From: Microbacteriaceae bacterium
GTDB taxonomy: Bacteria > Actinomycetota > Actinomycetes > Actinomycetales > Microbacteriaceae
NCBI GenBank assembly: GCA_019639055.1
Contig: JAHBSP010000005.1
Location: 62,001-126,000 of the forward strand
Direction of reading: 5' to 3'
DNA length: 64,000 nt
The notes under the pieces were generated by a model, which did not search any database, was not told the DNA's origin, and saw nothing but the letters and a program-made list of their open reading frames with translations. Made by a program: the position numbers and the translations under genes. The stretch's first letter is position 1; each line of letters opens with the position of its first letter. Shown here in pieces: positions 1-64,000 of the stretch.

Positions 1-75
1 CAGATTGAGTCGAAGACTATGGCTAAATTGCGCCATCCATCCCGCAGCCAAGCTCTCCGCGACTACCTGGAGTAA
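1..75 (+). CDS. rpoD: RNA polymerase primary sigma factor, C-terminal end (partial)
   Basis: The window opens inside a gene whose last 24 residues read QIESKTMAKLRHPSRSQALR followed by DYLE and a TAA stop. This is the region 4.2 end of the housekeeping sigma factor (SigA/HrdB/RpoD), where the helix-turn-helix contacts the -35 element; the motif is almost invariant in actinobacteria. Only the C-terminus is present. The next gene starts 7 bases downstream, so the two are probably co-transcribed. The identification rests on a short but very characteristic stretch. Confidence 0.88.
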   Translation, partial: QIESKTMAKLRHPSRSQALRDYLE

Positions 76-81
76 ACACCG

Positions 82-1338
82 GTGTCATTAGGTAAAGGTG
101 CCGCTGTCTTACTTGGGCGTACTAGTAAGAAGCTGTTGAAGCTTGTGCGCCCTGCAGGCGGCTCCGCACTACCTGGATTGATTGTTAGTAAAATCTTTCC
201 CAATTTTTTGGCGAAGTCGCTAAGTCAATTTCCAAACGGAGTTATTGCTATTTCGGGTTCCGCAGGGAAGTCAACTACAACGAAACTGGTGGTGGGCATC
301 CTTGAAGCTCACGGGGTGAATGTTTTTACGAACCCATCAACTGCCAATATTGAGCAGGGGTTGACGACTTCTGTGATTGATCAGGCAAGCTTAGGCGGGA
401 AGATATCCGCTGATGTTGCTGTGCTGGAGTTTGATGAAGGGCACGGTGCAAGGCTTGCACCGAAATTAGATTTTAAAGTCTTTACAGCACTCAATGTTGT
501 TATTGATCAGGTGGACAGATTCGATCGTCCGGATGATGTGACAATCATGATGAAGAAGATGGCACTTCGTTCGGATCACCTAGTAGTCAATGCAAATGAT
601 GAAAGCCTACAACCGGTAATCGACGCTTTTAGAGCAGATTTTCCGGTAACTCGCTTTGGTTTCGCTCCAGGAGTCATTGAGGCAGGAGTTCTCGGATACC
701 TAGCAGAGCGTGACGCTACAGGACTCGGCCTGACAATAACCAAAGTTGATGGAAATCGACTAGAGATTGCAGGGATTTCACCGAAACCGCTTTGGTTTAG
801 AGCTCCAGCGAATGGGCTTCACTACACTGTTGACACTGCTGCTGCTGTGGCTACTGCAAGAGCTTATCTTGGTGAAAAATTCGACTTAGAAAAAACCATA
901 GAAGCACTTGAGAGCGTTAAACCAGTGTTCGCCAGGAGCGAACAGTTGGTAATTCGTGATCAGCAGATTGAGTTCTATTTGGTTCAAAATCCTTCGAGTT
1001 TGGCATTAAATATCCATACACTTCCGGAAAGCTCTCATTTGATGTATATCGTTGGCTCCGATGTTCGCGATTACTCATATTGGTGGTCGATTGATATGGC
1101 GCCGATTAAGCAGGCAGCTATTGTGAGTGGATCAAAAGCGCATGACGCTGCTCAGCATCTTCTCTATTCAGACGTGTCGGTAGACGATATCGAACCGGAC
1201 GTTCCTGCGGCAATTGAAAAATTCTTTTCACTTCCAGTCGTTGAAACAAAACCAAAGGTGATTGTTTTTAGTGCTGATGGAATGCGGCGCACACGCAGGC
1301 ACTTGGGCCTTACTCAAAAGGATGGTCTAGATGCCTAA
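82..1338 (+). CDS. murT: MurT-like Mur ligase family protein (lipid II amidotransferase subunit family)
   Basis: A 418-residue protein with a Mur-ligase central domain and the MurT-type C-terminal domain (DUF1727). The ATP loop GSAGKSTTT lies at residues 59-67. FARSEQL matches the MurT FGRxE-type motif, QNPSSLALN matches its KNP motif, and SDVRDYSYWWSIDM matches the conserved DxRDxSWxWD segment. In known MurT/GatD complexes MurT activates the alpha-carboxyl of D-Glu in lipid II with ATP, and GatD supplies ammonia from glutamine. Unlike firmicute MurT, this protein contains no cysteine, so the four-Cys zinc ribbon is absent. The GTG start has GGAG about 9 nt upstream. It overlaps the gatD-like gene by 8 bases, implying translational coupling. 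The family is clear, but the exact reaction is uncertain (see findings). Confidence 0.82.
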   Translation: MSLGKGAAVLLGRTSKKLLKLVRPAGGSALPGLIVSKIFPNFLAKSLSQFPNGVIAISGSAGKSTTTKLVVGILEAHGVNVFTNPSTANIEQGLTTSVIDQASLGGKISADVAVLEFDEGHGARLAPKLDFKVFTALNVVIDQVDRFDRPDDVTIMMKKMALRSDHLVVNANDESLQPVIDAFRADFPVTRFGFAPGVIEAGVLGYLAERDATGLGLTITKVDGNRLEIAGISPKPLWFRAPANGLHYTVDTAAAVATARAYLGEKFDLEKTIEALESVKPVFARSEQLVIRDQQIEFYLVQNPSSLALNIHTLPESSHLMYIVGSDVRDYSYWWSIDMAPIKQAAIVSGSKAHDAAQHLLYSDVSVDDIEPDVPAAIEKFFSLPVVETKPKVIVFSADGMRRTRRHLGLTQKDGLDA

Positions 1339-1951
1339 TAAAAAATCAGCAAAGCCTTTAGTGATTTCTCTGGTTAAAGATCAGCAGTATGACGCATTCG
1401 GTGATGCTGCCAATGCAATTGTGCTGCAAAAGAGAGCCTCCTGGAGTGGTAACGAAGCAGAAATAAAGTTGCTTGGCGCATCCGATACTGTTGGGGATTT
1501 CCTAGTGATTGCCGGTGGCACCGACAGTAGCTACGAAAACTTTGCTAAACAAATCAAAGAGCTAAAACCTGCAATTGAAAAAGCCCTCAAAGCAGGTATC
1601 CCAACGCTGGTAACCGGGACCGCAATCAAAGCACTTATCGATTCTGGAATTGTGACCGGTCATACGTATAAGGCTGCCAACCACAGTGCTGACGATCAGG
1701 TTACGGACGTCGGAGAAGTAATTGGGAAAGTTACAGGTTTTGTGAATACTCGCTGGGAATACAGTTTTGGTTCATTAGCCGTATTTGACAACCTAGTCCT
1801 GACCCAATTCGCTGGCCCAGTGCTCGCTAGAAACCCAAAATTGGCGGACTGGATGCTCCAAAAGGCTGGCTTAGAAAAAGGTAATCACGAACATTTAGCT
1901 CAAGCAGATGAGCTCGCTCAGAAAATAGTTAGCAGAATACTAAACGTTTAG
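1331..1951 (+). CDS. gatD: GatD-like class I glutamine amidotransferase homologue lacking catalytic Cys and His
   Basis: A 206-residue partner of the MurT-like protein, aligned by eye to GatD along its length. The segment that should read VLAICGGFQ reads TLVTGTAIK, placing Gly96 at the nucleophile Cys. The YFHGPILSRN segment reads QFAGPVLARN, placing Ala161 at the catalytic His. The GFENH segment reads GFVNT. There is no cysteine anywhere. The fold and flanking motifs (AGGTDSSYEN, GPVLARNPKLAD) are kept and the gene still overlaps murT, so it is probably made and paired but cannot hydrolyse glutamine by the usual mechanism. It may be a structural subunit or may help bind a different amine donor. 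It ends inside a palindrome shared with the convergent DUF7455 gene. Confidence 0.75.
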   Translation: MPNKKSAKPLVISLVKDQQYDAFGDAANAIVLQKRASWSGNEAEIKLLGASDTVGDFLVIAGGTDSSYENFAKQIKELKPAIEKALKAGIPTLVTGTAIKALIDSGIVTGHTYKAANHSADDQVTDVGEVIGKVTGFVNTRWEYSFGSLAVFDNLVLTQFAGPVLARNPKLADWMLQKAGLEKGNHEHLAQADELAQKIVSRILNV

Positions 1952-2140
1952 TAGGTGTGATTCGTCGTGCCAGCTTAGTGCAATTGGCTGCAACTGTTCC
2001 TGTACTTTACGCCCGTGATGCGCGCAGAAGTATAGCGATCCAGTAGGTAGCTTGGCGACAATGTATGCCTGTGCGCCGCAACTGTCGCAGCGGTCCTGGG
2101 CATTTAGCGAAAATTCAGTTTCAATCTCTGTAGTCTTCAA
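1940..2140 (-). CDS. DUF7455 family small zinc-binding protein
   Basis: A 66-residue protein with RCDSCGAQAYIVAKLPTG and YFCAHHGRKV, the paired Cys/His ligands of the actinobacterial DUF7455 family (a small zinc ribbon of unknown function). I chose TTG at 2140 because a perfect AGGAGG lies 5 nt before it (complement of 2146-2151) and the resulting length matches the family. Longer versions starting at ATG 2182 or TTG 2191 would add 14-17 residues encoded across that ribosome site. The gene is convergent with the gatD-like gene and overlaps its end by 12 bases. Confidence 0.8.
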   Translation of the reverse strand: MKTTEIETEFSLNAQDRCDSCGAQAYIVAKLPTGSLYFCAHHGRKVQEQLQPIALSWHDESHLLNV

Positions 2141-2324
2141 TTTTTCCTCCTGTACTACTATCCAATCACCAACCGCTGACATATTGCGCAAAATGCTCTA
2201 GATTTCGCATTCAGCGAAAAGAGTAACTGTGATAGAGACTGTTTTGCGTTTAGTGATTCTCGCTTCGAAAGGATGCACGGCAAGCCTCATCCAAAAGAAT
2301 GCTCATAGAGGTTAACCTAAATCA

Positions 2325-4400
2325 GTGAATGATTATTCCGCGCGCCATTTATCGGTTCTAGAGGGTCTAGAAGCAGTCCGTAAACGACCAGGTATGTATA
2401 TCGGGTCAACGGACTCTAAGGGACTGATTCACTGTCTTTGGGAGATTATCGACAACTCAGTCGATGAGGCGCTACAAGGTTTTGGCAAGAAAATTGATAT
2501 TGAACTCTTTGCCGATGGAAGTATTCAGGTAAGTGACTACGGGCGAGGTGTGCCGGTAGATATTGAACCAAAGACCGGCCTTAGCGGAGTGGAAGTGGTG
2601 TTCACTAAACTTCATGCCGGTGGAAAATTTGGGACTGGCTCTTATAGCGCTTCCGGTGGTTTGCACGGTGTTGGAGCATCCGTAGTAAACGCGCTGTCGG
2701 AGCGTTTGGATGTGCAGGTCGACCGTGACGGTGCCACCTGGCAGATGTCCTTCCGAAGAGGCGAGCCGGGTGTATTCAAAGACCAGGGGGAGCCATCACC
2801 AAATTCAGTTTTCACTCCTTTTGAAGAAAGTAGCAAGCTCAGCAAGATTGCTAAGGTCGCCAAGGGAGTTACCGGAACCCGTGTGCGGTTCTGGCCAGAC
2901 CGGCAGATTTTTACCAAGAACTCTGAAGTCCAAATCGCTGACGTTACTGCAAGACTCAGACAGACTGCATACCTTGTGCCAGGGCTTTCATTAAATGTGC
3001 GGGATAACCGCACTGATCCGGCAATTTCGGAAAACTTCAACTTTGCCGGCGGAATTATCGAACTGGTAGAGCATCACTCCCACGATTCTGCAATTACAGA
3101 TATTTGGCACATAACCGGAGAAGGAAACTACAACGAAACCGTACCCGTGCTTCAGCCAGATGGAACTATGTCCCTCTCGGATGTCGAACGCACTATGGGG
3201 GTAGATATCGCCATTCGCTGGGGAATTGGCTATGAAACCAATCTGCAAAGTTTTGTAAACATTATTGCCACGCCTAAAGGTGGAAGTCACGTGCAGGGAT
3301 TTGAGCAGTCGCTGCTGAAAACTATTCGTGATCAGGTAAGTGCCAATGCCAGAAAGCTCAAAGTTGGAAATGACAAGGTCGAAAAAGAGGATGTCCTTAC
3401 CGGTCTCACTGCAGCACTGGCTGTGCGCATCTCCGAACCTCAGTTTGAAGGCCAAACCAAAGAGATTCTGGGAACTCCAGCGGCTAGAGCAGTGGTTGCC
3501 AAGGTGCTTGCCGATGGTTTGAAGTCTCGGCTGACCTCAACGAAGCGTGAATACAAGGCTCAGTCTGCGGCACTTCTGGAAAAAGTTGTTTCTGAAATGA
3601 AGGCTAGGGTATCTGCCAGGGTTCATAAAGAAAACCAGCGCAGAAAGAACGCCCTTGAAAGTTCGACTCTGCCCGCTAAGCTGGTCGACTGCCGCAGCAG
3701 TAATGTCGCAGATTCTGAGCTTTTTATTGTTGAGGGTGATTCCGCTCTGGGTACCGCGAAACTTGCTCGGGACAGTGAGTATCAGGCGCTACTTCCTATT
3801 CGAGGCAAGATTCTCAATGTCCAAAAAGCATCAGTTTCTGATGTGCTCTCTAACGCTGAATGTGCTGCAATTATTCAAGTTATCGGTGCCGGTTCAGGTA
3901 GAACTTTTGATTTGGATATCGCTAGGTACGGCAAGGTAATCATTATGAGTGATGCGGATGTCGATGGTGCGCACATTCGCACACTGCTGCTCACCTTATT
4001 CCACCGCTATATGAAGCCACTGGTTGAGGCAGGAAGAGTTTATGCTGCGGTTCCGCCGCTACACCGCGTGATAGTTACAGGAAGCGGAAATCGCTCCGCA
4101 CAGACGATTTATACCTATTCTGAGGCTGAACTTCAAACACTGCTTAAAGACCTGCAGAAGAGCGGAAAACGCTATAAAGAACCTATCCAGCGCTACAAGG
4201 GTCTAGGTGAAATGGATGCCGATCAGCTCGCCGAGACAACAATGAGTCGCTCAGGCAGAATGCTCCGCAGAATTACCCTGAACGACACCTCAGAGGCTGA
4301 TAAAGTCTTTGAGCTACTCATGGGTAATGAGGTTGCACCTCGGCGAGATTTCATCACCAATGAGGGAGCAAATCTAGAGCGCGAAAGAATCGATGCTTGA
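2325..4400 (+). CDS. parE: DNA topoisomerase IV subunit B (type IIA, GyrB/ParE family)
   Basis: A 691-residue type IIA topoisomerase ATPase subunit. The GHKL ATP site is visible (EIIDNSVDEAL near residue 40, GGLHGVGASVVNAL near 110). The TOPRIM domain has EGDSALGTAK near 470 and DADVDGAH near 543, then PIRGKILNVQKA and QRYKGLGEMD. The EGDSALGTAK variant, where gyrase has EGDSAGGSAK, is typical of the second actinobacterial type IIA enzyme, so I call ParE rather than GyrB. It should decatenate and relax DNA together with the convergent parC gene. The GTG start has no ribosome site; TAACCT ends 6 nt upstream, suggesting a leaderless transcript. It overlaps parC by 27 bases at the 3' ends. Confidence 0.88.
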   Translation: MNDYSARHLSVLEGLEAVRKRPGMYIGSTDSKGLIHCLWEIIDNSVDEALQGFGKKIDIELFADGSIQVSDYGRGVPVDIEPKTGLSGVEVVFTKLHAGGKFGTGSYSASGGLHGVGASVVNALSERLDVQVDRDGATWQMSFRRGEPGVFKDQGEPSPNSVFTPFEESSKLSKIAKVAKGVTGTRVRFWPDRQIFTKNSEVQIADVTARLRQTAYLVPGLSLNVRDNRTDPAISENFNFAGGIIELVEHHSHDSAITDIWHITGEGNYNETVPVLQPDGTMSLSDVERTMGVDIAIRWGIGYETNLQSFVNIIATPKGGSHVQGFEQSLLKTIRDQVSANARKLKVGNDKVEKEDVLTGLTAALAVRISEPQFEGQTKEILGTPAARAVVAKVLADGLKSRLTSTKREYKAQSAALLEKVVSEMKARVSARVHKENQRRKNALESSTLPAKLVDCRSSNVADSELFIVEGDSALGTAKLARDSEYQALLPIRGKILNVQKASVSDVLSNAECAAIIQVIGAGSGRTFDLDIARYGKVIIMSDADVDGAHIRTLLLTLFHRYMKPLVEAGRVYAAVPPLHRVIVTGSGNRSAQTIYTYSEAELQTLLKDLQKSGKRYKEPIQRYKGLGEMDADQLAETTMSRSGRMLRRITLNDTSEADKVFELLMGNEVAPRRDFITNEGANLERERIDA

Positions 4401-6815
4401 TCCTAGATAGCCGATAACAGCATCGGCCACACTTCCTGAAGCATCACGCTTAGAGAACTCAGTAGGTAATTCTCTTGGTTTGCCATCAAAGCCAATAGCA
4501 AGCGGTGTAGCACCGGCGAACGCCTGTGCCAAGCTTGATTCGCCTTTCAGTAACGAATGAGCCCTAACTCCGCCGGTTGCGCGTCCCTTTGCAGGAAAAT
4601 CAGTTAGCAACGATACTTTTACCCTGCCAGGATCGGTTCCGCCCAGCGATTCTGTTGAACTCGAAATCGTCACGACCTGCGCATCCTCAGATTGGATTGC
4701 TCTAAAGAAAATCACTGAATCACCATCAGTAAGGTTTATCCCCGCCATACCTGAGGCAGGGCGGCCCTGCGGACGGACGAGAGATGCGCTGAAATGAAGC
4801 AACTGGGTGTTCTGGGAAATAAATACAAGTTCTGACTGATCGTTAGAGTTTGCAGCCCCAACAACCTTGTCTCCATCTTTCAGTGAGATAACAGAGAAAT
4901 CTTGGGCAGTGGGCCAGGCGGATGTCTGGACTCGTTTTACAATGCCCTGCGCGGTACCTAGAGCAAGCTCTTCCTTATCTTCAGGAGTTACAACAGCAAG
5001 TGCTTTTATTCCACGCGCTAACGATAAGAAGTCGTCAATTTTTACTCCGGCACCAAGTTGGGCGGAAGTTGAAGGGAGTGCTGGTAGGTCAACCGGTTTG
5101 AACCTGCGGACTGTTCCGTCGCTACAAACCACACCGGCCTCACCGAGAATTGTTGCAGTAGCAATTGAGAGAATTGCGTCGTGGTCTGAACGCTGGGTAG
5201 GTTTACTAATGTTTTCGCCATCAGCTAGGTCAACCCTAGCGATGCGCCCGCTTGCTGAAAGAATAATCGCGCATGGACCATCGGTTACTGTCAGTTTAGC
5301 TCCGCCTCGCTTAGCTGAAATTGCTTCCGCGTCGCTGGATGATTTCAAGATAGTTCTGCGCGGAGTACCAAATTTCTCTGCAACCTCAGCAAGTTCAACA
5401 CTTACTTTCTGGCGGATATTTGTGGCACTTGAAAGTAGCGCTTCCAGTTCAGCGATTTCAGATTTGAGTTTTGTGCTCTCGTTTTCAAGTTCTATACGAC
5501 TGAACTTTGTTAGTCTTCGCAACCTAAGTTCCAGAATGTATTCAGCCTGGACATCGCTAAGGTCAAAAATCTCGATTAGTCGCGCTTTTGCAGATTCGGA
5601 ATCCTCTGATGAGCGAATCACTTGGATTACTTCATCGATGTCCGCGATTGCGATTAGTAGTCCATCAACCAAATGTAAACGGTTTTGACGCTTCAGTAGC
5701 CTGTATTCACTACGGCGTCTGGTGACTTCAATACGATGGTCGACGAAGACTTGCAGTAAATCCTTTAGTCCAAGTACCTGGGGGCTGCCCTCCACAAGCG
5801 CGACATTATTTATACCAAAACTATCCTCGAGCGGGGTTAGTCGGTAAAGCTGTTCAAGAACAGCCTTAGCATTGAAACCACTGCGAAGAGTAATAACCAA
5901 GCGCATACCGTTCTTACGGTCAGTTAAGTCGGAGACATCCTGAATGCCCTCAATTTTTTTCGAGGAAACACCATCCTTGATTTTCTCGATTACCTTTTCC
6001 GGACCAACCATGTAGGGAAGCTCGGTAACCACCAGTCCGGTTTTTCTGGAAGTGATTTGTTCGATTGCTACTGTGGCTCGGGTTTTGAAAGTACCGCGGC
6101 CAGTTTCATAAGCTTCTTTGATTCCATCGAGCCCGACGATTGTGCCACCACCGGGAAGGTCAGGCCCCGGAACAAATTCCATAAGGTCATCGAGGGTCGC
6201 GTCTGGATTCATAAGAAGGTGTCTAGCTGCGCCAATAACCTCCACAAGGTTGTGCGGAGCCATATTGGTTGCCATGCCCACAGCGATACCGCTGGAACCG
6301 TTAACAAGTAGGTTTGGGAATGCTGCGGGAAGCACATCCGGTTGCTGAAGCTGGTTGTCATAGTTGGGCACAAAATCGACAACATCTTCATCGATACTCT
6401 CCACCATGGCCATTGCAGATTGACGAAGCCTCACTTCTGTATACCTAGCTGCTGCCGGGCCATCATCTAAGGATCCAAAGTTTCCGTGGCCGTCAATTAG
6501 TGGGAGTCGAAGCGTAAAGTCTTGTGACATGCGAACTAGGGCATCGTAGATAGCGCTGTCACCGTGGGGGTGCAGTTTACCCATAACCTCACCGGTTACT
6601 CTGGCGCTTTTTACGTGCCCACGGTCAGGGTGTAGCCCCATCTGGTCCATTTGGTAGAGGATGCGTCGCTGGACAGGTTTTAAGCCGTCGCGTGCATCTG
6701 GAAGTGCCCTGGAGTAAATAACCGAGTATGCATATTCGAGGAATGAGTTCTTCATTTCCGAGGAAACGTCGACATCACTGATTCGCTCTTGCAGATGGTC
6801 GGAATTAGCTGACAT
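4374..6815 (-). CDS. parC: DNA topoisomerase IV subunit A (type IIA, GyrA/ParC family)
   Basis: An 813-residue breakage-reunion subunit. DARDGLKPVQRRILY, KLHPHGDSAIYDALVRM and AARYTEVRL are present, with the DNA-linking Tyr at about residue 125. The C-terminal half forms the beta-pinwheel repeats (for example VRPQGRPASGMAGINL) but has no canonical QRRGGxG GyrA box, which supports ParC over GyrA. I start at ATG 6815, preceded by AGAAAG; the open frame continues 56 codons further, but that part is antisense to the next gene and resembles nothing. It is divergent from the phosphodiesterase with 34 bases between starts, and convergent with parE. Confidence 0.88.
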   Translation of the reverse strand: MSANSDHLQERISDVDVSSEMKNSFLEYAYSVIYSRALPDARDGLKPVQRRILYQMDQMGLHPDRGHVKSARVTGEVMGKLHPHGDSAIYDALVRMSQDFTLRLPLIDGHGNFGSLDDGPAAARYTEVRLRQSAMAMVESIDEDVVDFVPNYDNQLQQPDVLPAAFPNLLVNGSSGIAVGMATNMAPHNLVEVIGAARHLLMNPDATLDDLMEFVPGPDLPGGGTIVGLDGIKEAYETGRGTFKTRATVAIEQITSRKTGLVVTELPYMVGPEKVIEKIKDGVSSKKIEGIQDVSDLTDRKNGMRLVITLRSGFNAKAVLEQLYRLTPLEDSFGINNVALVEGSPQVLGLKDLLQVFVDHRIEVTRRRSEYRLLKRQNRLHLVDGLLIAIADIDEVIQVIRSSEDSESAKARLIEIFDLSDVQAEYILELRLRRLTKFSRIELENESTKLKSEIAELEALLSSATNIRQKVSVELAEVAEKFGTPRRTILKSSSDAEAISAKRGGAKLTVTDGPCAIILSASGRIARVDLADGENISKPTQRSDHDAILSIATATILGEAGVVCSDGTVRRFKPVDLPALPSTSAQLGAGVKIDDFLSLARGIKALAVVTPEDKEELALGTAQGIVKRVQTSAWPTAQDFSVISLKDGDKVVGAANSNDQSELVFISQNTQLLHFSASLVRPQGRPASGMAGINLTDGDSVIFFRAIQSEDAQVVTISSSTESLGGTDPGRVKVSLLTDFPAKGRATGGVRAHSLLKGESSLAQAFAGATPLAIGFDGKPRELPTEFSKRDASGSVADAVIGYLGSSIDSFAL

Positions 6816-6849
6816 GGGCAACTTTCTAGATAGCTTGTAGACTGAAAAT

Positions 6850-7905
6850 ATGCTACCTTCGGCACCTCCGCAGGCGCTTAGCCTCGCCGGAGTATTAGGG
6901 AATGTAACCAGCCGTTTGGGCTCCGGTTCAGGTTTAGTGTGCCTAATTGACGGCCTCGGCGCTGAACAGTTACGCGAATTCAAGGCCTATGCGAGAAATC
7001 TAAACTCTGTTTGGGATGATTCAGCAATTTCTTCCGTTGCGCCATCCACCACTGCCGTGGCAATAACCACAGCCAGTGTCGGAAAGCTTCCCGGTGCTCA
7101 CGGGCTACTCGGTTACACCATGTACGATCCTGACTCAGATTCGGTTCGTTCTGTGCTCAGTGAAGTGTCTCCTAAGGATGCCTTGAAATGGCAAAAAGAG
7201 CAGACAATTTTTGAGAAAACTGGCAACAGCTATGTTATTGCTCCGGCAGCGCTTGCGGGCAGTGGCTTCACAGTGATGGCCCTGCGAGGAGCAGAATATG
7301 TTGGGATAGACGATCCGCTAGCGCGCGTCGAAAAAGCTTTGGAGCTGCTTCGCAAAAAGGGAAACCTGGTTTATCTCTACTTCTCTGAAGTCGATAAAGC
7401 CGCTCATGCAAGCGGTGTTGGCTCTGAGCCGTACTTGAAAGCTTTGGAATTGGTGGATTCGACGCTGGGCGATTTATTTGCAAAGCGACCTGAATATGCC
7501 ACTATCGTTATCACCGCAGATCACGGGCAATTGAACGTACCTAGAGATAATCACGTCATCATCCCAGACGAATGGCTGAAAACATTTGGTGTTAAAGCTG
7601 TTGCAGGGGAACCGCGGACATTACAGTTTGTGCTTGAAGCTGGAAGCGATCCGGAACCCCTTGTTTCCGCGCTGAAGGATAAATACGGAGATTTTGCTCT
7701 TGTCTACAAAGTCGAAGATTTAGTGGCTGCTGGCTGGTGGAAGAATCTCTCAGACGATATTCGTAGTCGCTGTGGGCAAGTTTTTATCAGTCCAGTAGGC
7801 AATTACGCCTTCTACACACACGAACATGATCCTGCTAGAGGAATGATCGGGCAGCACGGGTCTTTCGACTCGGCAGAAATGTCTATTCCTCTGATTCGGC
7901 TTTAG
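6850..7905 (+). CDS. alkaline phosphatase superfamily protein (type I phosphodiesterase/nucleotide pyrophosphatase)
   Basis: A 351-residue member of the nucleotide pyrophosphatase/phosphodiesterase family. Metal and nucleophile motifs are visible: LIDGLG near 33, APSTTAVAITT near 65 (nucleophile Thr/Ser), SEVDKAAHASG, ITADHGQ, and GQHGSFDSAEMSIPL close to the end. No signal peptide or membrane helix is visible, so it is probably cytoplasmic; the substrate is unknown. The start ATG lies 6 nt after TAGACT (6838-6843) with no ribosome site, so the message may be leaderless. Its end overlaps the convergent sepH gene by 23 bases. This conserved neighbour of parC/sepH in Microbacteriaceae has no agreed role. 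Confidence 0.8.
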   Translation: MLPSAPPQALSLAGVLGNVTSRLGSGSGLVCLIDGLGAEQLREFKAYARNLNSVWDDSAISSVAPSTTAVAITTASVGKLPGAHGLLGYTMYDPDSDSVRSVLSEVSPKDALKWQKEQTIFEKTGNSYVIAPAALAGSGFTVMALRGAEYVGIDDPLARVEKALELLRKKGNLVYLYFSEVDKAAHASGVGSEPYLKALELVDSTLGDLFAKRPEYATIVITADHGQLNVPRDNHVIIPDEWLKTFGVKAVAGEPRTLQFVLEAGSDPEPLVSALKDKYGDFALVYKVEDLVAAGWWKNLSDDIRSRCGQVFISPVGNYAFYTHEHDPARGMIGQHGSFDSAEMSIPLIRL

Positions 7906-8965
7906 TACCAAAAACTATTTCATCCCAGGTTGGGACTCCACGACGACCCTTCTTGACGGATCCGGTATCGTTGCGCTTCGGCTGTTCAGGAGCAGTTGGT
8001 TCTGCCTCGACTGCATCCAAGTTTTCGATCGGTAATCTAATTGTTCGCAGGGTGCCGGTGTAGGCACTGTCTTCCTGCTCCTGCTCAAGAAATTCTGGCA
8101 AAGCTTCACGTTCACCGCGGCGCTTACGGAGTGCCTCTAACAGATCATCGGTGTTGTTTAGATTAGGCCTGGCATGTATGCCTCGAGGCTCGGCAGTGGT
8201 TTCCGGGGTCTGATTATTTTCGGCTAAGTCTGTTGGTGCTTCTTCGGTGAATTCTGTTCTGACAAGTTCATAAGGATCAAAGCTAGTGACGCCGCGAAGG
8301 CTTGACTTTGAAGCTGTATTGAAATCAATCTCTGTTTGGCTATCTACCAACTCATCTTGACTCACTTCAGCGGTTGACACTGCTTCAAGTCGGGGGATTA
8401 GCGTATCTACCCCCACTTCTTCATGAACTACCATGTCCAAGGTCTCGGCTTCCTTGTTGGCCGGATTAAGCTGACTGGTTTTGGGATTGAAGGACCAGAT
8501 AGCCTCACGTTCTGCCCCAGAAACTTCAAACTTTAATGAAACTTCCCAGGGCTCCTGCCCATTACGGTAGGCATCCCAGCGAGCGTTAGCGGCCGAGGCG
8601 TTGAGTAGTTTCTGGTTAATTTGGTCAAGGAAGCTGGTGCCTATGCCTGTGTGAGGGTCACGCTTAGCGAATGTTTGTTGCGCGGTCTTTACAATAAACT
8701 CTCGCTCATCCAGAATCGGGCCTTCAAAACGTTTGATGTAATCAATGTCTGCTCCGGTGAGTTTAGCCACATCTTCAGCGGTTTGACCAGCTCGGATATA
8801 ACCCTGAACCTCTCTGGGTGAAATAAGTTCCGTGGTTTTTTCGGGCTCGGCGCGGTTTGCCCTTATTGTGGCAATTTCTGTGAGCGCAAGAGTGTACTGA
8901 GTGCCATCGTCGTCAGCGAGTATGACACTGTCGTCTTGTTGGCCAATAACTTTCAGATTTTGCAT
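7883..8965 (-). CDS. sepH: septation protein SepH (DUF3071)
   Basis: A 360-residue protein. The N-terminal DUF3071 domain runs from MQNLKVIGQQDDSVILADDD through the helix-turn-helix-like ISPREVQGYIRAGQTAEDVA and RFEGPILDEREFIV. A long acidic, low-complexity middle follows, then a basic tail (KKGRRGVPTWDEIVFG). In Streptomyces and mycobacteria SepH binds FtsZ and stimulates its assembly at the division site. I choose ATG 8965, four bases after GGAGG, over the TTG immediately before it. The gene lies between the phosphodiesterase and DUF4193 genes, as in other actinobacteria. Confidence 0.85.
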   Translation of the reverse strand: MQNLKVIGQQDDSVILADDDGTQYTLALTEIATIRANRAEPEKTTELISPREVQGYIRAGQTAEDVAKLTGADIDYIKRFEGPILDEREFIVKTAQQTFAKRDPHTGIGTSFLDQINQKLLNASAANARWDAYRNGQEPWEVSLKFEVSGAEREAIWSFNPKTSQLNPANKEAETLDMVVHEEVGVDTLIPRLEAVSTAEVSQDELVDSQTEIDFNTASKSSLRGVTSFDPYELVRTEFTEEAPTDLAENNQTPETTAEPRGIHARPNLNNTDDLLEALRKRRGEREALPEFLEQEQEDSAYTGTLRTIRLPIENLDAVEAEPTAPEQPKRNDTGSVKKGRRGVPTWDEIVFGTKAESEE

Positions 8966-9140
8966 CAATCCTCCGTGCCTTAAAACTTGCCACGAAACAT
9001 TGAAAAAGCAGCGTATCTATAGGGCGCGCCGTGGCATATTTGTGCTTTTAGCGTTCGGATATATATTCTGGCTTGCATTATTGCGCAGATTAGTGCAAAC
9101 TATCGCCGCCAGTAATGAAAATTTTTACCTCAAGGACAAC

Positions 9141-9434
9141 ATGGCTACTGATTACGACGCACCAAGAAAAAACGACGACGACACCGAATCTATCGAGGCT
9201 TTAAAGGAGCGTGTGCCGGATCAACTTTCTTCAGTGATTGATGCTGAGGAACCTGATTCTGGCGGGGATTATGACCTGCCCGGCTCCGATCTTTCCTCAC
9301 TGGAATTGGATGTGGTTGTACTTCCTCCGCAGGATGACGAGTTCACCTGCACCAACTGTTTCTTGGTATTCCACAAATCCCAACTGGATCATGAAGGAAA
9401 ATACGGTCCAGTTTGTAAGGATTGCTCCAACTAA
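9141..9434 (+). CDS. DUF4193 domain-containing protein
   Basis: A 97-residue acidic protein. MATDYDAPRKNDDDTESIE, LPGSDLSSLELDVVVLPPQ and DEFTCTNCFLVFHKSQLDHE identify DUF4193, a small actinobacterial family with a C-terminal Cys4 knuckle (CTNC and CKDC). Its function is unknown; the conserved cysteines suggest zinc binding. The ATG start follows AAGGA (9132-9136). The open frame extends about 80 codons further upstream, but that part is not family-like and crosses the sepH start region. A strong hairpin terminator follows. Confidence 0.85.
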   Translation: MATDYDAPRKNDDDTESIEALKERVPDQLSSVIDAEEPDSGGDYDLPGSDLSSLELDVVVLPPQDDEFTCTNCFLVFHKSQLDHEGKYGPVCKDCSN

Positions 9435-9449
9435 ATAAAAACTTAATCT

Positions 9450-9488
9450 GAAAGCCCGAGTGAAGCTATAAGCTCCTTTCGGGCTTTC
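9450..9488. terminator. bidirectional intrinsic terminator
   Basis: A 10-bp perfect stem pairs GAAAGCCCGA (9450-9459) with TCGGGCTTTC (9479-9488) around a 19-nt loop. It lies between the DUF4193 gene and the convergent DUF3093 gene and can serve both strands. It also overlaps the displaced last codons of the DUF3093 gene (see that entry). Confidence 0.65.
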
Positions 9489-9518
9489 TGGCTGACACCA
9501 ACCAGTAGGGGGTCGTGG

Positions 9519-9917
9519 TCACGCTCTGTCATCGATTACGATTTTTGTGACTGGGTCGATGCCGCCACGAATACCAAACCAGGCATTCGGATCAGATTTT
9601 GGTCCGCGTTCTTCCCAAGCACTGTGCCCTCGGTAAATTGTTGCTTCACCTAAATACTTCGTAGGAATCTGGGCTCTTCCAACCTGTAAGACTCCGTTGC
9701 TTACAGAGATTTTTGGAGACACAAACCAGAAGAATGCAATAAACACCAACGAAAGCGCCAATCCAATCACCAAACCAACCCACATGTTAAGGAAGTAGAA
9801 AAGCACTGAAACTGCAGGAGCCAGAAGCAGAATCGCTAGCAGTGCTGAAATTGGGGGATACTGTCGCTCGTTAAAGTTATGCACAACATCTATTTCAACA
9901 CGAAAACAGTTATGCAT
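9519..9917 (-). CDS. DUF3093 domain-containing membrane protein, C-terminus frameshifted
   Basis: A protein of about 132 residues with two membrane helices (about 28-68) followed by the DUF3093 soluble part (NGVLQVGRAQIPTKYLGEA, NAWFGIRGGIDPVTKIVIDD). DUF3093 proteins normally continue into a TPYWLVSTRxP tail. Here the frame ends at VIDDRA, but the missing tail is readable in another frame at 9522-9466 as VTTTPYWLVSARKPERSL followed by TAG. A one-base loss near 9520-9530 would explain this. The start is uncertain: ATG 9917 has AAAAGGG upstream, while GTG 9884 gives the family-like N-terminus (M)HNFNERQYPP. It is divergent from dut. Function unknown. Confidence 0.7.
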   Translation of the reverse strand: MHNCFRVEIDVVHNFNERQYPPISALLAILLLAPAVSVLFYFLNMWVGLVIGLALSLVFIAFFWFVSPKISVSNGVLQVGRAQIPTKYLGEATIYRGHSAWEERGPKSDPNAWFGIRGGIDPVTKIVIDDRA

Positions 9918-9923
9918 TACCCT
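9918..9923 (+). promoter_or_regulatory. -10 element of a probable leaderless dut transcript
   Basis: TACCCT is followed by 7 nt and then GTG 9931, the predicted dut start. No Shine-Dalgarno sequence is present. The same spacing recurs before many genes in this window, so this is likely a promoter whose transcript begins at or next to the start codon. Confidence 0.45.
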
Positions 9924-9930
9924 TTTGAGA

Positions 9931-10371
9931 GTGAGTAATAGCCCAGAAGTTTTATTTGTCGGTAAAGAAGCACCTAAGTATGCCCTCCCCGGGGACGCCG
10001 GTGCGGATTTAAAATGCACGGAAGCTTTTACCCTAGCTCCAGGAGAGAGGAAGCTAATTGGCACTGGTTTGCACATAGCGCTACCTGATGGGTACTTAGC
10101 GTTTGTTGTGCCCAGGAGTGGCCTTGCAATAAAACATGGAATTAGCATCGTGAATTCTCCGGGGACCATTGATGCTGGCTATCGCGGAGAAATTATGGTT
10201 CCTTTGTGGAACACTGATACCGCTAACAGCTTCTCGGCTGAGGTGGGCGATAGAATTGCTCAGCTTATAATTTTGCCTGTGCAGCAGGCTGCATTTGTTC
10301 AAGTGCAGAAACTTCCAGATAGTGATCGAGGCACTGGCGGTTTCGGTTCTACCGGGGTAAAACCTAACTAG
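9931..10371 (+). CDS. dut: dUTP diphosphatase (dUTPase)
   Basis: A 146-residue trimeric dUTPase with the five family motifs: PGDAGADL (motif 1), PRSGLAIKHGI (2), GTIDAGYRGEI (3), GDRIAQLII (4), and the C-terminal P-loop-like RGTGGFGSTG (5). It hydrolyses dUTP to dUMP, lowering uracil in DNA and feeding thymidylate synthesis. I start at GTG 9931, seven bases after TACCCT; TTG 9925 would add two residues. It precedes DUF3710, a standard actinobacterial arrangement. Confidence 0.92.
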   Translation: MSNSPEVLFVGKEAPKYALPGDAGADLKCTEAFTLAPGERKLIGTGLHIALPDGYLAFVVPRSGLAIKHGISIVNSPGTIDAGYRGEIMVPLWNTDTANSFSAEVGDRIAQLIILPVQQAAFVQVQKLPDSDRGTGGFGSTGVKPN

Positions 10372-10391
10372 AACTCCAAGGAAAAAATAGA

Positions 10392-10979
10392 ATGTCAGAT
10401 TCATCAGCAAACTTTTCTGCAAAGTCGGCTCCAATCAACCGCGAGAATGCGGGGCCTTTTGACTCCAGCGAAATTACTGGAGCGAGGCCATACATTGACT
10501 TGGGGTCTTTGAAGATTCTTCCACGCCCAGATTTACAGCTTCGCCTCGAAGTAGAGGAGCAATCTAAGCGCGTTGTTGCAGTGACTTTGGAATTACACGG
10601 ATCAACCCTGCAAGTACAGGCATTTGCTGCACCACGCACAGGCGGTCTTTGGCACGAAATACGCATTCAACTTGCCGAGCAAATCAAATCACAGGGCGGA
10701 ACGGCACAAAACGCTATCGGATCTTTCGGTTCAGAACTAGTGGCTCAGGTTATAGTCACCACCCCTGAGGGGCAAAAACCTAATGAGGTGCGGTTTATTG
10801 GTGTGGATGGCCCTCGCTGGTTCCTGCGTGGCGTTATCAGCGGTAAAGCGCTTAGTGATGACGATGCGATGCGTGAAATTAGTGATCTTTTCCGCAGTAT
10901 TGTCGTTGTGCGCGGGCAAATTCCGCTACCACCGAGAGAGTTACTTCCACTGCATGTACCTGGCGCTCCCGGAGCTTAA
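10392..10979 (+). CDS. DUF3710 domain-containing protein
   Basis: A 195-residue soluble protein matching the actinobacterial DUF3710 family: YIDLGSLKI near 35, LQVQAFAAPRTGGLWHEIR in the middle, then RFIGVDGPRWFLRGVISG, and RGQIPLPPRELLPLHVP near the end. The function is unknown. ATG follows AAGGA by 8 nt. It sits between dut and the DUF3159 gene, 3 bases from the latter, so the three are probably one transcript. Confidence 0.85.
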   Translation: MSDSSANFSAKSAPINRENAGPFDSSEITGARPYIDLGSLKILPRPDLQLRLEVEEQSKRVVAVTLELHGSTLQVQAFAAPRTGGLWHEIRIQLAEQIKSQGGTAQNAIGSFGSELVAQVIVTTPEGQKPNEVRFIGVDGPRWFLRGVISGKALSDDDAMREISDLFRSIVVVRGQIPLPPRELLPLHVPGAPGA

Positions 10980-10982
10980 AGG

Positions 10983-11741
10983 TTGAGAAATACTTCTGAG
11001 CCGGAAAAAGAACCGGAGAAAACAACAACCGACCAAGCAGATGCGGATGTTCGTGCCGCTTTACAAAAATCTGCCGGAAAAACCGCGGTTGGCAAAGCGG
11101 CGGTAGCAGAAACCGCTAGGGATGCCATAACTGCAGCGACCGGAGGTTGGCGCGCACAGATTGAAGCGGTAGTTCCGAGCATCCTTTTTATTGTTTCTTT
11201 GGTGATCACCGGTGAAGTTAATCTTTCAGTGATTGCGCCGATTGGTTTTTCGGTGCTGGCTATTTTGCTCAGATTTATTCAGAAACAGGATGTTACCGCA
11301 TCCTTTGGCGGACTCATTGGTGTTCTAGTGGCTGCAGGACTCTCGCTTTGGAGCGGTCAAGGCAAAAATTATTTCGTTGTGGGCCTTTGGACAAGCGCAA
11401 TCTTCGCTGTGGTGTTTCTGATTTCTATGCTGGTTAAGCGCCCAATAGCGGGCGTAATCGTGAACCTGCTTGCTGACAAACCAGAAGAAGAAAGTGCGGA
11501 TGATGTTCCCTGGTTCAAAGACAGAGTCAAGTTTCGTAAGGCACTTTTAGTGACTGCAGTCTGGGTTGCAATGTTTATTTTGCGTCTCTCTGTGCAGCTT
11601 CCGCTCTACCTTTCTGGGGAAGAAGTAGCGCTAGGTATCTGGCGACTTGCTCTAGGCATCCCAGTATTTATTCCGGTTGTTTTATTCAGCTGGGTCGTGC
11701 TCCGTAGTTGGGTAGAAAGTGCTAGGATAAAATTATCTTGA
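10983..11741 (+). CDS. DUF3159 domain-containing membrane protein
   Basis: A 252-residue protein with a charged cytoplasmic N-terminus, then several hydrophobic segments (about 60-78, 80-95, 105-120, 128-148, 188-205, 220-245). TGGWRAQIEAVVPSILFIV and the late LRLSVQLPLYL region fit the actinobacterial DUF3159 family. It is a predicted integral membrane protein of unknown function. The start is TTG 10983, three bases after the preceding stop. Its stop codon lies inside the 24-bp palindrome upstream of acnA. Confidence 0.82.
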   Translation: MRNTSEPEKEPEKTTTDQADADVRAALQKSAGKTAVGKAAVAETARDAITAATGGWRAQIEAVVPSILFIVSLVITGEVNLSVIAPIGFSVLAILLRFIQKQDVTASFGGLIGVLVAAGLSLWSGQGKNYFVVGLWTSAIFAVVFLISMLVKRPIAGVIVNLLADKPEEESADDVPWFKDRVKFRKALLVTAVWVAMFILRLSVQLPLYLSGEEVALGIWRLALGIPVFIPVVLFSWVVLRSWVESARIKLS

Positions 11742-11754
11742 TATCAAGATAATT
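11731..11754. promoter_or_regulatory. perfect 24-bp palindrome, candidate operator upstream of acnA
   Basis: The half-site AATTATCTTGAT is followed immediately by its exact reverse complement, giving an uninterrupted 24-bp dyad. It overlaps the DUF3159 stop codon and ends 65 bases before the acnA start. The core TCTTGATATCAAGA resembles operators of dimeric MarR-type repressors. It has no T-run and no loop, so a terminator is unlikely. It probably controls acnA-dxs; the regulator is not identifiable from this window. Confidence 0.55.
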
Positions 11755-11819
11755 AGCAGAGGTTTCAGAGATTGAATTGCTAACATGAAACCTAGAGTTC
11801 AAGTAATAAGGAGTTAGCT

Positions 11820-14588
11820 ATGTCTAAAGTGAACAGCTTCTCAGCCCGTAGTAGTTTTTCTGTAAACGGTAAAGAATACGAATACTACAAGCTAGACACA
11901 GTCAAAGGTCACGACAAACTGCCATACAGTCTTAAAGTTTTGCTCGAAAACCTACTGCGCACTGAAGACGGTGCCAACGTAACTGCTGAGCACATCAAAG
12001 CACTGGGTGCTTGGGACCCTTACTCTGAGCCTGAAACTGAAATTCAGTTCACTCCAGCCCGTGTAATTATGCAGGACTTTACCGGTGTTCCCTGCGTAGT
12101 TGACCTTGCAACCATGCGCGAGGCAGTAGCTGATCTCGGTGGAGACCCAAACACAATCAATCCACTTTCACCCGCTGAACTTGTGATTGACCACTCGGTT
12201 ATTTCCGACCTTTATGGAACTCCAGATGCTTTCGAACGCAACGTAGAAATCGAATACGAGCGTAACGGTGAACGCTATCGCTTCCTGCGCTGGGGACAGA
12301 CAGCCTTTGATAACTTCAAAGTAGTTCCACCTGGAACCGGTATTGTGCACCAGGTAAACATTGAATATCTAGCACGCGTGGTCTTTTCCAAAGATGCAGA
12401 CGGTAAAACTGTTGCATACCCAGACACCTGTGTTGGTACTGACTCCCACACCACTATGGTCAATGGCCTCGGTGTGCTCGGTTGGGGTGTTGGCGGTATT
12501 GAAGCCGAAGCTGCCATGCTTGGCCAGCCAGTATCAATGCTTATTCCGCGTGTGGTTGGATTCAAACTTTCGGGAGATATCCCAACCGGTGTAACCGCAA
12601 CTGACGTTGTGCTGACCATTACCCAGATGCTTCGCAAGCACGGAGTTGTTGGCAAATTTGTTGAGTTCTATGGCTCCGGTGTGGCTGCTGTTTCGCTAGC
12701 AAACCGCGCCACAATCGGAAACATGAGCCCAGAGTTTGGTTCAACCGCAGCAATCTTCCCAATTGACGATGTCACACTCGATTACCTGCGACTGACTAAC
12801 CGCTCAGAAGACCAGATAGCACTTGTCGAGCAGTACGCAAAGCTACAGGGGCTATGGCACGATCCAAAGCACGAACCAAGCTACAGCGAATACCTAGAAC
12901 TAGACCTATCAACAGTTGTTCCATCAATCGCCGGTCCAAAGCGCCCACAAGACCGTATTGAGCTAAACCATGCAAAGGCTAAGTTCCGTACCGATCTGAA
13001 AGACTATGCATCAGTTTCGATAGTTGACAACAGTCTGTTGGATTCATTCCCAGCATCCGACCCTCCAGGAATCACAGCTGAGGACGACCAGCCGATCTAC
13101 AATCATCCGGTACACGTTTCTTACAACGGCGAAGAGTTCGATATTTCTCACGGTGCAGTAACTATTGCTTCAATTACCTCCTGCACCAACACTTCGAACC
13201 CTTCGGTGATGCTCGCGGCAGGTTTGCTTGCCAAGAAAGCGGCAGAAAAGGGACTGAAGTCAAAGCCTTGGGTAAAGACAACACTTGCCCCAGGGTCTAA
13301 GGTCGTTACCGACTACTACGACAAGTCAGGACTCACCCAGCACCTTGAAGCACTCGGCTTCTACCTTGCCGGATACGGTTGCATGACCTGTATCGGTAAC
13401 TCTGGTCCACTACCTGAACCAATTTCTGAGGCAGTTCAGTCCAATGACTTGGCGGTTACTGCTGTGCTTTCAGGTAACCGTAACTTTGAGGGTCGTATTA
13501 ACCCCGATGTGAAGATGAACTACCTAGCTTCACCTCCACTGGTTATTGCGTACGCACTCGCCGGAACCATGGACTTTGACTTCGACCGTCAGCCACTCGG
13601 TAAGGGTAAAGACGGAAATGACGTCTTCCTCCGTGACATTTGGCCATCCACTCAGGAAGTGCAAGCAACAATTGATTCATCGATTGATGAGAGCATGTTC
13701 CAGAAACAGTATGCGGCTGTTTTCGACGGTGATGAGCGTTGGCAGTCACTAGACACACCAACCGGTGACACCTTCGAATGGGACGAGGATTCCACCTATG
13801 CTCGTAAGGCTCCATACTTTGACGGCATGCCGTTAGAGCCGCAGCCTGTTGTAGACATTCACGGGGCTAGAGTATTGGCGAAGCTGGGTGACTCGGTTAC
13901 GACCGACCACATTTCACCAGCCGGCTCAATCAAGGCAGACAGCCCAGCGGGTAGATACCTGATGAGTAAGGGTGTGGAACGTAAAGACTTCAACTCCTAT
14001 GGTTCACGCCGCGGTAACCACGAAGTTATGATTCGTGGAACCTTCGCAAACATTCGCCTTCGCAACCAACTCCTTGAAAATGTTGAGGGTGGCTACACTC
14101 GTGACTTTACTAAGGCAGATGCGCCACAGGCATTCATTTACGATGCTTCCGAGGCATACATTGCTCAGGGAACACCACTTGTTGTTCTCGGCGGTAAGGA
14201 ATACGGTTCAGGATCGAGTCGTGACTGGGCAGCTAAGGGCACCAGCCTCTTAGGTGTGAAAGCGGTTATTGCGGAAAGCTTTGAGCGCATCCACCGTTCC
14301 AACCTGATTGGCATGGGCGTGGTTCCACTGCAGTTCCCAGAAGGCGAAACCGCAGACAGTCTTGGCCTTGACGGTACCGAAGTATTCGATATTGAAGGCA
14401 TCACCGAACTAAATGAGGGACGCACCCCTAAGACAGTGAAGGTCATTGCAAAGCCAACAGAGCACTCTCCAAAGGGCAAGCAAGACATTGTATTTGACGC
14501 TGTAGTTCGTATCGACACACCGGGTGAAGCTGACTATTACCGCAACGGAGGAATCCTCCAGTACGTGCTGAGGACGCTGGTTAAGTAA
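11820..14588 (+). CDS. acnA: aconitate hydratase A
   Basis: A 922-residue aconitase/IRP1-type enzyme that isomerises citrate to isocitrate in the TCA cycle using a 4Fe-4S cluster. Cluster ligands are visible as TSCTNTSN (about 455) and GCMTC (about 520). Other aconitase motifs are [22 protein letters not shown] and [15 protein letters not shown] near the C-terminal swivel domain. ATG 11820 follows AAGGAG. A single base separates it from dxs, so they are co-transcribed. Length is normal. Confidence 0.96.
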
Positions 14589-14589
14589 C

Positions 14590-16524
14590 TTGAGCATCCT
14601 CGACCGGATATCTAATCCTCGGGATCTGGATGGGCTTACAAATGAAGAGCTCGTCCAGCTTTCCGATGAAATCAGAAAATATCTGGTTGAAACAGTTGCA
14701 AAAACAGGAGGTCACTTAGGTCCTAACCTTGGCGTGGTTGAACTTACGTTAGCGATACACCGAATCTTCGATTCACCGAGTGATCCGATCATTTTCGACA
14801 CTGGACATCAGAGCTACGTACATAAGCTACTCACAGGTAGAAAAGATTTGAGCACAATCCGTCAAAAAGACGGGTTAGCCGGATACCCGCAACGCTCTGA
14901 AAGCGAGCACGATATTGTCGAATCCAGTCACGCATCCGCCTCGCTTTCATGGGCCGATGGAATAGCGCGTGCCCTGCACTTGGCTGGTGAAAGTGAGCGC
15001 ACTGTTGTTGCAGTTGTTGGTGACGGGGCACTCACCGGTGGAATGACCTGGGAGGCTTTTAACAGCATCAGTGAGCAGGATAAATCGAGACTCGTGATTG
15101 TAGTAAATGACAATGGTCGTAGTTATGCACCAACTATTGGTGGTCTTGCCAGAACATTCAACGAAATGCGTACAAAAAGCGGTTACCGCAAGGCTTATTT
15201 ACGCACCAAGAAACTGGCCTCGAAGTTTGGTCGATTTGGGCAACGAGTTTACGAGGCCGGACACGCAGCTGGTAATGCGTTCTTCACATCATCTGCTCCT
15301 AAAGGAATTCACCCCAGCCTTGGAATCAAGTACATCGGGCCAATTCCTGGCCATGACATTGAAGCTTTAGAACAGGCCCTTCGGCAGGCAAAGGATTATG
15401 GACATCCGGTAATTGTGCATGTCGTCACCGAGAAGGGGCGTGGTTTTAAACCAGCACTTGAAGACACTGCCGACCAGTTCCACGCGATTGGGCGAATCGA
15501 TCCGGAAACCGGTGTGAAACTGGATAAAGAGGATTCAATTTCTTGGACTGAAGCATTCGGCAACGAACTTCTAGAGATTGCTGGTGAGAACGAGCAGGTG
15601 GTTGGTATTACAGCCGCGATGCTGCAACCCGTGGGGATGAAGCAGCTTCAGCAACATTATCCGAAGCGAGTTTTTGATGTTGGTATTGCTGAACAGCACG
15701 CAGTAACCATGGCTGCCGGTATGGCTTATGTTGGGCTCCACCCGGTAGTAGCAATTTATTCAACATTTATGAATCGCGCGGTAGACCAGGTAATTATGGA
15801 TGTCGCACTTCACAAGGCAGGCGTGACTTTTGTGCTTGACCGCAGCGGTGTTACCGGCCCGGACGGCCCTAGCCATCACGGTGTTTGGGATCTCTCAATT
15901 TTCCAAGCGGTTCCAGGAATAAGAATTGCAGCACCCAGAGACGCTGATTCGCTCCGTGAGGAGTTAAGAGAAGCAATTGCGGTAAATGATGCACCGACCA
16001 TGATTCGCTTCCCTAAAGGCGCTGTGGGGGCGAAAATTGAGGCAATTAGGCGGACAGATGACGGTGTAGACATCCTGAAAATGGCCGCGCACCAAGATGT
16101 ACTGATTGTTGCCGTCGGCACTATGGCAGAAGTTGGTTTGAAAGTTGTCGCGCTTTTGGAAGCGCAGGGGATTGGCGCATCCGTTATTGATCCTCGCTGG
16201 GTAATTCCAGTAGCTGATTCGATCGTTGAATTATCTCGCAATCACCGAATTGTGGCAGTTATTGAAGACGGAATCAAGGTTGGGGGTATTGGAACCTCAA
16301 TCAGGCAGAAGCTTCGAGCTGCAGGCGTCGATACCGCTGTTGATGAGATTGGACTTCCTGGCGAGTTTTTGGCTCACGCCAGCCGTTCCCAGATTCTGGA
16401 AGAGGTTGGACTAACTCCTCGCCAAATCGCCCTCGACCTTACCGCATCTGTTATGGGCAAAAAAGTTCCGGTAGCGAGGCCGCTACCGGAAACTTCAGTT
16501 GATGTCTCAAGCGATATTAACTAA
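14590..16524 (+). CDS. dxs: 1-deoxy-D-xylulose-5-phosphate synthase
   Basis: A 644-residue thiamine-diphosphate enzyme condensing pyruvate and glyceraldehyde 3-phosphate, the first step of the MEP isoprenoid pathway. Motifs include DTGHQSYVHKLLTGR, GDGALTGGMTWEAF with VVNDNGRSYAPTIGGL (ThDP/Mg site), AEQHAVTMAAGMA, YSTFMNRAVDQV, and DRSGVTGPDGPSHHG. The TTG start is 1 base after the acnA stop with no clear ribosome site, so translation is probably coupled. The stop codon lies in a hairpin arm shared with the convergent fadB gene. Confidence 0.95.
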   Translation: MSILDRISNPRDLDGLTNEELVQLSDEIRKYLVETVAKTGGHLGPNLGVVELTLAIHRIFDSPSDPIIFDTGHQSYVHKLLTGRKDLSTIRQKDGLAGYPQRSESEHDIVESSHASASLSWADGIARALHLAGESERTVVAVVGDGALTGGMTWEAFNSISEQDKSRLVIVVNDNGRSYAPTIGGLARTFNEMRTKSGYRKAYLRTKKLASKFGRFGQRVYEAGHAAGNAFFTSSAPKGIHPSLGIKYIGPIPGHDIEALEQALRQAKDYGHPVIVHVVTEKGRGFKPALEDTADQFHAIGRIDPETGVKLDKEDSISWTEAFGNELLEIAGENEQVVGITAAMLQPVGMKQLQQHYPKRVFDVGIAEQHAVTMAAGMAYVGLHPVVAIYSTFMNRAVDQVIMDVALHKAGVTFVLDRSGVTGPDGPSHHGVWDLSIFQAVPGIRIAAPRDADSLREELREAIAVNDAPTMIRFPKGAVGAKIEAIRRTDDGVDILKMAAHQDVLIVAVGTMAEVGLKVVALLEAQGIGASVIDPRWVIPVADSIVELSRNHRIVAVIEDGIKVGGIGTSIRQKLRAAGVDTAVDEIGLPGEFLAHASRSQILEEVGLTPRQIALDLTASVMGKKVPVARPLPETSVDVSSDIN

Positions 16525-16538
16525 AATCTTTAGTTAAT
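16516..16538. terminator. palindromic stem carrying both stop codons of dxs and fadB
   Basis: A perfect 10-bp AT-rich stem, ATTAACTAAA (16516-16525) with its complement (16529-16538), closes a 3-nt loop. The dxs stop (16522-16524) is in the left arm and the fadB stop (16530-16532, minus) in the right arm. Because of the symmetry both proteins end in Ile-Asn. A weak bidirectional terminator is possible; the stem is AT-rich, so this is tentative. Confidence 0.4.
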
Positions 16539-18666
16539 TCCCCTAATTGGTGGGTTGTGGAAGGTTGCACCGTTTACTCGTTCGGATGCGCCAACCCGGT
16601 CAAGGTATGGAGTAATACCGCCATCAATGAATGGATATCCTGCGCCAAGAATTAGACTCAAGTCCACGTCCTCAGCGGCCTGCGTTACCCCCTCATCAAG
16701 CATGAGTTTGATTTCTTTAGCAAGTTCATCCTCAACTCTGGCAAGAATCTCAGCGCCAGTCATCGGTGTGTTTCCAAGCTTAAGCGCTGCTTTAGCTTCT
16801 TTTGACCAGTCCACAACCTTGCCGTGTTTGTCTTTCTCCACCACGTTCTTCAAAGATGCTAGTGTGTGGAGGTTCTCAGACGCATAGAAACGTTCTGGGA
16901 AGTGCCGAACCATAGTGTCTTGCACATGCGCGGCCACAGCCCACCCAACTAGGTCAATTAGTTCAAATGGCCCCATCGGTAGTCCGAGCGGAGCGAGTGA
17001 AGTTTCAACTACCGGAATTGGAGTACCGAGATCTGCTGCACGGGCTGCTTCACCCATAACTTTGGCAAGTAGTCGGTTGACAATAAACCCTGGCGCGTCC
17101 ATAGAAAAGACCGCGGTCTTCTTCAGTGCGCGAGCGGTGGCAAAAGCTGTAGCAAGTGCCACGTCATTTGTTTTTTCAGCCTTCACAACTTCCACTAGTG
17201 GCATTACCGCTACCGGGTTGAAGAAGTGGAAACCGACGACTCTTTCCGGGTGCTTCATTCCTGAAGCGATCTCAGTTACCGAAAGTGAGGAGGTGTTTGT
17301 TGCGATAATTGCGGGCTCGCTCAGATGCGGTTCAACCTCAGCAAATACCTGCTGCTTAACCTTGGTGTCCTCAAATACGGCCTCAATTACCCAGTCACAG
17401 CCTGCAAAGTCTGCTTTATCTGTGGTGCCGGAGACTAGGGAAGTGAAGCGGTTGAAGTCATCCTGATTGATCCTGCCCTTTTCAAGTAGCTTGCCCAGTT
17501 CCTCGCGAATGTAAGCGAGACCTTTATCGACTCTTTCCTGATCTAGGTCAGTGATGATTACTGGCACTTGAAGTCTGCGCACGAAAAGGAGTGCAAACTG
17601 ACTGGCCATGAGGCCGGCACCGATGATACCAACACGAGTAACTGGCTGAGCCAGTTCCTTGCCGGGGTCGCCAGCTGGTCGCTTTGCACGTTTCTGAACT
17701 AGATCGAAAGCGTAAAGGCTGGCAGCGAATTGGTCACCCGCGATAAGTTCCGGACAGAACATCATCTTCGCGCTCAAAACCTTGAGCCTTAGTGCCCTTC
17801 TTCGATGCCGCAATCAAATCGAGGGCTGCATAAGGAGACTTTGCTACCTTGCCAATTTTGCCCTCTAAGGACTTGCGAGCGATATTGATTGCAATATCCC
17901 ATTTAGCTAGTTTTTCAACGCTACCGGGCTCATTAGGTCGCTTTACCTTGACCTTGCCACTGATCACGGTATCTGCCCACTTGAGTGAATCCTCAAGGAA
18001 GCGAGCGGGTGAGAACATCACATCCGCAATTCCGAGTGAAAGCGCGTCCGCTGGCTTTAGCATCCGGTTCTGCTTGAGCGGGTTCTCAATAATCACCTTG
18101 AGTGCGTTCTCAATACCGATCAGATTGGGGAGTAGGTATGCGCCACCCCAGCCGGGAATAATACCGAGAAATACTTCAGGTAGTGCAATCGCTGCAGCTG
18201 ATGAATCAATTGTGCGGTAGTTCGAGTTGAGCGCAATCTCAAGGCCACCACCAAGTGCTAAACCGTTAATAAAACAGAATGATGGCACGCCTAAATCATC
18301 AAGTTTTCCGAAAACGTAGTGACCAAGTTGTGCGATTTGCTTTGCCTGATCTTTAGTTTTCAGGTTCTGAATTTGGCTAAGGTCAGCACCTGCAGCGAGG
18401 ATAAATGGTTTTCCTGTAATACCTACACCGGCAATTTCACCTGCTTTCGCACGCTTTTTTAGCTGGTCAAGAACCTCACCAAGTTGAATCATGGTTGCAG
18501 GGCCGAGCGTGTTAGGACGGTTGTGATCGCGATCATTGTCAAGGGTAATTAGTGCAAAATTCTTACCGCTTGGTAGCTTCACATCACGCACTCGTGAGTA
18601 GGTTATAACGTCCTCATTGGTTGATTCAGCAAGGGCTTTGAAATCGATTTTGTCGTAGTTACTCAT
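16530..18666 (-). pseudogene. fadB: fatty acid oxidation complex alpha subunit (enoyl-CoA hydratase / 3-hydroxyacyl-CoA dehydrogenase), split by one frameshift
   Basis: Two overlapping frames make one multifunctional protein of about 711 residues. The upstream frame (18666-17734) is the crotonase domain (LALGGGLEIALNSNYR, LPEVFLGIIPGWGGAYLLP). The downstream frame (to 16530) is the 3-hydroxyacyl-CoA dehydrogenase (GIIGAGLMASQFALLFVRR, HFFNPVAVMPLVEVV, DAPGFIVNRLL). The first frame runs off-family as DDVLSGTYRG; dropping one base at 17750-17754 (TCCGG to TCGG) gives DDVLSELIAGDQFAAS, exactly the family join. No slippery site or ribosome-site stimulator is seen. This is either a one-base consensus error or a recent null mutation. 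It lies downstream of fadA in the same direction, and both would act in beta-oxidation. Confidence 0.82.
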
Positions 18667-18674
18667 TTATCTTC

Positions 18675-19865
18675 CTAACCCTTGTAGTTGACGTTTTCCC
18701 AAATAACGGTGCCACCTTGGCCAAGCCCGACACACATGGTGGTGATGCCGTAGCGAACCTCAGGATGCTCCTCGAAATGCCTTGCAAGCTGTGACATAAG
18801 CCGCACACCGCTTGAAGCAAGCGGGTGACCAATAGCAATGGCACCACCCCAGGGGTTTACTCTGGAGTCATCATCAGCGATTCCGTAGTGTTCGAGGAAT
18901 GCAATAACTTGCACTGCGAATGCTTCATTGATTTCAAAAAGACCGATGTCATTAATTGTGAGTCCAGCCTTGGCAAGAGCCTTATCGGTTGCCGGAACTG
19001 GCCCCCAACCCATAACTTCTGGCTCCACACCGGAGAAAGCAAACTGAACCATGCGCATTTTTGGTTTCAGACCATACTTCTTCACTGCATCCCCACTTGC
19101 AAGAATGGATGCTGTTGCCCCGTCGGTGAGTCCTGCTGAGTTTCCGGCAGTTACTTTACCGCCCACACGGAATGGAGTCTTTAGTTCGCCAAGTCCTTCG
19201 AGGGTTGTGTCAGGACGCAGGAACTGGTCGTTGTCTGCGAGCCCCCAGCCCTCTGCGCTCTTTACAGCAACTGGAATCATGTCCTGCTGAATTTTGCCAG
19301 CCTTATATGCGGCGGTCGCTTTTTGCTGGGAATGAAGCGCATAGGCATCCGCACGCTCTTTGGTGAGGCTAGGGTAGCGGTCGTGTAGGCGCTCTGCGGT
19401 CTTGCCCATCTGGAGTGCATCCTGAGAGACGATTCGCTCGGAGAGGAAGCGCGGGTTAGGGTCAACGCCTTCGCCCATCGGATGGCGCCCCATATGTTCG
19501 ACACCACCTGCAATAACCAGGTCGTATGCACCAAAGCCGATACCTGCACCGGTTTGAGTGACCGCTGTCATAGCTCCTGCACACATGCGGTCAATAGCGT
19601 AGCCAGGAACGGTAATCGGTAGCCCAGCCAGAATTGCTGCAGTGCGGCCGATAGTAAGACCCTGGTCTCCAGTTTGGGTAGTTGCTGCAATAGCAACCTC
19701 ATCAAATGCTTCTTTTGGAATCTCTGGGTTTCGTTCCAAAAGCGCAATCATGCTCTTGACGACCAGATCGTCGGCGCGGGTTTGCCAGTAGTGGCCTTTT
19801 TCTCCTGCGCGTCCAAAGGGAGTACGAACTCCGTCGATAAAAAATACATCGGCAGTAGTGCTCAC
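18675..19865 (-). CDS. fadA: acetyl-CoA acyltransferase (thiolase, beta-oxidation)
   Basis: A 396-residue thiolase. The acyl-accepting Cys is about residue 95 (YAIDRMCAGAM). GGVEHMGRHPMG, NEAFAVQVIAFLEHYG and GGAIAIGHPLASSG (catalytic His) follow, and the second Cys is in TTMCVGLGQGG near 382. It cleaves 3-ketoacyl-CoA to acetyl-CoA, the last step of beta-oxidation, in partnership with the FadB-like protein 8 bases downstream. GTG 19865 follows GAGGAGG by 4 nt, the strongest ribosome site in this block. A promoter candidate lies 31-60 bases upstream. Confidence 0.93.
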   Translation of the reverse strand: MSTTADVFFIDGVRTPFGRAGEKGHYWQTRADDLVVKSMIALLERNPEIPKEAFDEVAIAATTQTGDQGLTIGRTAAILAGLPITVPGYAIDRMCAGAMTAVTQTGAGIGFGAYDLVIAGGVEHMGRHPMGEGVDPNPRFLSERIVSQDALQMGKTAERLHDRYPSLTKERADAYALHSQQKATAAYKAGKIQQDMIPVAVKSAEGWGLADNDQFLRPDTTLEGLGELKTPFRVGGKVTAGNSAGLTDGATASILASGDAVKKYGLKPKMRMVQFAFSGVEPEVMGWGPVPATDKALAKAGLTINDIGLFEINEAFAVQVIAFLEHYGIADDDSRVNPWGGAIAIGHPLASSGVRLMSQLARHFEEHPEVRYGITTMCVGLGQGGTVIWENVNYKG

Positions 19866-19895
19866 GATGCCTCCTCGAATCTAACAACTAAATCG

Positions 19896-19925
19896 ATACT
19901 AATTTGTTTGTAACCTACAAGCCAA
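19896..19925 (-). promoter_or_regulatory. candidate sigma70-type promoter for fadA-fadB
   Basis: On the minus strand TTGGCT (19925-19920) and TAGTAT (19901-19896) are separated by 18 bp, a fair match to the housekeeping -35/-10 pair. Transcription would start near 19889, leaving a leader of about 25 nt that includes the strong ribosome site of fadA. Predicted by eye only. Confidence 0.4.
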
Positions 19926-19962
19926 TGTCTATGGACTCTGTATGTAGAAGATAGTCAAAGAG

Positions 19963-21168
19963 TTATGGGTTATCGTTTTGTGCTTTTGTCGTATTCGTCT
20001 TAAACGCTTCTAAGAGTGGCTCGGCAAGCATCTCAATCTGCCAGTCTCTGATTCCGAGTTCTGCAAGCTGTTTTGCTATGTCATCTACATTTGATGATTC
20101 ATTTATGGTTTCGGATGCGATCAGTTTTGAAAGTGAATCTTTGGTTATCAAAAGTTCGAGCTGTAGGTCTGCTTCATCCGCAACCACCTGTGCCGCGTCT
20201 TTAAGAGCCTGAACTTTTTCGGCAATCTCCAATTTCACTTTTGTGCTTAAAGCGTTACCTTCTTTTTTGACGCGCATTGGCGGAAGATCGGTTGTGAGCA
20301 TTCCTCGTTCTATTGCGCTATACCAGCGATCGATTTGGCTACGGCTCGCTTTTCCCTGAAATTCTTTGGCGCGGGCAAGTTTAGATTTTGACTTGGGGAG
20401 CTGTGTGGCTGCAAAGACGATGGAACGATCCGGAATCAGCCTGCCCGGCGCAATATCTTCAGCCTGAGCAAATTCATCGCGGGCAAGCCAGAGTTCCCTA
20501 GCAACAGCAAGCTGACGCTGAGTTGTAAGGGTGTGCATTCCTGAAAGCTTTCGCCAAGGTTCAGCTGGCTGCTTCTTTGCTGGTTTATTCGCTACGGTCT
20601 TGAACTCTTGCAAGGCAATTTCGAAGCGCCCCTGTTCTTTAAGAATGTCTGTAAGGCGACTTTTTAGCTCCGGCAGAATTTCAACATCCAGAGCTGCGTA
20701 GTCAAGCCACTCGCTGGGCATTGGTCTTATCGACCAGTCCACTGCGGAGAATGCTTTATCGAGTTGAATCTCCAAAATCTCTTCAGCGAGGGCTTGGAGT
20801 CCAAACTTCTTGTAGCCGGCAAGCCTCGCTGCAAGTTCGGTGTCAAAAAGCTTCGTAGGAAAAATTCCTACTTCTCTCAGGCTCGGGATGTCTTGACCTG
20901 CTGCGTGCAAAATCAAAGATCGCTTAGTCAGCAGCTTTCCCAACTCTGCTAAATCACCAACCCCAACTGTGTCAATCAGGTATGTTCCCGTGAATTCAGT
21001 GAATATTTGGATTAGATAAGGGCGTTGGGAATAGCGGAAACCGCTAGCTCTTTCTGTGTCTAATGCAAGATCATCTTTTTGTGCAGATAGAGACTGAATT
21101 GCTTCTGCCAACAGCTCAGGTGTGTCGACCAGAAGTACCGGAAATTTAGGTTCAGTTAAGTGATTCAG
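19963..21168 (-). CDS. rnd: ribonuclease D (3'-5' exoribonuclease with HRDC domain), CTG start
   Basis: A 401-residue DEDD-family exonuclease. LALDTERASGFRYSQRPYLI carries the first acidic pair, HAAGQDIPSL the third residue and LDYAALDVEIL the last. An HRDC-type helical region follows (RQLAVARELWLARDEFA onward). RNase D trims tRNA and other RNA 3' ends. The first ATG/GTG/TTG in frame, TTG 21111, would remove conserved N-terminal residues. Upstream the frame reads PVLLVDTPELLAEAIQ, which matches relatives, back to CTG 21168, preceded by AAGG 7 nt away, 9 bases after the DUF3000 stop. I therefore propose a CTG start. Confidence 0.85.
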   Translation of the reverse strand: MNHLTEPKFPVLLVDTPELLAEAIQSLSAQKDDLALDTERASGFRYSQRPYLIQIFTEFTGTYLIDTVGVGDLAELGKLLTKRSLILHAAGQDIPSLREVGIFPTKLFDTELAARLAGYKKFGLQALAEEILEIQLDKAFSAVDWSIRPMPSEWLDYAALDVEILPELKSRLTDILKEQGRFEIALQEFKTVANKPAKKQPAEPWRKLSGMHTLTTQRQLAVARELWLARDEFAQAEDIAPGRLIPDRSIVFAATQLPKSKSKLARAKEFQGKASRSQIDRWYSAIERGMLTTDLPPMRVKKEGNALSTKVKLEIAEKVQALKDAAQVVADEADLQLELLITKDSLSKLIASETINESSNVDDIAKQLAELGIRDWQIEMLAEPLLEAFKTNTTKAQNDNP

Positions 21169-21177
21169 TTTGTTACC

Positions 21178-21720
21178 TTAAGGTTTTGGCGGAAGTCCGG
21201 CAAACATGCACATCATTTCGGTCCAAGCGGTGAAATGTTTGCCGATATCAGCCTCAAGTGGACTCCAGGAACAACGAATCTCCAAAACTGATCCGTCACC
21301 CTGATCTGCTAACTGGCCGTAACCGCGCGAAATGATTCGAGTAATTGTTCCTGCAAGCCCCTGATATTGTGCTTTCTGTAGGGTGAGGGCATCTTTTAGC
21401 CAACTCCAAGCAACATCTGACAGTAATGTTTCTTCGCCGATAGTGACGTCAAATGGAGCTGATGCGAAACTAACTATTCTGAATGGGCCGCCCCAAACAT
21501 CCGGTTCTGCCTCGTCGTAAAGTAGCACCAATCTGCCCGTTGCTAGATCAGAATCCTCATGGAAACGGGTAGGTTTTAGATCCGCAGTGAATGCCGCAGC
21601 CCAGGGAGCCAATCCCTCCGGGGCGAGCATATCGTTTACTACCAACTCCGGACGAACTGGCGCTGATTCGAGAGATTCGAGCGCCTCCAAGAATACAGAC
21701 GGAGCTGTAGGTTTAGTCAC
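21178..21720 (-). CDS. DUF3000 domain-containing protein
   Basis: A 180-residue protein of the actinobacterial DUF3000 family: RPELVVNDMLAPEGLAPWA, EPDVWGGPFRIVSF, LSDVAWSWLKDAL, and GSVLEIRCSWSPLEADIGKH with WTEMMC near the end. Function unknown; it is habitually next to rnd, as here. GTG 21720 lies 6 nt after TACTTT (complement of 21727-21732) without a ribosome site, fitting a leaderless transcript that continues into rnd. Confidence 0.85.
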   Translation of the reverse strand: MTKPTAPSVFLEALESLESAPVRPELVVNDMLAPEGLAPWAAAFTADLKPTRFHEDSDLATGRLVLLYDEAEPDVWGGPFRIVSFASAPFDVTIGEETLLSDVAWSWLKDALTLQKAQYQGLAGTITRIISRGYGQLADQGDGSVLEIRCSWSPLEADIGKHFTAWTEMMCMFAGLPPKP

Positions 21721-21794
21721 GCTTCCAAAGTATTCATAAAATGTTCAAACATTGTGTAGGCATACCGAAAATAATAGGAATTAGAATAGGCAGG

Positions 21795-22952
21795 GTGAGT
21801 AAGGGTAAAAACTCTTTTAACCGCGATGCCCGGAAGTTCGGCTTCTATGCTGTGGCTGGAATTTCTGTCGCGGCCATTCTCGGGTTTCGAAAACTTGCTG
21901 ATGAACTTTTGTTGCCACCACTTACAAAGGACTATTCAGGAGAGATTCTGGGTATCGATCCACAGAGCAAAACAATTACCACAACAAGTGATGGCGTTTT
22001 TGGCTTAGAGGGAAGATACGGTCTATTTCACAGCCATGATCATGGCTACCTGAAAATCGGGAAAATTATCGAATCAGGTCCAGGTTTTGTGCAAAGAGAG
22101 TTGATCCGCTCATACGGTGCAGTGCCAAGCGTGGGTTCAAAAATCGCTAACACCGGATATTTTTATCAAAGCCCCTCCGAACTAGACCTCTCCTACGAAA
22201 AGGTAGAGATAGATGGCCCGTTGGGCACTTACCCTGCTTGGGCATTTACTGGCAACTCCAGTCCAACTTGGGTTATTCAAGTCCACGGCAGGGCGGCTAA
22301 TAAATCTGAAGGCTTGCGGATGGTTCCGCTAATAGAAAAACTAGGCTTCAACTCCCTGCTAGTTAGCTACCGCAATGATCCGGAAGCTCCAAAATCGACA
22401 GATGGTCGCTACGCTCTAGGTTCGAGTGAATGGGAAGATGTTCACGCAGCAATGCTCTGGGCTCTATCTCGTGGTGCAAAACGAATCTATCTTGCCGGCT
22501 GGTCAATGGGCGGCTCAATTGCAATCCAGACACTGCTCAGAAGTGAACTCTCGCCCTACGTGAAAGGTGTGATTCTCGAATCAGCTGTCGGATCTTGGAA
22601 ACAACTCTGCCAGGAACAACTCTCAAGAAGAGGGATGCCTGCAATACTCTGCGCTGGAGCATCAACACTGTTGAATAGTCCGCTCCACAGGCTGCTGGGC
22701 GTCGATAATCCAATCAATTTCAAAGACGTAGACATTGTGCAGAATGCAGAAAAATACAGCGTGCCGATTCTTGCCTTGCATTCAATAGACGATCAGTATG
22801 TTCCATCAGCTGCTATTGAACAACTTGCTCGAAAACGTAGCGACATTGTTTCGCTTAAGCTTTGGAAAAATGCCGGTCATACCCGACTCTGGAATTATGA
22901 TTCAGATCTTTGGGAGCAGCAGATTACTGAATGGTTCGGAGAAAACTCCTAG
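21795..22952 (+). CDS. alpha/beta hydrolase with N-terminal membrane anchor
   Basis: A 385-residue protein with one N-terminal hydrophobic segment (about residues 15-32) and a serine-hydrolase fold: nucleophile in GWSMGGS, acid in HSIDDQYVP, and His in NAGHTRLW. IQVHGRAANKSEGLRM is the oxyanion strand. The substrate is unknown; the anchor suggests action at the outer membrane face. I choose GTG 21795, seven bases after TAGAAT (21782-21787), over ATG 21741, which has no signal and adds 18 non-family residues. The stop overlaps that of the convergent RibD-like gene. Confidence 0.72.
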   Translation: MSKGKNSFNRDARKFGFYAVAGISVAAILGFRKLADELLLPPLTKDYSGEILGIDPQSKTITTTSDGVFGLEGRYGLFHSHDHGYLKIGKIIESGPGFVQRELIRSYGAVPSVGSKIANTGYFYQSPSELDLSYEKVEIDGPLGTYPAWAFTGNSSPTWVIQVHGRAANKSEGLRMVPLIEKLGFNSLLVSYRNDPEAPKSTDGRYALGSSEWEDVHAAMLWALSRGAKRIYLAGWSMGGSIAIQTLLRSELSPYVKGVILESAVGSWKQLCQEQLSRRGMPAILCAGASTLLNSPLHRLLGVDNPINFKDVDIVQNAEKYSVPILALHSIDDQYVPSAAIEQLARKRSDIVSLKLWKNAGHTRLWNYDSDLWEQQITEWFGENS

Positions 22953-23647
22953 TCGATTTGTTGCTTTGGAGTTAGCCTCTGATAGTGGAATCCTTCAGGA
23001 TCCGGAAGATCAAGACCAATATCCCAATTTTCTAAACCAAAATCGTAGCTTTGCCCTGCTCCGACTTTAGGAGATCGAGTAATTGCTAGCTCGTCAAAGA
23101 AACCACTCTGGATAAGCCACTTTGCGGTTTCTGCGCCGCCCTCACAAACTACGCTTTCAAAGCCGAGGTCGAGGAGAGCGTTTCGTAAGTTTTGGGCGGA
23201 TTCGGCCGGGTTTGCTGTTGCTAGGAAAGTAATAGCGTTTGGTATCTCTGCTGCCTTGGAGCCGACAGGGGCGACGATTCTAGAACCGGGGGAAAGCCTG
23301 CCTAAATCAACATCGCCAGAGTTGGTGAGTACCAAAATTGGTTTCGACTTTTCGCTGGCAATAAGTTCATTGCGTGAAGTATTAGCCCCAACCAATATCG
23401 CGTCACTGTAACTGCGAATTACACCAAGAAGCACCCGATCATTAACAGAACTAATAGATTTGCTTGAACCATCAGGGCCAACAATTTGATTTTCGCTGGT
23501 TAGTACCATGTTGAGTCTGAACCAGGGACGCGATAGGGGCATCCATAACCGTTTTAGCAGCGATCTAAGTTCAGCATGTGGATCTTGCGAATTTGGTTCA
23601 GCGGCTGATTCCGGCGAGGTAAAAGACTGATTAGGCAATTGCCTCAC
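22949..23647 (-). CDS. RibD C-terminal / pyrimidine reductase family protein
   Basis: A 232-residue protein with a dihydrofolate-reductase-like RibD_C domain: RPWFRLNMVLTSENQIVG, ISSVNDRVLLGVIRSYSDAILVG, and VVCEGGAETAKWLIQSGFFDELAIT. It is a stand-alone NADPH-dependent reductase of the pyrimidine reductase family, with no deaminase domain; whether it acts in riboflavin synthesis is not shown. GTG 23647 has AAGG 4 nt upstream and lies inside the end of sufE (17-base overlap). Confidence 0.75.
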   Translation of the reverse strand: MRQLPNQSFTSPESAAEPNSQDPHAELRSLLKRLWMPLSRPWFRLNMVLTSENQIVGPDGSSKSISSVNDRVLLGVIRSYSDAILVGANTSRNELIASEKSKPILVLTNSGDVDLGRLSPGSRIVAPVGSKAAEIPNAITFLATANPAESAQNLRNALLDLGFESVVCEGGAETAKWLIQSGFFDELAITRSPKVGAGQSYDFGLENWDIGLDLPDPEGFHYQRLTPKQQID

Positions 23648-24071
23648 GAACCTTGCGTTTCGTGCGGACGAGGAGCCCCAACATGCCTCGGACTCGTAAA
23701 GGGCTGATAATTTCCTTCAAATCGAGCATGTCCACAAAATCTTCAGGGATAGCAAGAACCTCTTCAGCAGTAAGACCATTGACGCCCTGATGAACGATAG
23801 ACGCAAAAGCGCGGGTAGTTGGCGATTCGCGCGGAGCCGTAGCGTGGAAATGAACAGTGTTTTGTTCATCCACCTCCACAAAAATGTAGACAGGAGACTG
23901 GCACTCAATTACCCGCTCGAGCAGGTCAGGATGATCCTGAAACTTTTCCGGAAGATCAGGTAATTCTTCCGCCAGCTCAATCAGATACTCGAGCTTGCTT
24001 TGCGAGTCCAATGCCTGGAACTCTTCGGCAATCTCCGCCAAAACGGGAGGCAGATTAGCTAAATCGGTCAT
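23631..24071 (-). CDS. sufE: SufE family sulfur-acceptor protein
   Basis: A 146-residue SufE-like protein with the sulfur-accepting Cys at about residue 57 (RVIECQSPVYIFVEV) and the family helices LPEKFQDHPDLL and GLTAEEVLAIPEDFV. SufE takes persulfide sulfur from a cysteine desulfurase for Fe-S cluster assembly. The gene directly follows the rhodanese, a pairing common in actinobacteria. The ATG has no ribosome site; TAACCT ends 6 nt upstream (complement of 24078-24083) and includes the rhodanese stop, so an internal leaderless promoter is possible. Confidence 0.85.
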   Translation of the reverse strand: MTDLANLPPVLAEIAEEFQALDSQSKLEYLIELAEELPDLPEKFQDHPDLLERVIECQSPVYIFVEVDEQNTVHFHATAPRESPTTRAFASIVHQGVNGLTAEEVLAIPEDFVDMLDLKEIISPLRVRGMLGLLVRTKRKVREAIA

Positions 24072-24080
24072 AAGAACAGG

Positions 24081-24995
24081 TTAGTAGCTACTGATTGGCT
24101 CAGGTGCCTCGCCCGGCTCAGAGGACTTCACGATTGGCACACCAACAAGTGAACCCCACTCGGTCCAGGAACCGTCATAGTTGCGAACATCCTCGAATCC
24201 AAGCAGATACTTCAATGCGAACCATGAATGACTGCTGCGCTCACCAATACGGCAGTAAGCGATAGTTGGCTCCTTAGGATCAAGACCCACTTCACCCTGG
24301 TACAGCGCTTCAAGCTCAGCCCGAGTTTTGTATGCTCCAGTTTCTTCATTTACTGCGCGTCCCCAAGGAACATTCACAGCGCTAGGGATGTGGCCAGCGC
24401 GAAGAGCGCCCTCCTCAGGGTAGGCAGGAGCGGATGTGCGCTCGCCACTGTATTCCTCAGGGGAACGGATGTCTAGAATCGGCTTCCCAAAGTGCTTCGC
24501 CACATCAAAACGGAATGCACGATAAGTGCGGTCGTCTCGCTCAATTACCGGGTAGTCGGTTTCGGGGCGGTTGGCTGGTGCTTTGGTATATTCGCGACCC
24601 TCGTCTTCCCACTTCTTACGACCACCGTCAAGGATGCGCAAATCCTCGTGTCCAAAAAGGGTGAATACCCACAGAGCGTAAGCTGCCCACCAGTTATTTT
24701 TGTCTCCATAGAAGACAACGGTGTCGGTGCGTTTGATTCCCTTTTTGCGCATCAGCTCTGCAAAGCCTTCCCCGTCAAGGTAGTCGCGGAGAACCCCCTG
24801 GTTGAGTTCGGTGTGCCAGTCGACCTTTACAGCACCTGGAATGTGACCGGTTTCGTAAAGCAGCACATCCTCGTCGGATTCGACGACTACTAGGCCATCT
24901 CTGCCAAGGTTTTCTGCAAGCCATTCGGTGCTTACTAATCTTCCCGGTTCTGCAAATTCCTGAAAATCCGGGTGTGGATCGAGCTCAACTGCCAT
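24081..24995 (-). CDS. thiosulfate/3-mercaptopyruvate sulfurtransferase (tandem rhodanese)
   Basis: A 304-residue protein with two rhodanese domains. The N-terminal, inactive domain has [14 protein letters not shown] and no Cys in its loop ([10 protein letters not shown]). The C-terminal domain has [26 protein letters not shown] and the active-site Cys at about 248 ([14 protein letters not shown]). It transfers sulfane sulfur and is of the actinobacterial CysA/SseA type. ATG 24995 follows AGAAGG. sufE follows after 9 bases, suggesting sulfur hand-over. Confidence 0.9.
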
Positions 24996-25131
24996 TTTTA
25001 ACCTTCTAACAACTGGAATTGCGGGTAACCTATTCTGTGGTACACATTCGCATAAAGAAGCGCATTAGTGCACACCTTTAAGGGTAGCCCCCTAAAGCAG
25101 TTATCGCCATAGATTTCAGAAAGTTACATGA

Positions 25132-26175
25132 GTGGCCCAGGACTTAACCGCCGAACCAAATACCCCAATAAGTTTTTCCGACATTACACCAACCATTAGT
25201 GGTGCAGAAATAATAAAATTTCTTGTTCCTCCGCCAATCTTTCAAGACACAAGTTTCGATAATTATTTGCCGGATGCCGCATACCCTTCGCAGGCTCGTG
25301 CGGTTGCGCTTCTTCGCACCTTCCTCAACCCAACACCGGTGAAACGTTCTTTCTTTGGTAAAAAAGCGGCGGATGCACCAGAGAGTTTACAGACACCCGG
25401 TGTCTATCTGGACGGTGGCTTTGGTGTTGGAAAGACTCACTTGCTTGCTTCGCTTTGGCACACAGCTAAGGGGCGAAAATATTTCGGCACCTTCATGCAG
25501 TACACCGCCCTTGTCGGTGCGATCGGTTATCAAAAGACTGTTGATTTGTTGACCGGTGCATCGTTTATTGCTATTGACGAGTTCGAACTTGATGATCCGG
25601 GCGACACCATGATGATGACCAGATTGCTTCGTGGGCTGATGGATTCTGGAACCAAGATTGCCGCTACCTCGAACACTGAACCAAATGCTTTGGGTGAAGG
25701 GAGGTTTGCTGCGCAAGACTTTATTCGCGAGATTAGTGCAATGTCTGCAAACTTTACGGTTCTGAGGATTGATGGAGAAGACTACCGACACCGTGAGAGT
25801 GATGCTGTAGCAAGAGTAGTGAGTACAGCAGAGGTTGAAGAATGGGCGGCGCAGCAGGCAAAAACTGGTGCTGTGATCGCTATTACCGACTTTGATTCGC
25901 TTGTGAAGCATCTTGAAAGTATCCATCCTGCGCGGTACGCGAAAATTGCGGAAATGTTGGCGGGGCTAGGCATCACCGATGTTCACGAATTGAAGGACCA
26001 GTCACAGGCTCTGCGTTTCGTGGCGCTAGTCGACCGGCTTTATGACAGTGAGGTGTCGATTGTGGCATCCGGCATCCCGTTATCAAGTGTTTTTTCTAGG
26101 TCGATGCTTGCTGGAGGGTATAAGAAAAAGTATCTTCGTGCGGTTTCTCGGCTTTTTGCTCTTACTTCTGAGTAG
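25132..26175 (+). CDS. zapE: cell division protein ZapE (AFG1-type AAA+ ATPase)
   Basis: A 347-residue P-loop ATPase of the ZapE/AFG1 family. Walker A is DGGFGVGKTHLLASLWH near residue 97, Walker B is IAIDEFELDDPGDTMM, and the sensor region is KIAATSNTEPNALGEGRF. The role is inferred from family: in E. coli ZapE acts on the Z-ring. GTG 25132 is the start (VAQDLTAEP). The 136 bases upstream contain only weak promoter-like sequence and a CTTTAAGGG/CCCTAAAG inverted repeat. Confidence 0.85.
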   Translation: MAQDLTAEPNTPISFSDITPTISGAEIIKFLVPPPIFQDTSFDNYLPDAAYPSQARAVALLRTFLNPTPVKRSFFGKKAADAPESLQTPGVYLDGGFGVGKTHLLASLWHTAKGRKYFGTFMQYTALVGAIGYQKTVDLLTGASFIAIDEFELDDPGDTMMMTRLLRGLMDSGTKIAATSNTEPNALGEGRFAAQDFIREISAMSANFTVLRIDGEDYRHRESDAVARVVSTAEVEEWAAQQAKTGAVIAITDFDSLVKHLESIHPARYAKIAEMLAGLGITDVHELKDQSQALRFVALVDRLYDSEVSIVASGIPLSSVFSRSMLAGGYKKKYLRAVSRLFALTSE

Positions 26176-26182
26176 TTCCTGA

Positions 26183-26272
26183 CTCCCTACCCCTTATTGT
26201 GTGGTTCCCTACCCCTTGTGAAGTGAGCCTACTCTTTGCAAGGGTAGGGACAATCAAGAAAGGGTAGGGAGT
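26183..26272. repeat. nested direct and inverted repeats (CCCTACCCC / GGGTAGGG)
   Basis: Two direct copies of TCCCTACCCCTT (about 26184-26195 and 26206-26217) are followed by two copies of AAGGGTAGGGA (26240-26250 and 26260-26270). The outer copies can pair over about 12 bp, as can the inner ones, so either a two-layer hairpin or a cruciform can form. It fills the gap between zapE and the tRNA cluster. Possible roles are terminator, small RNA or mobile-element remnant; none is proven. Confidence 0.6.
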
Positions 26273-26356
26273 GCAAGGATGCGCGTCAAAGTTGAGAAAT
26301 AGCCACAAAATCAGTTAGAGTATTCAAGCAGAAAATCTTTCAGATTTGAGTGCAAT

Positions 26357-26429
26357 GCGGATGTGGCGCAGTTGGTAGCGCATAACCTTGCCAAGGTTAG
26401 GGTCGCGAGTTCGAGTCTCGTCATCCGCT
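26357..26429 (+). tRNA. tRNA-Gly (GCC)
   Basis: A complete 73-nt cloverleaf. The acceptor stem pairs GCGGATG with CATCCGC, the anticodon loop is TTGCCAA between TAACC and GGTTA, the T-loop is TTCGAGT, and the discriminator is T. The 3' CCA is not encoded. First of three clustered tRNA genes; the Gly-Cys-Val order is common in actinobacteria. Confidence 0.93.
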
Positions 26430-26473
26430 CAAGGAGAAGGCGGTAGCTGAATCCTGCGGGATTACTCGCATAC

Positions 26474-26544
26474 GGTGGCGTGGCCGAGAGGCGAGGCAGC
26501 GGCCTGCAAAGCCGTATACACGGGTTCGAATCCCGTCGCCACCT
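26474..26544 (+). tRNA. tRNA-Cys (GCA)
   Basis: A complete 71-nt cloverleaf. The acceptor pairs GGTGGCG with CGCCACC, the anticodon loop is CTGCAAA, the T-arm is CGGGTTCGAATCCCG, and the discriminator is T, the identity base expected for Cys. CCA is not encoded. Confidence 0.93.
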
Positions 26545-26571
26545 CGTCTAAAACTGAATAGCCATTTATTG

Positions 26572-26646
26572 GCGCGATTGGCGCAGCGGTAGCGCGCTTC
26601 CCTGACACGGAAGAGGTCACTGGTTCGATCCCAGTATCGCGCACCA
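26572..26646 (+). tRNA. tRNA-Val (GAC)
   Basis: A complete cloverleaf. The acceptor pairs GCGCGAT with ATCGCGC, the anticodon loop is CTGACAC, the T-arm is CTGGTTCGATCCCAG, and the discriminator is A. Unlike its two neighbours it encodes the 3' CCA (26644-26646). A partial copy of its 3' end lies 65 bases downstream. Confidence 0.93.
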
Positions 26647-26710
26647 TTTAGTTTCTCTTAATTGTGGGATCGATTCCTGTGACCTCGAGTCGACATAGCT
26701 TGTCGCCTCG

Positions 26711-26737
26711 CTAGTTCGATCCTAGTATTGCGTACCA
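26711..26737 (+). pseudogene. tRNA-Val 3'-end remnant
   Basis: Twenty-three of 27 bases match the last 27 bases of the neighbouring tRNA-Val, including T-loop and CCA. All four differences are GC to AT transitions, and the T-stem change (CTGG/CCAG to CTAG/CTAG) keeps the pairing. No 5' half is recognisable in the 64 bases before it. It may be a decayed second tRNA-Val or a duplicated tRNA end left by integration. Confidence 0.6.
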
Positions 26738-26755
26738 GGCAGTTATTCTTGCCAC

Positions 26756-27931
26756 TTATACCACTGGATGTTTTCTCGGCTTCCAAGAAAACAGTAACCA
26801 GATTGCTAACCCTGCTACTAGGCTCCAGAAACTAGGTCCTATACCCATTAGCACTATTGGGCTTGCGGCCACCAAGAAAGTCACTGTGATGGCGACCAGC
26901 TGCGACTTTTCAGAAACTGCAGCGGCTAAAGCTGAAATCAATGTACCAAAGAGCGCAAGGCCCGCAACTGCCTCAATCAGACCCGGTGGCGCAGATGCGG
27001 CTAAGGAGACCAAAACTGGACTGAGAGCAGCTAGCACCAAGTATCCCCACCCAGCGGTATTCGCGGCAATCCAACGTTTTTCAGGATCAGGATGCGCTTC
27101 CGCAGAAGCAGAGAGTGCGGCAGTAATCGCAGCCAAATTTATTGTGTATCCACCTGCCGGGGCACCCAGCATGGTTCCAGCTCCAGTGATAAGTAATGAT
27201 TCTTTCCACGGCACTTTGTAACCGTGCGATGCCATAATCGCAACCCCGGGAACATTCTGCGAAGCCATGGTCACGACGTATAGCGGTATAGATATGCCCA
27301 TAAAAGCTGCCACAGTGAAAGTCGGCGTAGTTATAGAAATTGTCGGGAGTGAGGCGATCAAAGATTCTCCACGAGAAGCCATATCGACAAAGGCTAAACC
27401 AATTGCCAGGACGAAGGCTGCCGGGGTTGCCCATCGGGGAACAAAACGGGACATCACTATCCAAAGCAGCACTACCGGGCCGACTGTGTAAGGAATACTT
27501 GCAAATGCAATCACAGGTTGCAGACAAAGATTTAGCAATACCCCAGCGAGCATCGCTTGTGCTAACTGGGCTGGTATCGAAGCGATTATTTTTCCAAGCC
27601 AAGGGATTAGCGCGGTGAGTGCAAATAAAAGCCCTGTGATGATAAATGCACCAACCGCGGCTGCCCATCCACCTTCGGTTGCTCCGGCGGAAACGAGAAT
27701 TGCTGCACCCGGAGTTGACCACACCAGCATCAACGGTGTTCGATGGCGGAGAGTCAGCCAGATAGTTCCGAAACCCATCAATAGACATAGTGCGACTAAG
27801 CCCGAGGTTGCCTGCTCTGGTGAAGCGCCCACGGCGCGTAAACCTGCGAGCACAACTGCAAAAGAACTAGTAAAACCTACTAGGGCGGTAGTCACGCCAA
27901 CTGAAATTGGCTGCCATGCCCATTGCTTCAC
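26756..27931 (-). CDS. BenE-family transporter (benzoate/H+ symporter family)
   Basis: A 391-residue protein of almost continuous hydrophobic helices (10-12). It carries BenE features: WQPISVGVTTALVGFTSSFA at the N-terminus, GTIWLTLRHRTPLMLVWSTP, and LGAPAGGYTINLAAITAAL in the second half. Members import benzoate or related aromatic acids with protons; the substrate here is unknown and no aromatic-degradation genes are adjacent. GTG 27931 lies 7 nt after TAACCT (complement of 27939-27944). It flanks the tRNA cluster in an accessory-looking region. Confidence 0.8.
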   Translation of the reverse strand: MKQWAWQPISVGVTTALVGFTSSFAVVLAGLRAVGASPEQATSGLVALCLLMGFGTIWLTLRHRTPLMLVWSTPGAAILVSAGATEGGWAAAVGAFIITGLLFALTALIPWLGKIIASIPAQLAQAMLAGVLLNLCLQPVIAFASIPYTVGPVVLLWIVMSRFVPRWATPAAFVLAIGLAFVDMASRGESLIASLPTISITTPTFTVAAFMGISIPLYVVTMASQNVPGVAIMASHGYKVPWKESLLITGAGTMLGAPAGGYTINLAAITAALSASAEAHPDPEKRWIAANTAGWGYLVLAALSPVLVSLAASAPPGLIEAVAGLALFGTLISALAAAVSEKSQLVAITVTFLVAASPIVLMGIGPSFWSLVAGLAIWLLFSWKPRKHPVV

Positions 27932-27949
27932 AAATAGCAGGTTATGTTA

Positions 27950-28117
27950 CTAAGCATCTGCACGCAAATGAGTTTTCCTTGCCACACTCACTACCGGTAT
28001 CGCTGCTAAAAATACGCAAATAATTACTGCGATGGCCAGTGTTAGATTTCCCCAAGTTTCTTTCTTTGGGTGGACCCAGAGCGCGACCTGATGATTGTGA
28101 AAACTAGTGCTTGGAAT
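27950..28117 (-). other. short open stretch encoding one membrane helix, no canonical start
   Basis: From a TGA upstream to TAG at 27950-27952 the minus strand reads about 55 codons ending VHPKKETWGNLTLAIAV, a hydrophobic run, then SVARKTHLRADA. One membrane segment is plausible. There is no ATG, GTG or TTG before the helix, so this is more likely the tail of a lost membrane-protein gene than an active gene. It overlaps the serine-hydrolase remnant on the other strand. Confidence 0.3.
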
Positions 28118-28186
28118 TCACCGGATGATGAAGCCCGTGATCTAGAGACAGTAACTGCATTCAAAGCGCTGGCTGAGATGTTCTAG
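28046..28186 (+). pseudogene. remnant C-terminus of a beta-lactamase-like serine hydrolase
   Basis: Between two in-frame stops, 46 codons read FFLWVDPERDLMIVKTSAWN then a tail ending TVTAFKALAEMF and TAG. The pattern VDPERDLxIVKxSSW with a final LExxTxxAFxAL helix is the C-terminal strand and helix of class C beta-lactamase / 6-aminohexanoate-dimer hydrolase family enzymes. The rest of the gene is absent. Its TAG stop now forms part of the -10 hexamer of the next gene. Confidence 0.5.
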
Positions 28187-28189
28187 GCT
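28184..28189 (+). promoter_or_regulatory. -10 element before the diaminopropionate ammonia-lyase-like gene
   Basis: TAGGCT is followed by 7 nt and GTG 28197. No Shine-Dalgarno is visible, so a leaderless transcript is likely. The first three bases are the stop codon of the decayed hydrolase, suggesting the promoter arose from its remains. Confidence 0.4.
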
Positions 28190-28196
28190 CGGTAAT

Positions 28197-29264
28197 GTGA
28201 ATGGACTAAATTTGGAAACTTGGTTGGCTGCGCGTGGTACGCAGGATTGGACTGTTTCAACACATGCAAACGAAGCCATACAAATGCACAGAACCTTGCC
28301 TGGCTACGAACCAACGCCACTTGTAGAAGTTCCTGAAATAGCTGCTGAACTTTGTATTGGCCGCTTCTTCGTAAAAGACGAGTCTAAGCGGTTCGACTTG
28401 GGTGCATTCAAATTTCTTGGTGCATCCTGGGCGGTAGGCAGGGCTCTCAAGCAGTCGCCTGGTACCATGACCTTGACCACGGCAACAGATGGCAACCACG
28501 GTCGTGCAATTGCCAGAATGGCTAAAACCTTGGGTTTACGTGCTGTAATTTTCACCCCCAACACGCTTCCACAAAAAGCTATTGACAATATTGAGGCTGA
28601 AGGTGCGGAAGTGAATGTGCTGCAGGATGACTACAATGCTGCGATTATTGCATCCAGAAAATTCGCGGAAGAAAACGAAAATACTTTGATTGTTCAGGAC
28701 ACTTCTTGGGAAGGTTACGAGGATGTTCCTGCCTGGATTGTGGAAGGATATTCGACCCTTTTCGTTGAGGCGGACGAGCAACTAGCTGAGTTAGGTATCG
28801 ATAATCCTGACCTCGTTTCAATTCCTGTGGGTGTAGGGAGTCTTGCCCAAGCAGCAATTGCGCATTACCGCGACAGTCAACGGCAAATCCACCCACGCTT
28901 ACTTTCTGTCGAGCCAACCAAGGCGGCAAGTATTTTAGCGAGTTTGCATCAGGGGTCGCCGCAGTCGATTGCAACGGAAGAAACCCTTATGAACGGACTC
29001 AACTGTGGCACGCCTTCCGCGATTGCATGGCCGTATTTGAAGGACGGGTTGGATGCTGCAGTCGCGGTTGCAGACGAAGCTGCCCAGTCAACAATAGACT
29101 TGCTTGCTGGTTTCGGACTCGAGTCTGGTCCATCAGGTGCTGCCTCTGTGGCTGGAATTTTTGAGTTGCTCACTGGCACAGATTCCGTTTCGAATCGTGA
29201 AAAGTTGGGGATCAATGAGAACTCTGTGATTTTAGCTATTTCCACCGAGGGGGCGATTAAGTAA
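28197..29264 (+). CDS. diaminopropionate ammonia-lyase-like PLP enzyme
   Basis: A 355-residue fold-type II PLP enzyme. The PLP lysine is in RFDLGAFKFLGASWA (about Lys72), the phosphate-binding and Asn region is TATDGNHGRAIARMA, and the glycine loop is IPVGVGSLAQAA. Order and length match diaminopropionate ammonia-lyase (splits 2,3-diaminopropionate to pyruvate and ammonia) rather than threonine deaminase or cysteine synthase. Substrate is inferred from family resemblance; some members act on other amino acids. It is convergent with the SMR genes, 3 bases apart. Confidence 0.78.
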   Translation: MNGLNLETWLAARGTQDWTVSTHANEAIQMHRTLPGYEPTPLVEVPEIAAELCIGRFFVKDESKRFDLGAFKFLGASWAVGRALKQSPGTMTLTTATDGNHGRAIARMAKTLGLRAVIFTPNTLPQKAIDNIEAEGAEVNVLQDDYNAAIIASRKFAEENENTLIVQDTSWEGYEDVPAWIVEGYSTLFVEADEQLAELGIDNPDLVSIPVGVGSLAQAAIAHYRDSQRQIHPRLLSVEPTKAASILASLHQGSPQSIATEETLMNGLNCGTPSAIAWPYLKDGLDAAVAVADEAAQSTIDLLAGFGLESGPSGAASVAGIFELLTGTDSVSNREKLGINENSVILAISTEGAIK

Positions 29265-29267
29265 GAG

Positions 29268-29594
29268 TTAAAGCTGTTTTGGCTCAGTAAATTTCAGTCC
29301 AACAACCGCCAGGATTATTCCGGTAATGAAGACAATTTTGAGCAGTGAAACATCCTCAGCGCCGGTAACCATCGAATAGATCACAGTGAGGGATGCACCA
29401 ACCCCGACCCAGACTGAGTAGCCGGTACCTATAGGGATTTCTTTCACAGCAATACCGAGTCCGGCCATGCTAATTAGCAGCGCGATAAAGAACAACGCAG
29501 TTGCCCACGGATTGGTAAAGCCCTCAGATAGTCCAAGCGCAACAGCCCATACCGATTCAAAAACAGCGCTTGCTAAAAGTATTGCCCAATACAT
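29268..29594 (-). CDS. SMR family efflux protein, second subunit (Gdx/SugE-like)
   Basis: A 108-residue four-helix small multidrug resistance protein. The membrane Glu is in SAVFESVWAVAL, followed by IAVKEIPIGTGYSVWVGVGA in helix 3, the SMR signature. It directly abuts its paralogue upstream (no gap) and lies in the same guanidine-riboswitch transcript, so the pair probably forms a heterodimeric guanidinium/H+ antiporter. The ATG is 29594. Confidence 0.85.
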   Translation of the reverse strand: MYWAILLASAVFESVWAVALGLSEGFTNPWATALFFIALLISMAGLGIAVKEIPIGTGYSVWVGVGASLTVIYSMVTGAEDVSLLKIVFITGIILAVVGLKFTEPKQL

Positions 29595-29906
29595 TTAGCT
29601 CACCACCTTAAGGCCGATTACTGAAGCAATTAGCAGTAGCAGTAATAGCACTTTCGCCAAAGTCGCTTTATCGGTCGTGAAGAAACCGTAAACAGCTGTG
29701 AGGGTTGCGCCAACTCCAACCCATACCGTGTACGCAGTACCCATGGGGATTTCGAGCATAGCGATTGCAAGACCGGCCATACTGAGTGTCAAAGCAACAC
29801 CAAAAAGGATGCTTGGCCAAAGTTTTTTAAAGCCCTTTGATTCCGCGAGAGAAAGAGCCCAAACCGATTCCAGAACCCCGGAAGCAATCAAAATAATCCA
29901 AGACAT
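29595..29906 (-). CDS. SMR family efflux protein, first subunit (Gdx/SugE-like)
   Basis: A 103-residue four-helix SMR protein. GVLESVWALSLAESKGFKKL carries the coupling Glu and the Ser/Lys-Gly-Phe helix end typical of guanidinium exporters (Gdx). LEIPMGTAYTVWVGVGA is helix 3. AAGGAG (complement of 29913-29918) lies 6 nt before ATG 29906 and is part of a switchable hairpin with the upstream riboswitch. The riboswitch identity argues for guanidinium as substrate over quaternary ammonium compounds. Confidence 0.87.
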   Translation of the reverse strand: MSWIILIASGVLESVWALSLAESKGFKKLWPSILFGVALTLSMAGLAIAMLEIPMGTAYTVWVGVGATLTAVYGFFTTDKATLAKVLLLLLLIASVIGLKVVS

Positions 29907-29907
29907 A

Positions 29908-29928
29908 ACTAACTCCTTACGAGTCAGT
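29908..29928 (-). promoter_or_regulatory. ribosome-site-sequestering hairpin (riboswitch expression platform)
   Basis: ACUGACUC (29928-29921), loop GUAAG, and GAGUUAGU (29915-29908) form an 8-bp stem with one G-U pair that buries the AAGGAG ribosome site. The 5' arm is the same ACUGACUC used as the 3' pseudoknot strand of the guanidine-III aptamer, so the two structures are mutually exclusive. The arrangement predicts translation on with ligand. Confidence 0.6.
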
Positions 29929-29961
29929 CTTTGCTTTTGCGGGTACTGCTCCCTCGTCCGC
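29921..29961 (-). ncRNA. guanidine-III riboswitch (ykkC-III)
   Basis: On the minus strand the RNA starts GCGGACGAGG, continues with GAGCAGUACCCGC, then AGCAAAGACUGACUC. This follows the ykkC-III consensus (GGACGAGG, GUACCCG, ACAAGAC core). P1 pairs GCGG (29961-29958) with CCGC (29942-29939). The pseudoknot pairs GAGCAGU (29951-29945) with ACUG-A-CUC (29928-29921) with one bulged A. It sits 15 nt before the start of two guanidinium-exporter-type SMR genes, the known gene context of this class. Recognised by eye, not by covariance search. Confidence 0.8.
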
Positions 29962-30032
29962 TAGCCAAATTGGGCACTATGAAAAGGTTAGCTTGGCAAC
30001 CTGTTCAAACCCTGTGCAAGTTAGCGAAGTGC

Positions 30033-30191
30033 TCAACATTGGCCACTAGCCCTAGGGGCGGGTACGCAGTCATATGGCAAATCTATGTCAGTAGAGATTC
30101 TATTCGGGCCAAAAAGTACATACAGAATGATTAACCCCACCCCGATGAGGATAATCACTAAACCATCGTCCATTATCTTTTTCTCTGTCAT
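30033..30191 (-). CDS. candidate small single-pass membrane protein (52 aa)
   Basis: A 52-residue frame: a charged start (MTEKKIMDDG), one hydrophobic helix (LVIILIGVGLIILYVLF, about 11-27), and a polar tail with two cysteines (YDCVPAP and a final GQC). ATG 30191 lies 6 nt after TACTTT (complement of 30198-30203), the same leaderless-type spacing seen elsewhere, and it is divergent from thrS. It would precede the riboswitch-SMR unit on the same strand. No family is recognised; it could be a chance frame. Confidence 0.4.
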   Translation of the reverse strand: MTEKKIMDDGLVIILIGVGLIILYVLFGPNRISTDIDLPYDCVPAPRASGQC

Positions 30192-30222
30192 GCATTCAAA
30201 GTAAAAGCAACCACTGACGCGC

Positions 30223-30228
30223 TATCCT
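30223..30228 (+). promoter_or_regulatory. -10 element of a probable leaderless thrS transcript
   Basis: TATCCT ends 6 nt before GTG 30235, and no ribosome site lies between. The -35 region is not clear. A transcription start at or beside the GTG is predicted. Confidence 0.45.
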
Positions 30229-30234
30229 TATTTA

Positions 30235-32181
30235 GTGAGTAAAAGTGGTCGCGATCTGTTTCCAGACGCAAAAGTTATAGCAGTTAAAGTCAACGGCGAA
30301 CTGAAAGATCTTGAGACCACAGTCACAGACACCGACACCGTCGAACCGGTAGAAATTTCTTCGGAGGATGGACTAAGCATCGTGCGTCATTCACTCGCGC
30401 ACGTGATTGCTCAGTCTGTGCAATCTATTCGTAGCGATGCCCGACTTGGGATTGGTCCGCCCATCACCGACGGCTTTTATTACGACTTCAAAGTGGACAC
30501 TCCATTCACCGCCGAGGATGTCGACGCGATTACCAAGGCTGCCCGCAAAATTATCAATACCGGCCAGACTTTCAAACGTCGAGTAACCACAGAGGAAGCC
30601 GCACTTAAAGAACTCGCAGATGAACCTTTCAAGGTTGAGCTCATTGGTCTAAAAGGCGGGGGAGCAGAGGGAGCCAGCGTTGAGGTTGGTGGAGCAGAAC
30701 TCACCATCTACGACAATATTGACAGCAACGGCAACGTTGTTTGGAAAGATCTTTGCCGAGGCCCGCACCTGCCCAATACCAAACTTATTGGCAACGCGTG
30801 GGAAATTACCCGTCTTGCTGCAGCATATTGGCGAGGTAGTGAGAAGAACCCACAGCTGCAGCGCATTTACGGCACCGCCTGGGCCTCCAAAGAGGACTTA
30901 AACGCATATAAATGGCGCCTTGAAGAGGCAGCCCGCCGCGACCATCGCAAACTTGGCCAGGAATTGGATCTGTTTTCTTTCCCTGATGAAGTAGGTTCCG
31001 GTCTATCTGTTTGGCATCCGAAGGGCGGTATCGTCCGCTACGAGATGGAAAAGCATGCCCGTGAGCGCCATCTAAAAGAGGGCTATTCAGTCGTCTACAC
31101 TCCGCACATAACCAAGGGCAAGCTCTTTGAGGTTTCCGGACATTTACAAACTTATAAAGAAGGTCTTTGGCCTCCTGTGCATATGGATGAGGAGCGTGAC
31201 GAAGCAGGCAACATCACCAAGCAGGGCCACGATTACTATCTGAAACCAATGAACTGCCCGATGCACATCCTGATTTATCGGGAACGTCCGCGCAGTTACC
31301 GTGACCTGCCACTTCGCTACTCAGAAAATGGCACCGTTTACCGCAACGAACTCTCTGGTGCACTCCACGGCCTAACCCGAGTTCGAGGTTTCACCCAAGA
31401 CGATGCTCACTTATTTGTGCGCCAGGATCAGGTAAAAGAGGAAGCAACCAAGGTTCTTGAGTTTGTGATTTCACTGCTGAAAGATTTTGGTCTTTCCGAA
31501 TTCAGGCTTGAGCTTTCGAAACGTGACGATGATAAATCAAAGTGGATCGGTAGCGAGGAAGTTTGGGAAGAGGCAACCGCAGCACTTCGTGAAGTTGCCG
31601 TTGCCAGCGGTCTCGATTTCGTAGAAATGGAGGGTGAAGCGGCTTTCTACGGCCCGAAGATTGACCTGAAGATTTCTGATGCTCTCGGACGTTCATGGCA
31701 ACTTTCAACCGTGCAACTCGACTTCAACCTACCCCAGCGGTTTGAGCTTGAATACACTGCCCAGGATGGCACTAAGCAGCAGCCCGTGATGATTCACCGC
31801 GCACTTTTCGGCTCTATCGAGCGCTTCTTTGCGATTCTTTTGGAGCACTATGCCGGCGCATTCCCAGCGTGGCTGGCTCCAGTGCAGGTTGTCGGGATTC
31901 CAGTTGCTGACGAGCATGTGCCTTATCTAGACGAGATTGTTGCAGAGCTCACCAAAGCCGGAGTGCGTGCCGAGGTGGATGCTTCAGACGAGCGCATGCA
32001 GAAGAAGATTCGCAACGCATCCAAGGCGAAGATTCCTTTCACTCTTATTGCAGGTGACCAAGACCGGGATGCAGGGGCCGTTTCTTTCCGCTACCGTGAC
32101 GGTTCTCAAGACAACGGAGTACCGGTTGCAGAAGCGGTAAAGCGCATCATCACCGCTATCGAGACTAAGAGCAATGACTGA
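30235..32181 (+). CDS. thrS: threonyl-tRNA synthetase
   Basis: A 648-residue class II synthetase that charges tRNA-Thr. Order: N-terminal TGS domain; editing domain with [12 protein letters not shown]; catalytic core with motif 2 [15 protein letters not shown], the zinc Cys in [10 protein letters not shown] and motif 3 ending [10 protein letters not shown]; and a C-terminal anticodon-binding domain ([20 protein letters not shown]). Normal length. Starts at GTG 30235, probably leaderless. Overlaps the HIT gene by 8 bases. Confidence 0.96.
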
Positions 32182-32728
32182 CGAAATCAGGTTCGACCCG
32201 GTAGAGTCTTTTGCTGCTGAGGCCGATCCGTTTCAGCGGTTATGGACACCGCATCGGGTCGCGTATATTCAGGCAGGTCGTGAAGCATTCGATAACTATT
32301 GCCCTTTCTGTGAAGGTCCTGGTCTTTCAGATGAGGATTCGCTTATCGTTTACCGCGGGAAACTCGGGTTCGCTCTCTTGAACCTGTATCCATACAATTC
32401 TGGGCACCTGCTTATTTGCCCTTATCGTCATATTTCTTATTACGATGAGGCAACTCCTGAAGAGCGTGCAGAGATTGGTGATCTAACTGCACAGGCGATG
32501 CAAGTGCTTCGCAAAACCCTGAATGTTGATGGTTTCAACATCGGCATTAATCAGGGAGATGTCGCAGGTGCTGGCATTGCCGGTCACTTACATCAGCACA
32601 TTGTTCCCAGATGGAAGCACGACGCAAACTTTTTCCCCATAATTGCCCAAACCAAAGCGCTTCCTAGGCTTCTCGGTGATTTGCGAGTGCAAATTGCGGA
32701 TGCTTGGAATGCGCTTACTGCCGAGTAG
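32174..32728 (+). CDS. HIT domain protein (Ap4A phosphorylase-like)
   Basis: A 184-residue histidine-triad protein. The catalytic [11 protein letters not shown] motif is at about 137-147, and NYCPFCEG supplies Cys residues of a metal site. The actinobacterial members beside thrS act on diadenosine tetraphosphate; that activity is inferred here. The ATG overlaps the end of thrS. In many actinobacteria a phosphatidylinositol-phosphate synthase gene follows; here pdxS follows directly. Confidence 0.85.
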
Positions 32729-32738
32729 GATTGATATC

Positions 32739-33629
32739 GTGACTGATACAGATTTTGGTACTTCAAGAGTTAAACGTGGACTAGCAGAAATGCTTAAGGG
32801 CGGCGTCATCATGGACGTTGTTACCCCGGAGCAGGCCCGCATTGCCGAGGACGCTGGTGCAGTTGCTGTGATGGCGTTGGAGCGTGTCCCTGCAGACATC
32901 CGTGCACAGGGTGGGGTGGCGCGTATGAGTGATCCTGACCTGATTGAGGCAATCATTGCCGAGGTTTCGATCCCGGTAATGGCAAAGGCGCGTATCGGAC
33001 ATTTTGTGGAAGCTCAGGTGCTACAGGCACTCAAAGTTGACTACATTGATGAGTCCGAGGTGCTTTCACCAGCTGACTATGTAAACCACATCGATAAATG
33101 GGCATTTGATGTTCCGTTTGTTTGTGGCGCAACCAACCTTGGTGAAGCACTTCGTCGCATTACCGAAGGTGCCGCCATGATTCGTTCAAAGGGTGAGGCT
33201 GGAACCGGGGATGTCTCTGAGGCCGTTAAACACATCCGCGCAATCAACGGGCAGATCAAACAGCTATCAGCTATGCGTGAAGACGAGCTCTATGTTGCTG
33301 CGAAAGAACTTCAAGCACCTTACGAACTGGTTCGTGAGGTTGCGGCTACCGGAAAGCTTCCGGTAGTGCTTTTCACTGCCGGCGGTGTTGCAACCCCAGC
33401 AGACGCGGCTCTCGTTATGCAGTTGGGTGCCGATGGCGTATTTGTTGGTTCCGGTATTTTCAAGAGTGGGGAACCCGCTAAGCGTGCTGCTGCGATTGTG
33501 AAAGCAGTGGCGGCTTTCACTGACGCTAACGTGATTGCTGAAACATCACGCGGTTTAGGTGAAGCAATGGTCGGCATTAACGTTGCCGATGTTCCTGCCC
33601 CACACCGCCTTGCAGAGCGCGGCTGGTAA
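32739..33629 (+). CDS. pdxS: pyridoxal 5'-phosphate synthase, synthase subunit PdxS
   Basis: A 296-residue (beta/alpha)8 barrel. [18 protein letters not shown] carries substrate-site Asp/Lys residues, [13 protein letters not shown] holds the second lysine, and [19 protein letters not shown] the phosphate site. It makes PLP from ribose 5-phosphate, glyceraldehyde 3-phosphate and ammonia supplied by PdxT. I start at GTG 32739, 9 nt after AGGA and 7 nt after TAGGAT; the open frame extends another 32 codons inside the HIT gene without family similarity. pdxT starts 2 bases after it. Confidence 0.95.
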
Positions 33630-33631
33630 AA

Positions 33632-34207
33632 ATGACTGAAACCGTTGGAGTGCTCGCGCTCCAAGGTGATTTTCGCGAGCACATTTTCATTCTTCGCTCA
33701 ATCGGCGCAGATGCTATTGAAGTTCGCACGCCCGCAGATCTTGCAAAAGTGTCCAGACTGGTTATCCCTGGTGGCGAGTCGACAGTAATTGACAAGCTTT
33801 CCCGCATTTTTGAGGTTGCAGAACCTATAAAACAGAGAATTAAAGAGGGGATGCCGGTATACGGCACCTGCGCCGGGCTAATTATGCTTGCTTCTGAAAT
33901 TGGTGGGGCCATGGATGGGCAACAAAATTTTGGAGGCATGGACGTCACCGTTGAACGCAACGCTTTCGGTGCTCAATTGGAATCCTTTGAAACTGATCTT
34001 GATTTCAAAGGCATTGAAGACGCGCCAGTGAAGGCAGTGTTTATTCGTGCACCGATTGTTTCCCGAGTTGGGGATAAGGTTGAGGTGCTTTCGTCACTCC
34101 CCAACGGTGATGTGGTGGCAGTGCGCCAGAACAATTTGCTCGGCACCAGTTTCCATCCTGAAATCAGCGGAGATAGCAGGGTTCACGAGTACTTTCTGAA
34201 TATGTAA
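33632..34207 (+). CDS. pdxT: pyridoxal 5'-phosphate synthase, glutaminase subunit PdxT
   Basis: A 191-residue class I glutaminase with the oxyanion PGGES at 47-51, nucleophile Cys80 in VYGTCAGLIMLA, and the His/Glu of TSFHPEIS near 173. It gives ammonia to PdxS. The intact triad contrasts with the GatD-like protein at the start of the window. Confidence 0.95.
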   Translation: MTETVGVLALQGDFREHIFILRSIGADAIEVRTPADLAKVSRLVIPGGESTVIDKLSRIFEVAEPIKQRIKEGMPVYGTCAGLIMLASEIGGAMDGQQNFGGMDVTVERNAFGAQLESFETDLDFKGIEDAPVKAVFIRAPIVSRVGDKVEVLSSLPNGDVVAVRQNNLLGTSFHPEISGDSRVHEYFLNM

Positions 34208-34243
34208 AAATTGACTTTGAATAATAAAGGGGTTTGAGGGTTT

Positions 34244-35002
34244 ATGTCAGGTCATTCCAAGTGGGCAACTACGAAACACAAGAAGGCACTTATCGATGCC
34301 AAACGTGCGAAGAGTTTTGCCAAGCTAATCAAAAATATTGAGGTTGCAGCCAGAATTGGTGGCACCGATCTTAACGGTAACCCTACTCTTTATGACGCAG
34401 TGCAGAAAGCTAAAAAAGCTTCTGTTCCTAACGACAATATTGATCGCGCTGTAAAGCGAGGTGGCGGTGTCGGTGCTGATGCTGTCAACTACGAAACGAT
34501 TATGTATGAAGGCTATGCCCCTGGTGGTGTTGCACTACTAGTTGAGTGTCTCTCCGACAACCGTAACCGCGCAGCAGCCGAAGTTCGCACCGCAATGACC
34601 CGTAATGGTGGACAAATGGCGGATCCTGGTTCTGTTGCATATAACTTCGCTCGTAAAGGCGTTATTGAAGTTTCCAATGAGGAAGGCAAAATTTCTGAGG
34701 ATGACCTAATGATGGCAGTCCTTGAATACGGACTTGAAGAGATTAAGACTTACCCGGAATCTTTTGAAATCATTACAGAACCTAGCAATTTGGTAGACGC
34801 TCGCACTGCCTTGCAGGAAGCAGGCATCGATTACGAGTCTGCCGAATCCGGTTTTGTGCCAAACGTAGAGATTGAGGTCGATGCTGAAACAGCAGAAAAA
34901 ATCTTCAAACTGATTGATGCGCTTGAAGATTCTGACGATGTGCAGAATGTGTACGCAAACTTTTCCCTTACCCCAGAGGTGCGAGCTCAACTCGCCGAGT
35001 AA
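34244..35002 (+). CDS. YebC/PmpR (TACO1-like) family protein
   Basis: A 252-residue protein beginning [20 protein letters not shown] and containing [20 protein letters not shown], both diagnostic of YebC/TACO1. Members were described as transcription regulators and more recently as helping ribosomes at difficult sequences. ATG follows GAGGG. The stop TAA shares its last A with the ruvC ATG. Its place before ruvCAB is conserved. Confidence 0.93.
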
Positions 35003-35586
35003 TGATTATTCTCGGAATTGACCCTGGCCTTACCCGCTGCGGCTGGGGACTGGTTGAGGCATCCGGAAATTCTTTGAAACTACTAGATTTTGGTGTTTGG
35101 CGCACACCGACAGATATGGATGTTTCCAAACGGCTCGTAGAAATATCCAGTGCATTCGACTCTTTATTGCGAAGTGCCAAACCAGATCATGTGGCTCTTG
35201 AGCGAGTGTTTGCACAACAAAACCTACGCACAGTGATGGGAATTGCTCAAATCAGTGGCCTAGTGATGGCTGGGGCTGAGCAGGCAGGAATACCACTTTC
35301 ACTTCACACGCCCAGCGAGGTTAAAGCATCAATTGCTGGCTACGGGAAAGCCGAAAAAGCGCAGGTAGGTGCAATGGTCGCCAAAACTTTTGGACTAGCT
35401 GAAGCTCCAAAACCGGCTGATACTGCCGACGCTATAGCTCTGGCTGTCACCGCAGCTAGAAAAATTGGCAGGGGTTCAAAAATCTCTGGAACTACCGATA
35501 ATTCTGCAACTGAGCCGACAAGTGCACAGCAGATTTGGCTTGCCGCCGAGGCTAAAGCAAAGGCAGGCAGAAGCAAACTAGGCTAG
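35002..35586 (+). CDS. ruvC: Holliday junction resolvase RuvC
   Basis: A 194-residue resolvase. The first catalytic Asp is in ILGIDPGLTRCGWGLV, Glu in ALERVFAQQNLRTVMGIAQ, and the C-terminal Asp pair in KPADTADAIALAV. It cuts Holliday junctions with RuvAB. The last 40 residues are a polar, poorly conserved tail. The start overlaps the yebC stop by one base. Confidence 0.95.
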   Translation: MIILGIDPGLTRCGWGLVEASGNSLKLLDFGVWRTPTDMDVSKRLVEISSAFDSLLRSAKPDHVALERVFAQQNLRTVMGIAQISGLVMAGAEQAGIPLSLHTPSEVKASIAGYGKAEKAQVGAMVAKTFGLAEAPKPADTADAIALAVTAARKIGRGSKISGTTDNSATEPTSAQQIWLAAEAKAKAGRSKLG

Positions 35587-35590
35587 CTTC

Positions 35591-36178
35591 ATGATCTCTA
35601 GCTTGCGTGGCACCGTTCTCGGTTACGCGGATGGGCGTCTAATTATCGAAACCGGCGGCGTCGGTTTTAGTGTGAATGTCCCCGTGAACTTAGGTTTGCT
35701 TTCGAAAGTTGGCGAAGAAGCTTTTATCTACACTCATTTGGTTGTTCGCGAAGACGCGATGACCCTTTATGGTTTTGGTTCGGAATCCGAGCAGAAACTT
35801 TTCTTAGTGCTCACCGGGGTATCCGGTGTCGGGCCAAGGATTGCTTTGGCATTGATTGGTCAACTATCAGTCACCGAAATTGCCACCGCGGTTGCAACAG
35901 AAAATGATGCCGTATTTAGAAGTGTTCCGGGCATCGGGCCAAAACTGGCAAAACTTATCGTGGTTTCTCTTTCTGGCAAACTCGATACTGTGGCAATCTC
36001 TGCCAGCACTCACGGGATTTCAAAAGACATTATTGAGCAACTGGTTCAGGCACTCACCGGGCTCGGTTACCCCGCCACAGCGGCAGAAAAAGTTGCCAAA
36101 GATGTTGCGCTTGAGAACCCGAAAGCAGAAATTGGTGTGTTGCTGAAATCCGCTTTGACTGAATTGGCGGCAAAATGA
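35591..36178 (+). CDS. ruvA: Holliday junction DNA helicase subunit RuvA
   Basis: A 195-residue protein: N-terminal OB fold ([20 protein letters not shown]), two helix-hairpin-helix units ([17 protein letters not shown] and [16 protein letters not shown]) and a C-terminal RuvB-binding domain. Forms the tetramer that holds the four-way junction. Overlaps ruvB by 4 bases. Confidence 0.95.
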
Positions 36179-37185
36179 GCATAGTGGATGACGAAGCCGG
36201 TGAAATTGAACGCCAAGTTGAGAGCGCACTAAGGCCCCAAAACTTAGAAGAGTTTGTTGGGCAGGTTAAAGTTCGCAAACAACTCGGACTAATTTTGAAT
36301 GCTGCCAAGTCTCAGGGGCGCGCTGCAGACCACATTCTGCTTGCTGGTCCTCCAGGACTTGGTAAAACCACTTTGGCGATGATTGTTGCTGCCGAAAGTC
36401 ATCACCCTATTCGAATCACTAGTGGGCCAACAATCACCCATGCCGGAGATTTGGCGTCTATTCTTTCCAGCCTGCAAGAGGGCGAAGTCCTTTTTATCGA
36501 CGAAATTCACCGAATGTCCAGACCAGCGGAAGAAATGCTTTATCTAGCGATGGAAGATTTCCGTGTCGATGTGATGGTGGGTAAGGGGCCAGGTGCTACA
36601 AGCATCCCGCTTCAGCTTCCCGAATTTACGCTGGTCGGCGCCACAACACGTAGCGGTTTACTTCCCAGTCCTTTGCGAGATCGTTTCGGTTTTACCGCGC
36701 ATTTGGAGTATTACGACGACAACGATTTGAAACGGATTTTGAGCAGAAGCGCCAACCTACTGGGAATCGAACTACCAGCCGAGGCTGCTGAACTTTTAGC
36801 TAGCAGGTCCCGCGGCACCCCGCGTATTGCCAACCGTCTACTTCGGAGAGTGCGCGATTTTGCGGTGGTAGAAAAGCATCCGGTGAATTTAGAAAGCGTT
36901 GAAAAAACACTGGAAATCTACGAGGTGGATGCTTTCGGGCTAGACAGGCTGGATCGGTCTGTACTGGATGCGCTAATCTCCAATTTCTCTGGCGGACCTG
37001 TGGGTCTAAAAACACTCGCGGTGGCCGTGGGTGAAGAGGCTGAGACAGTTGAAGAAGTGGTTGAGCCGTTCCTGCTCAGATTAGGGATGCTGCGCCGCAC
37101 CAACCGCGGAAGGGTGGCAACACCGCAGGCATATAAGCATTTGGGGAAGTCGCTACCAGACAGCGGGTTATTCGATAGCCTATAA
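36175..37185 (+). CDS. ruvB: Holliday junction DNA helicase subunit RuvB
   Basis: A 336-residue AAA+ motor: Walker [11 protein letters not shown] near 58, Walker [11 protein letters not shown] near 108, arginine finger region [11 protein letters not shown], and a C-terminal winged helix ([15 protein letters not shown]). Drives branch migration with RuvA. Its stop lies inside the -10 hexamer of the next promoter candidate. Confidence 0.96.
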
Positions 37186-37186
37186 T
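37157..37186 (+). promoter_or_regulatory. candidate promoter for yajC-secD-secF
   Basis: A perfect TATAAT (37181-37186) lies 18 bp after CAGACA (37157-37162), which matches four of six -35 bases. The -10 overlaps the ruvB stop codon. Transcription would start near 37193, about 42 nt before the yajC GTG. Confidence 0.45.
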
Positions 37187-37234
37187 CTCTAGGGGGCTTC
37201 TTCTTATGTCCTGTTTATATTGAAAGGCTTTTGC

Positions 37235-37606
37235 GTGTATAACCTTTTCCTCATTTTTGAGACCGATACAACCGCCACCGAGGCAGCCGGTTTTGACCCG
37301 ACAATGCTGATGCTTCCAATTCTTGGTGCTGCACTAATTTTCTTCATGTGGCGCTCAAACAAAAGGCGCAAGGATCAGCAGGAGCAACTTACTTCATCAC
37401 TTGTGCCTGGCGTTGAAGTTATGACAACTTTCGGTCTTTTCGGAACGCTACTCTCCGTAGATTCAGAAACAAACGTTGCAGAGCTAGAGGTTGCTCCAGG
37501 AAATGTGCTCCGTGTGCACTCGCAAGCAATCGGTCGAGTAATCACTCCAGAAAGTTTTGAAGCAAGTGAGTCAGACAATGACGATACTGCTGAAGACAAC
37601 AAATAA
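37235..37606 (+). CDS. yajC: preprotein translocase subunit YajC
   Basis: A 123-residue YajC protein: one membrane helix (FDPTMLMLPILGAALIFFMW), then KRRKDQQEQLTSSLVPGVEV and TTFGLFGTLLSVD, and an acidic tail. It associates with SecDF at the translocon. GTG 37235 has AAAGG 7-8 nt upstream; TTG 37220 would place the start on the ribosome site. Confidence 0.9.
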   Translation: MYNLFLIFETDTTATEAAGFDPTMLMLPILGAALIFFMWRSNKRRKDQQEQLTSSLVPGVEVMTTFGLFGTLLSVDSETNVAELEVAPGNVLRVHSQAIGRVITPESFEASESDNDDTAEDNK

Positions 37607-37635
37607 CGCACAAATTATCGAATAGGACTTTCTAA

Positions 37636-39357
37636 GTGGCTCTTGACTCCATTCAGAAACAGGCGGTTAAGTCACTCTCGTGGCTCGGCGCAATTTTCAT
37701 TACCCTGCTTTTGGTACTCGGTATCGGCGTAATTTTTGATGGAGCTAGCTGGACACCGAAACTGGCTCTTGACCTCGAGGGTGGTACACAGATTGTGCTT
37801 ACCCCGAGAGTTGCAGAGGGGGAGAGTGTATCTGGTGAACAGCTAGATCAGGCTGTTGCAATCATCCGCCAACGTGTCGATGCTTCCGGTGTTTCGGAAA
37901 CTGAAATCACAACTCAGGGTGGAACAAACATCGTTGTTTCTATGCCAGGACGCCCAGATCAAGCCACTATGGAACGTATTCAGGCAAGCGCGCAGCTTAC
38001 TTTCCGTCCGGTTTTCCTTGTCGATTATTCTGCAACTAGTTCAGCTACTGACGACCCTGCAACGGATGAGTTGGTAACAGACGAGGAAGAAACTACCGAA
38101 GAAGACTCCACTGCCACAGATGAAAATCCAACAGATGCAACCGATGTTGCTTGGATAACTGAAGAGCGCGTGGCAGAGTTCACTAATTTTGTTTGTGGAG
38201 CAGAAACAGCTGAGGATGTTTCGCTAGCAGACCCAACCCTTCCGGTGCTTGCCTGCGACACTACAAATACTGTGAAGTACCTGCTCGGTCCAATCATGCT
38301 AACCGGAGAGTCAATCACCGATGCTCAGGCAGTTCAGCGCACAGGTTCCACAGGTATTGCCACAAACGCATGGGCTATTTCACTTCAGTTTGATTCCAAC
38401 GGTTCCGCTATTTTTGAGCAGGTTACACGCACGCTGATTTCACTTCCAGATCCGCGCAATCAGTTCGCGATCATTATTGACGGTAACGTGCTTTTGGCTC
38501 CGGTTTCGCAGGCAATTATTGCCGATGGTCGGGCCGAAATTTCCAGCGATTACAACCCATACACACAAGAAACAGCTCAGGCACTAGCTGACCAGCTAAA
38601 GTTTGGTGCTTTACCTTTCAGCTTCACCATTGAGACTGTAAACCAGATTTCAGCAACGCTTGGTTCATACCAGCTCACCGCAGGTCTTATAGCCGGTGGT
38701 ATTGGTTTGCTACTGGTCGTTCTATACTCCCTGGTCCAGTACCGTGCACTCGGAACTGTGACAATATTCTCACTTGCAGTAGCGGGTGCATTCACCTACC
38801 TCATCTTGACTATCCTTTCGTGGCGTCAAGGCTACCGACTATCTCTTGCTGGTGTCGCCGGTGTGATTGTGGCGGTGGGTATAACGGCCGACTCGTTTAT
38901 TGTCTACTTTGAGCGCATCCGTGACGAACTTCGAGACGGGAAGAGTCTCGGACATTCGGTAGAAAACGGATGGAAGCGTGCTTTGAGAACGATTTTGGCA
39001 TCCGATGGCGTGAACCTTTTGGCGGCGATTGTGCTGTACTTGCTTGCTGTTGGTAGCGTTCGTGGTTTCGCATTCACCCTTGGTTTAACCACAATTATTG
39101 ACGTCTTGGTTGTCTCTATGTTTACTCACCCCGTTCTGCAACTAATTTCTAGGTGGAGATTCTTTGGGGGCGGACACAAGATGTCTGGCCTTGACCCTGA
39201 AGCATTAGGTGCTGTTTACCGAGGCCGTGTTCAATTCCGTGAGCCGGTTGTGCGTAGTGCTCAGGGCAAGGGCGCAAAGAGTGCCAAGAGTTTGAAAGAG
39301 GCACAAAAACGTCAAACCATAGCCGAGCGTAAGGCAAGTCAGGAGGCTGACCGATGA
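37636..39357 (+). CDS. secD: protein translocase subunit SecD
   Basis: A 573-residue six-helix RND-type protein that uses proton motive force to pull secreted proteins through SecYEG. LALDLEGGTQIVLTPR is the D1 motif, and LGSYQLTAGLIAGGIGLLLV and later helices form the membrane core. An acidic Thr/Glu/Asp-rich insert (about residues 133-172) interrupts the periplasmic-side domain and looks disordered. The C-terminus is basic. GTG start; overlaps secF by 4 bases. Confidence 0.94.
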   Translation: MALDSIQKQAVKSLSWLGAIFITLLLVLGIGVIFDGASWTPKLALDLEGGTQIVLTPRVAEGESVSGEQLDQAVAIIRQRVDASGVSETEITTQGGTNIVVSMPGRPDQATMERIQASAQLTFRPVFLVDYSATSSATDDPATDELVTDEEETTEEDSTATDENPTDATDVAWITEERVAEFTNFVCGAETAEDVSLADPTLPVLACDTTNTVKYLLGPIMLTGESITDAQAVQRTGSTGIATNAWAISLQFDSNGSAIFEQVTRTLISLPDPRNQFAIIIDGNVLLAPVSQAIIADGRAEISSDYNPYTQETAQALADQLKFGALPFSFTIETVNQISATLGSYQLTAGLIAGGIGLLLVVLYSLVQYRALGTVTIFSLAVAGAFTYLILTILSWRQGYRLSLAGVAGVIVAVGITADSFIVYFERIRDELRDGKSLGHSVENGWKRALRTILASDGVNLLAAIVLYLLAVGSVRGFAFTLGLTTIIDVLVVSMFTHPVLQLISRWRFFGGGHKMSGLDPEALGAVYRGRVQFREPVVRSAQGKGAKSAKSLKEAQKRQTIAERKASQEADR

Positions 39358-40316
39358 GCATGCTAACTTCTCTCGGTAACGATCTATACACGGGTGAAAA
39401 ATCTTTCAAATTCATCCCTAATCGTAAGCTTTGGCTAAGCATCGGTTTAATCACTGTGCTGATTTCAATTCTGATTCCATTCCTTCGTGGTGGATTCAAC
39501 TTCGGTATCGAATTCACCGGTGGAACCGAGTTCCAGGTTGAGGGTGCACACGTAGCCTCTGAAGCTCAGGTATTGGAGACAGTCCAAGCAGTAGTTGGTA
39601 ATCAGCAGGTTACGGTAACCACAATCGGTGGTAATAACTTCCGTATTCACACCGGTGAACTAGTTGAAACTGATCGCGATTCGATTGTTGCCGGTCTTGT
39701 TGAACTCTTGGAAGTTTCAGCCGATGACGTCACTATCAACGAGGTTGGTGGATCCTGGGGTGCAGATATAACCTCGAAGATGATTCGTGGTCTTATCGTA
39801 TTCGTTTTGCTGGCTGGATTGGCTTTGGCTGTTTATTTCCGTACTTGGCGAATGTCACTTGCGGCGATGGGTAAGCTACTCCACGACCTGATCGTAACGG
39901 CCGGCGTGTATGCGCTAACAGGCTTTGAAGTCACACCTGCAACAGTGATTGGTTTCTTGACCATTCTTGGATATTCACTTTACGACGCTGTGGTGGTTTT
40001 CGATAAAGTGCGTGAAAACACTAAGACCCTAGAGAAGCCAGATAAACAGAGCTTTTTGGATCAAATTAACCTTGCAGTAAACCAGACACTAGTGCGTTCG
40101 ATTAACACTTCTGTAGTGGCTGTATTGCCTGTTGCGGCGATTCTTTTCACCGCAATAGTGTTCTTGGGTACTGGAACGCTTAGAGATATTTCTTTGGCGT
40201 TGTTTGTTGGTATTTTGGTAGCCACCTATTCGACGCTATTTATTGGATCTCCGCTGTATGGAGCATTGGAAGCGGCGAATCCGCAACTTAATAAGGGCAA
40301 AGCTAAAAAACAATAA
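39354..40316 (+). CDS. secF: protein translocase subunit SecF
   Basis: A 320-residue partner of SecD with six membrane helices. GIEFTGGTEFQVEG is the characteristic first loop, and VIGFLTILGYSLYDAVVVFD with TLVRSINTSVVAVLPV are the conserved helix 4 and 5 motifs. Coupled to secD by a 4-base overlap. Confidence 0.94.
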   Translation: MSMLTSLGNDLYTGEKSFKFIPNRKLWLSIGLITVLISILIPFLRGGFNFGIEFTGGTEFQVEGAHVASEAQVLETVQAVVGNQQVTVTTIGGNNFRIHTGELVETDRDSIVAGLVELLEVSADDVTINEVGGSWGADITSKMIRGLIVFVLLAGLALAVYFRTWRMSLAAMGKLLHDLIVTAGVYALTGFEVTPATVIGFLTILGYSLYDAVVVFDKVRENTKTLEKPDKQSFLDQINLAVNQTLVRSINTSVVAVLPVAAILFTAIVFLGTGTLRDISLALFVGILVATYSTLFIGSPLYGALEAANPQLNKGKAKKQ

Positions 40317-40331
40317 CTTTAGCGCCTCTGA

Positions 40332-40368
40332 CACCTGGCATGACTGAGCTTAGACACGGCCACAGGTG
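40332..40368 (+). terminator. possible intrinsic terminator after secF
   Basis: CACCTG (40332-40337) pairs with CAGGTG (40363-40368), extended by GC/GC across a two-base bulge. The loop is long and the following AATTTT is a short T-run. A moderate candidate between secF and the rsh gene. Confidence 0.35.
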
Positions 40369-40394
40369 GTAATTTTGAAGATGAGGGGGTGCGT

Positions 40395-42626
40395 ATGAGC
40401 ATTGAAAATCAATCCATAAGATGGACTCTGCTACCGCGCCTCTTTACTAGGCAGGTTGATTCTGCGATTGAGCCGGTTTTGAAAACCATTAAGGCAAACA
40501 ATTCTAAAGCGGATCTTGCACTGGTTGAGCGGGCATACCATGTGGCAAATATTGCCCACACTGGCCAGTTTAGAAGAAGTGGTGAACCATACATCACGCA
40601 TCCTGTTGCAGTCGCGCAGATTCTGGCTGACTTAGGTTTAGGTCCAATTACTATTGCAGCTGCGTTGCTACATGACACGGTAGAAGACACCGATTATTCA
40701 CAAGAACAACTTGAAGAAGATTTTGGTGACGAGATTGCCATGCTCGTTGATGGAGTTACAAAACTAGACAAGCTGAAATTTGGCGAAACGGCTGAGGCAG
40801 AGACTCTGCGCAAAATGGTTGTGGCCATGTCTAAAGATCTGCGAGTACTACTAATCAAACTTGCAGACCGTCTTCATAACGCTCGCACCTGGGGCTTTAT
40901 GCCAGCAGAATCTGCAGCCCGAAAGGCTAAAGAGACTATTGAGATTTATGCCCCTCTTGCTCACCGACTGGGTATCCAGTCAATAAAGACTGAACTTGAA
41001 GATCTTTCTTTTGCGGTATTACAGCCGAAACTTTATATAGAAATTGAGAATCTGGTTAAGCAGCGGGCGCCTGAACGTGATGCTTTTCTTGACGAAGTAG
41101 TTTCAGCGCTTAAAGAAGATATGCGTTCGGTTAAGGTCCGCGGTAGGATTGCCGGTCGTCCGAAAGAGTACTATTCGATATATCAAAAGATGATTGTCCG
41201 TGGCAAAGAGTTTGATGAAATCTATGACCTAGTTGGAGTGCGCATAGTTGTGAACTCAATCAGGGACTGTTACGCGATGCTTGGCGCAATTCATTCCAGA
41301 TGGAATCCCTTACCAGGAAGGTTCAAAGATTACATCGCCATGCCAAAATTTAATCTGTATCAGTCTTTGCACACTACTGTCATCGGCCCCAAAGGCAGGA
41401 CTGTAGAAATTCAGATTAGGACTGAGGAAATGCACCGTATGGCTGAATACGGTGTAGCTGCGCACTGGAAATACAAGCAGGGACAGTCAGGTAGCGACAA
41501 GTCTGCTGCTACTGAAGCCAATATGACTTGGCTTGCGCATATTAGTGACTGGCAACAAGATACTTCAGACTCCTCAGAATTTCTCGATAATCTCCGTTTC
41601 GAGATCGGTGCAAAAGAACTTTATGTCTTTACCCCAGCAGGTAGGGTCATCGGTCTTCCAAATGGAGCCACACCGGTAGATTTCGCATACGCTGTGCACA
41701 CTGAAGTGGGACACAGGGCAATGGGTGCAAAGGTTAACGGAAGGCTAGTGCCGCTTGAAACTCCTTTGGCAGCGGGCGATGTTATCGAGGTATTGACGTC
41801 CAAAAACCCGGATGCAGCTCCGAGCAAAGACTGGATGAACTTTGTGCAGAGTAACCGTGCCAAGTCAAAGATCAAACAGTGGTTTGTAAAAGAACGCCGT
41901 GATGAGGCAATAGAGCAGGGCAAGGAAGATCTTGCCAAGGCCATGCGTAAACGTAATTTAGCCATCCGTCAGCTAATGACACCAGACATTCTTGGCAAGG
42001 TTGTAAACCAGTTGCGCTATGAGGATATTTCCGGTCTCTACGCTGCAATTGGTGAAGGGCATATCTCTACGCAGTCGGTTATTGAGAAGGTCGTTGCTCT
42101 AATAGGTGAAGCTATTGATGAGGACGAGGACGAGTTCGTTGTTCCGCTTTCTAAGCCCAGCAAGATCAAGATTAGTGATTCCGGGGTTCTCGTAAAAGGT
42201 GCGCCAGATGTGCTCGTAAAGCTAGCAAAATGTTGCACACCTGTGCCAGGGGATGCAATTGTTGGTTTTATCACTCGTGGCTCTGGTGTATCGGTGCACA
42301 GAAGCGAATGCACCAACGTTGCAGAACTCATGAAACAACCTGATCGAATAATCGAGGTAAGCTGGGCTCCAACTCAACGCAGTGTATTCCTAGTACAAAT
42401 CCAGGTTGAAGCACTCGATAGGGCAGGGTTGCTTTCGGATATTACGCGCGTACTGTCTGAGCATCACGTAAATATACTTTCTGCATCAGTAAATACTTCG
42501 GCTGAGAGACTCGCACTAAGCCGCTATGTTTTCGAAATGGGTGACCCCACCCATCTTGATCGCGTTTTGAATGCGGTGCGCAGAATCGACGCTGTTTACG
42601 ATGTTTATCGAGTTAACAGCAACTAG
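40395..42626 (+). CDS. rsh: bifunctional (p)ppGpp synthetase/hydrolase (RelA/SpoT homologue)
   Basis: A 743-residue Rel enzyme: HD hydrolase (AALLHDTVEDTDYS near 90, KLADRLHNART near 155), synthetase (RGKEFDEIYDLVGVRIVV, KFNLYQSLHTTVIGP), TGS (LYVFTPAGRVIGLPNGATPV), then CCTPVPGDAIVGF and a C-terminal ACT domain. It makes and degrades the stringent alarmone. ATG 40395 follows GAGGGGG; GTG 40389 lies on that site. Its last 111 bases are overlapped by the convergent AbiEi-like frame. Confidence 0.94.
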   Translation: MSIENQSIRWTLLPRLFTRQVDSAIEPVLKTIKANNSKADLALVERAYHVANIAHTGQFRRSGEPYITHPVAVAQILADLGLGPITIAAALLHDTVEDTDYSQEQLEEDFGDEIAMLVDGVTKLDKLKFGETAEAETLRKMVVAMSKDLRVLLIKLADRLHNARTWGFMPAESAARKAKETIEIYAPLAHRLGIQSIKTELEDLSFAVLQPKLYIEIENLVKQRAPERDAFLDEVVSALKEDMRSVKVRGRIAGRPKEYYSIYQKMIVRGKEFDEIYDLVGVRIVVNSIRDCYAMLGAIHSRWNPLPGRFKDYIAMPKFNLYQSLHTTVIGPKGRTVEIQIRTEEMHRMAEYGVAAHWKYKQGQSGSDKSAATEANMTWLAHISDWQQDTSDSSEFLDNLRFEIGAKELYVFTPAGRVIGLPNGATPVDFAYAVHTEVGHRAMGAKVNGRLVPLETPLAAGDVIEVLTSKNPDAAPSKDWMNFVQSNRAKSKIKQWFVKERRDEAIEQGKEDLAKAMRKRNLAIRQLMTPDILGKVVNQLRYEDISGLYAAIGEGHISTQSVIEKVVALIGEAIDEDEDEFVVPLSKPSKIKISDSGVLVKGAPDVLVKLAKCCTPVPGDAIVGFITRGSGVSVHRSECTNVAELMKQPDRIIEVSWAPTQRSVFLVQIQVEALDRAGLLSDITRVLSEHHVNILSASVNTSAERLALSRYVFEMGDPTHLDRVLNAVRRIDAVYDVYRVNSN

Positions 42627-43106
42627 GTTCTGTTGAAAATTTTCACGAAGTGACCTAGAAATTGGAGTGCTAAGGGTAAGACTTTCAGGGACTCCTAGGT
42701 ATTTAGCCAATAGTGCAGTGGCAGTAATTTCCACATCTTTAGGACGGCTTAGACAGTCAATAAGAGTGCGAATTGGGTTGGTTATGGTTAGATTCCCAAT
42801 CTTTACTAATTCAACGGTAGATACGACGATGTGCGAAATTTTCGCTTTCTGAAATGTCCCACTTCGATGGCTGGGATGAGTGGCTATTTGCGGAATAAGT
42901 GGTGAGTTACCAAATCCATAAACCCACAGTGCGCTCTGCCTTTCTGCCCAGAAGTCTGGTTCAATTGAGGCAGCCAGAGCATTCGCCCGGGCTATAGAGG
43001 AATCTGAAATATCAAATGGGAAATAGAAATCCCCGCTGGAGAAAATTTCACCTCGGAGTATTAGTGATGAAGCCTCAGTTTCAGGAATGTCAGTTATGTG
43101 CAACAT
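42516..43106 (-). CDS. AbiEi-like (type IV antitoxin family) protein
   Basis: A protein of about 196 residues. The middle resembles the domain found in AbiEi-type proteins: a short N-terminal region, FWAERQSALWVYGFG, ISHIVVSTVELVKIGNLTITNP, and IRTLIDCLSRP. No nucleotidyltransferase toxin partner is adjacent, so it is an orphan of unknown role. ATG 43106 lies 6 nt after a TAAAAC extended -10-like sequence. The last 37 or so residues are antisense to the 3' end of rsh, so the original stop may have been lost. Confidence 0.5.
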   Translation of the reverse strand: MLHITDIPETEASSLILRGEIFSSGDFYFPFDISDSSIARANALAASIEPDFWAERQSALWVYGFGNSPLIPQIATHPSHRSGTFQKAKISHIVVSTVELVKIGNLTITNPIRTLIDCLSRPKDVEITATALLAKYLGVPESLTLSTPISRSLRENFQQNLVAVNSINIVNSVDSAHRIQNAIKMGGVTHFENIAA

Positions 43107-43167
43107 ATGCAAGTTTTAGCACTTGCAAGACAGCCCGCCAAATTTCTTTTTAGAAAACTGTGGATAA

Positions 43168-44409
43168 CTATTTTGAGATAGCGTCTAACCAGAGTTTTCT
43201 GGCGCTGATTGCTTCTTCAAGTTCCTTGATGTGTTTCTTATCCTTACCCTGCTTGGCAGATTCAAGATCTGCTTCAAGAGTAGCGATAGTATCTTCCAAT
43301 TGTTTTGCTGCGCTACTGGCACGTTCAAGCTTCTCTGGATCAGAGTCATTCCAAAGTTTTTGTTCTAAGCCACGAACATATGCTTCCACTTTGGCAAGAC
43401 GCTGTTCTTGAGATTTGCCGAGATGACGGGGCACAAAACCTGCTTTTTCAAATTGACTTTGAAAGGCGCGAAGCTTTGACTTAGCATCTTCAACATCTTT
43501 AGAAGTGAGAAGTTCTTCAGCACTAGCAAGGATTTCATCGCGCTTGGCAAGGATTTCTTCGCTAGCTTTCTCTACCTGTGCGTCAAGATCCTTTTTTGCG
43601 GTAAAAATCGAGTCACCGACTGCGTTGAATTGTGCCCACAGTTCGTCATCGATTTTATGCCCAGCACGACCGGCTGCTTTCCAATCATTCAAAAGGTTGC
43701 GGTAAGCAACAACTGCCTTGGTGTCACTTGGGTCTAACGCTTTGGCTTTTTCAATAAGCTCTTGTTTAGCTTTTCGAGCTAGTTTTTGGGTCGCTTCCAT
43801 TGTGCTAAAGAACTCTTTACGAGAACTCTCAAGCTGATTCTTTGCTGCACGGAAACGCTTCCACAACGGGTCAGTTATGTTTGAAGGAACTCGTCGGTGT
43901 GCCGCCTGTTCAGCCTTCCATTGATCAAATAGCTCATTGATTTTTTGGGTGGTTTGCTTCCACTGCACAGTCTTAGGATCTTTTTGCGCAAGCTTTTCAA
44001 TGGCTAAAACGATCTCTTCGCGTTTCTGGATGGTTTCTTGCAAAGCCTGTTTGCTGGCTTCACGAAGCTCTTTTGTTACCTCGGTCACTGCCGGTTCAAC
44101 AGCGGCTAATTTCGCGGTTAGGGAGTCTAAATCACCAACTGCCTTTGCGCTAGTGATAGCTTCCTGTAGTTCGCTATAGAGTTTTGCCACATTGCGTCCA
44201 ACAGTCTTGTGCTCGAGTCTAGAAATAAAGACATCGACTTGAGCTTCTAAATCAGTGAAACGCTTTGAGAAGAACTCAAGGGCTTCCTCTTTTGTACCGT
44301 CGGGGAATTGACCGACCTCTCGTTCACCGTCTTTTGTAATCACATAAACGTTGAGTTCGTCATCGACTCGGCCCCACTCATTGGTAGGTACAGTAGTGTT
44401 ATCGTCCAT
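43168..44409 (-). CDS. DUF349 domain-containing protein
   Basis: A 413-residue, highly charged, mostly coiled-coil protein with several DUF349 repeats, such as WKQTTQKINELFDQWKAEQA with DPLWKRFRAAKNQL and YRNLLNDWKAAGRAGHKIDD. Function is not established; the family is widespread in actinobacteria next to rel and a cyclophilin gene, as here. It follows the cyclophilin gene by 22 bases. Confidence 0.85.
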   Translation of the reverse strand: MDDNTTVPTNEWGRVDDELNVYVITKDGEREVGQFPDGTKEEALEFFSKRFTDLEAQVDVFISRLEHKTVGRNVAKLYSELQEAITSAKAVGDLDSLTAKLAAVEPAVTEVTKELREASKQALQETIQKREEIVLAIEKLAQKDPKTVQWKQTTQKINELFDQWKAEQAAHRRVPSNITDPLWKRFRAAKNQLESSRKEFFSTMEATQKLARKAKQELIEKAKALDPSDTKAVVAYRNLLNDWKAAGRAGHKIDDELWAQFNAVGDSIFTAKKDLDAQVEKASEEILAKRDEILASAEELLTSKDVEDAKSKLRAFQSQFEKAGFVPRHLGKSQEQRLAKVEAYVRGLEQKLWNDSDPEKLERASSAAKQLEDTIATLEADLESAKQGKDKKHIKELEEAISARKLWLDAISK

Positions 44410-44431
44410 CGTTAGTTAAGGCTAGCAAGGT

Positions 44432-45187
44432 TTAACTGAGCTTAAAGCCAGTAATTACAGTTTTTACAAGTGGGACGCCATCTTCAGAACCATCTGCGGT
44501 TCCTTTAGATGTAATCTCACTGATCAGATTTTCAAGTCCATCGACCACATGACCCACAACTGAGTACCCTCCAACATTGTCAGGAAGGATAGTGCTGTCA
44601 TCTAGAGTGATGAAGAACTGTGACCCCATTGAACTGGCATTACTGCCCGCACGGGCATATGCGATGGTTCCTTTCGGGTAAATAGCGCTGGATGGAGCGT
44701 TCTCGATAGGGCCAAATCTGAAGTCCGGACCTCCGGTTCCGTCGCCGTTCGGATCACCGCATTGGAGTAGGTAAAACCCGGGTGTTGTAGTCAACCTGTG
44801 ACATGTTACATCTTTGTAAAAATCTTCATTTACGAGTGTCACCAGGGCTGCAGTTGCTTGTGGAGCATTGATGCCGTCAAGGACGATGTCGAGTTTTACA
44901 TCGTTGAGTGTGAGTTCTCCAACCCATTCGCGGTTTTCTGAGATTGAAGGATCAGGAGCAGGAGCAAAAGTAGCTGTGGGAGTTGGGTCAGCAACTTCGG
45001 GTTCTGGTCTGGTGACCGCGAAAATAACTTGGGATGTTATTGCTAAGGCAATCACAAGTCCTCCAATAACAGCAGCCAGATTATTATCGCGTTTCCGGGT
45101 CGTTATAGTCTCTTGATGAACCTCTTGCCTAATCGCGTATGCTTGTGCCATTTGCCGAGCTTGCTTGTTCTCTTTACGTTTACTCAA
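44432..45187 (-). CDS. membrane-anchored peptidyl-prolyl cis-trans isomerase (cyclophilin type)
   Basis: A 251-residue protein with a charged cytoplasmic N-terminus, one membrane helix (LAAVIGGLVIALAITSQVIF), a Pro/Thr linker, and a cyclophilin domain outside (VTCHRLTTTPGFYLLQCGD, GTIAYARAGSNASSMGSQFF). It probably helps fold secreted proteins. Several cyclophilin active-site residues are divergent (for example Leu-Leu for the usual Ile-Gln before CGD). TTG 45187 follows GGAGG by 5 nt. Confidence 0.88.
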   Translation of the reverse strand: MSKRKENKQARQMAQAYAIRQEVHQETITTRKRDNNLAAVIGGLVIALAITSQVIFAVTRPEPEVADPTPTATFAPAPDPSISENREWVGELTLNDVKLDIVLDGINAPQATAALVTLVNEDFYKDVTCHRLTTTPGFYLLQCGDPNGDGTGGPDFRFGPIENAPSSAIYPKGTIAYARAGSNASSMGSQFFITLDDSTILPDNVGGYSVVGHVVDGLENLISEITSKGTADGSEDGVPLVKTVITGFKLS

Positions 45188-45248
45188 CTAAACCTCCGAT
45201 AAGTGATTCTACAAGGGAAACATAGGGATATTTGAGAGTCAGCTCGCA

Positions 45249-45254
45249 TAGCAT
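45249..45254 (+). promoter_or_regulatory. -10 element of a probable leaderless rarA transcript
   Basis: TAGCAT is followed by 6 nt and ATG 45261, with no ribosome site. Same geometry as thrS, parE and aroQ in this window. Confidence 0.4.
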
Positions 45255-45260
45255 TGAAGT

Positions 45261-46595
45261 ATGACAAATGGTCTGGGGAACTTTACGGAGCCACTGGCTT
45301 TAAGGATGCGCCCTACCCAGCTTTCAGAAATAGTTGGTCAGCAACATTTATTAAAGACCGGTTCTCCACTTCTACGGTTAGTTGAGGCTGAGGAAGATCG
45401 GCTATCACCCAGCTCCGTCATTCTTTGGGGACCGCCAGGCACAGGTAAGACCACAATCGCCCACGTGATTGCGAATAGCTCAAAGCGCAGGTTTGCTCAG
45501 CTTTCAGCCATCAGTGCTGGAGTCAAGGATGTTCGTGAGGTTGTCGAGAAAGCAATGGCAGAGCGGGATCTTTACGGAAACCGCACCGTACTTTTCCTTG
45601 ATGAGATCCATCGCTTCACTAAAGCTCAACAGGACGCTCTGCTGCCAGCTGTAGAAAATGGCTGGGTGATTTTAGTTGCAGCAACAACGGAGAATCCATC
45701 ATTCTCTGTAATTTCTCCACTACTATCACGATCAATAATGCTCACTTTGCAGCCGTTGACCGACAGCGATATTTCTGAACTTATCAACAGAGCTATAACT
45801 GATTCGCGCGGACTCCAAGGAATGCTGAAAATTGCAGAGGATGCAACAGAGGCGATCGTTAATCTAGCTACCGGAGACGGTAGAAGAGCTTTGACAATTT
45901 TAGAGGCTGCCGCATCCCTAGCATTGGCCGCCGAAAGCGACACTATTTCAGTTTCAGATGTTGAAACTGCTAGCAATCAGGCAGTGGTGCGTTATGACAA
46001 AGACGGCGATCAACACTATGACGTAATCAGTGCATTCATAAAATCTGTACGAGGATCTGATCCCGATGCTGCGCTTCACTACTTAGCGAGGATGATTGTG
46101 GCAGGGGAGGATCCCAGGTTCATTGCTCGTAGATCAATAATCTTGGCAGCAGAAGATATCGGTTTGGCAGACCCCAATGCACTAAATATTGCTGTCTCGG
46201 CTGCTGAAGCAATGCAGCTAATCGGAATGCCGGAGGGACGCATCCCTCTCGCTGAAGCGACAGTATATTTAGCCACAACTTTCAAATCAAACTCCGCATA
46301 TTTGGGGATTGAAGCAGCAATAGCTGATGTCCAGGCTGGGAAGTTTGACCTAGTTCCACCTCATTTGCGCGATGCCCACTATCCAGGAGCTAAAGCATTA
46401 GGACATGGCAAGGGCTATAAGTATCCTCACGACGAGGCTGTAGGAGTTAGTACTCAGCAGTACTTACCGAACAAACTTGTGGGTAAACAATATTACAAGC
46501 CGACTGAGCGCGGAAGCGAACGTGAGATTTCAGCCAGGTTAGACCGAATTCGCGCCATACTCGATCCAAAATCTGCTAGTATTGACGAGTCTTAA
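45261..46595 (+). CDS. rarA: replication-associated recombination protein A (RarA/MgsA AAA+ ATPase)
   Basis: A 444-residue AAA+ protein related to clamp-loader and RuvB ATPases: Walker [15 protein letters not shown] near 54, Walker [19 protein letters not shown] near 115, sensor 1 [13 protein letters not shown], and the C-terminal tetramerisation region ([20 protein letters not shown]). Acts at stalled replication forks. Full length. Confidence 0.93.
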
Positions 46596-46679
46596 GAGCA
46601 CTTAATTCTTGCGGCTGAGAAAAAGTGTTTCTAAAGGGTCATTCTTTTAGCCAGAGTGACTCGTGATAAATCCTCTCTT

Positions 46680-46702
46680 GCGAAGCATTTAGCTATGCTC
46701 GC
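46680..46702 (+). promoter_or_regulatory. hairpin in the rpsD upstream region
   Basis: GCG-A-AGCAT (46680-46688) pairs with ATGCT-CGC (46695-46702) around a 6-nt loop, with one bulged A. It lies 49 bases before the rpsD start. It could be a ribosomal-protein leader structure or the end of the rarA transcript; no T-run follows. The remaining 155-base gap shows no further gene. Confidence 0.3.
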
Positions 46703-46750
46703 CAAATTAGATTTGTAAACACGAAAACATTCAACTCTGGAAGGACCACT

Positions 46751-47380
46751 TTGTCTTCAGTATCACGTACCAGAAGCAAGACTCGTCTGTCTCGCTCCCT
46801 GGGCATTGTTCTAACACCAAAGGCGCAAAAGTACTTTGACCGCCGTCCATACGGCCCAGGTCAGCACGGACGCACCCGTCGCAAGTCAGACAGTGACTAT
46901 GCAATCCGTCTACGCGAGAAGCAGCGTCTACGCGCTCAGTATGGCGTTAACGAGAAGCAGCTTCGCACCGCATTCAAGGAAGCACGTAGACTTCCTGGCC
47001 TAACCGGTGAAAACCTTATTGAGCTACTAGAAGTTCGTCTTGACGCTCTTGTGCTACGCGCAGGTTTCGCACGCACTACAGCTCAGGCACGCCAATTTGT
47101 AGTTCACCGTCACATCATGGTTGATGGTCAGCTCGTTGACCGCCCTTCATTCAAGGTAAAGCCAGGTCAGCTCATCCACATAAAGCCACGTTCCGAAAGC
47201 ACTGAACCTTTCCAGGTAGCAGCAACCGGCGCACACCTTGATGTGCTTCCAACTATCCCTGAATATCTAGATGTGCAGATTGACAAGTTAGAAGCAAAGC
47301 TAGTTCGCAAACCAAAACGCGCAGAGGTACCTGTATCCAACGAAGTTCAGCTCGTTGTTGAGTACTACGCTGCTCGCTAA
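46751..47380 (+). CDS. rpsD: 30S ribosomal protein S4
   Basis: A 209-residue S4 protein: an N-terminal basic region without the zinc cysteines of the C+ form, then the S4 RNA-binding domain (LEVRLDALVLRAGFARTTAQ, RHIMVDGQLVDRPSFKVKPG) and the typical end VVEYYAAR. It nucleates 16S rRNA folding. TTG 46751 follows AAGGA by 5 nt. Located away from the rpsM-rpoA cluster, as usual in Microbacteriaceae. Confidence 0.96.
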   Translation: MSSVSRTRSKTRLSRSLGIVLTPKAQKYFDRRPYGPGQHGRTRRKSDSDYAIRLREKQRLRAQYGVNEKQLRTAFKEARRLPGLTGENLIELLEVRLDALVLRAGFARTTAQARQFVVHRHIMVDGQLVDRPSFKVKPGQLIHIKPRSESTEPFQVAATGAHLDVLPTIPEYLDVQIDKLEAKLVRKPKRAEVPVSNEVQLVVEYYAAR

Positions 47381-47437
47381 AATTAGTAACTAGTCAATAG
47401 AAAACTATTGGAAGATCTCGAAAGGTAAGGAATCAGA

Positions 47438-47656
47438 ATGAAAAAACTACTTTGGTTGGTAGGCGGTGCAGTAATTGGTGCTTTTGTAGCGCACGCATAC
47501 AGCCGTACTGAATCCGGCAAGGTCTTCTTTGAAGAACTAGACCGTAAGACTGACGAGTTCAGCACTGCAGTTCAGGAAAGCTACAAGGCTCGAGAGTCTG
47601 AACTGCGGTCTGCAGCTCAAAAAGTTGAGTCGGCCATTAAAGATCTTCGCGCTTAA
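47438..47656 (+). CDS. small membrane-anchored protein, conserved position between rpsD and alaS
   Basis: A 72-residue protein: one N-terminal membrane helix (LLWLVGGAVIGAFVAHAY), then a charged amphipathic helix (GKVFFEELDRKTDEFSTAV onward). It resembles YtxH/DUF948-like small anchored proteins by composition only. ATG follows AAGGTAAGGA, a good ribosome site, and it leads into alaS by 18 bases. Function unknown. Confidence 0.75.
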   Translation: MKKLLWLVGGAVIGAFVAHAYSRTESGKVFFEELDRKTDEFSTAVQESYKARESELRSAAQKVESAIKDLRA

Positions 47657-47674
47657 ACGGCGGTTGATTTAGGA

Positions 47675-50332
47675 ATGGAAACAGCCGAGCTTAAAAAGCG
47701 CTGGCTTGATTATTTTGGTTCGAAGGGGCATGAAATTGTCCCTTCGGCCAGCTTAATCAGCCCAGATCCGACAGTTCTTTTCACTATTGCGGGTATGGTT
47801 CCATTCATTCCATACCTAACAGGGCTGGTACCTGCACCATACAGGCGTGCAACCAGCGTGCAGAAATGTATTCGCACAAACGATATTGAAGAGGTTGGGC
47901 GCACACCTCGGCACGGCACATTCTTCCAAATGAATGGGAACTTCTCTTTCGGAGACTACTTCAAAGAGGGCGCAATTACTTACGCCTGGGAACTGCTGAC
48001 TTCTGCTGAATCTGCAGGCGGATACGGTTTTGACGAAAAAGATCTTTGGGTAACCGTTTATGAAGACGACGATGAAGCATTCGATTTATGGCGGAAAGTT
48101 ACCGGAATTCCTGAAACGCGTATTCAGCGGCTAGGAAAAGACACCAACTACTGGTCGACAGGGCAGCCCGGTCCGGCTGGTCCCTGCTCAGAAATATTCT
48201 TTGATCGCGGTAAAAGCTACGGAATCGATGGCGGCCCAGCAACCGATGATGACCGTTACGTAGAAATTTGGAACCTCGTTTTCATGCAGTATGCGATTGA
48301 AAACGTCCGCTCCAAGCTGGATTTCGACATTATTGGTGAACTACCAAACAAGAACATCGACACTGGTATGGGCTTAGAACGCGTCGCTTTTATAAAGCAG
48401 GGTGTTGAGAACATGTACGAAATCGATCAGGTTCGTCCGGTTCTTGATGTAGCGAGTGAACTTTCAGGTAAGAAATACGGCGCTAATCATGAAGATGATG
48501 TGCGTATGCGCGTTGTAGCGGATCACATTCGTTCATCACTGATGCTAATTAGCGATGGTGTTACTCCTGGTAATGATGGTCGCGAATACATTTTGCGAAG
48601 GCTTATGCGCCGCTCCTCGGTTGCCATGAGACTACTGGGTGTTGAGGATGCAACATTTCCCGCACTCTTTAGCGCTTCTAAGGACGCTATGAAGAGTGCA
48701 TACCCAGAAGTTGAAGCAGACTGGTCACGTATTTCTGGCGTCGCCTATGCCGAAGAGGAATCTTTCCTTAAAACTTTGTCCTCGGGTATTAAAATTCTAG
48801 ATCTCGCAATTACTGATGTGAAAGCATCCAAATCAAAATCTGTGCCAGCAAATACAGCATTCTTACTTCATGACACTCACGGATTCCCGATCGAAATTAC
48901 TGAAGAGATTGTTGCTGACTCAGGTTTAGCGCTTGATCGTGAAAAATTCAATGAACTGATGCTTGAACAGCGCACTCGCGCGAAACAGGATGCCAAAGCT
49001 AAGAAAGCAGCTAAGGCTTCTTTGGAAATTTATAAAGATTTCCGCGGTAAAGGTGAAACTGTTTTCACCGGATACACCGACCTAGAGACTGAAACTACAG
49101 TGCTTGGCCTGTTGGTTGATGGTCAGCCAACCCCTATCGCAAAAATCGGTGACGAAGTAGAAGTTATCACCAGTAGCACATCCCTCTATGCAGAATCCGG
49201 TGGTCAGGTAGCCGATTTAGGAACTATTACCGGTGATGGTGTAACGCTTGAAGTGTTGGATGTCCAAAAACCAGTCCCAGGTTTGGTCTCTCACACTGCG
49301 AAAGTTGTTTCGGGTGAAGTGCGAATCGGCCAAGATGTTGTTACTAGAGTGGATCCGATAAATCGAAATGCTGCTGCTAAAGCGCATAGCGCAACCCACC
49401 TGATTCATGCAGCGCTTAGAGACACTCTTGGCCCAACGGCTACTCAGGCAGGATCCTTAAACCGAGCCGGGTATATGCGACTGGACTTCAACTGGAATAA
49501 ACCACTCTCCGGAGCAACTCGCTCTGAAATTGAAGAAATTGCTAACAACGCGATTTCAGCTGATTACAGTACTGTCACTAAAGTAATGGCACTTGGTGAT
49601 GCTAAAGCGCTCGGCGCTATGGCGCTTTTTGGTGAAAAATACGGTGATCAGGTGCGCGTTGTTGAGATTGGGGGAGACTGGTCTCGCGAACTGTGTGCTG
49701 GTACCCACGTTGAGCGAAGCAGCCAGATAGGTCTAATTAACCTGATTTCTGAAAGTTCGGTAGGAAGCTCAGCAAGACGCATCGAGTCGCTTGTAGGAGT
49801 GGATGCTTTTAAAGAGTTTGCTGCTGAAAGATTAATTGTTTCTTCACTAGGTAGCATGCTGAAGTCTCCTAAAGACAAAATTGAAAATCGTGTTGAGGAA
49901 CTGCTTGAGAGTCTAAAACAGGCCAAGAAGCAGATTGCAGACCTACAATTCATGCAACTTCAAAGCAAGCTTCCAGAGTTAGTAAGCAATGCCTATGATG
50001 TGAAATACGGCAAAACAGTGCTTGCTAATGTCGGTAGTGCACCATCTGCCGATGATCTACGTAGGCTTGCATTGGATACACATAATGCTCTGGGTGACGG
50101 TGTGGTAGTGCTTCTAGCCGAGGTTGAAGGAAAACCACAGATTGTTGCTGCGGTTAGTGATCACGCTCAAAGTATGGGGCTGAAGGCAGGAGATATTGTT
50201 CGTATCGGCGCAACTACACTTGGCGGTGGCGGTGGAGGAAAACCAAACTTCGCTCAGGGTGGTGGCGTGGACGTTTCCGCAATTTCTAATGCGCTAGTTG
50301 AAATCTCAAAGCTAATCGGGATATCTAGTTAG
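47675..50332 (+). CDS. alaS: alanyl-tRNA synthetase
   Basis: An 885-residue class II synthetase. The catalytic core holds FTIAGMVPFIPYLTG and TPRHGTFFQMNGNFSFGDYF. The editing domain has zinc ligands in AHSATHLIHAAL and ELCAGTHV. A C-terminal Gly-rich C-Ala domain (GGGGGGKPNFAQGGG) follows. It charges tRNA-Ala and clears Ser/Gly misacylation. Full length. ruvX follows 19 bases later. Confidence 0.96.
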   Translation: METAELKKRWLDYFGSKGHEIVPSASLISPDPTVLFTIAGMVPFIPYLTGLVPAPYRRATSVQKCIRTNDIEEVGRTPRHGTFFQMNGNFSFGDYFKEGAITYAWELLTSAESAGGYGFDEKDLWVTVYEDDDEAFDLWRKVTGIPETRIQRLGKDTNYWSTGQPGPAGPCSEIFFDRGKSYGIDGGPATDDDRYVEIWNLVFMQYAIENVRSKLDFDIIGELPNKNIDTGMGLERVAFIKQGVENMYEIDQVRPVLDVASELSGKKYGANHEDDVRMRVVADHIRSSLMLISDGVTPGNDGREYILRRLMRRSSVAMRLLGVEDATFPALFSASKDAMKSAYPEVEADWSRISGVAYAEEESFLKTLSSGIKILDLAITDVKASKSKSVPANTAFLLHDTHGFPIEITEEIVADSGLALDREKFNELMLEQRTRAKQDAKAKKAAKASLEIYKDFRGKGETVFTGYTDLETETTVLGLLVDGQPTPIAKIGDEVEVITSSTSLYAESGGQVADLGTITGDGVTLEVLDVQKPVPGLVSHTAKVVSGEVRIGQDVVTRVDPINRNAAAKAHSATHLIHAALRDTLGPTATQAGSLNRAGYMRLDFNWNKPLSGATRSEIEEIANNAISADYSTVTKVMALGDAKALGAMALFGEKYGDQVRVVEIGGDWSRELCAGTHVERSSQIGLINLISESSVGSSARRIESLVGVDAFKEFAAERLIVSSLGSMLKSPKDKIENRVEELLESLKQAKKQIADLQFMQLQSKLPELVSNAYDVKYGKTVLANVGSAPSADDLRRLALDTHNALGDGVVVLLAEVEGKPQIVAAVSDHAQSMGLKAGDIVRIGATTLGGGGGGKPNFAQGGGVDVSAISNALVEISKLIGISS

Positions 50333-50351
50333 GCGAAAGTGGCCGGTTCTT

Positions 50352-50855
50352 TTGGATAATCTAAACGCCAGAACATCAGCCGCATTACCGGGTAGAAAAC
50401 TCGGTATCGACTTTGGCAAGGCCAGAATCGGGGTTGCTCTATGCGATTATGAGGGCTTACTCGCTACGCCACTGGAAACCATTCAAAATACTGGCGACCT
50501 TGAATATGCCACTGAATTTTCCCAGTTGCAGGAAATCATTCGCGAAAATGACATTGTTTTGGTTTACAGCGGCTATCCATTATCGCTTTCGGGTGGTAAA
50601 ACTCCGTCGACTGAAGCAGCTCTTGACTTTGCGAAGCGGCTACAAACAGCAGTGAGCATCCCGGTTCGATTGGTGGATGAAAGACTCACCACTGTTTCTG
50701 CAACTGCCAGGATGCACAGTGCCGGTAAAAATACTCGTCGGCAACGTTCAGTGATTGATCAAGCTGCAGCAGTTATTCTTTTACAAGATGCTCTTGATTA
50801 TGAAAAAAGGTTTGGGGTATCTGCAGGGCGTAGCGTATTGGAGGGAAACGTTTGA
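50352..50855 (+). CDS. ruvX: Holliday junction resolvase-like protein RuvX (YqgF)
   Basis: A 167-residue RNase H-like protein: LGIDFGKARIGVALCD near residue 17 (first Asp), YSGYPLSLSGGKTPSTEAA, and LVDERLTTVSATARM with RRQRSVIDQAAAVILLQ at the end. The family processes the 16S rRNA 5' end or resolves junctions. TTG start without a strong ribosome site; overlaps mltG by 4 bases. The alaS-ruvX-mltG order is standard in actinobacteria. Confidence 0.92.
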   Translation: MDNLNARTSAALPGRKLGIDFGKARIGVALCDYEGLLATPLETIQNTGDLEYATEFSQLQEIIRENDIVLVYSGYPLSLSGGKTPSTEAALDFAKRLQTAVSIPVRLVDERLTTVSATARMHSAGKNTRRQRSVIDQAAAVILLQDALDYEKRFGVSAGRSVLEGNV

Positions 50856-52087
50856 GCGATTCAGGGAATACTGATGGTCAGCCAGACAGCGCGAATGAGC
50901 AAGTTGACGCTTTCTCGCAAATGCTTACAAGCGATCAAAATCAATATCGAACCCGTAGAGAGCTTCGTAACCAGCCTTTAGCGCCAGGGCAAAAGCCTCC
51001 CCGCCGTAAATGGCCATGGGTGTTAGGTGTTGTGGCACTACTTCTCGCTGGTGCTGGAGCGGTTGGAACCTGGTTTGTTATGGAAAACTGGGACCGAATC
51101 GAGAAATTCATGGGCTGGGAAGAGTCCAATGACTACGAAGGCAACGGTGAAGGTGAAGTTGTTGTAGCAATTAACAACGGAGATCTGGGTTCAGATATCG
51201 CTATCAACCTGCATGAAAACGGTGTCACAAAAAGCTACCAGGCATTTTATGGATTACTGGTGGAGCTCGAAAACGAGAGTGGTAAACCGGTAATTTTCTA
51301 TCCGGGTACTTATAAACTCTCTGCAAAAATGAGTGCCCAGTCAGCACTAGATGCGCTACAGAACTTAGATAACAAGCTAGTTCAATCGGTGCTTATTCCT
51401 GAAGGAAAGGTCTTAAACCAGACTTTGGAGCTTCTGGCGGCAGGAACAGGTATACCGGTTGCAGATTTTGAGAAAGCAATAGCTGATCCGACCAAATATG
51501 GGATTACTGCCGCAGCGAAGAATGTTGACGGATATCTATTCCCAGCTCGTTATAATTTTGATCCCGGCCTAAGCGCAGAACAGATTATCCAAATTATGGT
51601 CGATCGCACCTTCCAGTCCTTAGATGCGAAAGGTGTGGCTGTTGAAGATCGTCACAAGGTGATGACTATGGCAGCACTTATTCAGCGTGAAGCTGGTCGC
51701 AATACTGAAGACTTTTACAAAGTCTCTCGGGTATTTACTAATCGGCTTGAGCAGAATTGGCTACTCCAATCAGATGCCACCGTGGCATATGGAACCGGCA
51801 AGCTACACACCGTCTGGACTACAGATGCAGATCGTGCCGATACCAATAATCCTTATAACACTTACGTACATAAGGGGCTTCCCGTTGGGCCAATTGGCGC
51901 AGCAGGTGATTTGGCCATTGATGCTGCACTGAACCCTACTGCAGGGGATTGGATGTATTTTGTTCCGATAAATCTCCGTACTGGAGAGACAGTGTTCAGT
52001 AGAACTATGGATGAACACAATAGGGCTGTCGCTCAGTTGCGTTCCTGGTGTAGAGCTTCGGCAGAAAATAGTGCCTACTGCGCATAG
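50852..52087 (+). CDS. mltG: endolytic murein transglycosylase MltG
   Basis: A 411-residue YceG-like protein: cytoplasmic N-terminus, one membrane helix (WPWVLGVVALLLAGAGAVGT), a LysM-like region, and the catalytic domain with Glu in MAALIQREAG and NPYNTYVHKGLPVGPI later. It cleaves new glycan strands and sets their length. TTG 50852 follows GGAGG by 7 nt. Confidence 0.93.
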   Translation: MSDSGNTDGQPDSANEQVDAFSQMLTSDQNQYRTRRELRNQPLAPGQKPPRRKWPWVLGVVALLLAGAGAVGTWFVMENWDRIEKFMGWEESNDYEGNGEGEVVVAINNGDLGSDIAINLHENGVTKSYQAFYGLLVELENESGKPVIFYPGTYKLSAKMSAQSALDALQNLDNKLVQSVLIPEGKVLNQTLELLAAGTGIPVADFEKAIADPTKYGITAAAKNVDGYLFPARYNFDPGLSAEQIIQIMVDRTFQSLDAKGVAVEDRHKVMTMAALIQREAGRNTEDFYKVSRVFTNRLEQNWLLQSDATVAYGTGKLHTVWTTDADRADTNNPYNTYVHKGLPVGPIGAAGDLAIDAALNPTAGDWMYFVPINLRTGETVFSRTMDEHNRAVAQLRSWCRASAENSAYCA

Positions 52088-52117
52088 CGCGAGGTTTGTC
52101 TGGTTGAGTTTTAGAAA

Positions 52118-53014
52118 GTGAATACGCGTCTAAAGTTTGCAGTACTGGGGAATCCAGTGGCGCATTCTTTATCGCCACGATTGCACCAAGCAGCATATAA
52201 ATATCTGGGTCTAAATTTCGAGTATTCAGCGATTGAAGTTGATGAAAGCGCCTTTGCGCCTTTTATTACTTCACTGGATGATTCTTGGCGCGGTTTTTCG
52301 GTAACAATGCCACTAAAGAAAGTTGCGTATGATTTAGCTTTTGAGCGAGATGAGCTTGCTAAAAAACTAGAAGTTGCAAACACTTTCTACAGGGTGGGCA
52401 ACGAAGTAAACGCTTCTGTAGCTGAAGCCAATACGACTGGGAACAAGGCAACTTCAATACATTGGCATGCAAGCAATACAGACATTGCCGGCATACTCGG
52501 CGCATTGAGAGACATAAAATTCGAGCGCGTCTTGCTACTAGGCAGTGGTGCTACTGCCAAAAATTGTGTTTATGCACTATCAATTCTTGGAGCAAAGAAT
52601 GTTGTTATCGCTGCTAGAAATCAGGTGTCAGCAGCTGAAATAGCGAGTGAATTCAATTCTGAGAAATTCAGTACCAAAGCAGTTCAGCTATCAAATATTC
52701 CGGGTAGTAATAATTTTGATCTGGTTATCAACACAATCCCGGGTAACCCTGAACCGTTTTTAAACCCGGTTGGTGCTCTCTTTGAAGTTATATACAATCC
52801 ATGGCCAACGAAACTGGCAGCACTATGGAGCAGAGCGGGGCATTTTGTTATCCCGGGTATCGACATGCTTATTCACCAAGCGGTTTCGCAAGTAGCAATT
52901 TTTGCAACTGAAAACTCTGAAAAGTGGAGCCAAAGTCTAGTGCCAGAAATTACTGAAATCATGGCTAGGGTAGTAAATCGAGACTTCAATTTGCCTTGGT
53001 CTAAAAATTTCTAA
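52118..53014 (+). CDS. aroE: shikimate dehydrogenase
   Basis: A 298-residue enzyme with the substrate motif NPVAHSLSPRLHQAAY at 10-25, the catalytic Lys in VTMPLKKVAYD, NTDIAGILGAL, and the NADP loop LLLGSGATAKNCVYAL. It reduces 3-dehydroshikimate. Slightly longer than the usual 270-280 residues. Start GTG 52118. First gene of an aro run. Confidence 0.9.
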   Translation: MNTRLKFAVLGNPVAHSLSPRLHQAAYKYLGLNFEYSAIEVDESAFAPFITSLDDSWRGFSVTMPLKKVAYDLAFERDELAKKLEVANTFYRVGNEVNASVAEANTTGNKATSIHWHASNTDIAGILGALRDIKFERVLLLGSGATAKNCVYALSILGAKNVVIAARNQVSAAEIASEFNSEKFSTKAVQLSNIPGSNNFDLVINTIPGNPEPFLNPVGALFEVIYNPWPTKLAALWSRAGHFVIPGIDMLIHQAVSQVAIFATENSEKWSQSLVPEITEIMARVVNRDFNLPWSKNF

Positions 53015-53100
53015 GCTAATCACTATCGTTTCCATAAACTTACTGTCCTTTTACGTAACGAAAAACTTTTAGTCAAAGCAAATGTGGAAAGATTGAATCT

Positions 53101-54309
53101 ATGCTTCGTTGGTTAACCGCAGGAGAGTCACACGGCCCCGAACTCATTGCAATTATTGAGGGAATCCCGCAGGGTGTGCCTGTTACTCATGATCTCGTTC
53201 GTGAAGATTTAGCTAGACGACGACTGGGTTATGGACGTGGATCTAGACAAAATTTTGAGCAGGATGAGCTAAACATTTCAGCAGGTGTGCGCTGGGGCGA
53301 AACTTTGGGTAGCCCAATTGCCCTTCGCATCGGTAACTCAGAATGGCACAGATGGGTTGATGTGATGAGCATTGAGCCCACTGATCTAGATAAACTTCCA
53401 AAAGGAAGAGGTGCAGCTCTTACCCGCCCTCGTCCAGGGCACGCAGACCTCACCGGCATGCAGAAATACGGTTTTGCCGAGGCAAGGCCAGTGTTAGAGA
53501 GAGCAAGCGCGCGCGAAACTGCCGCCAGGGTAGCTCTCGGAGCTATTGCGAAGTCTTTCTTAAAACAGCTGGGAATAGAAACCATTTCTCACACTATCGG
53601 CATCGGGAAAGTCGATGCGGGAACTGATCATGCGCTCCCGCATCCAAGTGATCTTGACGCTATCGATGCAGATCCGATGAGAGCATTTGACCCAGAAGTT
53701 TCCAAAAAAATGGTCGAAGAAGTGGTTGCTGCGCACGCTGATGCAGACACGCTCGGTGGCGTTGTAGAAGTACTCGTTTACGGCCTCCCACCTGGGCTCG
53801 GATCATATGTGCACTGGGATCGCCGCTTAGATTCACAAATCGCTGCAGCGCTTATGGGTATTCAAGCGATTAAGGGCGTCGCCGTTGGAGACGGTTTCGT
53901 CACCGCCACTAGAAGAGGATCGGCAGCTCACGATGAAATGTTTATCACCGATGACGGCATTGCTAGATCATCCGGTCGCGCTGGAGGAACTGAAGGTGGG
54001 ATGTCTAACGGCACCGTGCTTCGTGTAAGTGCGGCAATGAAACCGATTTCTACCGTTCCTAACGCTTTACGCACTGTAGATGTTGCTACTCGGGAAGCTG
54101 CAAAAGCGCATCACCAAAGAAGCGATGTCTGTGCGGTCCCTGCTACCGGTGTGGTGGCAGAAGCCATGGTTGCCCTGGTGATTGCAAATTTGGTTCTTGA
54201 GAAGTTTGGCGGCGACTCTGTTAAGGAAACTAAACGAAACTTTGATTCATATTTAGCAAACATCCCTGAGAACCTTGATTCGTCGGCAGAATTTACAACG
54301 CCAGAGTAA
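53101..54309 (+). CDS. aroC: chorismate synthase
   Basis: A 402-residue FMN-dependent enzyme: [20 protein letters not shown] at the N-terminus, [20 protein letters not shown] in the middle, [16 protein letters not shown] late, and [17 protein letters not shown] at the end. It converts EPSP to chorismate. ATG follows GGAAAG. The 86-base gap before it holds a TTACGTAA palindrome and AT-rich sequence that may contain a promoter. Confidence 0.95.
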
Positions 54310-54834
54310 ATGACTAAGTCTCGTAAGCCACTGGTTGTGCTAATCGGCCCTATGGGTTCTGGAAAATCGCGTGTGGGAGCTTTGGTTGCCGATCAACTAC
54401 AAATCCCGTTCATTGATACCGATATAAAGATCATTGAAAAGCACGGTCCTATTGCCGATATTTTTTCCAACCATTCTGAAGGCTATTTCCGCGGACTAGA
54501 ACGTGAAGAAGTATCAACAGCGCTTGACAGCAAATACGGCGTGATTTCACTTGGCGGTGGAGCTGTTCTGCATCCAGAAACAAAGCGACAATTAGCGGAT
54601 ATGCCGGTAGTGCTTTTTGATATTGACCGTGAGAAGGCTGCTGAGAGGGTGCTAAGAAAGCCAGAGAAACGACCGCTTATAGCGAGCGGAGGTATGGATG
54701 CCTGGCAGCGCATCTATGAAGAGAGAATTGATTTATATCGCTCTCTCGCGAAATTTACTATAAAAATTGAAGATCAAGACAGTTTTACTGTTGCAAACGA
54801 GGTAATTAAGTGGCTACAAACCTTAGCGAAGTAG
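54310..54834 (+). CDS. aroK: shikimate kinase
   Basis: A 174-residue P-loop kinase: LIGPMGSGKSRVGALVAD (Walker A), FIDTDIKIIEKHG (shikimate Asp), and FRGLEREEV with SLGGGAVLHPET. It phosphorylates shikimate at C3. It begins immediately after the aroC stop and overlaps aroB by 25 bases. Confidence 0.93.
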   Translation: MTKSRKPLVVLIGPMGSGKSRVGALVADQLQIPFIDTDIKIIEKHGPIADIFSNHSEGYFRGLEREEVSTALDSKYGVISLGGGAVLHPETKRQLADMPVVLFDIDREKAAERVLRKPEKRPLIASGGMDAWQRIYEERIDLYRSLAKFTIKIEDQDSFTVANEVIKWLQTLAK

Positions 54835-55886
54835 ATCTAGGTAACAACTCCTTAGCTGTTATAGGCAACGGTGCTTTTGGAACTCTAAGCGAGTATCTAC
54901 CCGAATCTGTGGGCAGGGTGTTAATTGTGCATCAGCCACCGCTAACAGTCCAGGCAGATGCTCTAAAGGAAGAGTTACTAGCGCGAGGTTTTGAAACGCT
55001 CCTTGCCGAAGTTCCTGATGCTGAAGGATCTAAACGTGTGGAGGTTGCTAGTTTCCTCTGGCAAATTATGGGTCAAGCAAATTTCACTCGCAACGATCTC
55101 ATTATTGGAATTGGTGGCGGTGCTGTTACTGATTTGGCTGGGTTCGTTGCAGCTACTTGGCTTCGCGGTATTTCCACGATTTTGGTTCCAACAACGGTGC
55201 TCGGAATGGTTGACGCGAGTATTGGAGGTAAAACTGGCATCAACACTAACGAAGGTAAGAACCTTGTCGGAGCTTTTCATGCTCCTCACGCGGTAATCAT
55301 TGATCCGCTACTTATTGGTGATCTTTCCAAAAATGAAATCCTGACTGGTTTTGCTGAAGTAATAAAGTACGGGTTTATAGCACGGCCAGCGATGCTTGAT
55401 CTTATGGAGAACAGCTTTGAGGCATCGGTGACTCCGGGAACTGAAGAATTTCAATCGCTGCTTTTTGATTCCATTAGCGTGAAGGCTGAAATAACAGCAG
55501 AGGACTTTCGGGAGTCAGGACGGCGAGAGTATTTGAACTATGGCCACACTCTAGGGCACGCTATTGAATTTGCTGAACGGTACAAGTGGCGTCACGGTGC
55601 AGCGATTTCTGTCGGGATGGTTTATGCAGCAACACTCTCAAACGCTATCGGTAGGCTCTCCACAGCTGAACTTGACCGCACCAGGTCGATACTCGAACAG
55701 TTCTCACTGCCAACTAGCTATCCACTTGGACGTTGGAATACCCTACTTGCAGGCATGAAGCGCGACAAGAAAAGCCGTGGTGATGTGCTCAGATTCGTGG
55801 TTCTCGACGGCTTCGGTAGCCCGGGTATTTTGACCGGCCCGGAGGAGCATCTGCTCTACACTGTCTGGCAGGATGTTGGGAGCTAG
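54810..55886 (+). CDS. aroB: 3-dehydroquinate synthase
   Basis: A 358-residue NAD-dependent enzyme of the second shikimate step: IIGIGGGAVTDLAGFVAAT, PTTVLGMVDASIGGKTGIN, GFAEVIKYGFI, and the metal His in NYGHTLGHAIEF. GTG 54810 has GAGG 8 nt before it, inside the end of aroK. Confidence 0.94.
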   Translation: MATNLSEVDLGNNSLAVIGNGAFGTLSEYLPESVGRVLIVHQPPLTVQADALKEELLARGFETLLAEVPDAEGSKRVEVASFLWQIMGQANFTRNDLIIGIGGGAVTDLAGFVAATWLRGISTILVPTTVLGMVDASIGGKTGINTNEGKNLVGAFHAPHAVIIDPLLIGDLSKNEILTGFAEVIKYGFIARPAMLDLMENSFEASVTPGTEEFQSLLFDSISVKAEITAEDFRESGRREYLNYGHTLGHAIEFAERYKWRHGAAISVGMVYAATLSNAIGRLSTAELDRTRSILEQFSLPTSYPLGRWNTLLAGMKRDKKSRGDVLRFVVLDGFGSPGILTGPEEHLLYTVWQDVGS

Positions 55887-55900
55887 TCTCGCCAGTCGGT

Positions 55901-55906
55901 TAGGCT
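55901..55906 (+). promoter_or_regulatory. -10 element of a probable leaderless aroQ transcript
   Basis: TAGGCT, 6 nt, then GTG 55913 with no ribosome site. An internal promoter here would let aroQ-efp-nusB be read separately from the upstream aro genes. Confidence 0.4.
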
Positions 55907-55912
55907 TAATAC

Positions 55913-56350
55913 GTGAAAAAAGTTCTTGTCCTCAATGGACCAAACTTAGGGATGCTCGGAAGTCGCGAGCCGGAAGTTTACGGCAGTTACACACTGGCCG
56001 ATTTGAAGGCATCCCTTGATAAAGAATTTCCCGAAATTGACATCGATTTGAGGCAAACAGACTCTGAATCCGAGATGATTTCCTGGGTTCATGAAGCGTT
56101 CAAATCAAAACTTCCAGTAATTTTGAACGCGGGAGCTTTCACACACTATTCGTACGCACTCGCAGATGCAGTTGCAATGCACACGAAATCAGGTAATAAA
56201 CTAATCGAGGTCCATTTAAGTAACCCGTATGCCAGAGAAAGTTTCAGGCACAAATCAACTTTCAGTGCTGTGGCAACTGGCGTGATTGCGGGATTCGGAT
56301 TTGGGTCTTATCGACTTGCTTTAGCGGAAATTTTGAAAGAGGAAAAATAA
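55913..56350 (+). CDS. aroQ: type II 3-dehydroquinate dehydratase
   Basis: A 145-residue dodecameric-type enzyme: [20 protein letters not shown] with the catalytic Tyr, [17 protein letters not shown], and [18 protein letters not shown] with the catalytic His. It dehydrates 3-dehydroquinate. Followed after one base by efp, a very common actinobacterial order. Confidence 0.95.
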
Positions 56351-56351
56351 T

Positions 56352-56915
56352 ATGGCATCTACCGCAGATTTTAAGAATGGACTAGTGCTCAATATTGACG
56401 GTCAACTATGGACCATTATTGAGTTCCAGCACGTAAAGCCCGGTAAAGGTCCGGCTTTTGTTACCAGCAAGCTCAAGAATGTTGTGAGCGGCAAGACTGT
56501 TGACAAGACTTGGAACGCTGGGGTCAAGGTAGAGACAGAAAACGTTGACCGCCGTGACTTCAGCTATCTTTACCATGACGGTGAAGGTTTTGTGTTCATG
56601 GATCAGAGCGACTACGACCAGATCACCATCTCAGAGCAGATTGTTGGAGATGCGGCAAACTACCTGGTTGAGGGTCAAGAAGTCACCGTAGCTCTTCACA
56701 ACGGAAACCCGCTGTACATTGAACTTCCACCAATTATCGAACTTGAAGTTACCGAAACCGACCCTGGTCTACAGGGTGACCGCGCTACCGGAGGCACTAA
56801 ACCAGCAAAGCTAGAAACCGGCGCTGAAATTCAGGTTCCGCTATATCTGGAGCCAAACACTCGCGTGAAGGTAGATACTCGCGATGGCAGTTTCAAAGGT
56901 CGTGTTACTTCCTAG
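56352..56915 (+). CDS. efp: translation elongation factor P
   Basis: A 187-residue EF-P with three beta-barrel domains: [19 protein letters not shown] and the modification loop [14 protein letters not shown] (Lys at the tip) in domain I, and [20 protein letters not shown] with [10 protein letters not shown]-type end in domain III. It relieves ribosome stalling at polyproline. The ribosome site is GAGG at the end of aroQ. The stop shares a base with the nusB GTG. Confidence 0.96.
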
Positions 56916-57331
56916 TGAGTGAGCGCACAAAGGCCCGAAAACGGGCAATGGATGTGCTTTACTCCAGTTTGCTTTTAGACAGGGAGCTTTTCGACGGTTT
57001 CGAACTGGCTATTGAGGATGCGCGTAAACATCCTGAAAGATCCGGTTGGGAATATGCGAGCGAAATTATTGAGGGAATTCTCATGAATGAGCAGCGCATC
57101 GACGACACTATCGATACCTACTCGGTGAATTGGACAACTGAGCGCATAAAGCCACTGGTTTTGGCAATCCTTCGTATCGCCACTTGGGAACTTAGCTACA
57201 CAGAAGTGCCCACAGCTGTCGTGATTGATGAAGCTGTTGAAGCCGCTAAAACCTATGTAGATGAAGAATCCGCTGCATTTGTCAACGGCATTCTTGGACA
57301 AATTGCCTCAGGAGCTAGACCTAGCGACTAG
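56915..57331 (+). CDS. nusB: transcription antitermination protein NusB
   Basis: A 138-residue all-helical protein: RTKARKRAMDVLYSSLL, the basic N-terminal RNA-binding face; LAILRIATWELSYTEVPTAV; and IDEAVEAAKTYVDEESAAFV with NGILGQI. Works in rRNA antitermination with NusE/S10. GTG start overlapping the efp stop by one base. Confidence 0.93.
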   Translation: MSERTKARKRAMDVLYSSLLLDRELFDGFELAIEDARKHPERSGWEYASEIIEGILMNEQRIDDTIDTYSVNWTTERIKPLVLAILRIATWELSYTEVPTAVVIDEAVEAAKTYVDEESAAFVNGILGQIASGARPSD

Positions 57332-57356
57332 GATGTTTTAGAGAAACCTTTAAACA

Positions 57357-57371
57357 CCGTACGAGAGACGG
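57357..57371 (+). promoter_or_regulatory. candidate PyrR-binding hairpin before pyrR
   Basis: CCGT-ACGAGAG-ACGG can fold into a 4-bp hairpin whose loop contains GAGAG, similar to the GNGAG core of known PyrR binding loops. The ribosome site AAAGGG follows 4 bases later and the pyrR ATG is at 57383. PyrR bound here could block translation when UMP is high. The short stem makes this tentative. Confidence 0.35.
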
Positions 57372-57382
57372 GAAAGGGAAAT

Positions 57383-57916
57383 ATGAATCGGTCAATTCTG
57401 AGCGAAGAAGAAATAGCGCGATCGTTGAAGCGCATTGCTCATGAAATTTTAGAGTCTGTTGATCCAGCCGATGATCTCATTATTCTAGGAATCCCCACTC
57501 GAGGAAGCCATCTTGCTAACCGCTTAGCCAAGCTAATTGCTGAGATCGAAGGCAAAAATCAGCGGGTAGGGCAGCTTGACATCACTCTCTATCGTGATGA
57601 TTTAGCGAATCATCCAACTCGCACACCTGAGCAGAGTGAAGTTCCCGGTTCAATAGACGGCTCGATAGTGGTGCTTGTAGATGATGTGCTTTTTTCTGGC
57701 CGCACGGTTAGAGCAGCCCTTGATGCACTTCGTGATTACGGCAGACCCAAAGCTGTAAAACTGGCTGTGCTGGTAGACCGTGGACATCGTGAACTGCCAA
57801 TTCGTGCTGATTTTGTGGGCAAGAATCTTCCCAGCGCAAAGACTGAGCGAGTGAATGTGCTTGTCCGCGAAGTAGACGACCAAGATGGGGTTCAGATATC
57901 GGACGGTGCTGAATGA
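57383..57916 (+). CDS. pyrR: bifunctional pyr operon regulator / uracil phosphoribosyltransferase PyrR
   Basis: A 177-residue phosphoribosyltransferase-fold RNA-binding regulator: [13 protein letters not shown] at the start, [18 protein letters not shown], and the PRPP motif [20 protein letters not shown] near 100. It senses UMP/UTP and represses pyr genes; its enzyme activity makes UMP from uracil. It heads the pyrimidine operon and overlaps pyrB by 4 bases. Confidence 0.94.
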
Positions 57917-58869
57917 AGCATTTACTTTCAACCGCGGACCTAAGCGCTGAAAAAGCTATTGAAATCTTAGATACTTCCTTGGAGATGCTGCAGACCCAAA
58001 GCAGAGAGCAACGAAAACTTCCCACGCTCCGCGGGAAAACTGTTGTAAATCTATTTTTTGAAGACTCCACTCGCACCAGAATTTCCTTTGAAGCGGCCGC
58101 TAAACGATTGAGTGCTGATGTCATCAACTTCTCCAGTCAAGGGTCCTCGGTTTCAAAGGGTGAGTCTCTGAAAGACACCGCTCAAACTCTAGAAGCTATG
58201 GGTGCTGATGCTGTTATCGTCAGGCATTCAAGTAGTGGGGCAGCGCATCTGCTGGCAAATCGGGGTTGGATTAGTGCATCCGTGATTAATGCAGGTGACG
58301 GCACTCACGAACACCCAACCCAGGCTCTGCTCGACGCTTTTACCCTACGTAGTCGCTTTGCAGAATTAGCTGGCAAAACCCCTGCAGGCATTGACCTCAA
58401 AGACAAAAAGGTGATGATTGTCGGCGATATTCTGCATTCGCGCGTTGCTAGGTCAAACATTTCCCTATTGAGCAAATTAGGTGCGAAAGTTTATGTGGTG
58501 GCTCCTTCAACCTTGCTGCCAATAGCTGACACATCGCCGATAACAAAGTCTTTCGTGAATCTTGACTTAGCAATCAGAGAAGTCGAACCGGATGCGGTGA
58601 TGATGCTAAGACTTCAATCAGAGCGAATGAGGGGAACATTCTTTCCTTCCGCTAAAGAATTCACAAGCGGCTGGGGACTCACCGCTGGTAGATTCGCTGC
58701 GCTTCCTAAGCACACGCTAGTTATGCATCCCGGGCCAATGAATCGCGGCGTTGAGATAAGTTCCGTGGCCGCTGACAGTGAGAGGTCAACAATTATTGAG
58801 CAGGTGGCAAATGGCGTGGCAGTGCGTATGGCTGTGCTTTATCACACGCTAAGCGGAGGAGCGAAGTGA
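57913..58869 (+). CDS. pyrB: aspartate carbamoyltransferase catalytic subunit
   Basis: A 318-residue enzyme: carbamoyl-phosphate motif [19 protein letters not shown] near 50, [12 protein letters not shown] near 135, and [11 protein letters not shown] late. It forms carbamoyl-aspartate, the committed pyrimidine step. No pyrI follows, as in other actinobacteria. Overlaps pyrC by 4 bases. Confidence 0.95.
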
Positions 58870-60151
58870 AGAACATACTCATAAAAGATGCCTCACTGTT
58901 GGGAGAAACTAGCGCTGATCTTCTTATAAAAGATGGCAAAATCACCGAAATTGGGAAAGCTCTGAGCGCTTCTGATGCCGAGGTTATTGATGCCTCTGGG
59001 CTGGTTGCTCTTCCGGGGCTTGTAGATTTACACACCCATATGCGTGAACCTGGTGGGGAAGGTGCAGAGACTATTGAAACTGCCAGTCGCGCCGGTGCCG
59101 TTGGCGGCTACACCACACTATTTGCTATGCCGAACACAAACCCGGTTGCTGATACTGCCGGAGTTGTTGAGCAGGTGTACTCAAAGGGCAAAGAGATTGG
59201 TTTAGTTGATGTGCAACCGATAGGGGCCGTAACTAAAGGACAGCTGGGGCAAGAGCTTGCTGATATTGGTTTGATGGCAAATTCAGTGGCGAATGTGCGA
59301 GTATTTTCGGACGACGGGTTCCCAGTTTTTGATTCACTAATAATGATGAGAGCGCTGCAATACGCCAAGTCTTTCGATGCGGTTATTGCCCAGCACGCTC
59401 AAGACCCTCGGCTCACTGAGGGTGCTCAGGCAAACGCCAGCATTAATGCCGCAAAGCTCGGGCTATCCGGATGGCCAAACGTTGCAGAAAGAATCAAATG
59501 ATTGCTAGGGATGTGATGCTCTAGCCAGCAGGTGCAAAACTGCACATTTGTCACCTATCTACGGCAGGTTCTGTGGATGTAATTCGCTGGGCTAAAAAAC
59601 GTGGAATTCAGGTAACTGCAGAAGTTACCCCTCACCACCTCATACTCACTGATGACCTACTCGTCGGTTATGATCCGGTGTATAAAGTGAATCCACCGCT
59701 AAGAACTTCTGAAGACGTTCAAGTCCTTCGCGAAGCTTTAGCAGACGGAACAATCGATATCGTCGCAACTGATCATGCGCCACATTCTGCCGAAACTAAG
59801 TCGGGGCTTTGGAGCGATTCTGCTAATGGGCTAATCGGTTTGGAGGTGGCACTTCCAGTGGTGATGAAGGCAATGCAAGATAGAGATTATTCTTGGCGGA
59901 GTGTAGCCAAGACTATGAGTCAAAACCCTGCAAGAATTGGAAGTCACCAAGCAAATAATTTGGATATTGGAGATAGCGCGAATATCACCCTAATCGATCC
60001 AAAGGCAGCGACCTGGACTTACACTCCAGAACTAACTCAAAGTAAGAGTAGAAATTCTCCGTATTACGGTATGGATTTCAACACTAGTGTTGCGTACACG
60101 ATTTTTAGAGGAAAAATAACCCAAATAGCAGGAGAGGTTCAAAATGCTTGA
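58866..60151 (+). pseudogene. pyrC: dihydroorotase, disrupted by frameshifts and an in-frame TAG
   Basis: Together two frames encode a dihydroorotase of about 430 residues. 58866-59501 carries LPGLVDLHTHMREPGGEGAE (metal HxH) and ends off-family as VAERIK-stop. 59573-60151 carries AEVTPHHLILTDDL and IVATDHAPHSAETK. Between them a third stretch is readable as IARDVML, a TAG at 59522-59524, then PAGAKLHICHLSTAGS. Removing two A's near 59489-59498 restores VAEESMIARDVML, so at least two single-base insertions plus the TAG separate the halves. Neither half could form an active site alone. The neighbours are intact, making consensus error a serious alternative to decay. Confidence 0.82.
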
Positions 60152-60629
60152 CGGTAAAGCATGGCTGACAATAATCACCGTATCCGTGGCGCTGGTGCTC
60201 TTTGCACTGATGTTTATCGGTTATAGAAAACACCGCCGAAGCAATCCTGTCGTTTTTGCAGAACTTCCCAGTGGCTTAGCTAATCCAGAGTTCGTTATTT
60301 CTGGAATGTATCTTTCCAGTAATCGCACCGAGAACAAGTTGGTGCGAGTATCCGCCGGGCCGCTCGGGTTTAGAGGCCGGGTAGTTTTTGAAGTGCATAA
60401 ATCAGGCATCCTGATCGGAATCGACGGTGAGCAAGATTTTTGGATTCCGGTAGGCGACATCGCCGAGATTGCACATGAAAGCTACACCATAGATCGCGCG
60501 GTTGAGCAGGGAGGGATGGCGGTCATCCGCTGGAATGAGGGTGCTATCTCCAGTTACTTCCGACTTGCGGTGGCAGATGACAAAGTTTTGAGTGACTGGC
60601 TTGAAGCTGCTAGGAGTGTTCGTGGTTAG
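60144..60629 (+). CDS. PH-like domain membrane protein of the pyr operon
   Basis: A 161-residue protein with one N-terminal helix (AWLTIITVSVALVLFALMFI) and a cytoplasmic beta-rich domain (VRVSAGPLGFRGRVVFEVHK, DFWIPVGDIAEIAHESYTID) of bacterial PH-like character. A homologue sits between pyrC and carA in many actinobacteria; its role is unknown. It overlaps pyrC by 8 bases, and carA starts inside its end. Confidence 0.75.
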   Translation: MLDGKAWLTIITVSVALVLFALMFIGYRKHRRSNPVVFAELPSGLANPEFVISGMYLSSNRTENKLVRVSAGPLGFRGRVVFEVHKSGILIGIDGEQDFWIPVGDIAEIAHESYTIDRAVEQGGMAVIRWNEGAISSYFRLAVADDKVLSDWLEAARSVRG

Positions 60630-61773
60630 TAGAGAGAGGGCAGTTCTAGTCCTAGAGGACGGCAAAGAATACTTTGGACAGAGCTATGCAAGGCAGGGTG
60701 TAGCTTGTGGTGAGTTGGTTTTTGCTACCGGAATGACCGGATACCAAGAAACTCTTACAGATCCTTCCTATGCTGGCCAGATTGTTATGCAGACTTTCCC
60801 ACATATCGGAAACACCGGGGTAAACTCCGCAGATAATGAGTCAGACCAAGTTTGGGTGAGCGGCTATATTGTTCGCGATCCTTCAAGAATCACCTCAAAT
60901 TATCGTGCAGAAGATTCTCTTGAGAGTTTACTAATCCAAAATGAGATTGTTGGAATTTCGGATGTCGATACTCGCGCAATCACCAGACACATTCGTTCCC
61001 AGGGCGCAATGCGGGCAGGCATTTTTAGCGGCGAATTTTTAGCTAATTCCGCTCAAGAGCGTCTAGACATCGTCAAAAATTCGCAGGGGATGATTGGGCG
61101 AAACCTATCAGGGGAAGTATCCACGAAACAGCCTTATGTAATAAAAGCTAAAAACACTTCAGTTGGGAATCTAGCCGTGCTCGACTTGGGCGTAAAAAGG
61201 TCGACTCTGGACTACCTTGCTAAAAGCGGTTTCGATGTTCATGTATTTCCACAAAGTTCTACGATGGATGAGATTCTTGCTGTAAATCCGGTCGGTGTTT
61301 TCTACTCCAATGGCCCGGGAGACCCGGCAGCTTCAGATCAGCAGGTGGAACTACTTCGTGAAGTATTAGGTTCTGGCTTGCCATATTTTGGTATTTGTTT
61401 CGGTAATCAACTCTTTGGTAGAGCAATCGGCCTAGACACTTACAAACTGCCATTTGGACATCGTGGAATCAACCAACCAGTGTTGGATAAGTCAACCGGA
61501 AAAGTTCAGATCACCAGCCAAAACCACGGCTTTGCAATTAAAGCAGAGCTCGAGGGAATCTATGAATCGCCCCTGGGCTTTGGAAAATTTGAGGTTTCTC
61601 ACTACAGCTTGAACGATCAAGTTGTTGAGGGGCTTCGTGCTTTAGACATCCCAGCATTTTCTGTGCAGTATCACCCTGAGGCGGCCGCTGGGCCACACGA
61701 TTCAGTGTTCCTGTTTGAAGAATTTAAGTCGATGGTGCTGGAGCATCAGATTCGCAAGGGGGAAGGCAAGTAA
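60622..61773 (+). CDS. carA: carbamoyl-phosphate synthase small subunit (glutaminase)
   Basis: A 383-residue protein. The N-terminal domain has [18 protein letters not shown] and [20 protein letters not shown]. The C-terminal class I glutaminase domain has the nucleophile Cys near 259 ([14 protein letters not shown]) and His/Glu in [13 protein letters not shown] near 350. It gives ammonia to CarB. GTG 60622 has AGGAG 5 nt before it. The stop shares its last A with the carB ATG. Confidence 0.95.
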
Positions 61774-64000
61774 TGCCTAAACGTGAAGACATAAAAAGCG
61801 TACTGGTTATCGGTTCTGGACCGATAGTTATCGGGCAGGCTGCCGAGTTTGACTATTCCGGAACTCAAGCGTGTCGGGTGCTGCGCGCCGAGGGTGTGCG
61901 AGTGATTTTGGTGAACTCTAACCCAGCCACAATTATGACTGACCCAGATTTTGCCAACGCAACTTATGTTGAACCGATTATTCCTGAAGTAATTGAAAGA
62001 ATCATCGCCAAGGAGAGACCTGACGCAATTCTTCCTACTCTTGGAGGCCAGACAGCACTGAACGCCGCTGTGGCCTTGCATGAGCAGGGCATCCTAGAAA
62101 AATACGGTGTTGAACTAATTGGCGCAAATGTCGATGCAATTCGCAGGGGAGAAGACCGCGAGCTTTTCAAAGAAATCGTGACTCAAGCAGGTGCAGAGTC
62201 GGCACTCAGCGTCATTGCTAAATCTGTGGATGACGCTCTTGCGTTTACAGCGAAGCAGGGTTATCCGGTTGTGGTTCGGCCATCTTTCACCATGGGCGGT
62301 TTAGGTAGTGGTTTTGCTCGCACCGAGGCAGATTTAGTTCGGATGGTTGGTGACGGTCTAGCCGCAAGTCCCACTCACGAGGTTCTCCTTGAGGAGAGCA
62401 TCTTGGGCTGGAAAGAGTATGAACTTGAACTGATGCGCGACAAGGCTGACAACTGTGTTGTTGTCTGTTCAATTGAGAACTTTGATCCGGTCGGTGTGCA
62501 CACTGGGGATTCAATCACTGTTGCACCTGCTATGACTCTTACTGACCGTGAATACCAAAATATGCGCAACATTGGTATTGAGATTATTCGCGCAGTAGGT
62601 GTAGATACCGGTGGATGTAATATTCAATTCGCTGTTGAACCAGACACTGGGCGAGTCATCGTTATCGAGATGAATCCACGTGTTTCAAGGTCAAGCGCCC
62701 TGGCATCTAAGGCAACCGGCTTTCCGATTGCAAAGATTGCCGCGAAATTGGCGATTGGTTACACGCTCGATGAGATTCCTAATGACATCACCGGCGTAAC
62801 CCCAGCTAGTTTTGAACCGGCACTCGATTATGTGGTTGTAAAGGTCCCGCGTTTTGCCTTCGAGAAATTCCCGGCAGCTGACGCTGAACTCACGACCACG
62901 ATGAAATCTGTTGGTGAAGTAATGGCCATTGGTAGAAACTTCACCACTGCGATGCAAAAGGCGCTCAGATCACTTGAGAAAAAACGCACAGAATTTCATT
63001 GGCGTGACGAGGACATCTCTAAAGATGACTTAGTCGAGCTGAGTAAACTATCTACCGAAAATCGTGTGTTGGTTGTGCAGCAGGCACTTCGTAAAGGGGC
63101 TACTTCCCAGGAGCTTTATGAGGCTTGCGCGATTGACCCATGGTTCCTTGATCAGATTCAACTTATCAATGAAATTGCTGAGGAAGTTTCTGCCAATGGA
63201 CTAGACCATGAAGTAATAAGGCATGCAAAAAAGCACGGCTTCTCGGATGCCCAAATCGCCGAAATACTGAACCTTTCAGCCTCTGAGGTGCGCAACTTCC
63301 GAAAGACTAATTCAATTGTGCCGGTATTTAAGGTTGTTGATACTTGTGCTGGTGAATTTCCTTCAGAAACTCCTTATCTCTATTCCAGCTACGATCAGGA
63401 AAGCGAGATTCTCCCGAGTGAGCGCAAGCGCATCGTAATTTTAGGTTCTGGGCCGAATCGCATCGGCCAGGGTATTGAGTTTGACTACTCCTGTGTACAC
63501 GCCTCTTTCGCGCTTCGTGAAGCAGGTTTTGAAACCATCATGATTAACTGCAACCCGGAAACGGTTTCAACAGATTACGACACCTCTGATCGACTCTACT
63601 TTGAACCGCTTACTGAGGAAGATGTGCTGGAGATTCTTGATGCTGAAAACGCAGCTGGAGCAATTACCGGAGTGATAGTTCAGCTTGGTGGACAAACCGC
63701 TCTCGGCTTAGCAAAACCTATTAGAGATGCTGGCTATCGGATTCTCGGTACTTCGCCTGATGCCATTGACCTGGCAGAAGATCGTGGTCATTTTGCAAAG
63801 ATTCTTGAAGATGCGAGCCTGCAAGCTCCAAAAAATAGCACTGCCTCTAGTCTCGAAGAAGCTTTAGCGGCAAGTGTTGAAGTAGGTTTCCCAGTCTTAG
63901 TGCGCCCCTCATTCGTGCTCGGTGGTCGCGGCATGGAAATTATTCATGATACCGAAGGTGTACGGGATTACTTTAAACGCATACAGGGGCAAGCAATTGT
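61773..64000 (+). CDS. carB: carbamoyl-phosphate synthase large subunit (partial, runs off the window)
   Basis: The frame opens at ATG 61773 and stays open to the last base (about 742 codons of a family length near 1,080-1,100). The first half holds [51 protein letters not shown] and [19 protein letters not shown]. The second copy begins [20 protein letters not shown] near 555 and reaches [17 protein letters not shown]. It makes carbamoyl phosphate from bicarbonate, ammonia and two ATP for pyrimidines and arginine. The C-terminal regulatory domain is outside. Confidence 0.95.

Follow-up and report, generated by a model that had tools for sequence, protein, structure and literature searches.

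The murT- and gatD-like genes at the start of the analysed DNA (the window, 64,000 nucleotides, G000:C13:62001-126000, from a Microbacteriaceae genome of 1.42 Mb in 17 contigs) probably encode a repurposed MurT/GatD complex that makes the cross-linking bridge of group B peptidoglycan, with an amino acid as the nucleophile on the D-Glu alpha-carboxyl. Group B peptidoglycan has been a defining chemical trait of the Microbacteriaceae for decades. Its bridge bond links the D-Glu alpha-carboxyl to an amino group and therefore requires activation of this carboxyl; the tRNA-dependent Fem chemistry works in the opposite direction. MurT/GatD activates the same carboxyl for ammonia. To our knowledge, the enzyme that attaches the bridge to the D-Glu alpha-carboxyl has not been described, and in the open-access literature we found no paper linking MurT or GatD to the Microbacteriaceae and none naming a bridge ligase. 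Several findings together suggest the bridge role: the catalytic residues are lost, both genes are under purifying selection, the locus is conserved and has suggestive neighbours, the pair and a CofE-like ligase exclude each other, and B-type species carry the pair. We infer from these findings which reaction is catalysed, which amine is used and what GatD contributes.

Both reading frames of the window pair are uninterrupted, with an overlap of 8 nt (Table 1). The residue changes reported by the first-pass annotation, Gly96 for Cys and Ala161 for His in GatD and no Cys at all in either MurT or GatD, were confirmed in the sequence, as were the frames. Homology to MurT/GatD is secure: phmmer matched the window GatD to S. 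aureus GatD and the pair to the complexes of S. aureus and streptococci, and the best PDB matches of the AlphaFold models were S. aureus GatD (model pLDDT 89.4) and MurT (model pLDDT 85.5), the latter model also matching the MurF and pMur ligase folds. The window MurT shows the features of the Mur ligase superfamily, with a Mur_ligase_M match (27.2 bits, Pfam cut-off 24), the phosphate-loop Lys and the Mg-site Glu; its MurT_C match is weak and is the sole one in a profile search of the window's own genome. A Pfam search with the window GatD, which is shortened like that of its relatives, gave no match, and the NCBIfam equivalog cut-offs were missed by far (83.7 against 800 bits for MurT, 38.5 against 450 bits for GatD). 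The window GatD lacks the Cys nucleophile that marks class I glutamine amidotransferases, and the pair thereby lacks the defining catalytic feature of the glutamine-hydrolysing MurT/GatD family, of which it is a variant. Given this Cys loss, the sequence makes glutamine-dependent amidation of lipid II by the window pair very unlikely.

Table 1. Features of the murT-gatD locus in the window (positions within the window; residue equivalents in S. aureus numbering)
Feature	Position	Strand	Remarks
rpoD (sigma factor), 3' end; conserved upstream neighbour	1..75	+	L261:8264-10075
murT-like (type A); Mur-ligase fold subunit, proposed D-Glu alpha-carboxyl activator	82..1338	+	GTG start, 418 aa; homology, model
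MurT Lys63 (Lys59), phosphate-binding loop	268..270	+	invariant across all classes
MurT Glu116 (Glu108), Mg site	427..429	+	invariant
MurT Asp330 (Asp349), third triad residue	1069..1071	+	invariant in type A despite GatD Cys loss
gatD-like; dead glutaminase site, proposed structural subunit	1331..1951	+	ATG start, 206 aa; homology, model
GatD codon 96, Gly replaces catalytic Cys (Cys94)	1616..1618	+	sequence
GatD codon 161, Ala replaces catalytic His (His189)	1811..1813	+	sequence
DUF7455 small Cys-rich protein, overlaps gatD end	1940..2191	-	conserved downstream neighbour beside parE across family
parE/gyrB-type topoisomerase	2325..4400	+	conserved downstream locus border

For the family as a whole, we surveyed 200 Microbacteriaceae genomes and read 220 murT-gatD loci, 150 in the family (a few genomes being counted twice) and 70 outside it (69 from Actinobacteria of the same class and one from a Chloroflexi MAG). 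Cys and His were both kept in 70 of the 70 outside pairs. The in-family loci comprised 22 Cys-type pairs, which likewise retain Cys and His, 114 of type A, 11 of type B, two of type C and one of type D. In type A the GatD Cys position is held by Gly (85), Ala (16), Ser (8), Asn (3) or Thr (2) and never by Cys, while the catalytic His is retained at 63 of 114 loci; type B has His at the Cys position. Every GatD was also Cys-less at 20 further loci across 19 genomes (two in G121), and named loci with a dead GatD include those of Rathayibacter iranicus, an Agromyces MAG, Okibacterium, Microcella putealis and Amnibacterium setariae. Since more than 100 homologues share it, the Cys loss is more than chance, and about 130 Cys-less loci rule out an artefact of one genome. 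MurT_C scores in the Microbacteriaceae are mostly 22-65 bits, compared with 65-104 bits in other families of the order.

The MurT tree places type A (including the window) in one clade and types B, C and D in a second. Cys-type pairs from the Microbacteriaceae are scattered through it, interleaved with other families, which fits acquired copies. Relatives keeping Cys and His had been named at the outset as grounds for rejecting a new function. Some Microbacteriaceae do carry such pairs, though at different loci and with MurTs that the tree interleaves with those of other families.

Several loci and genomes are of interest in their own right. The type B loci (L024-L034, L348) are a second Cys-less MurT/GatD lineage with the GatD motif LFTHNALEVLG; their MurT has Asn for Asp349 and retains the zinc-ribbon Cys, and an ATP-grasp gene is often adjacent. 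Four genomes (G053, G065, G123, G163) each hold a Cys-type and a Cys-less pair, and of two Amnibacterium species one has only a Cys-type pair and the other only a dead pair, as judged by MurT_C (G016 and G158). The 0.93 Mb genome G015 carries a divergent type A pair (L106) whose GatD has five Cys, none at the catalytic position. Pfam-negative genomes could not simply be counted as lacking MurT, as a divergent type A MurT, complete or fragmentary, was present in 26 of 63. Loci with internal TGA codons were not pseudogenes, with MurT open frames of 414-543 aa and an adjacent GatD, and the apparent loss of gatD in Naasia lichenicola was rejected, as both genes are kept, with gatD some 7 kb downstream of murT (L144).

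We mapped the residues of type A, leaving aside the short-GatD relatives of the window for all percentages, onto the S. aureus proteins (PMC6113224). The MurT equivalents of Lys59, Glu108, Asp110, Glu111 and Asp349 are 100% conserved; Thr60 is mostly Ser, and the DNAAD region is shortened. In GatD, Cys94, Tyr17, Gln98 and Tyr187 are lost while Gly190, Asn196 and Pro197 are kept, as are Arg128 in 95% and His189 in 57% of the mapped set. The dN/dS ratios over nine pairs (0.01-0.32 for MurT, 0.04-0.42 for GatD) indicate purifying selection on both subunits. Together, the conserved residues and low ratios suggest that selection maintains the carboxyl-activating half and that GatD is retained for its fold or interface. 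The first-pass annotation had described the ATP loop and activating motifs as kept. This stands for the Lys59 and Glu108 equivalents (with Ser for Thr60) and not for the adenine site, where Asn267 is Tyr in 92% and Asn270 is Asp in 97% of type A MurTs, the window MurT having the same Tyr and Asp. The N267Y change abolishes the activity of S. aureus MurT (PMC6113224), so the altered adenine site counts against activity. The argument from loss of the zinc ribbon did not survive: CxxC occurs in only 4 of 22 Cys-type MurTs in the family and 20 of 70 outside it, and the ribbon is thus absent from most Cys-type actinobacterial MurTs too.

Type A genes lie in the order rpoD-murT-gatD-DUF7455-parE, a position that some type B loci occupy too, and at the rpoD-parE locus of the Microbacteriaceae the GatD Cys was absent in every pair read. 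parE and/or DUF7455 turned up in the retrieved flank of 89 of 113 type A loci but of none of the 92 Cys-type loci, a contrast weaker than the counts because many Cys-type flanks reached only about 0.8 kb past gatD. Our profile search detected no MurT in 37 of the 200 genomes, and in most of these a CofE-like protein (PF01996, 24-57 bits, whereas canonical CofE elsewhere scores above 127 bits) follows rpoD. This degenerate CofE-like class was present in 28 of the 37 MurT-less genomes, in 2 of 145 with a non-classical MurT (both type C) and in none of 18 with only a classical pair (Fisher p ~7e-23 for 28/37 against 2/145, with phylogeny ignored). Both states occur within one genus in about ten genera (g7, g9, g13, g57, g58, g74, g76, g79, g84, g85), so the exclusion cannot be put down to common descent alone. 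It concerns the degenerate class only, canonical CofE being common in both groups. Strong ATP-grasp matches were found in 26 of 30 CofE-like genomes, in type B MurT genomes and in few others, and a strong ATPgrasp_ST match is absent from most type A genomes.

The only two genomes with both ligases, G122 and G052, have a type C MurT/GatD pair beside the CofE-like gene (L336, L337). Nine genomes have neither ligase (G019, G048, G050, G061, G118, G120, G145, G174, G022), six of them with FemAB; if any of the nine has group B peptidoglycan, then a third enzyme exists.

Genes that could supply the bridge residue cluster at the same locus. Alr-type racemases adjoin the type A pair at 39 of 113 loci and also occur at many CofE-like loci; the genomes checked have another, higher-scoring Alr elsewhere, so the locus racemase is additional. 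EctB (diaminobutyrate aminotransferase) was found at the locus in two CofE-like genomes (602-603 bits, NCBIfam equivalog cut-off 552) and, by tblastn, in one type A species, with no ectA or ectC recognised beside it. Some extended loci hold one or two ATP-grasp (PF14397) genes, and one genome has MurJ above cut-off at the locus. No racemase, aminotransferase, ATP-grasp or MurJ gene lies beside the pair in the window's own locus, so the supply genes must lie elsewhere in the window genome, where a different contig carries a second Alr-type gene. A weak FemAB-like gene lies about 14 kb from this second Alr-type gene (G000:C1:70702-71190, G000:C1:85214-85858). Given these patterns, we lean towards reading the rpoD-parE interval as an exchangeable group B bridge module, which would combine diamino-acid supply (EctB, Alr-type racemase) with one of two unrelated carboxylate-amine ligases, either MurT partnered by a dead GatD or a CofE-like protein that ATP-grasp usually accompanies. 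On this reading the two ligases have displaced each other in about ten genera and would be the missing D-Glu alpha-carboxyl bridge enzymes.

Two genomes can be set against known wall chemistry, a comparison that the first-pass annotation had proposed. We take them, from inferred identities, to be Rhodoluna lacicola MWH-Ta8T (G010) and Clavibacter michiganensis subsp. nebraskensis NCPPB 2581 (Clavibacter nebraskensis; G033). The peptidoglycan of R. lacicola is of type B2beta, its partial hydrolysates containing D-Ala-D-Dab and Gly-D-Glu, and the walls of the genus Clavibacter are B2gamma. Each presumed genome has one MurT, in a dead pair, and profile searches of each found no CofE-like gene and no FemAB, leaving the dead pair as the sole candidate bridge ligase. 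More broadly, of 27 genomes with a classical pair or no ligase of either type, 19 had FemAB, against 5 of 53 with a dead pair or CofE-like gene (p ~4e-8, phylogeny ignored), the window genome being among these five with a weak match.

On the proposed mechanism, MurT would use ATP to form an acyl-phosphate on the D-Glu(2) alpha-carboxyl of a peptidoglycan precursor, the activation known from MurT/GatD and the Mur ligases, and the amino group of an amino acid would attack it in place of GatD-derived ammonia. Probable nucleophiles are D-diamino acids (D-Dab, D-Orn, D-Lys) or, where the bridge is longer, its first residue, e.g. Gly. The dead GatD, hydrolysing no glutamine, would stay as a structural partner needed by MurT, and a transpeptidase would then connect the bridge with the D-Ala(4) of an adjacent chain. 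The S. aureus C94G mutant of GatD carries the same Cys-to-Gly change as the window. The C94G and C94S proteins are inactive with glutamine (PMC6113224, PMC3266927), but together with C94G, MurT can still use free NH3 to amidate lipid II at pH 8.5, whereas MurT without GatD does not (PMC3266927). Cys-to-Gly thus leaves carboxyl activation intact with GatD still needed, which fits a structural role for the dead GatD and the entry of another amine; this is a laboratory mutant, though, and it accepted only ammonia as tested, not an amino acid.

The main rival to direct amino-acid ligation follows from the same experiment: MurT with a dead GatD could amidate the D-Glu alpha-carboxyl as an ammonia-dependent isoglutamine synthase, drawing on free ammonium or on ammonia from another glutaminase. 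Its Asp349 equivalent is retained, and muropeptide mass spectrometry of Clavibacter detected some amidated D-Glu (PMC9603630). Yet the S. aureus C94G complex showed no NH3 use at pH 7.5 (PMC3266927), and ammonia would leave unexplained the exclusion with CofE-like genes and the nearby racemase and EctB. The B-type wall of Rhodoluna, moreover, occupies that very carboxyl although only the dead pair is kept, and classical and dead pairs coexist in four genomes. We therefore regard this rival as unlikely.

Alternatively, the pair may act at another step of group B wall synthesis, such as a second bridge residue or another carboxyl, with a different enzyme making the D-Glu bond. Bridges do vary between species, and the company of ATP-grasp genes with the CofE-like ligase and type B MurT may mean that the locus encodes more than one ligation step; but most type A genomes lack a strong ATPgrasp_ST match, and the known chemistry of MurT/GatD concerns exactly the D-Glu alpha-carboxyl, which makes this alternative decidedly improbable. 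A regulatory or scaffolding pair with no ligase activity, which the dead and (in the window and its relatives) shortened GatD and the replaced adenine-site Asn pair might suggest, is hardly credible when the phosphate-loop Lys, Mg-site Glu and Asp110, Glu111 and Asp349 equivalents are invariant in over 100 loci, dN/dS is well below 1 and another ligase family substitutes at the same locus. Direct amino-acid ligation with a non-catalytic GatD, as first suggested from the window alone, remains the best fit to the family-wide Cys loss at rpoD-parE, the CofE-like exclusion, the co-located racemase and EctB, and the presence as sole pair in a chemically characterised group B species, with the reaction itself still conjectural.

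Compared with known systems, type A shares with MurT/GatD of S. aureus and S. pneumoniae the gene order, both folds, the phosphate loop, the Mg site, Asp349 and GatD Gly190, Asn196 and Pro197. It differs in lacking Cys94 and, in almost half, His189, in having no zinc ribbon, a shortened DNAAD region and changed Asn267 and Asn270, and in its locus and neighbours. The window MurT fold also matches MurF and pMur, and like MurC-F and the pseudomurein peptide ligases the pair would perform ATP-dependent carboxylate-amino acid ligation, although those enzymes have no GatD-like partner and act on other carboxyls. CofE (F420-0:gamma-glutamyl ligase) belongs to an unrelated sequence family and its canonical form serves F420 synthesis, but its degenerate relative fills the rpoD-parE locus where the pair is absent. 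FemABX of group A walls is a functional analogue in that it makes an interpeptide bridge, but it is tRNA-dependent, acylates a stem amine and is mostly absent alongside the dead pair or the CofE-like gene. If our reading is correct, the function would be new, the protein itself being a MurT/GatD variant. It would put names to the bridge-ligase genes of the Microbacteriaceae and reveal two independent solutions at one locus, and would offer a clear case of an amidotransferase turned amino acid ligase through loss of its glutaminase. The genes would also serve as a genome marker for wall type and offer a target in Clavibacter and other plant pathogens.
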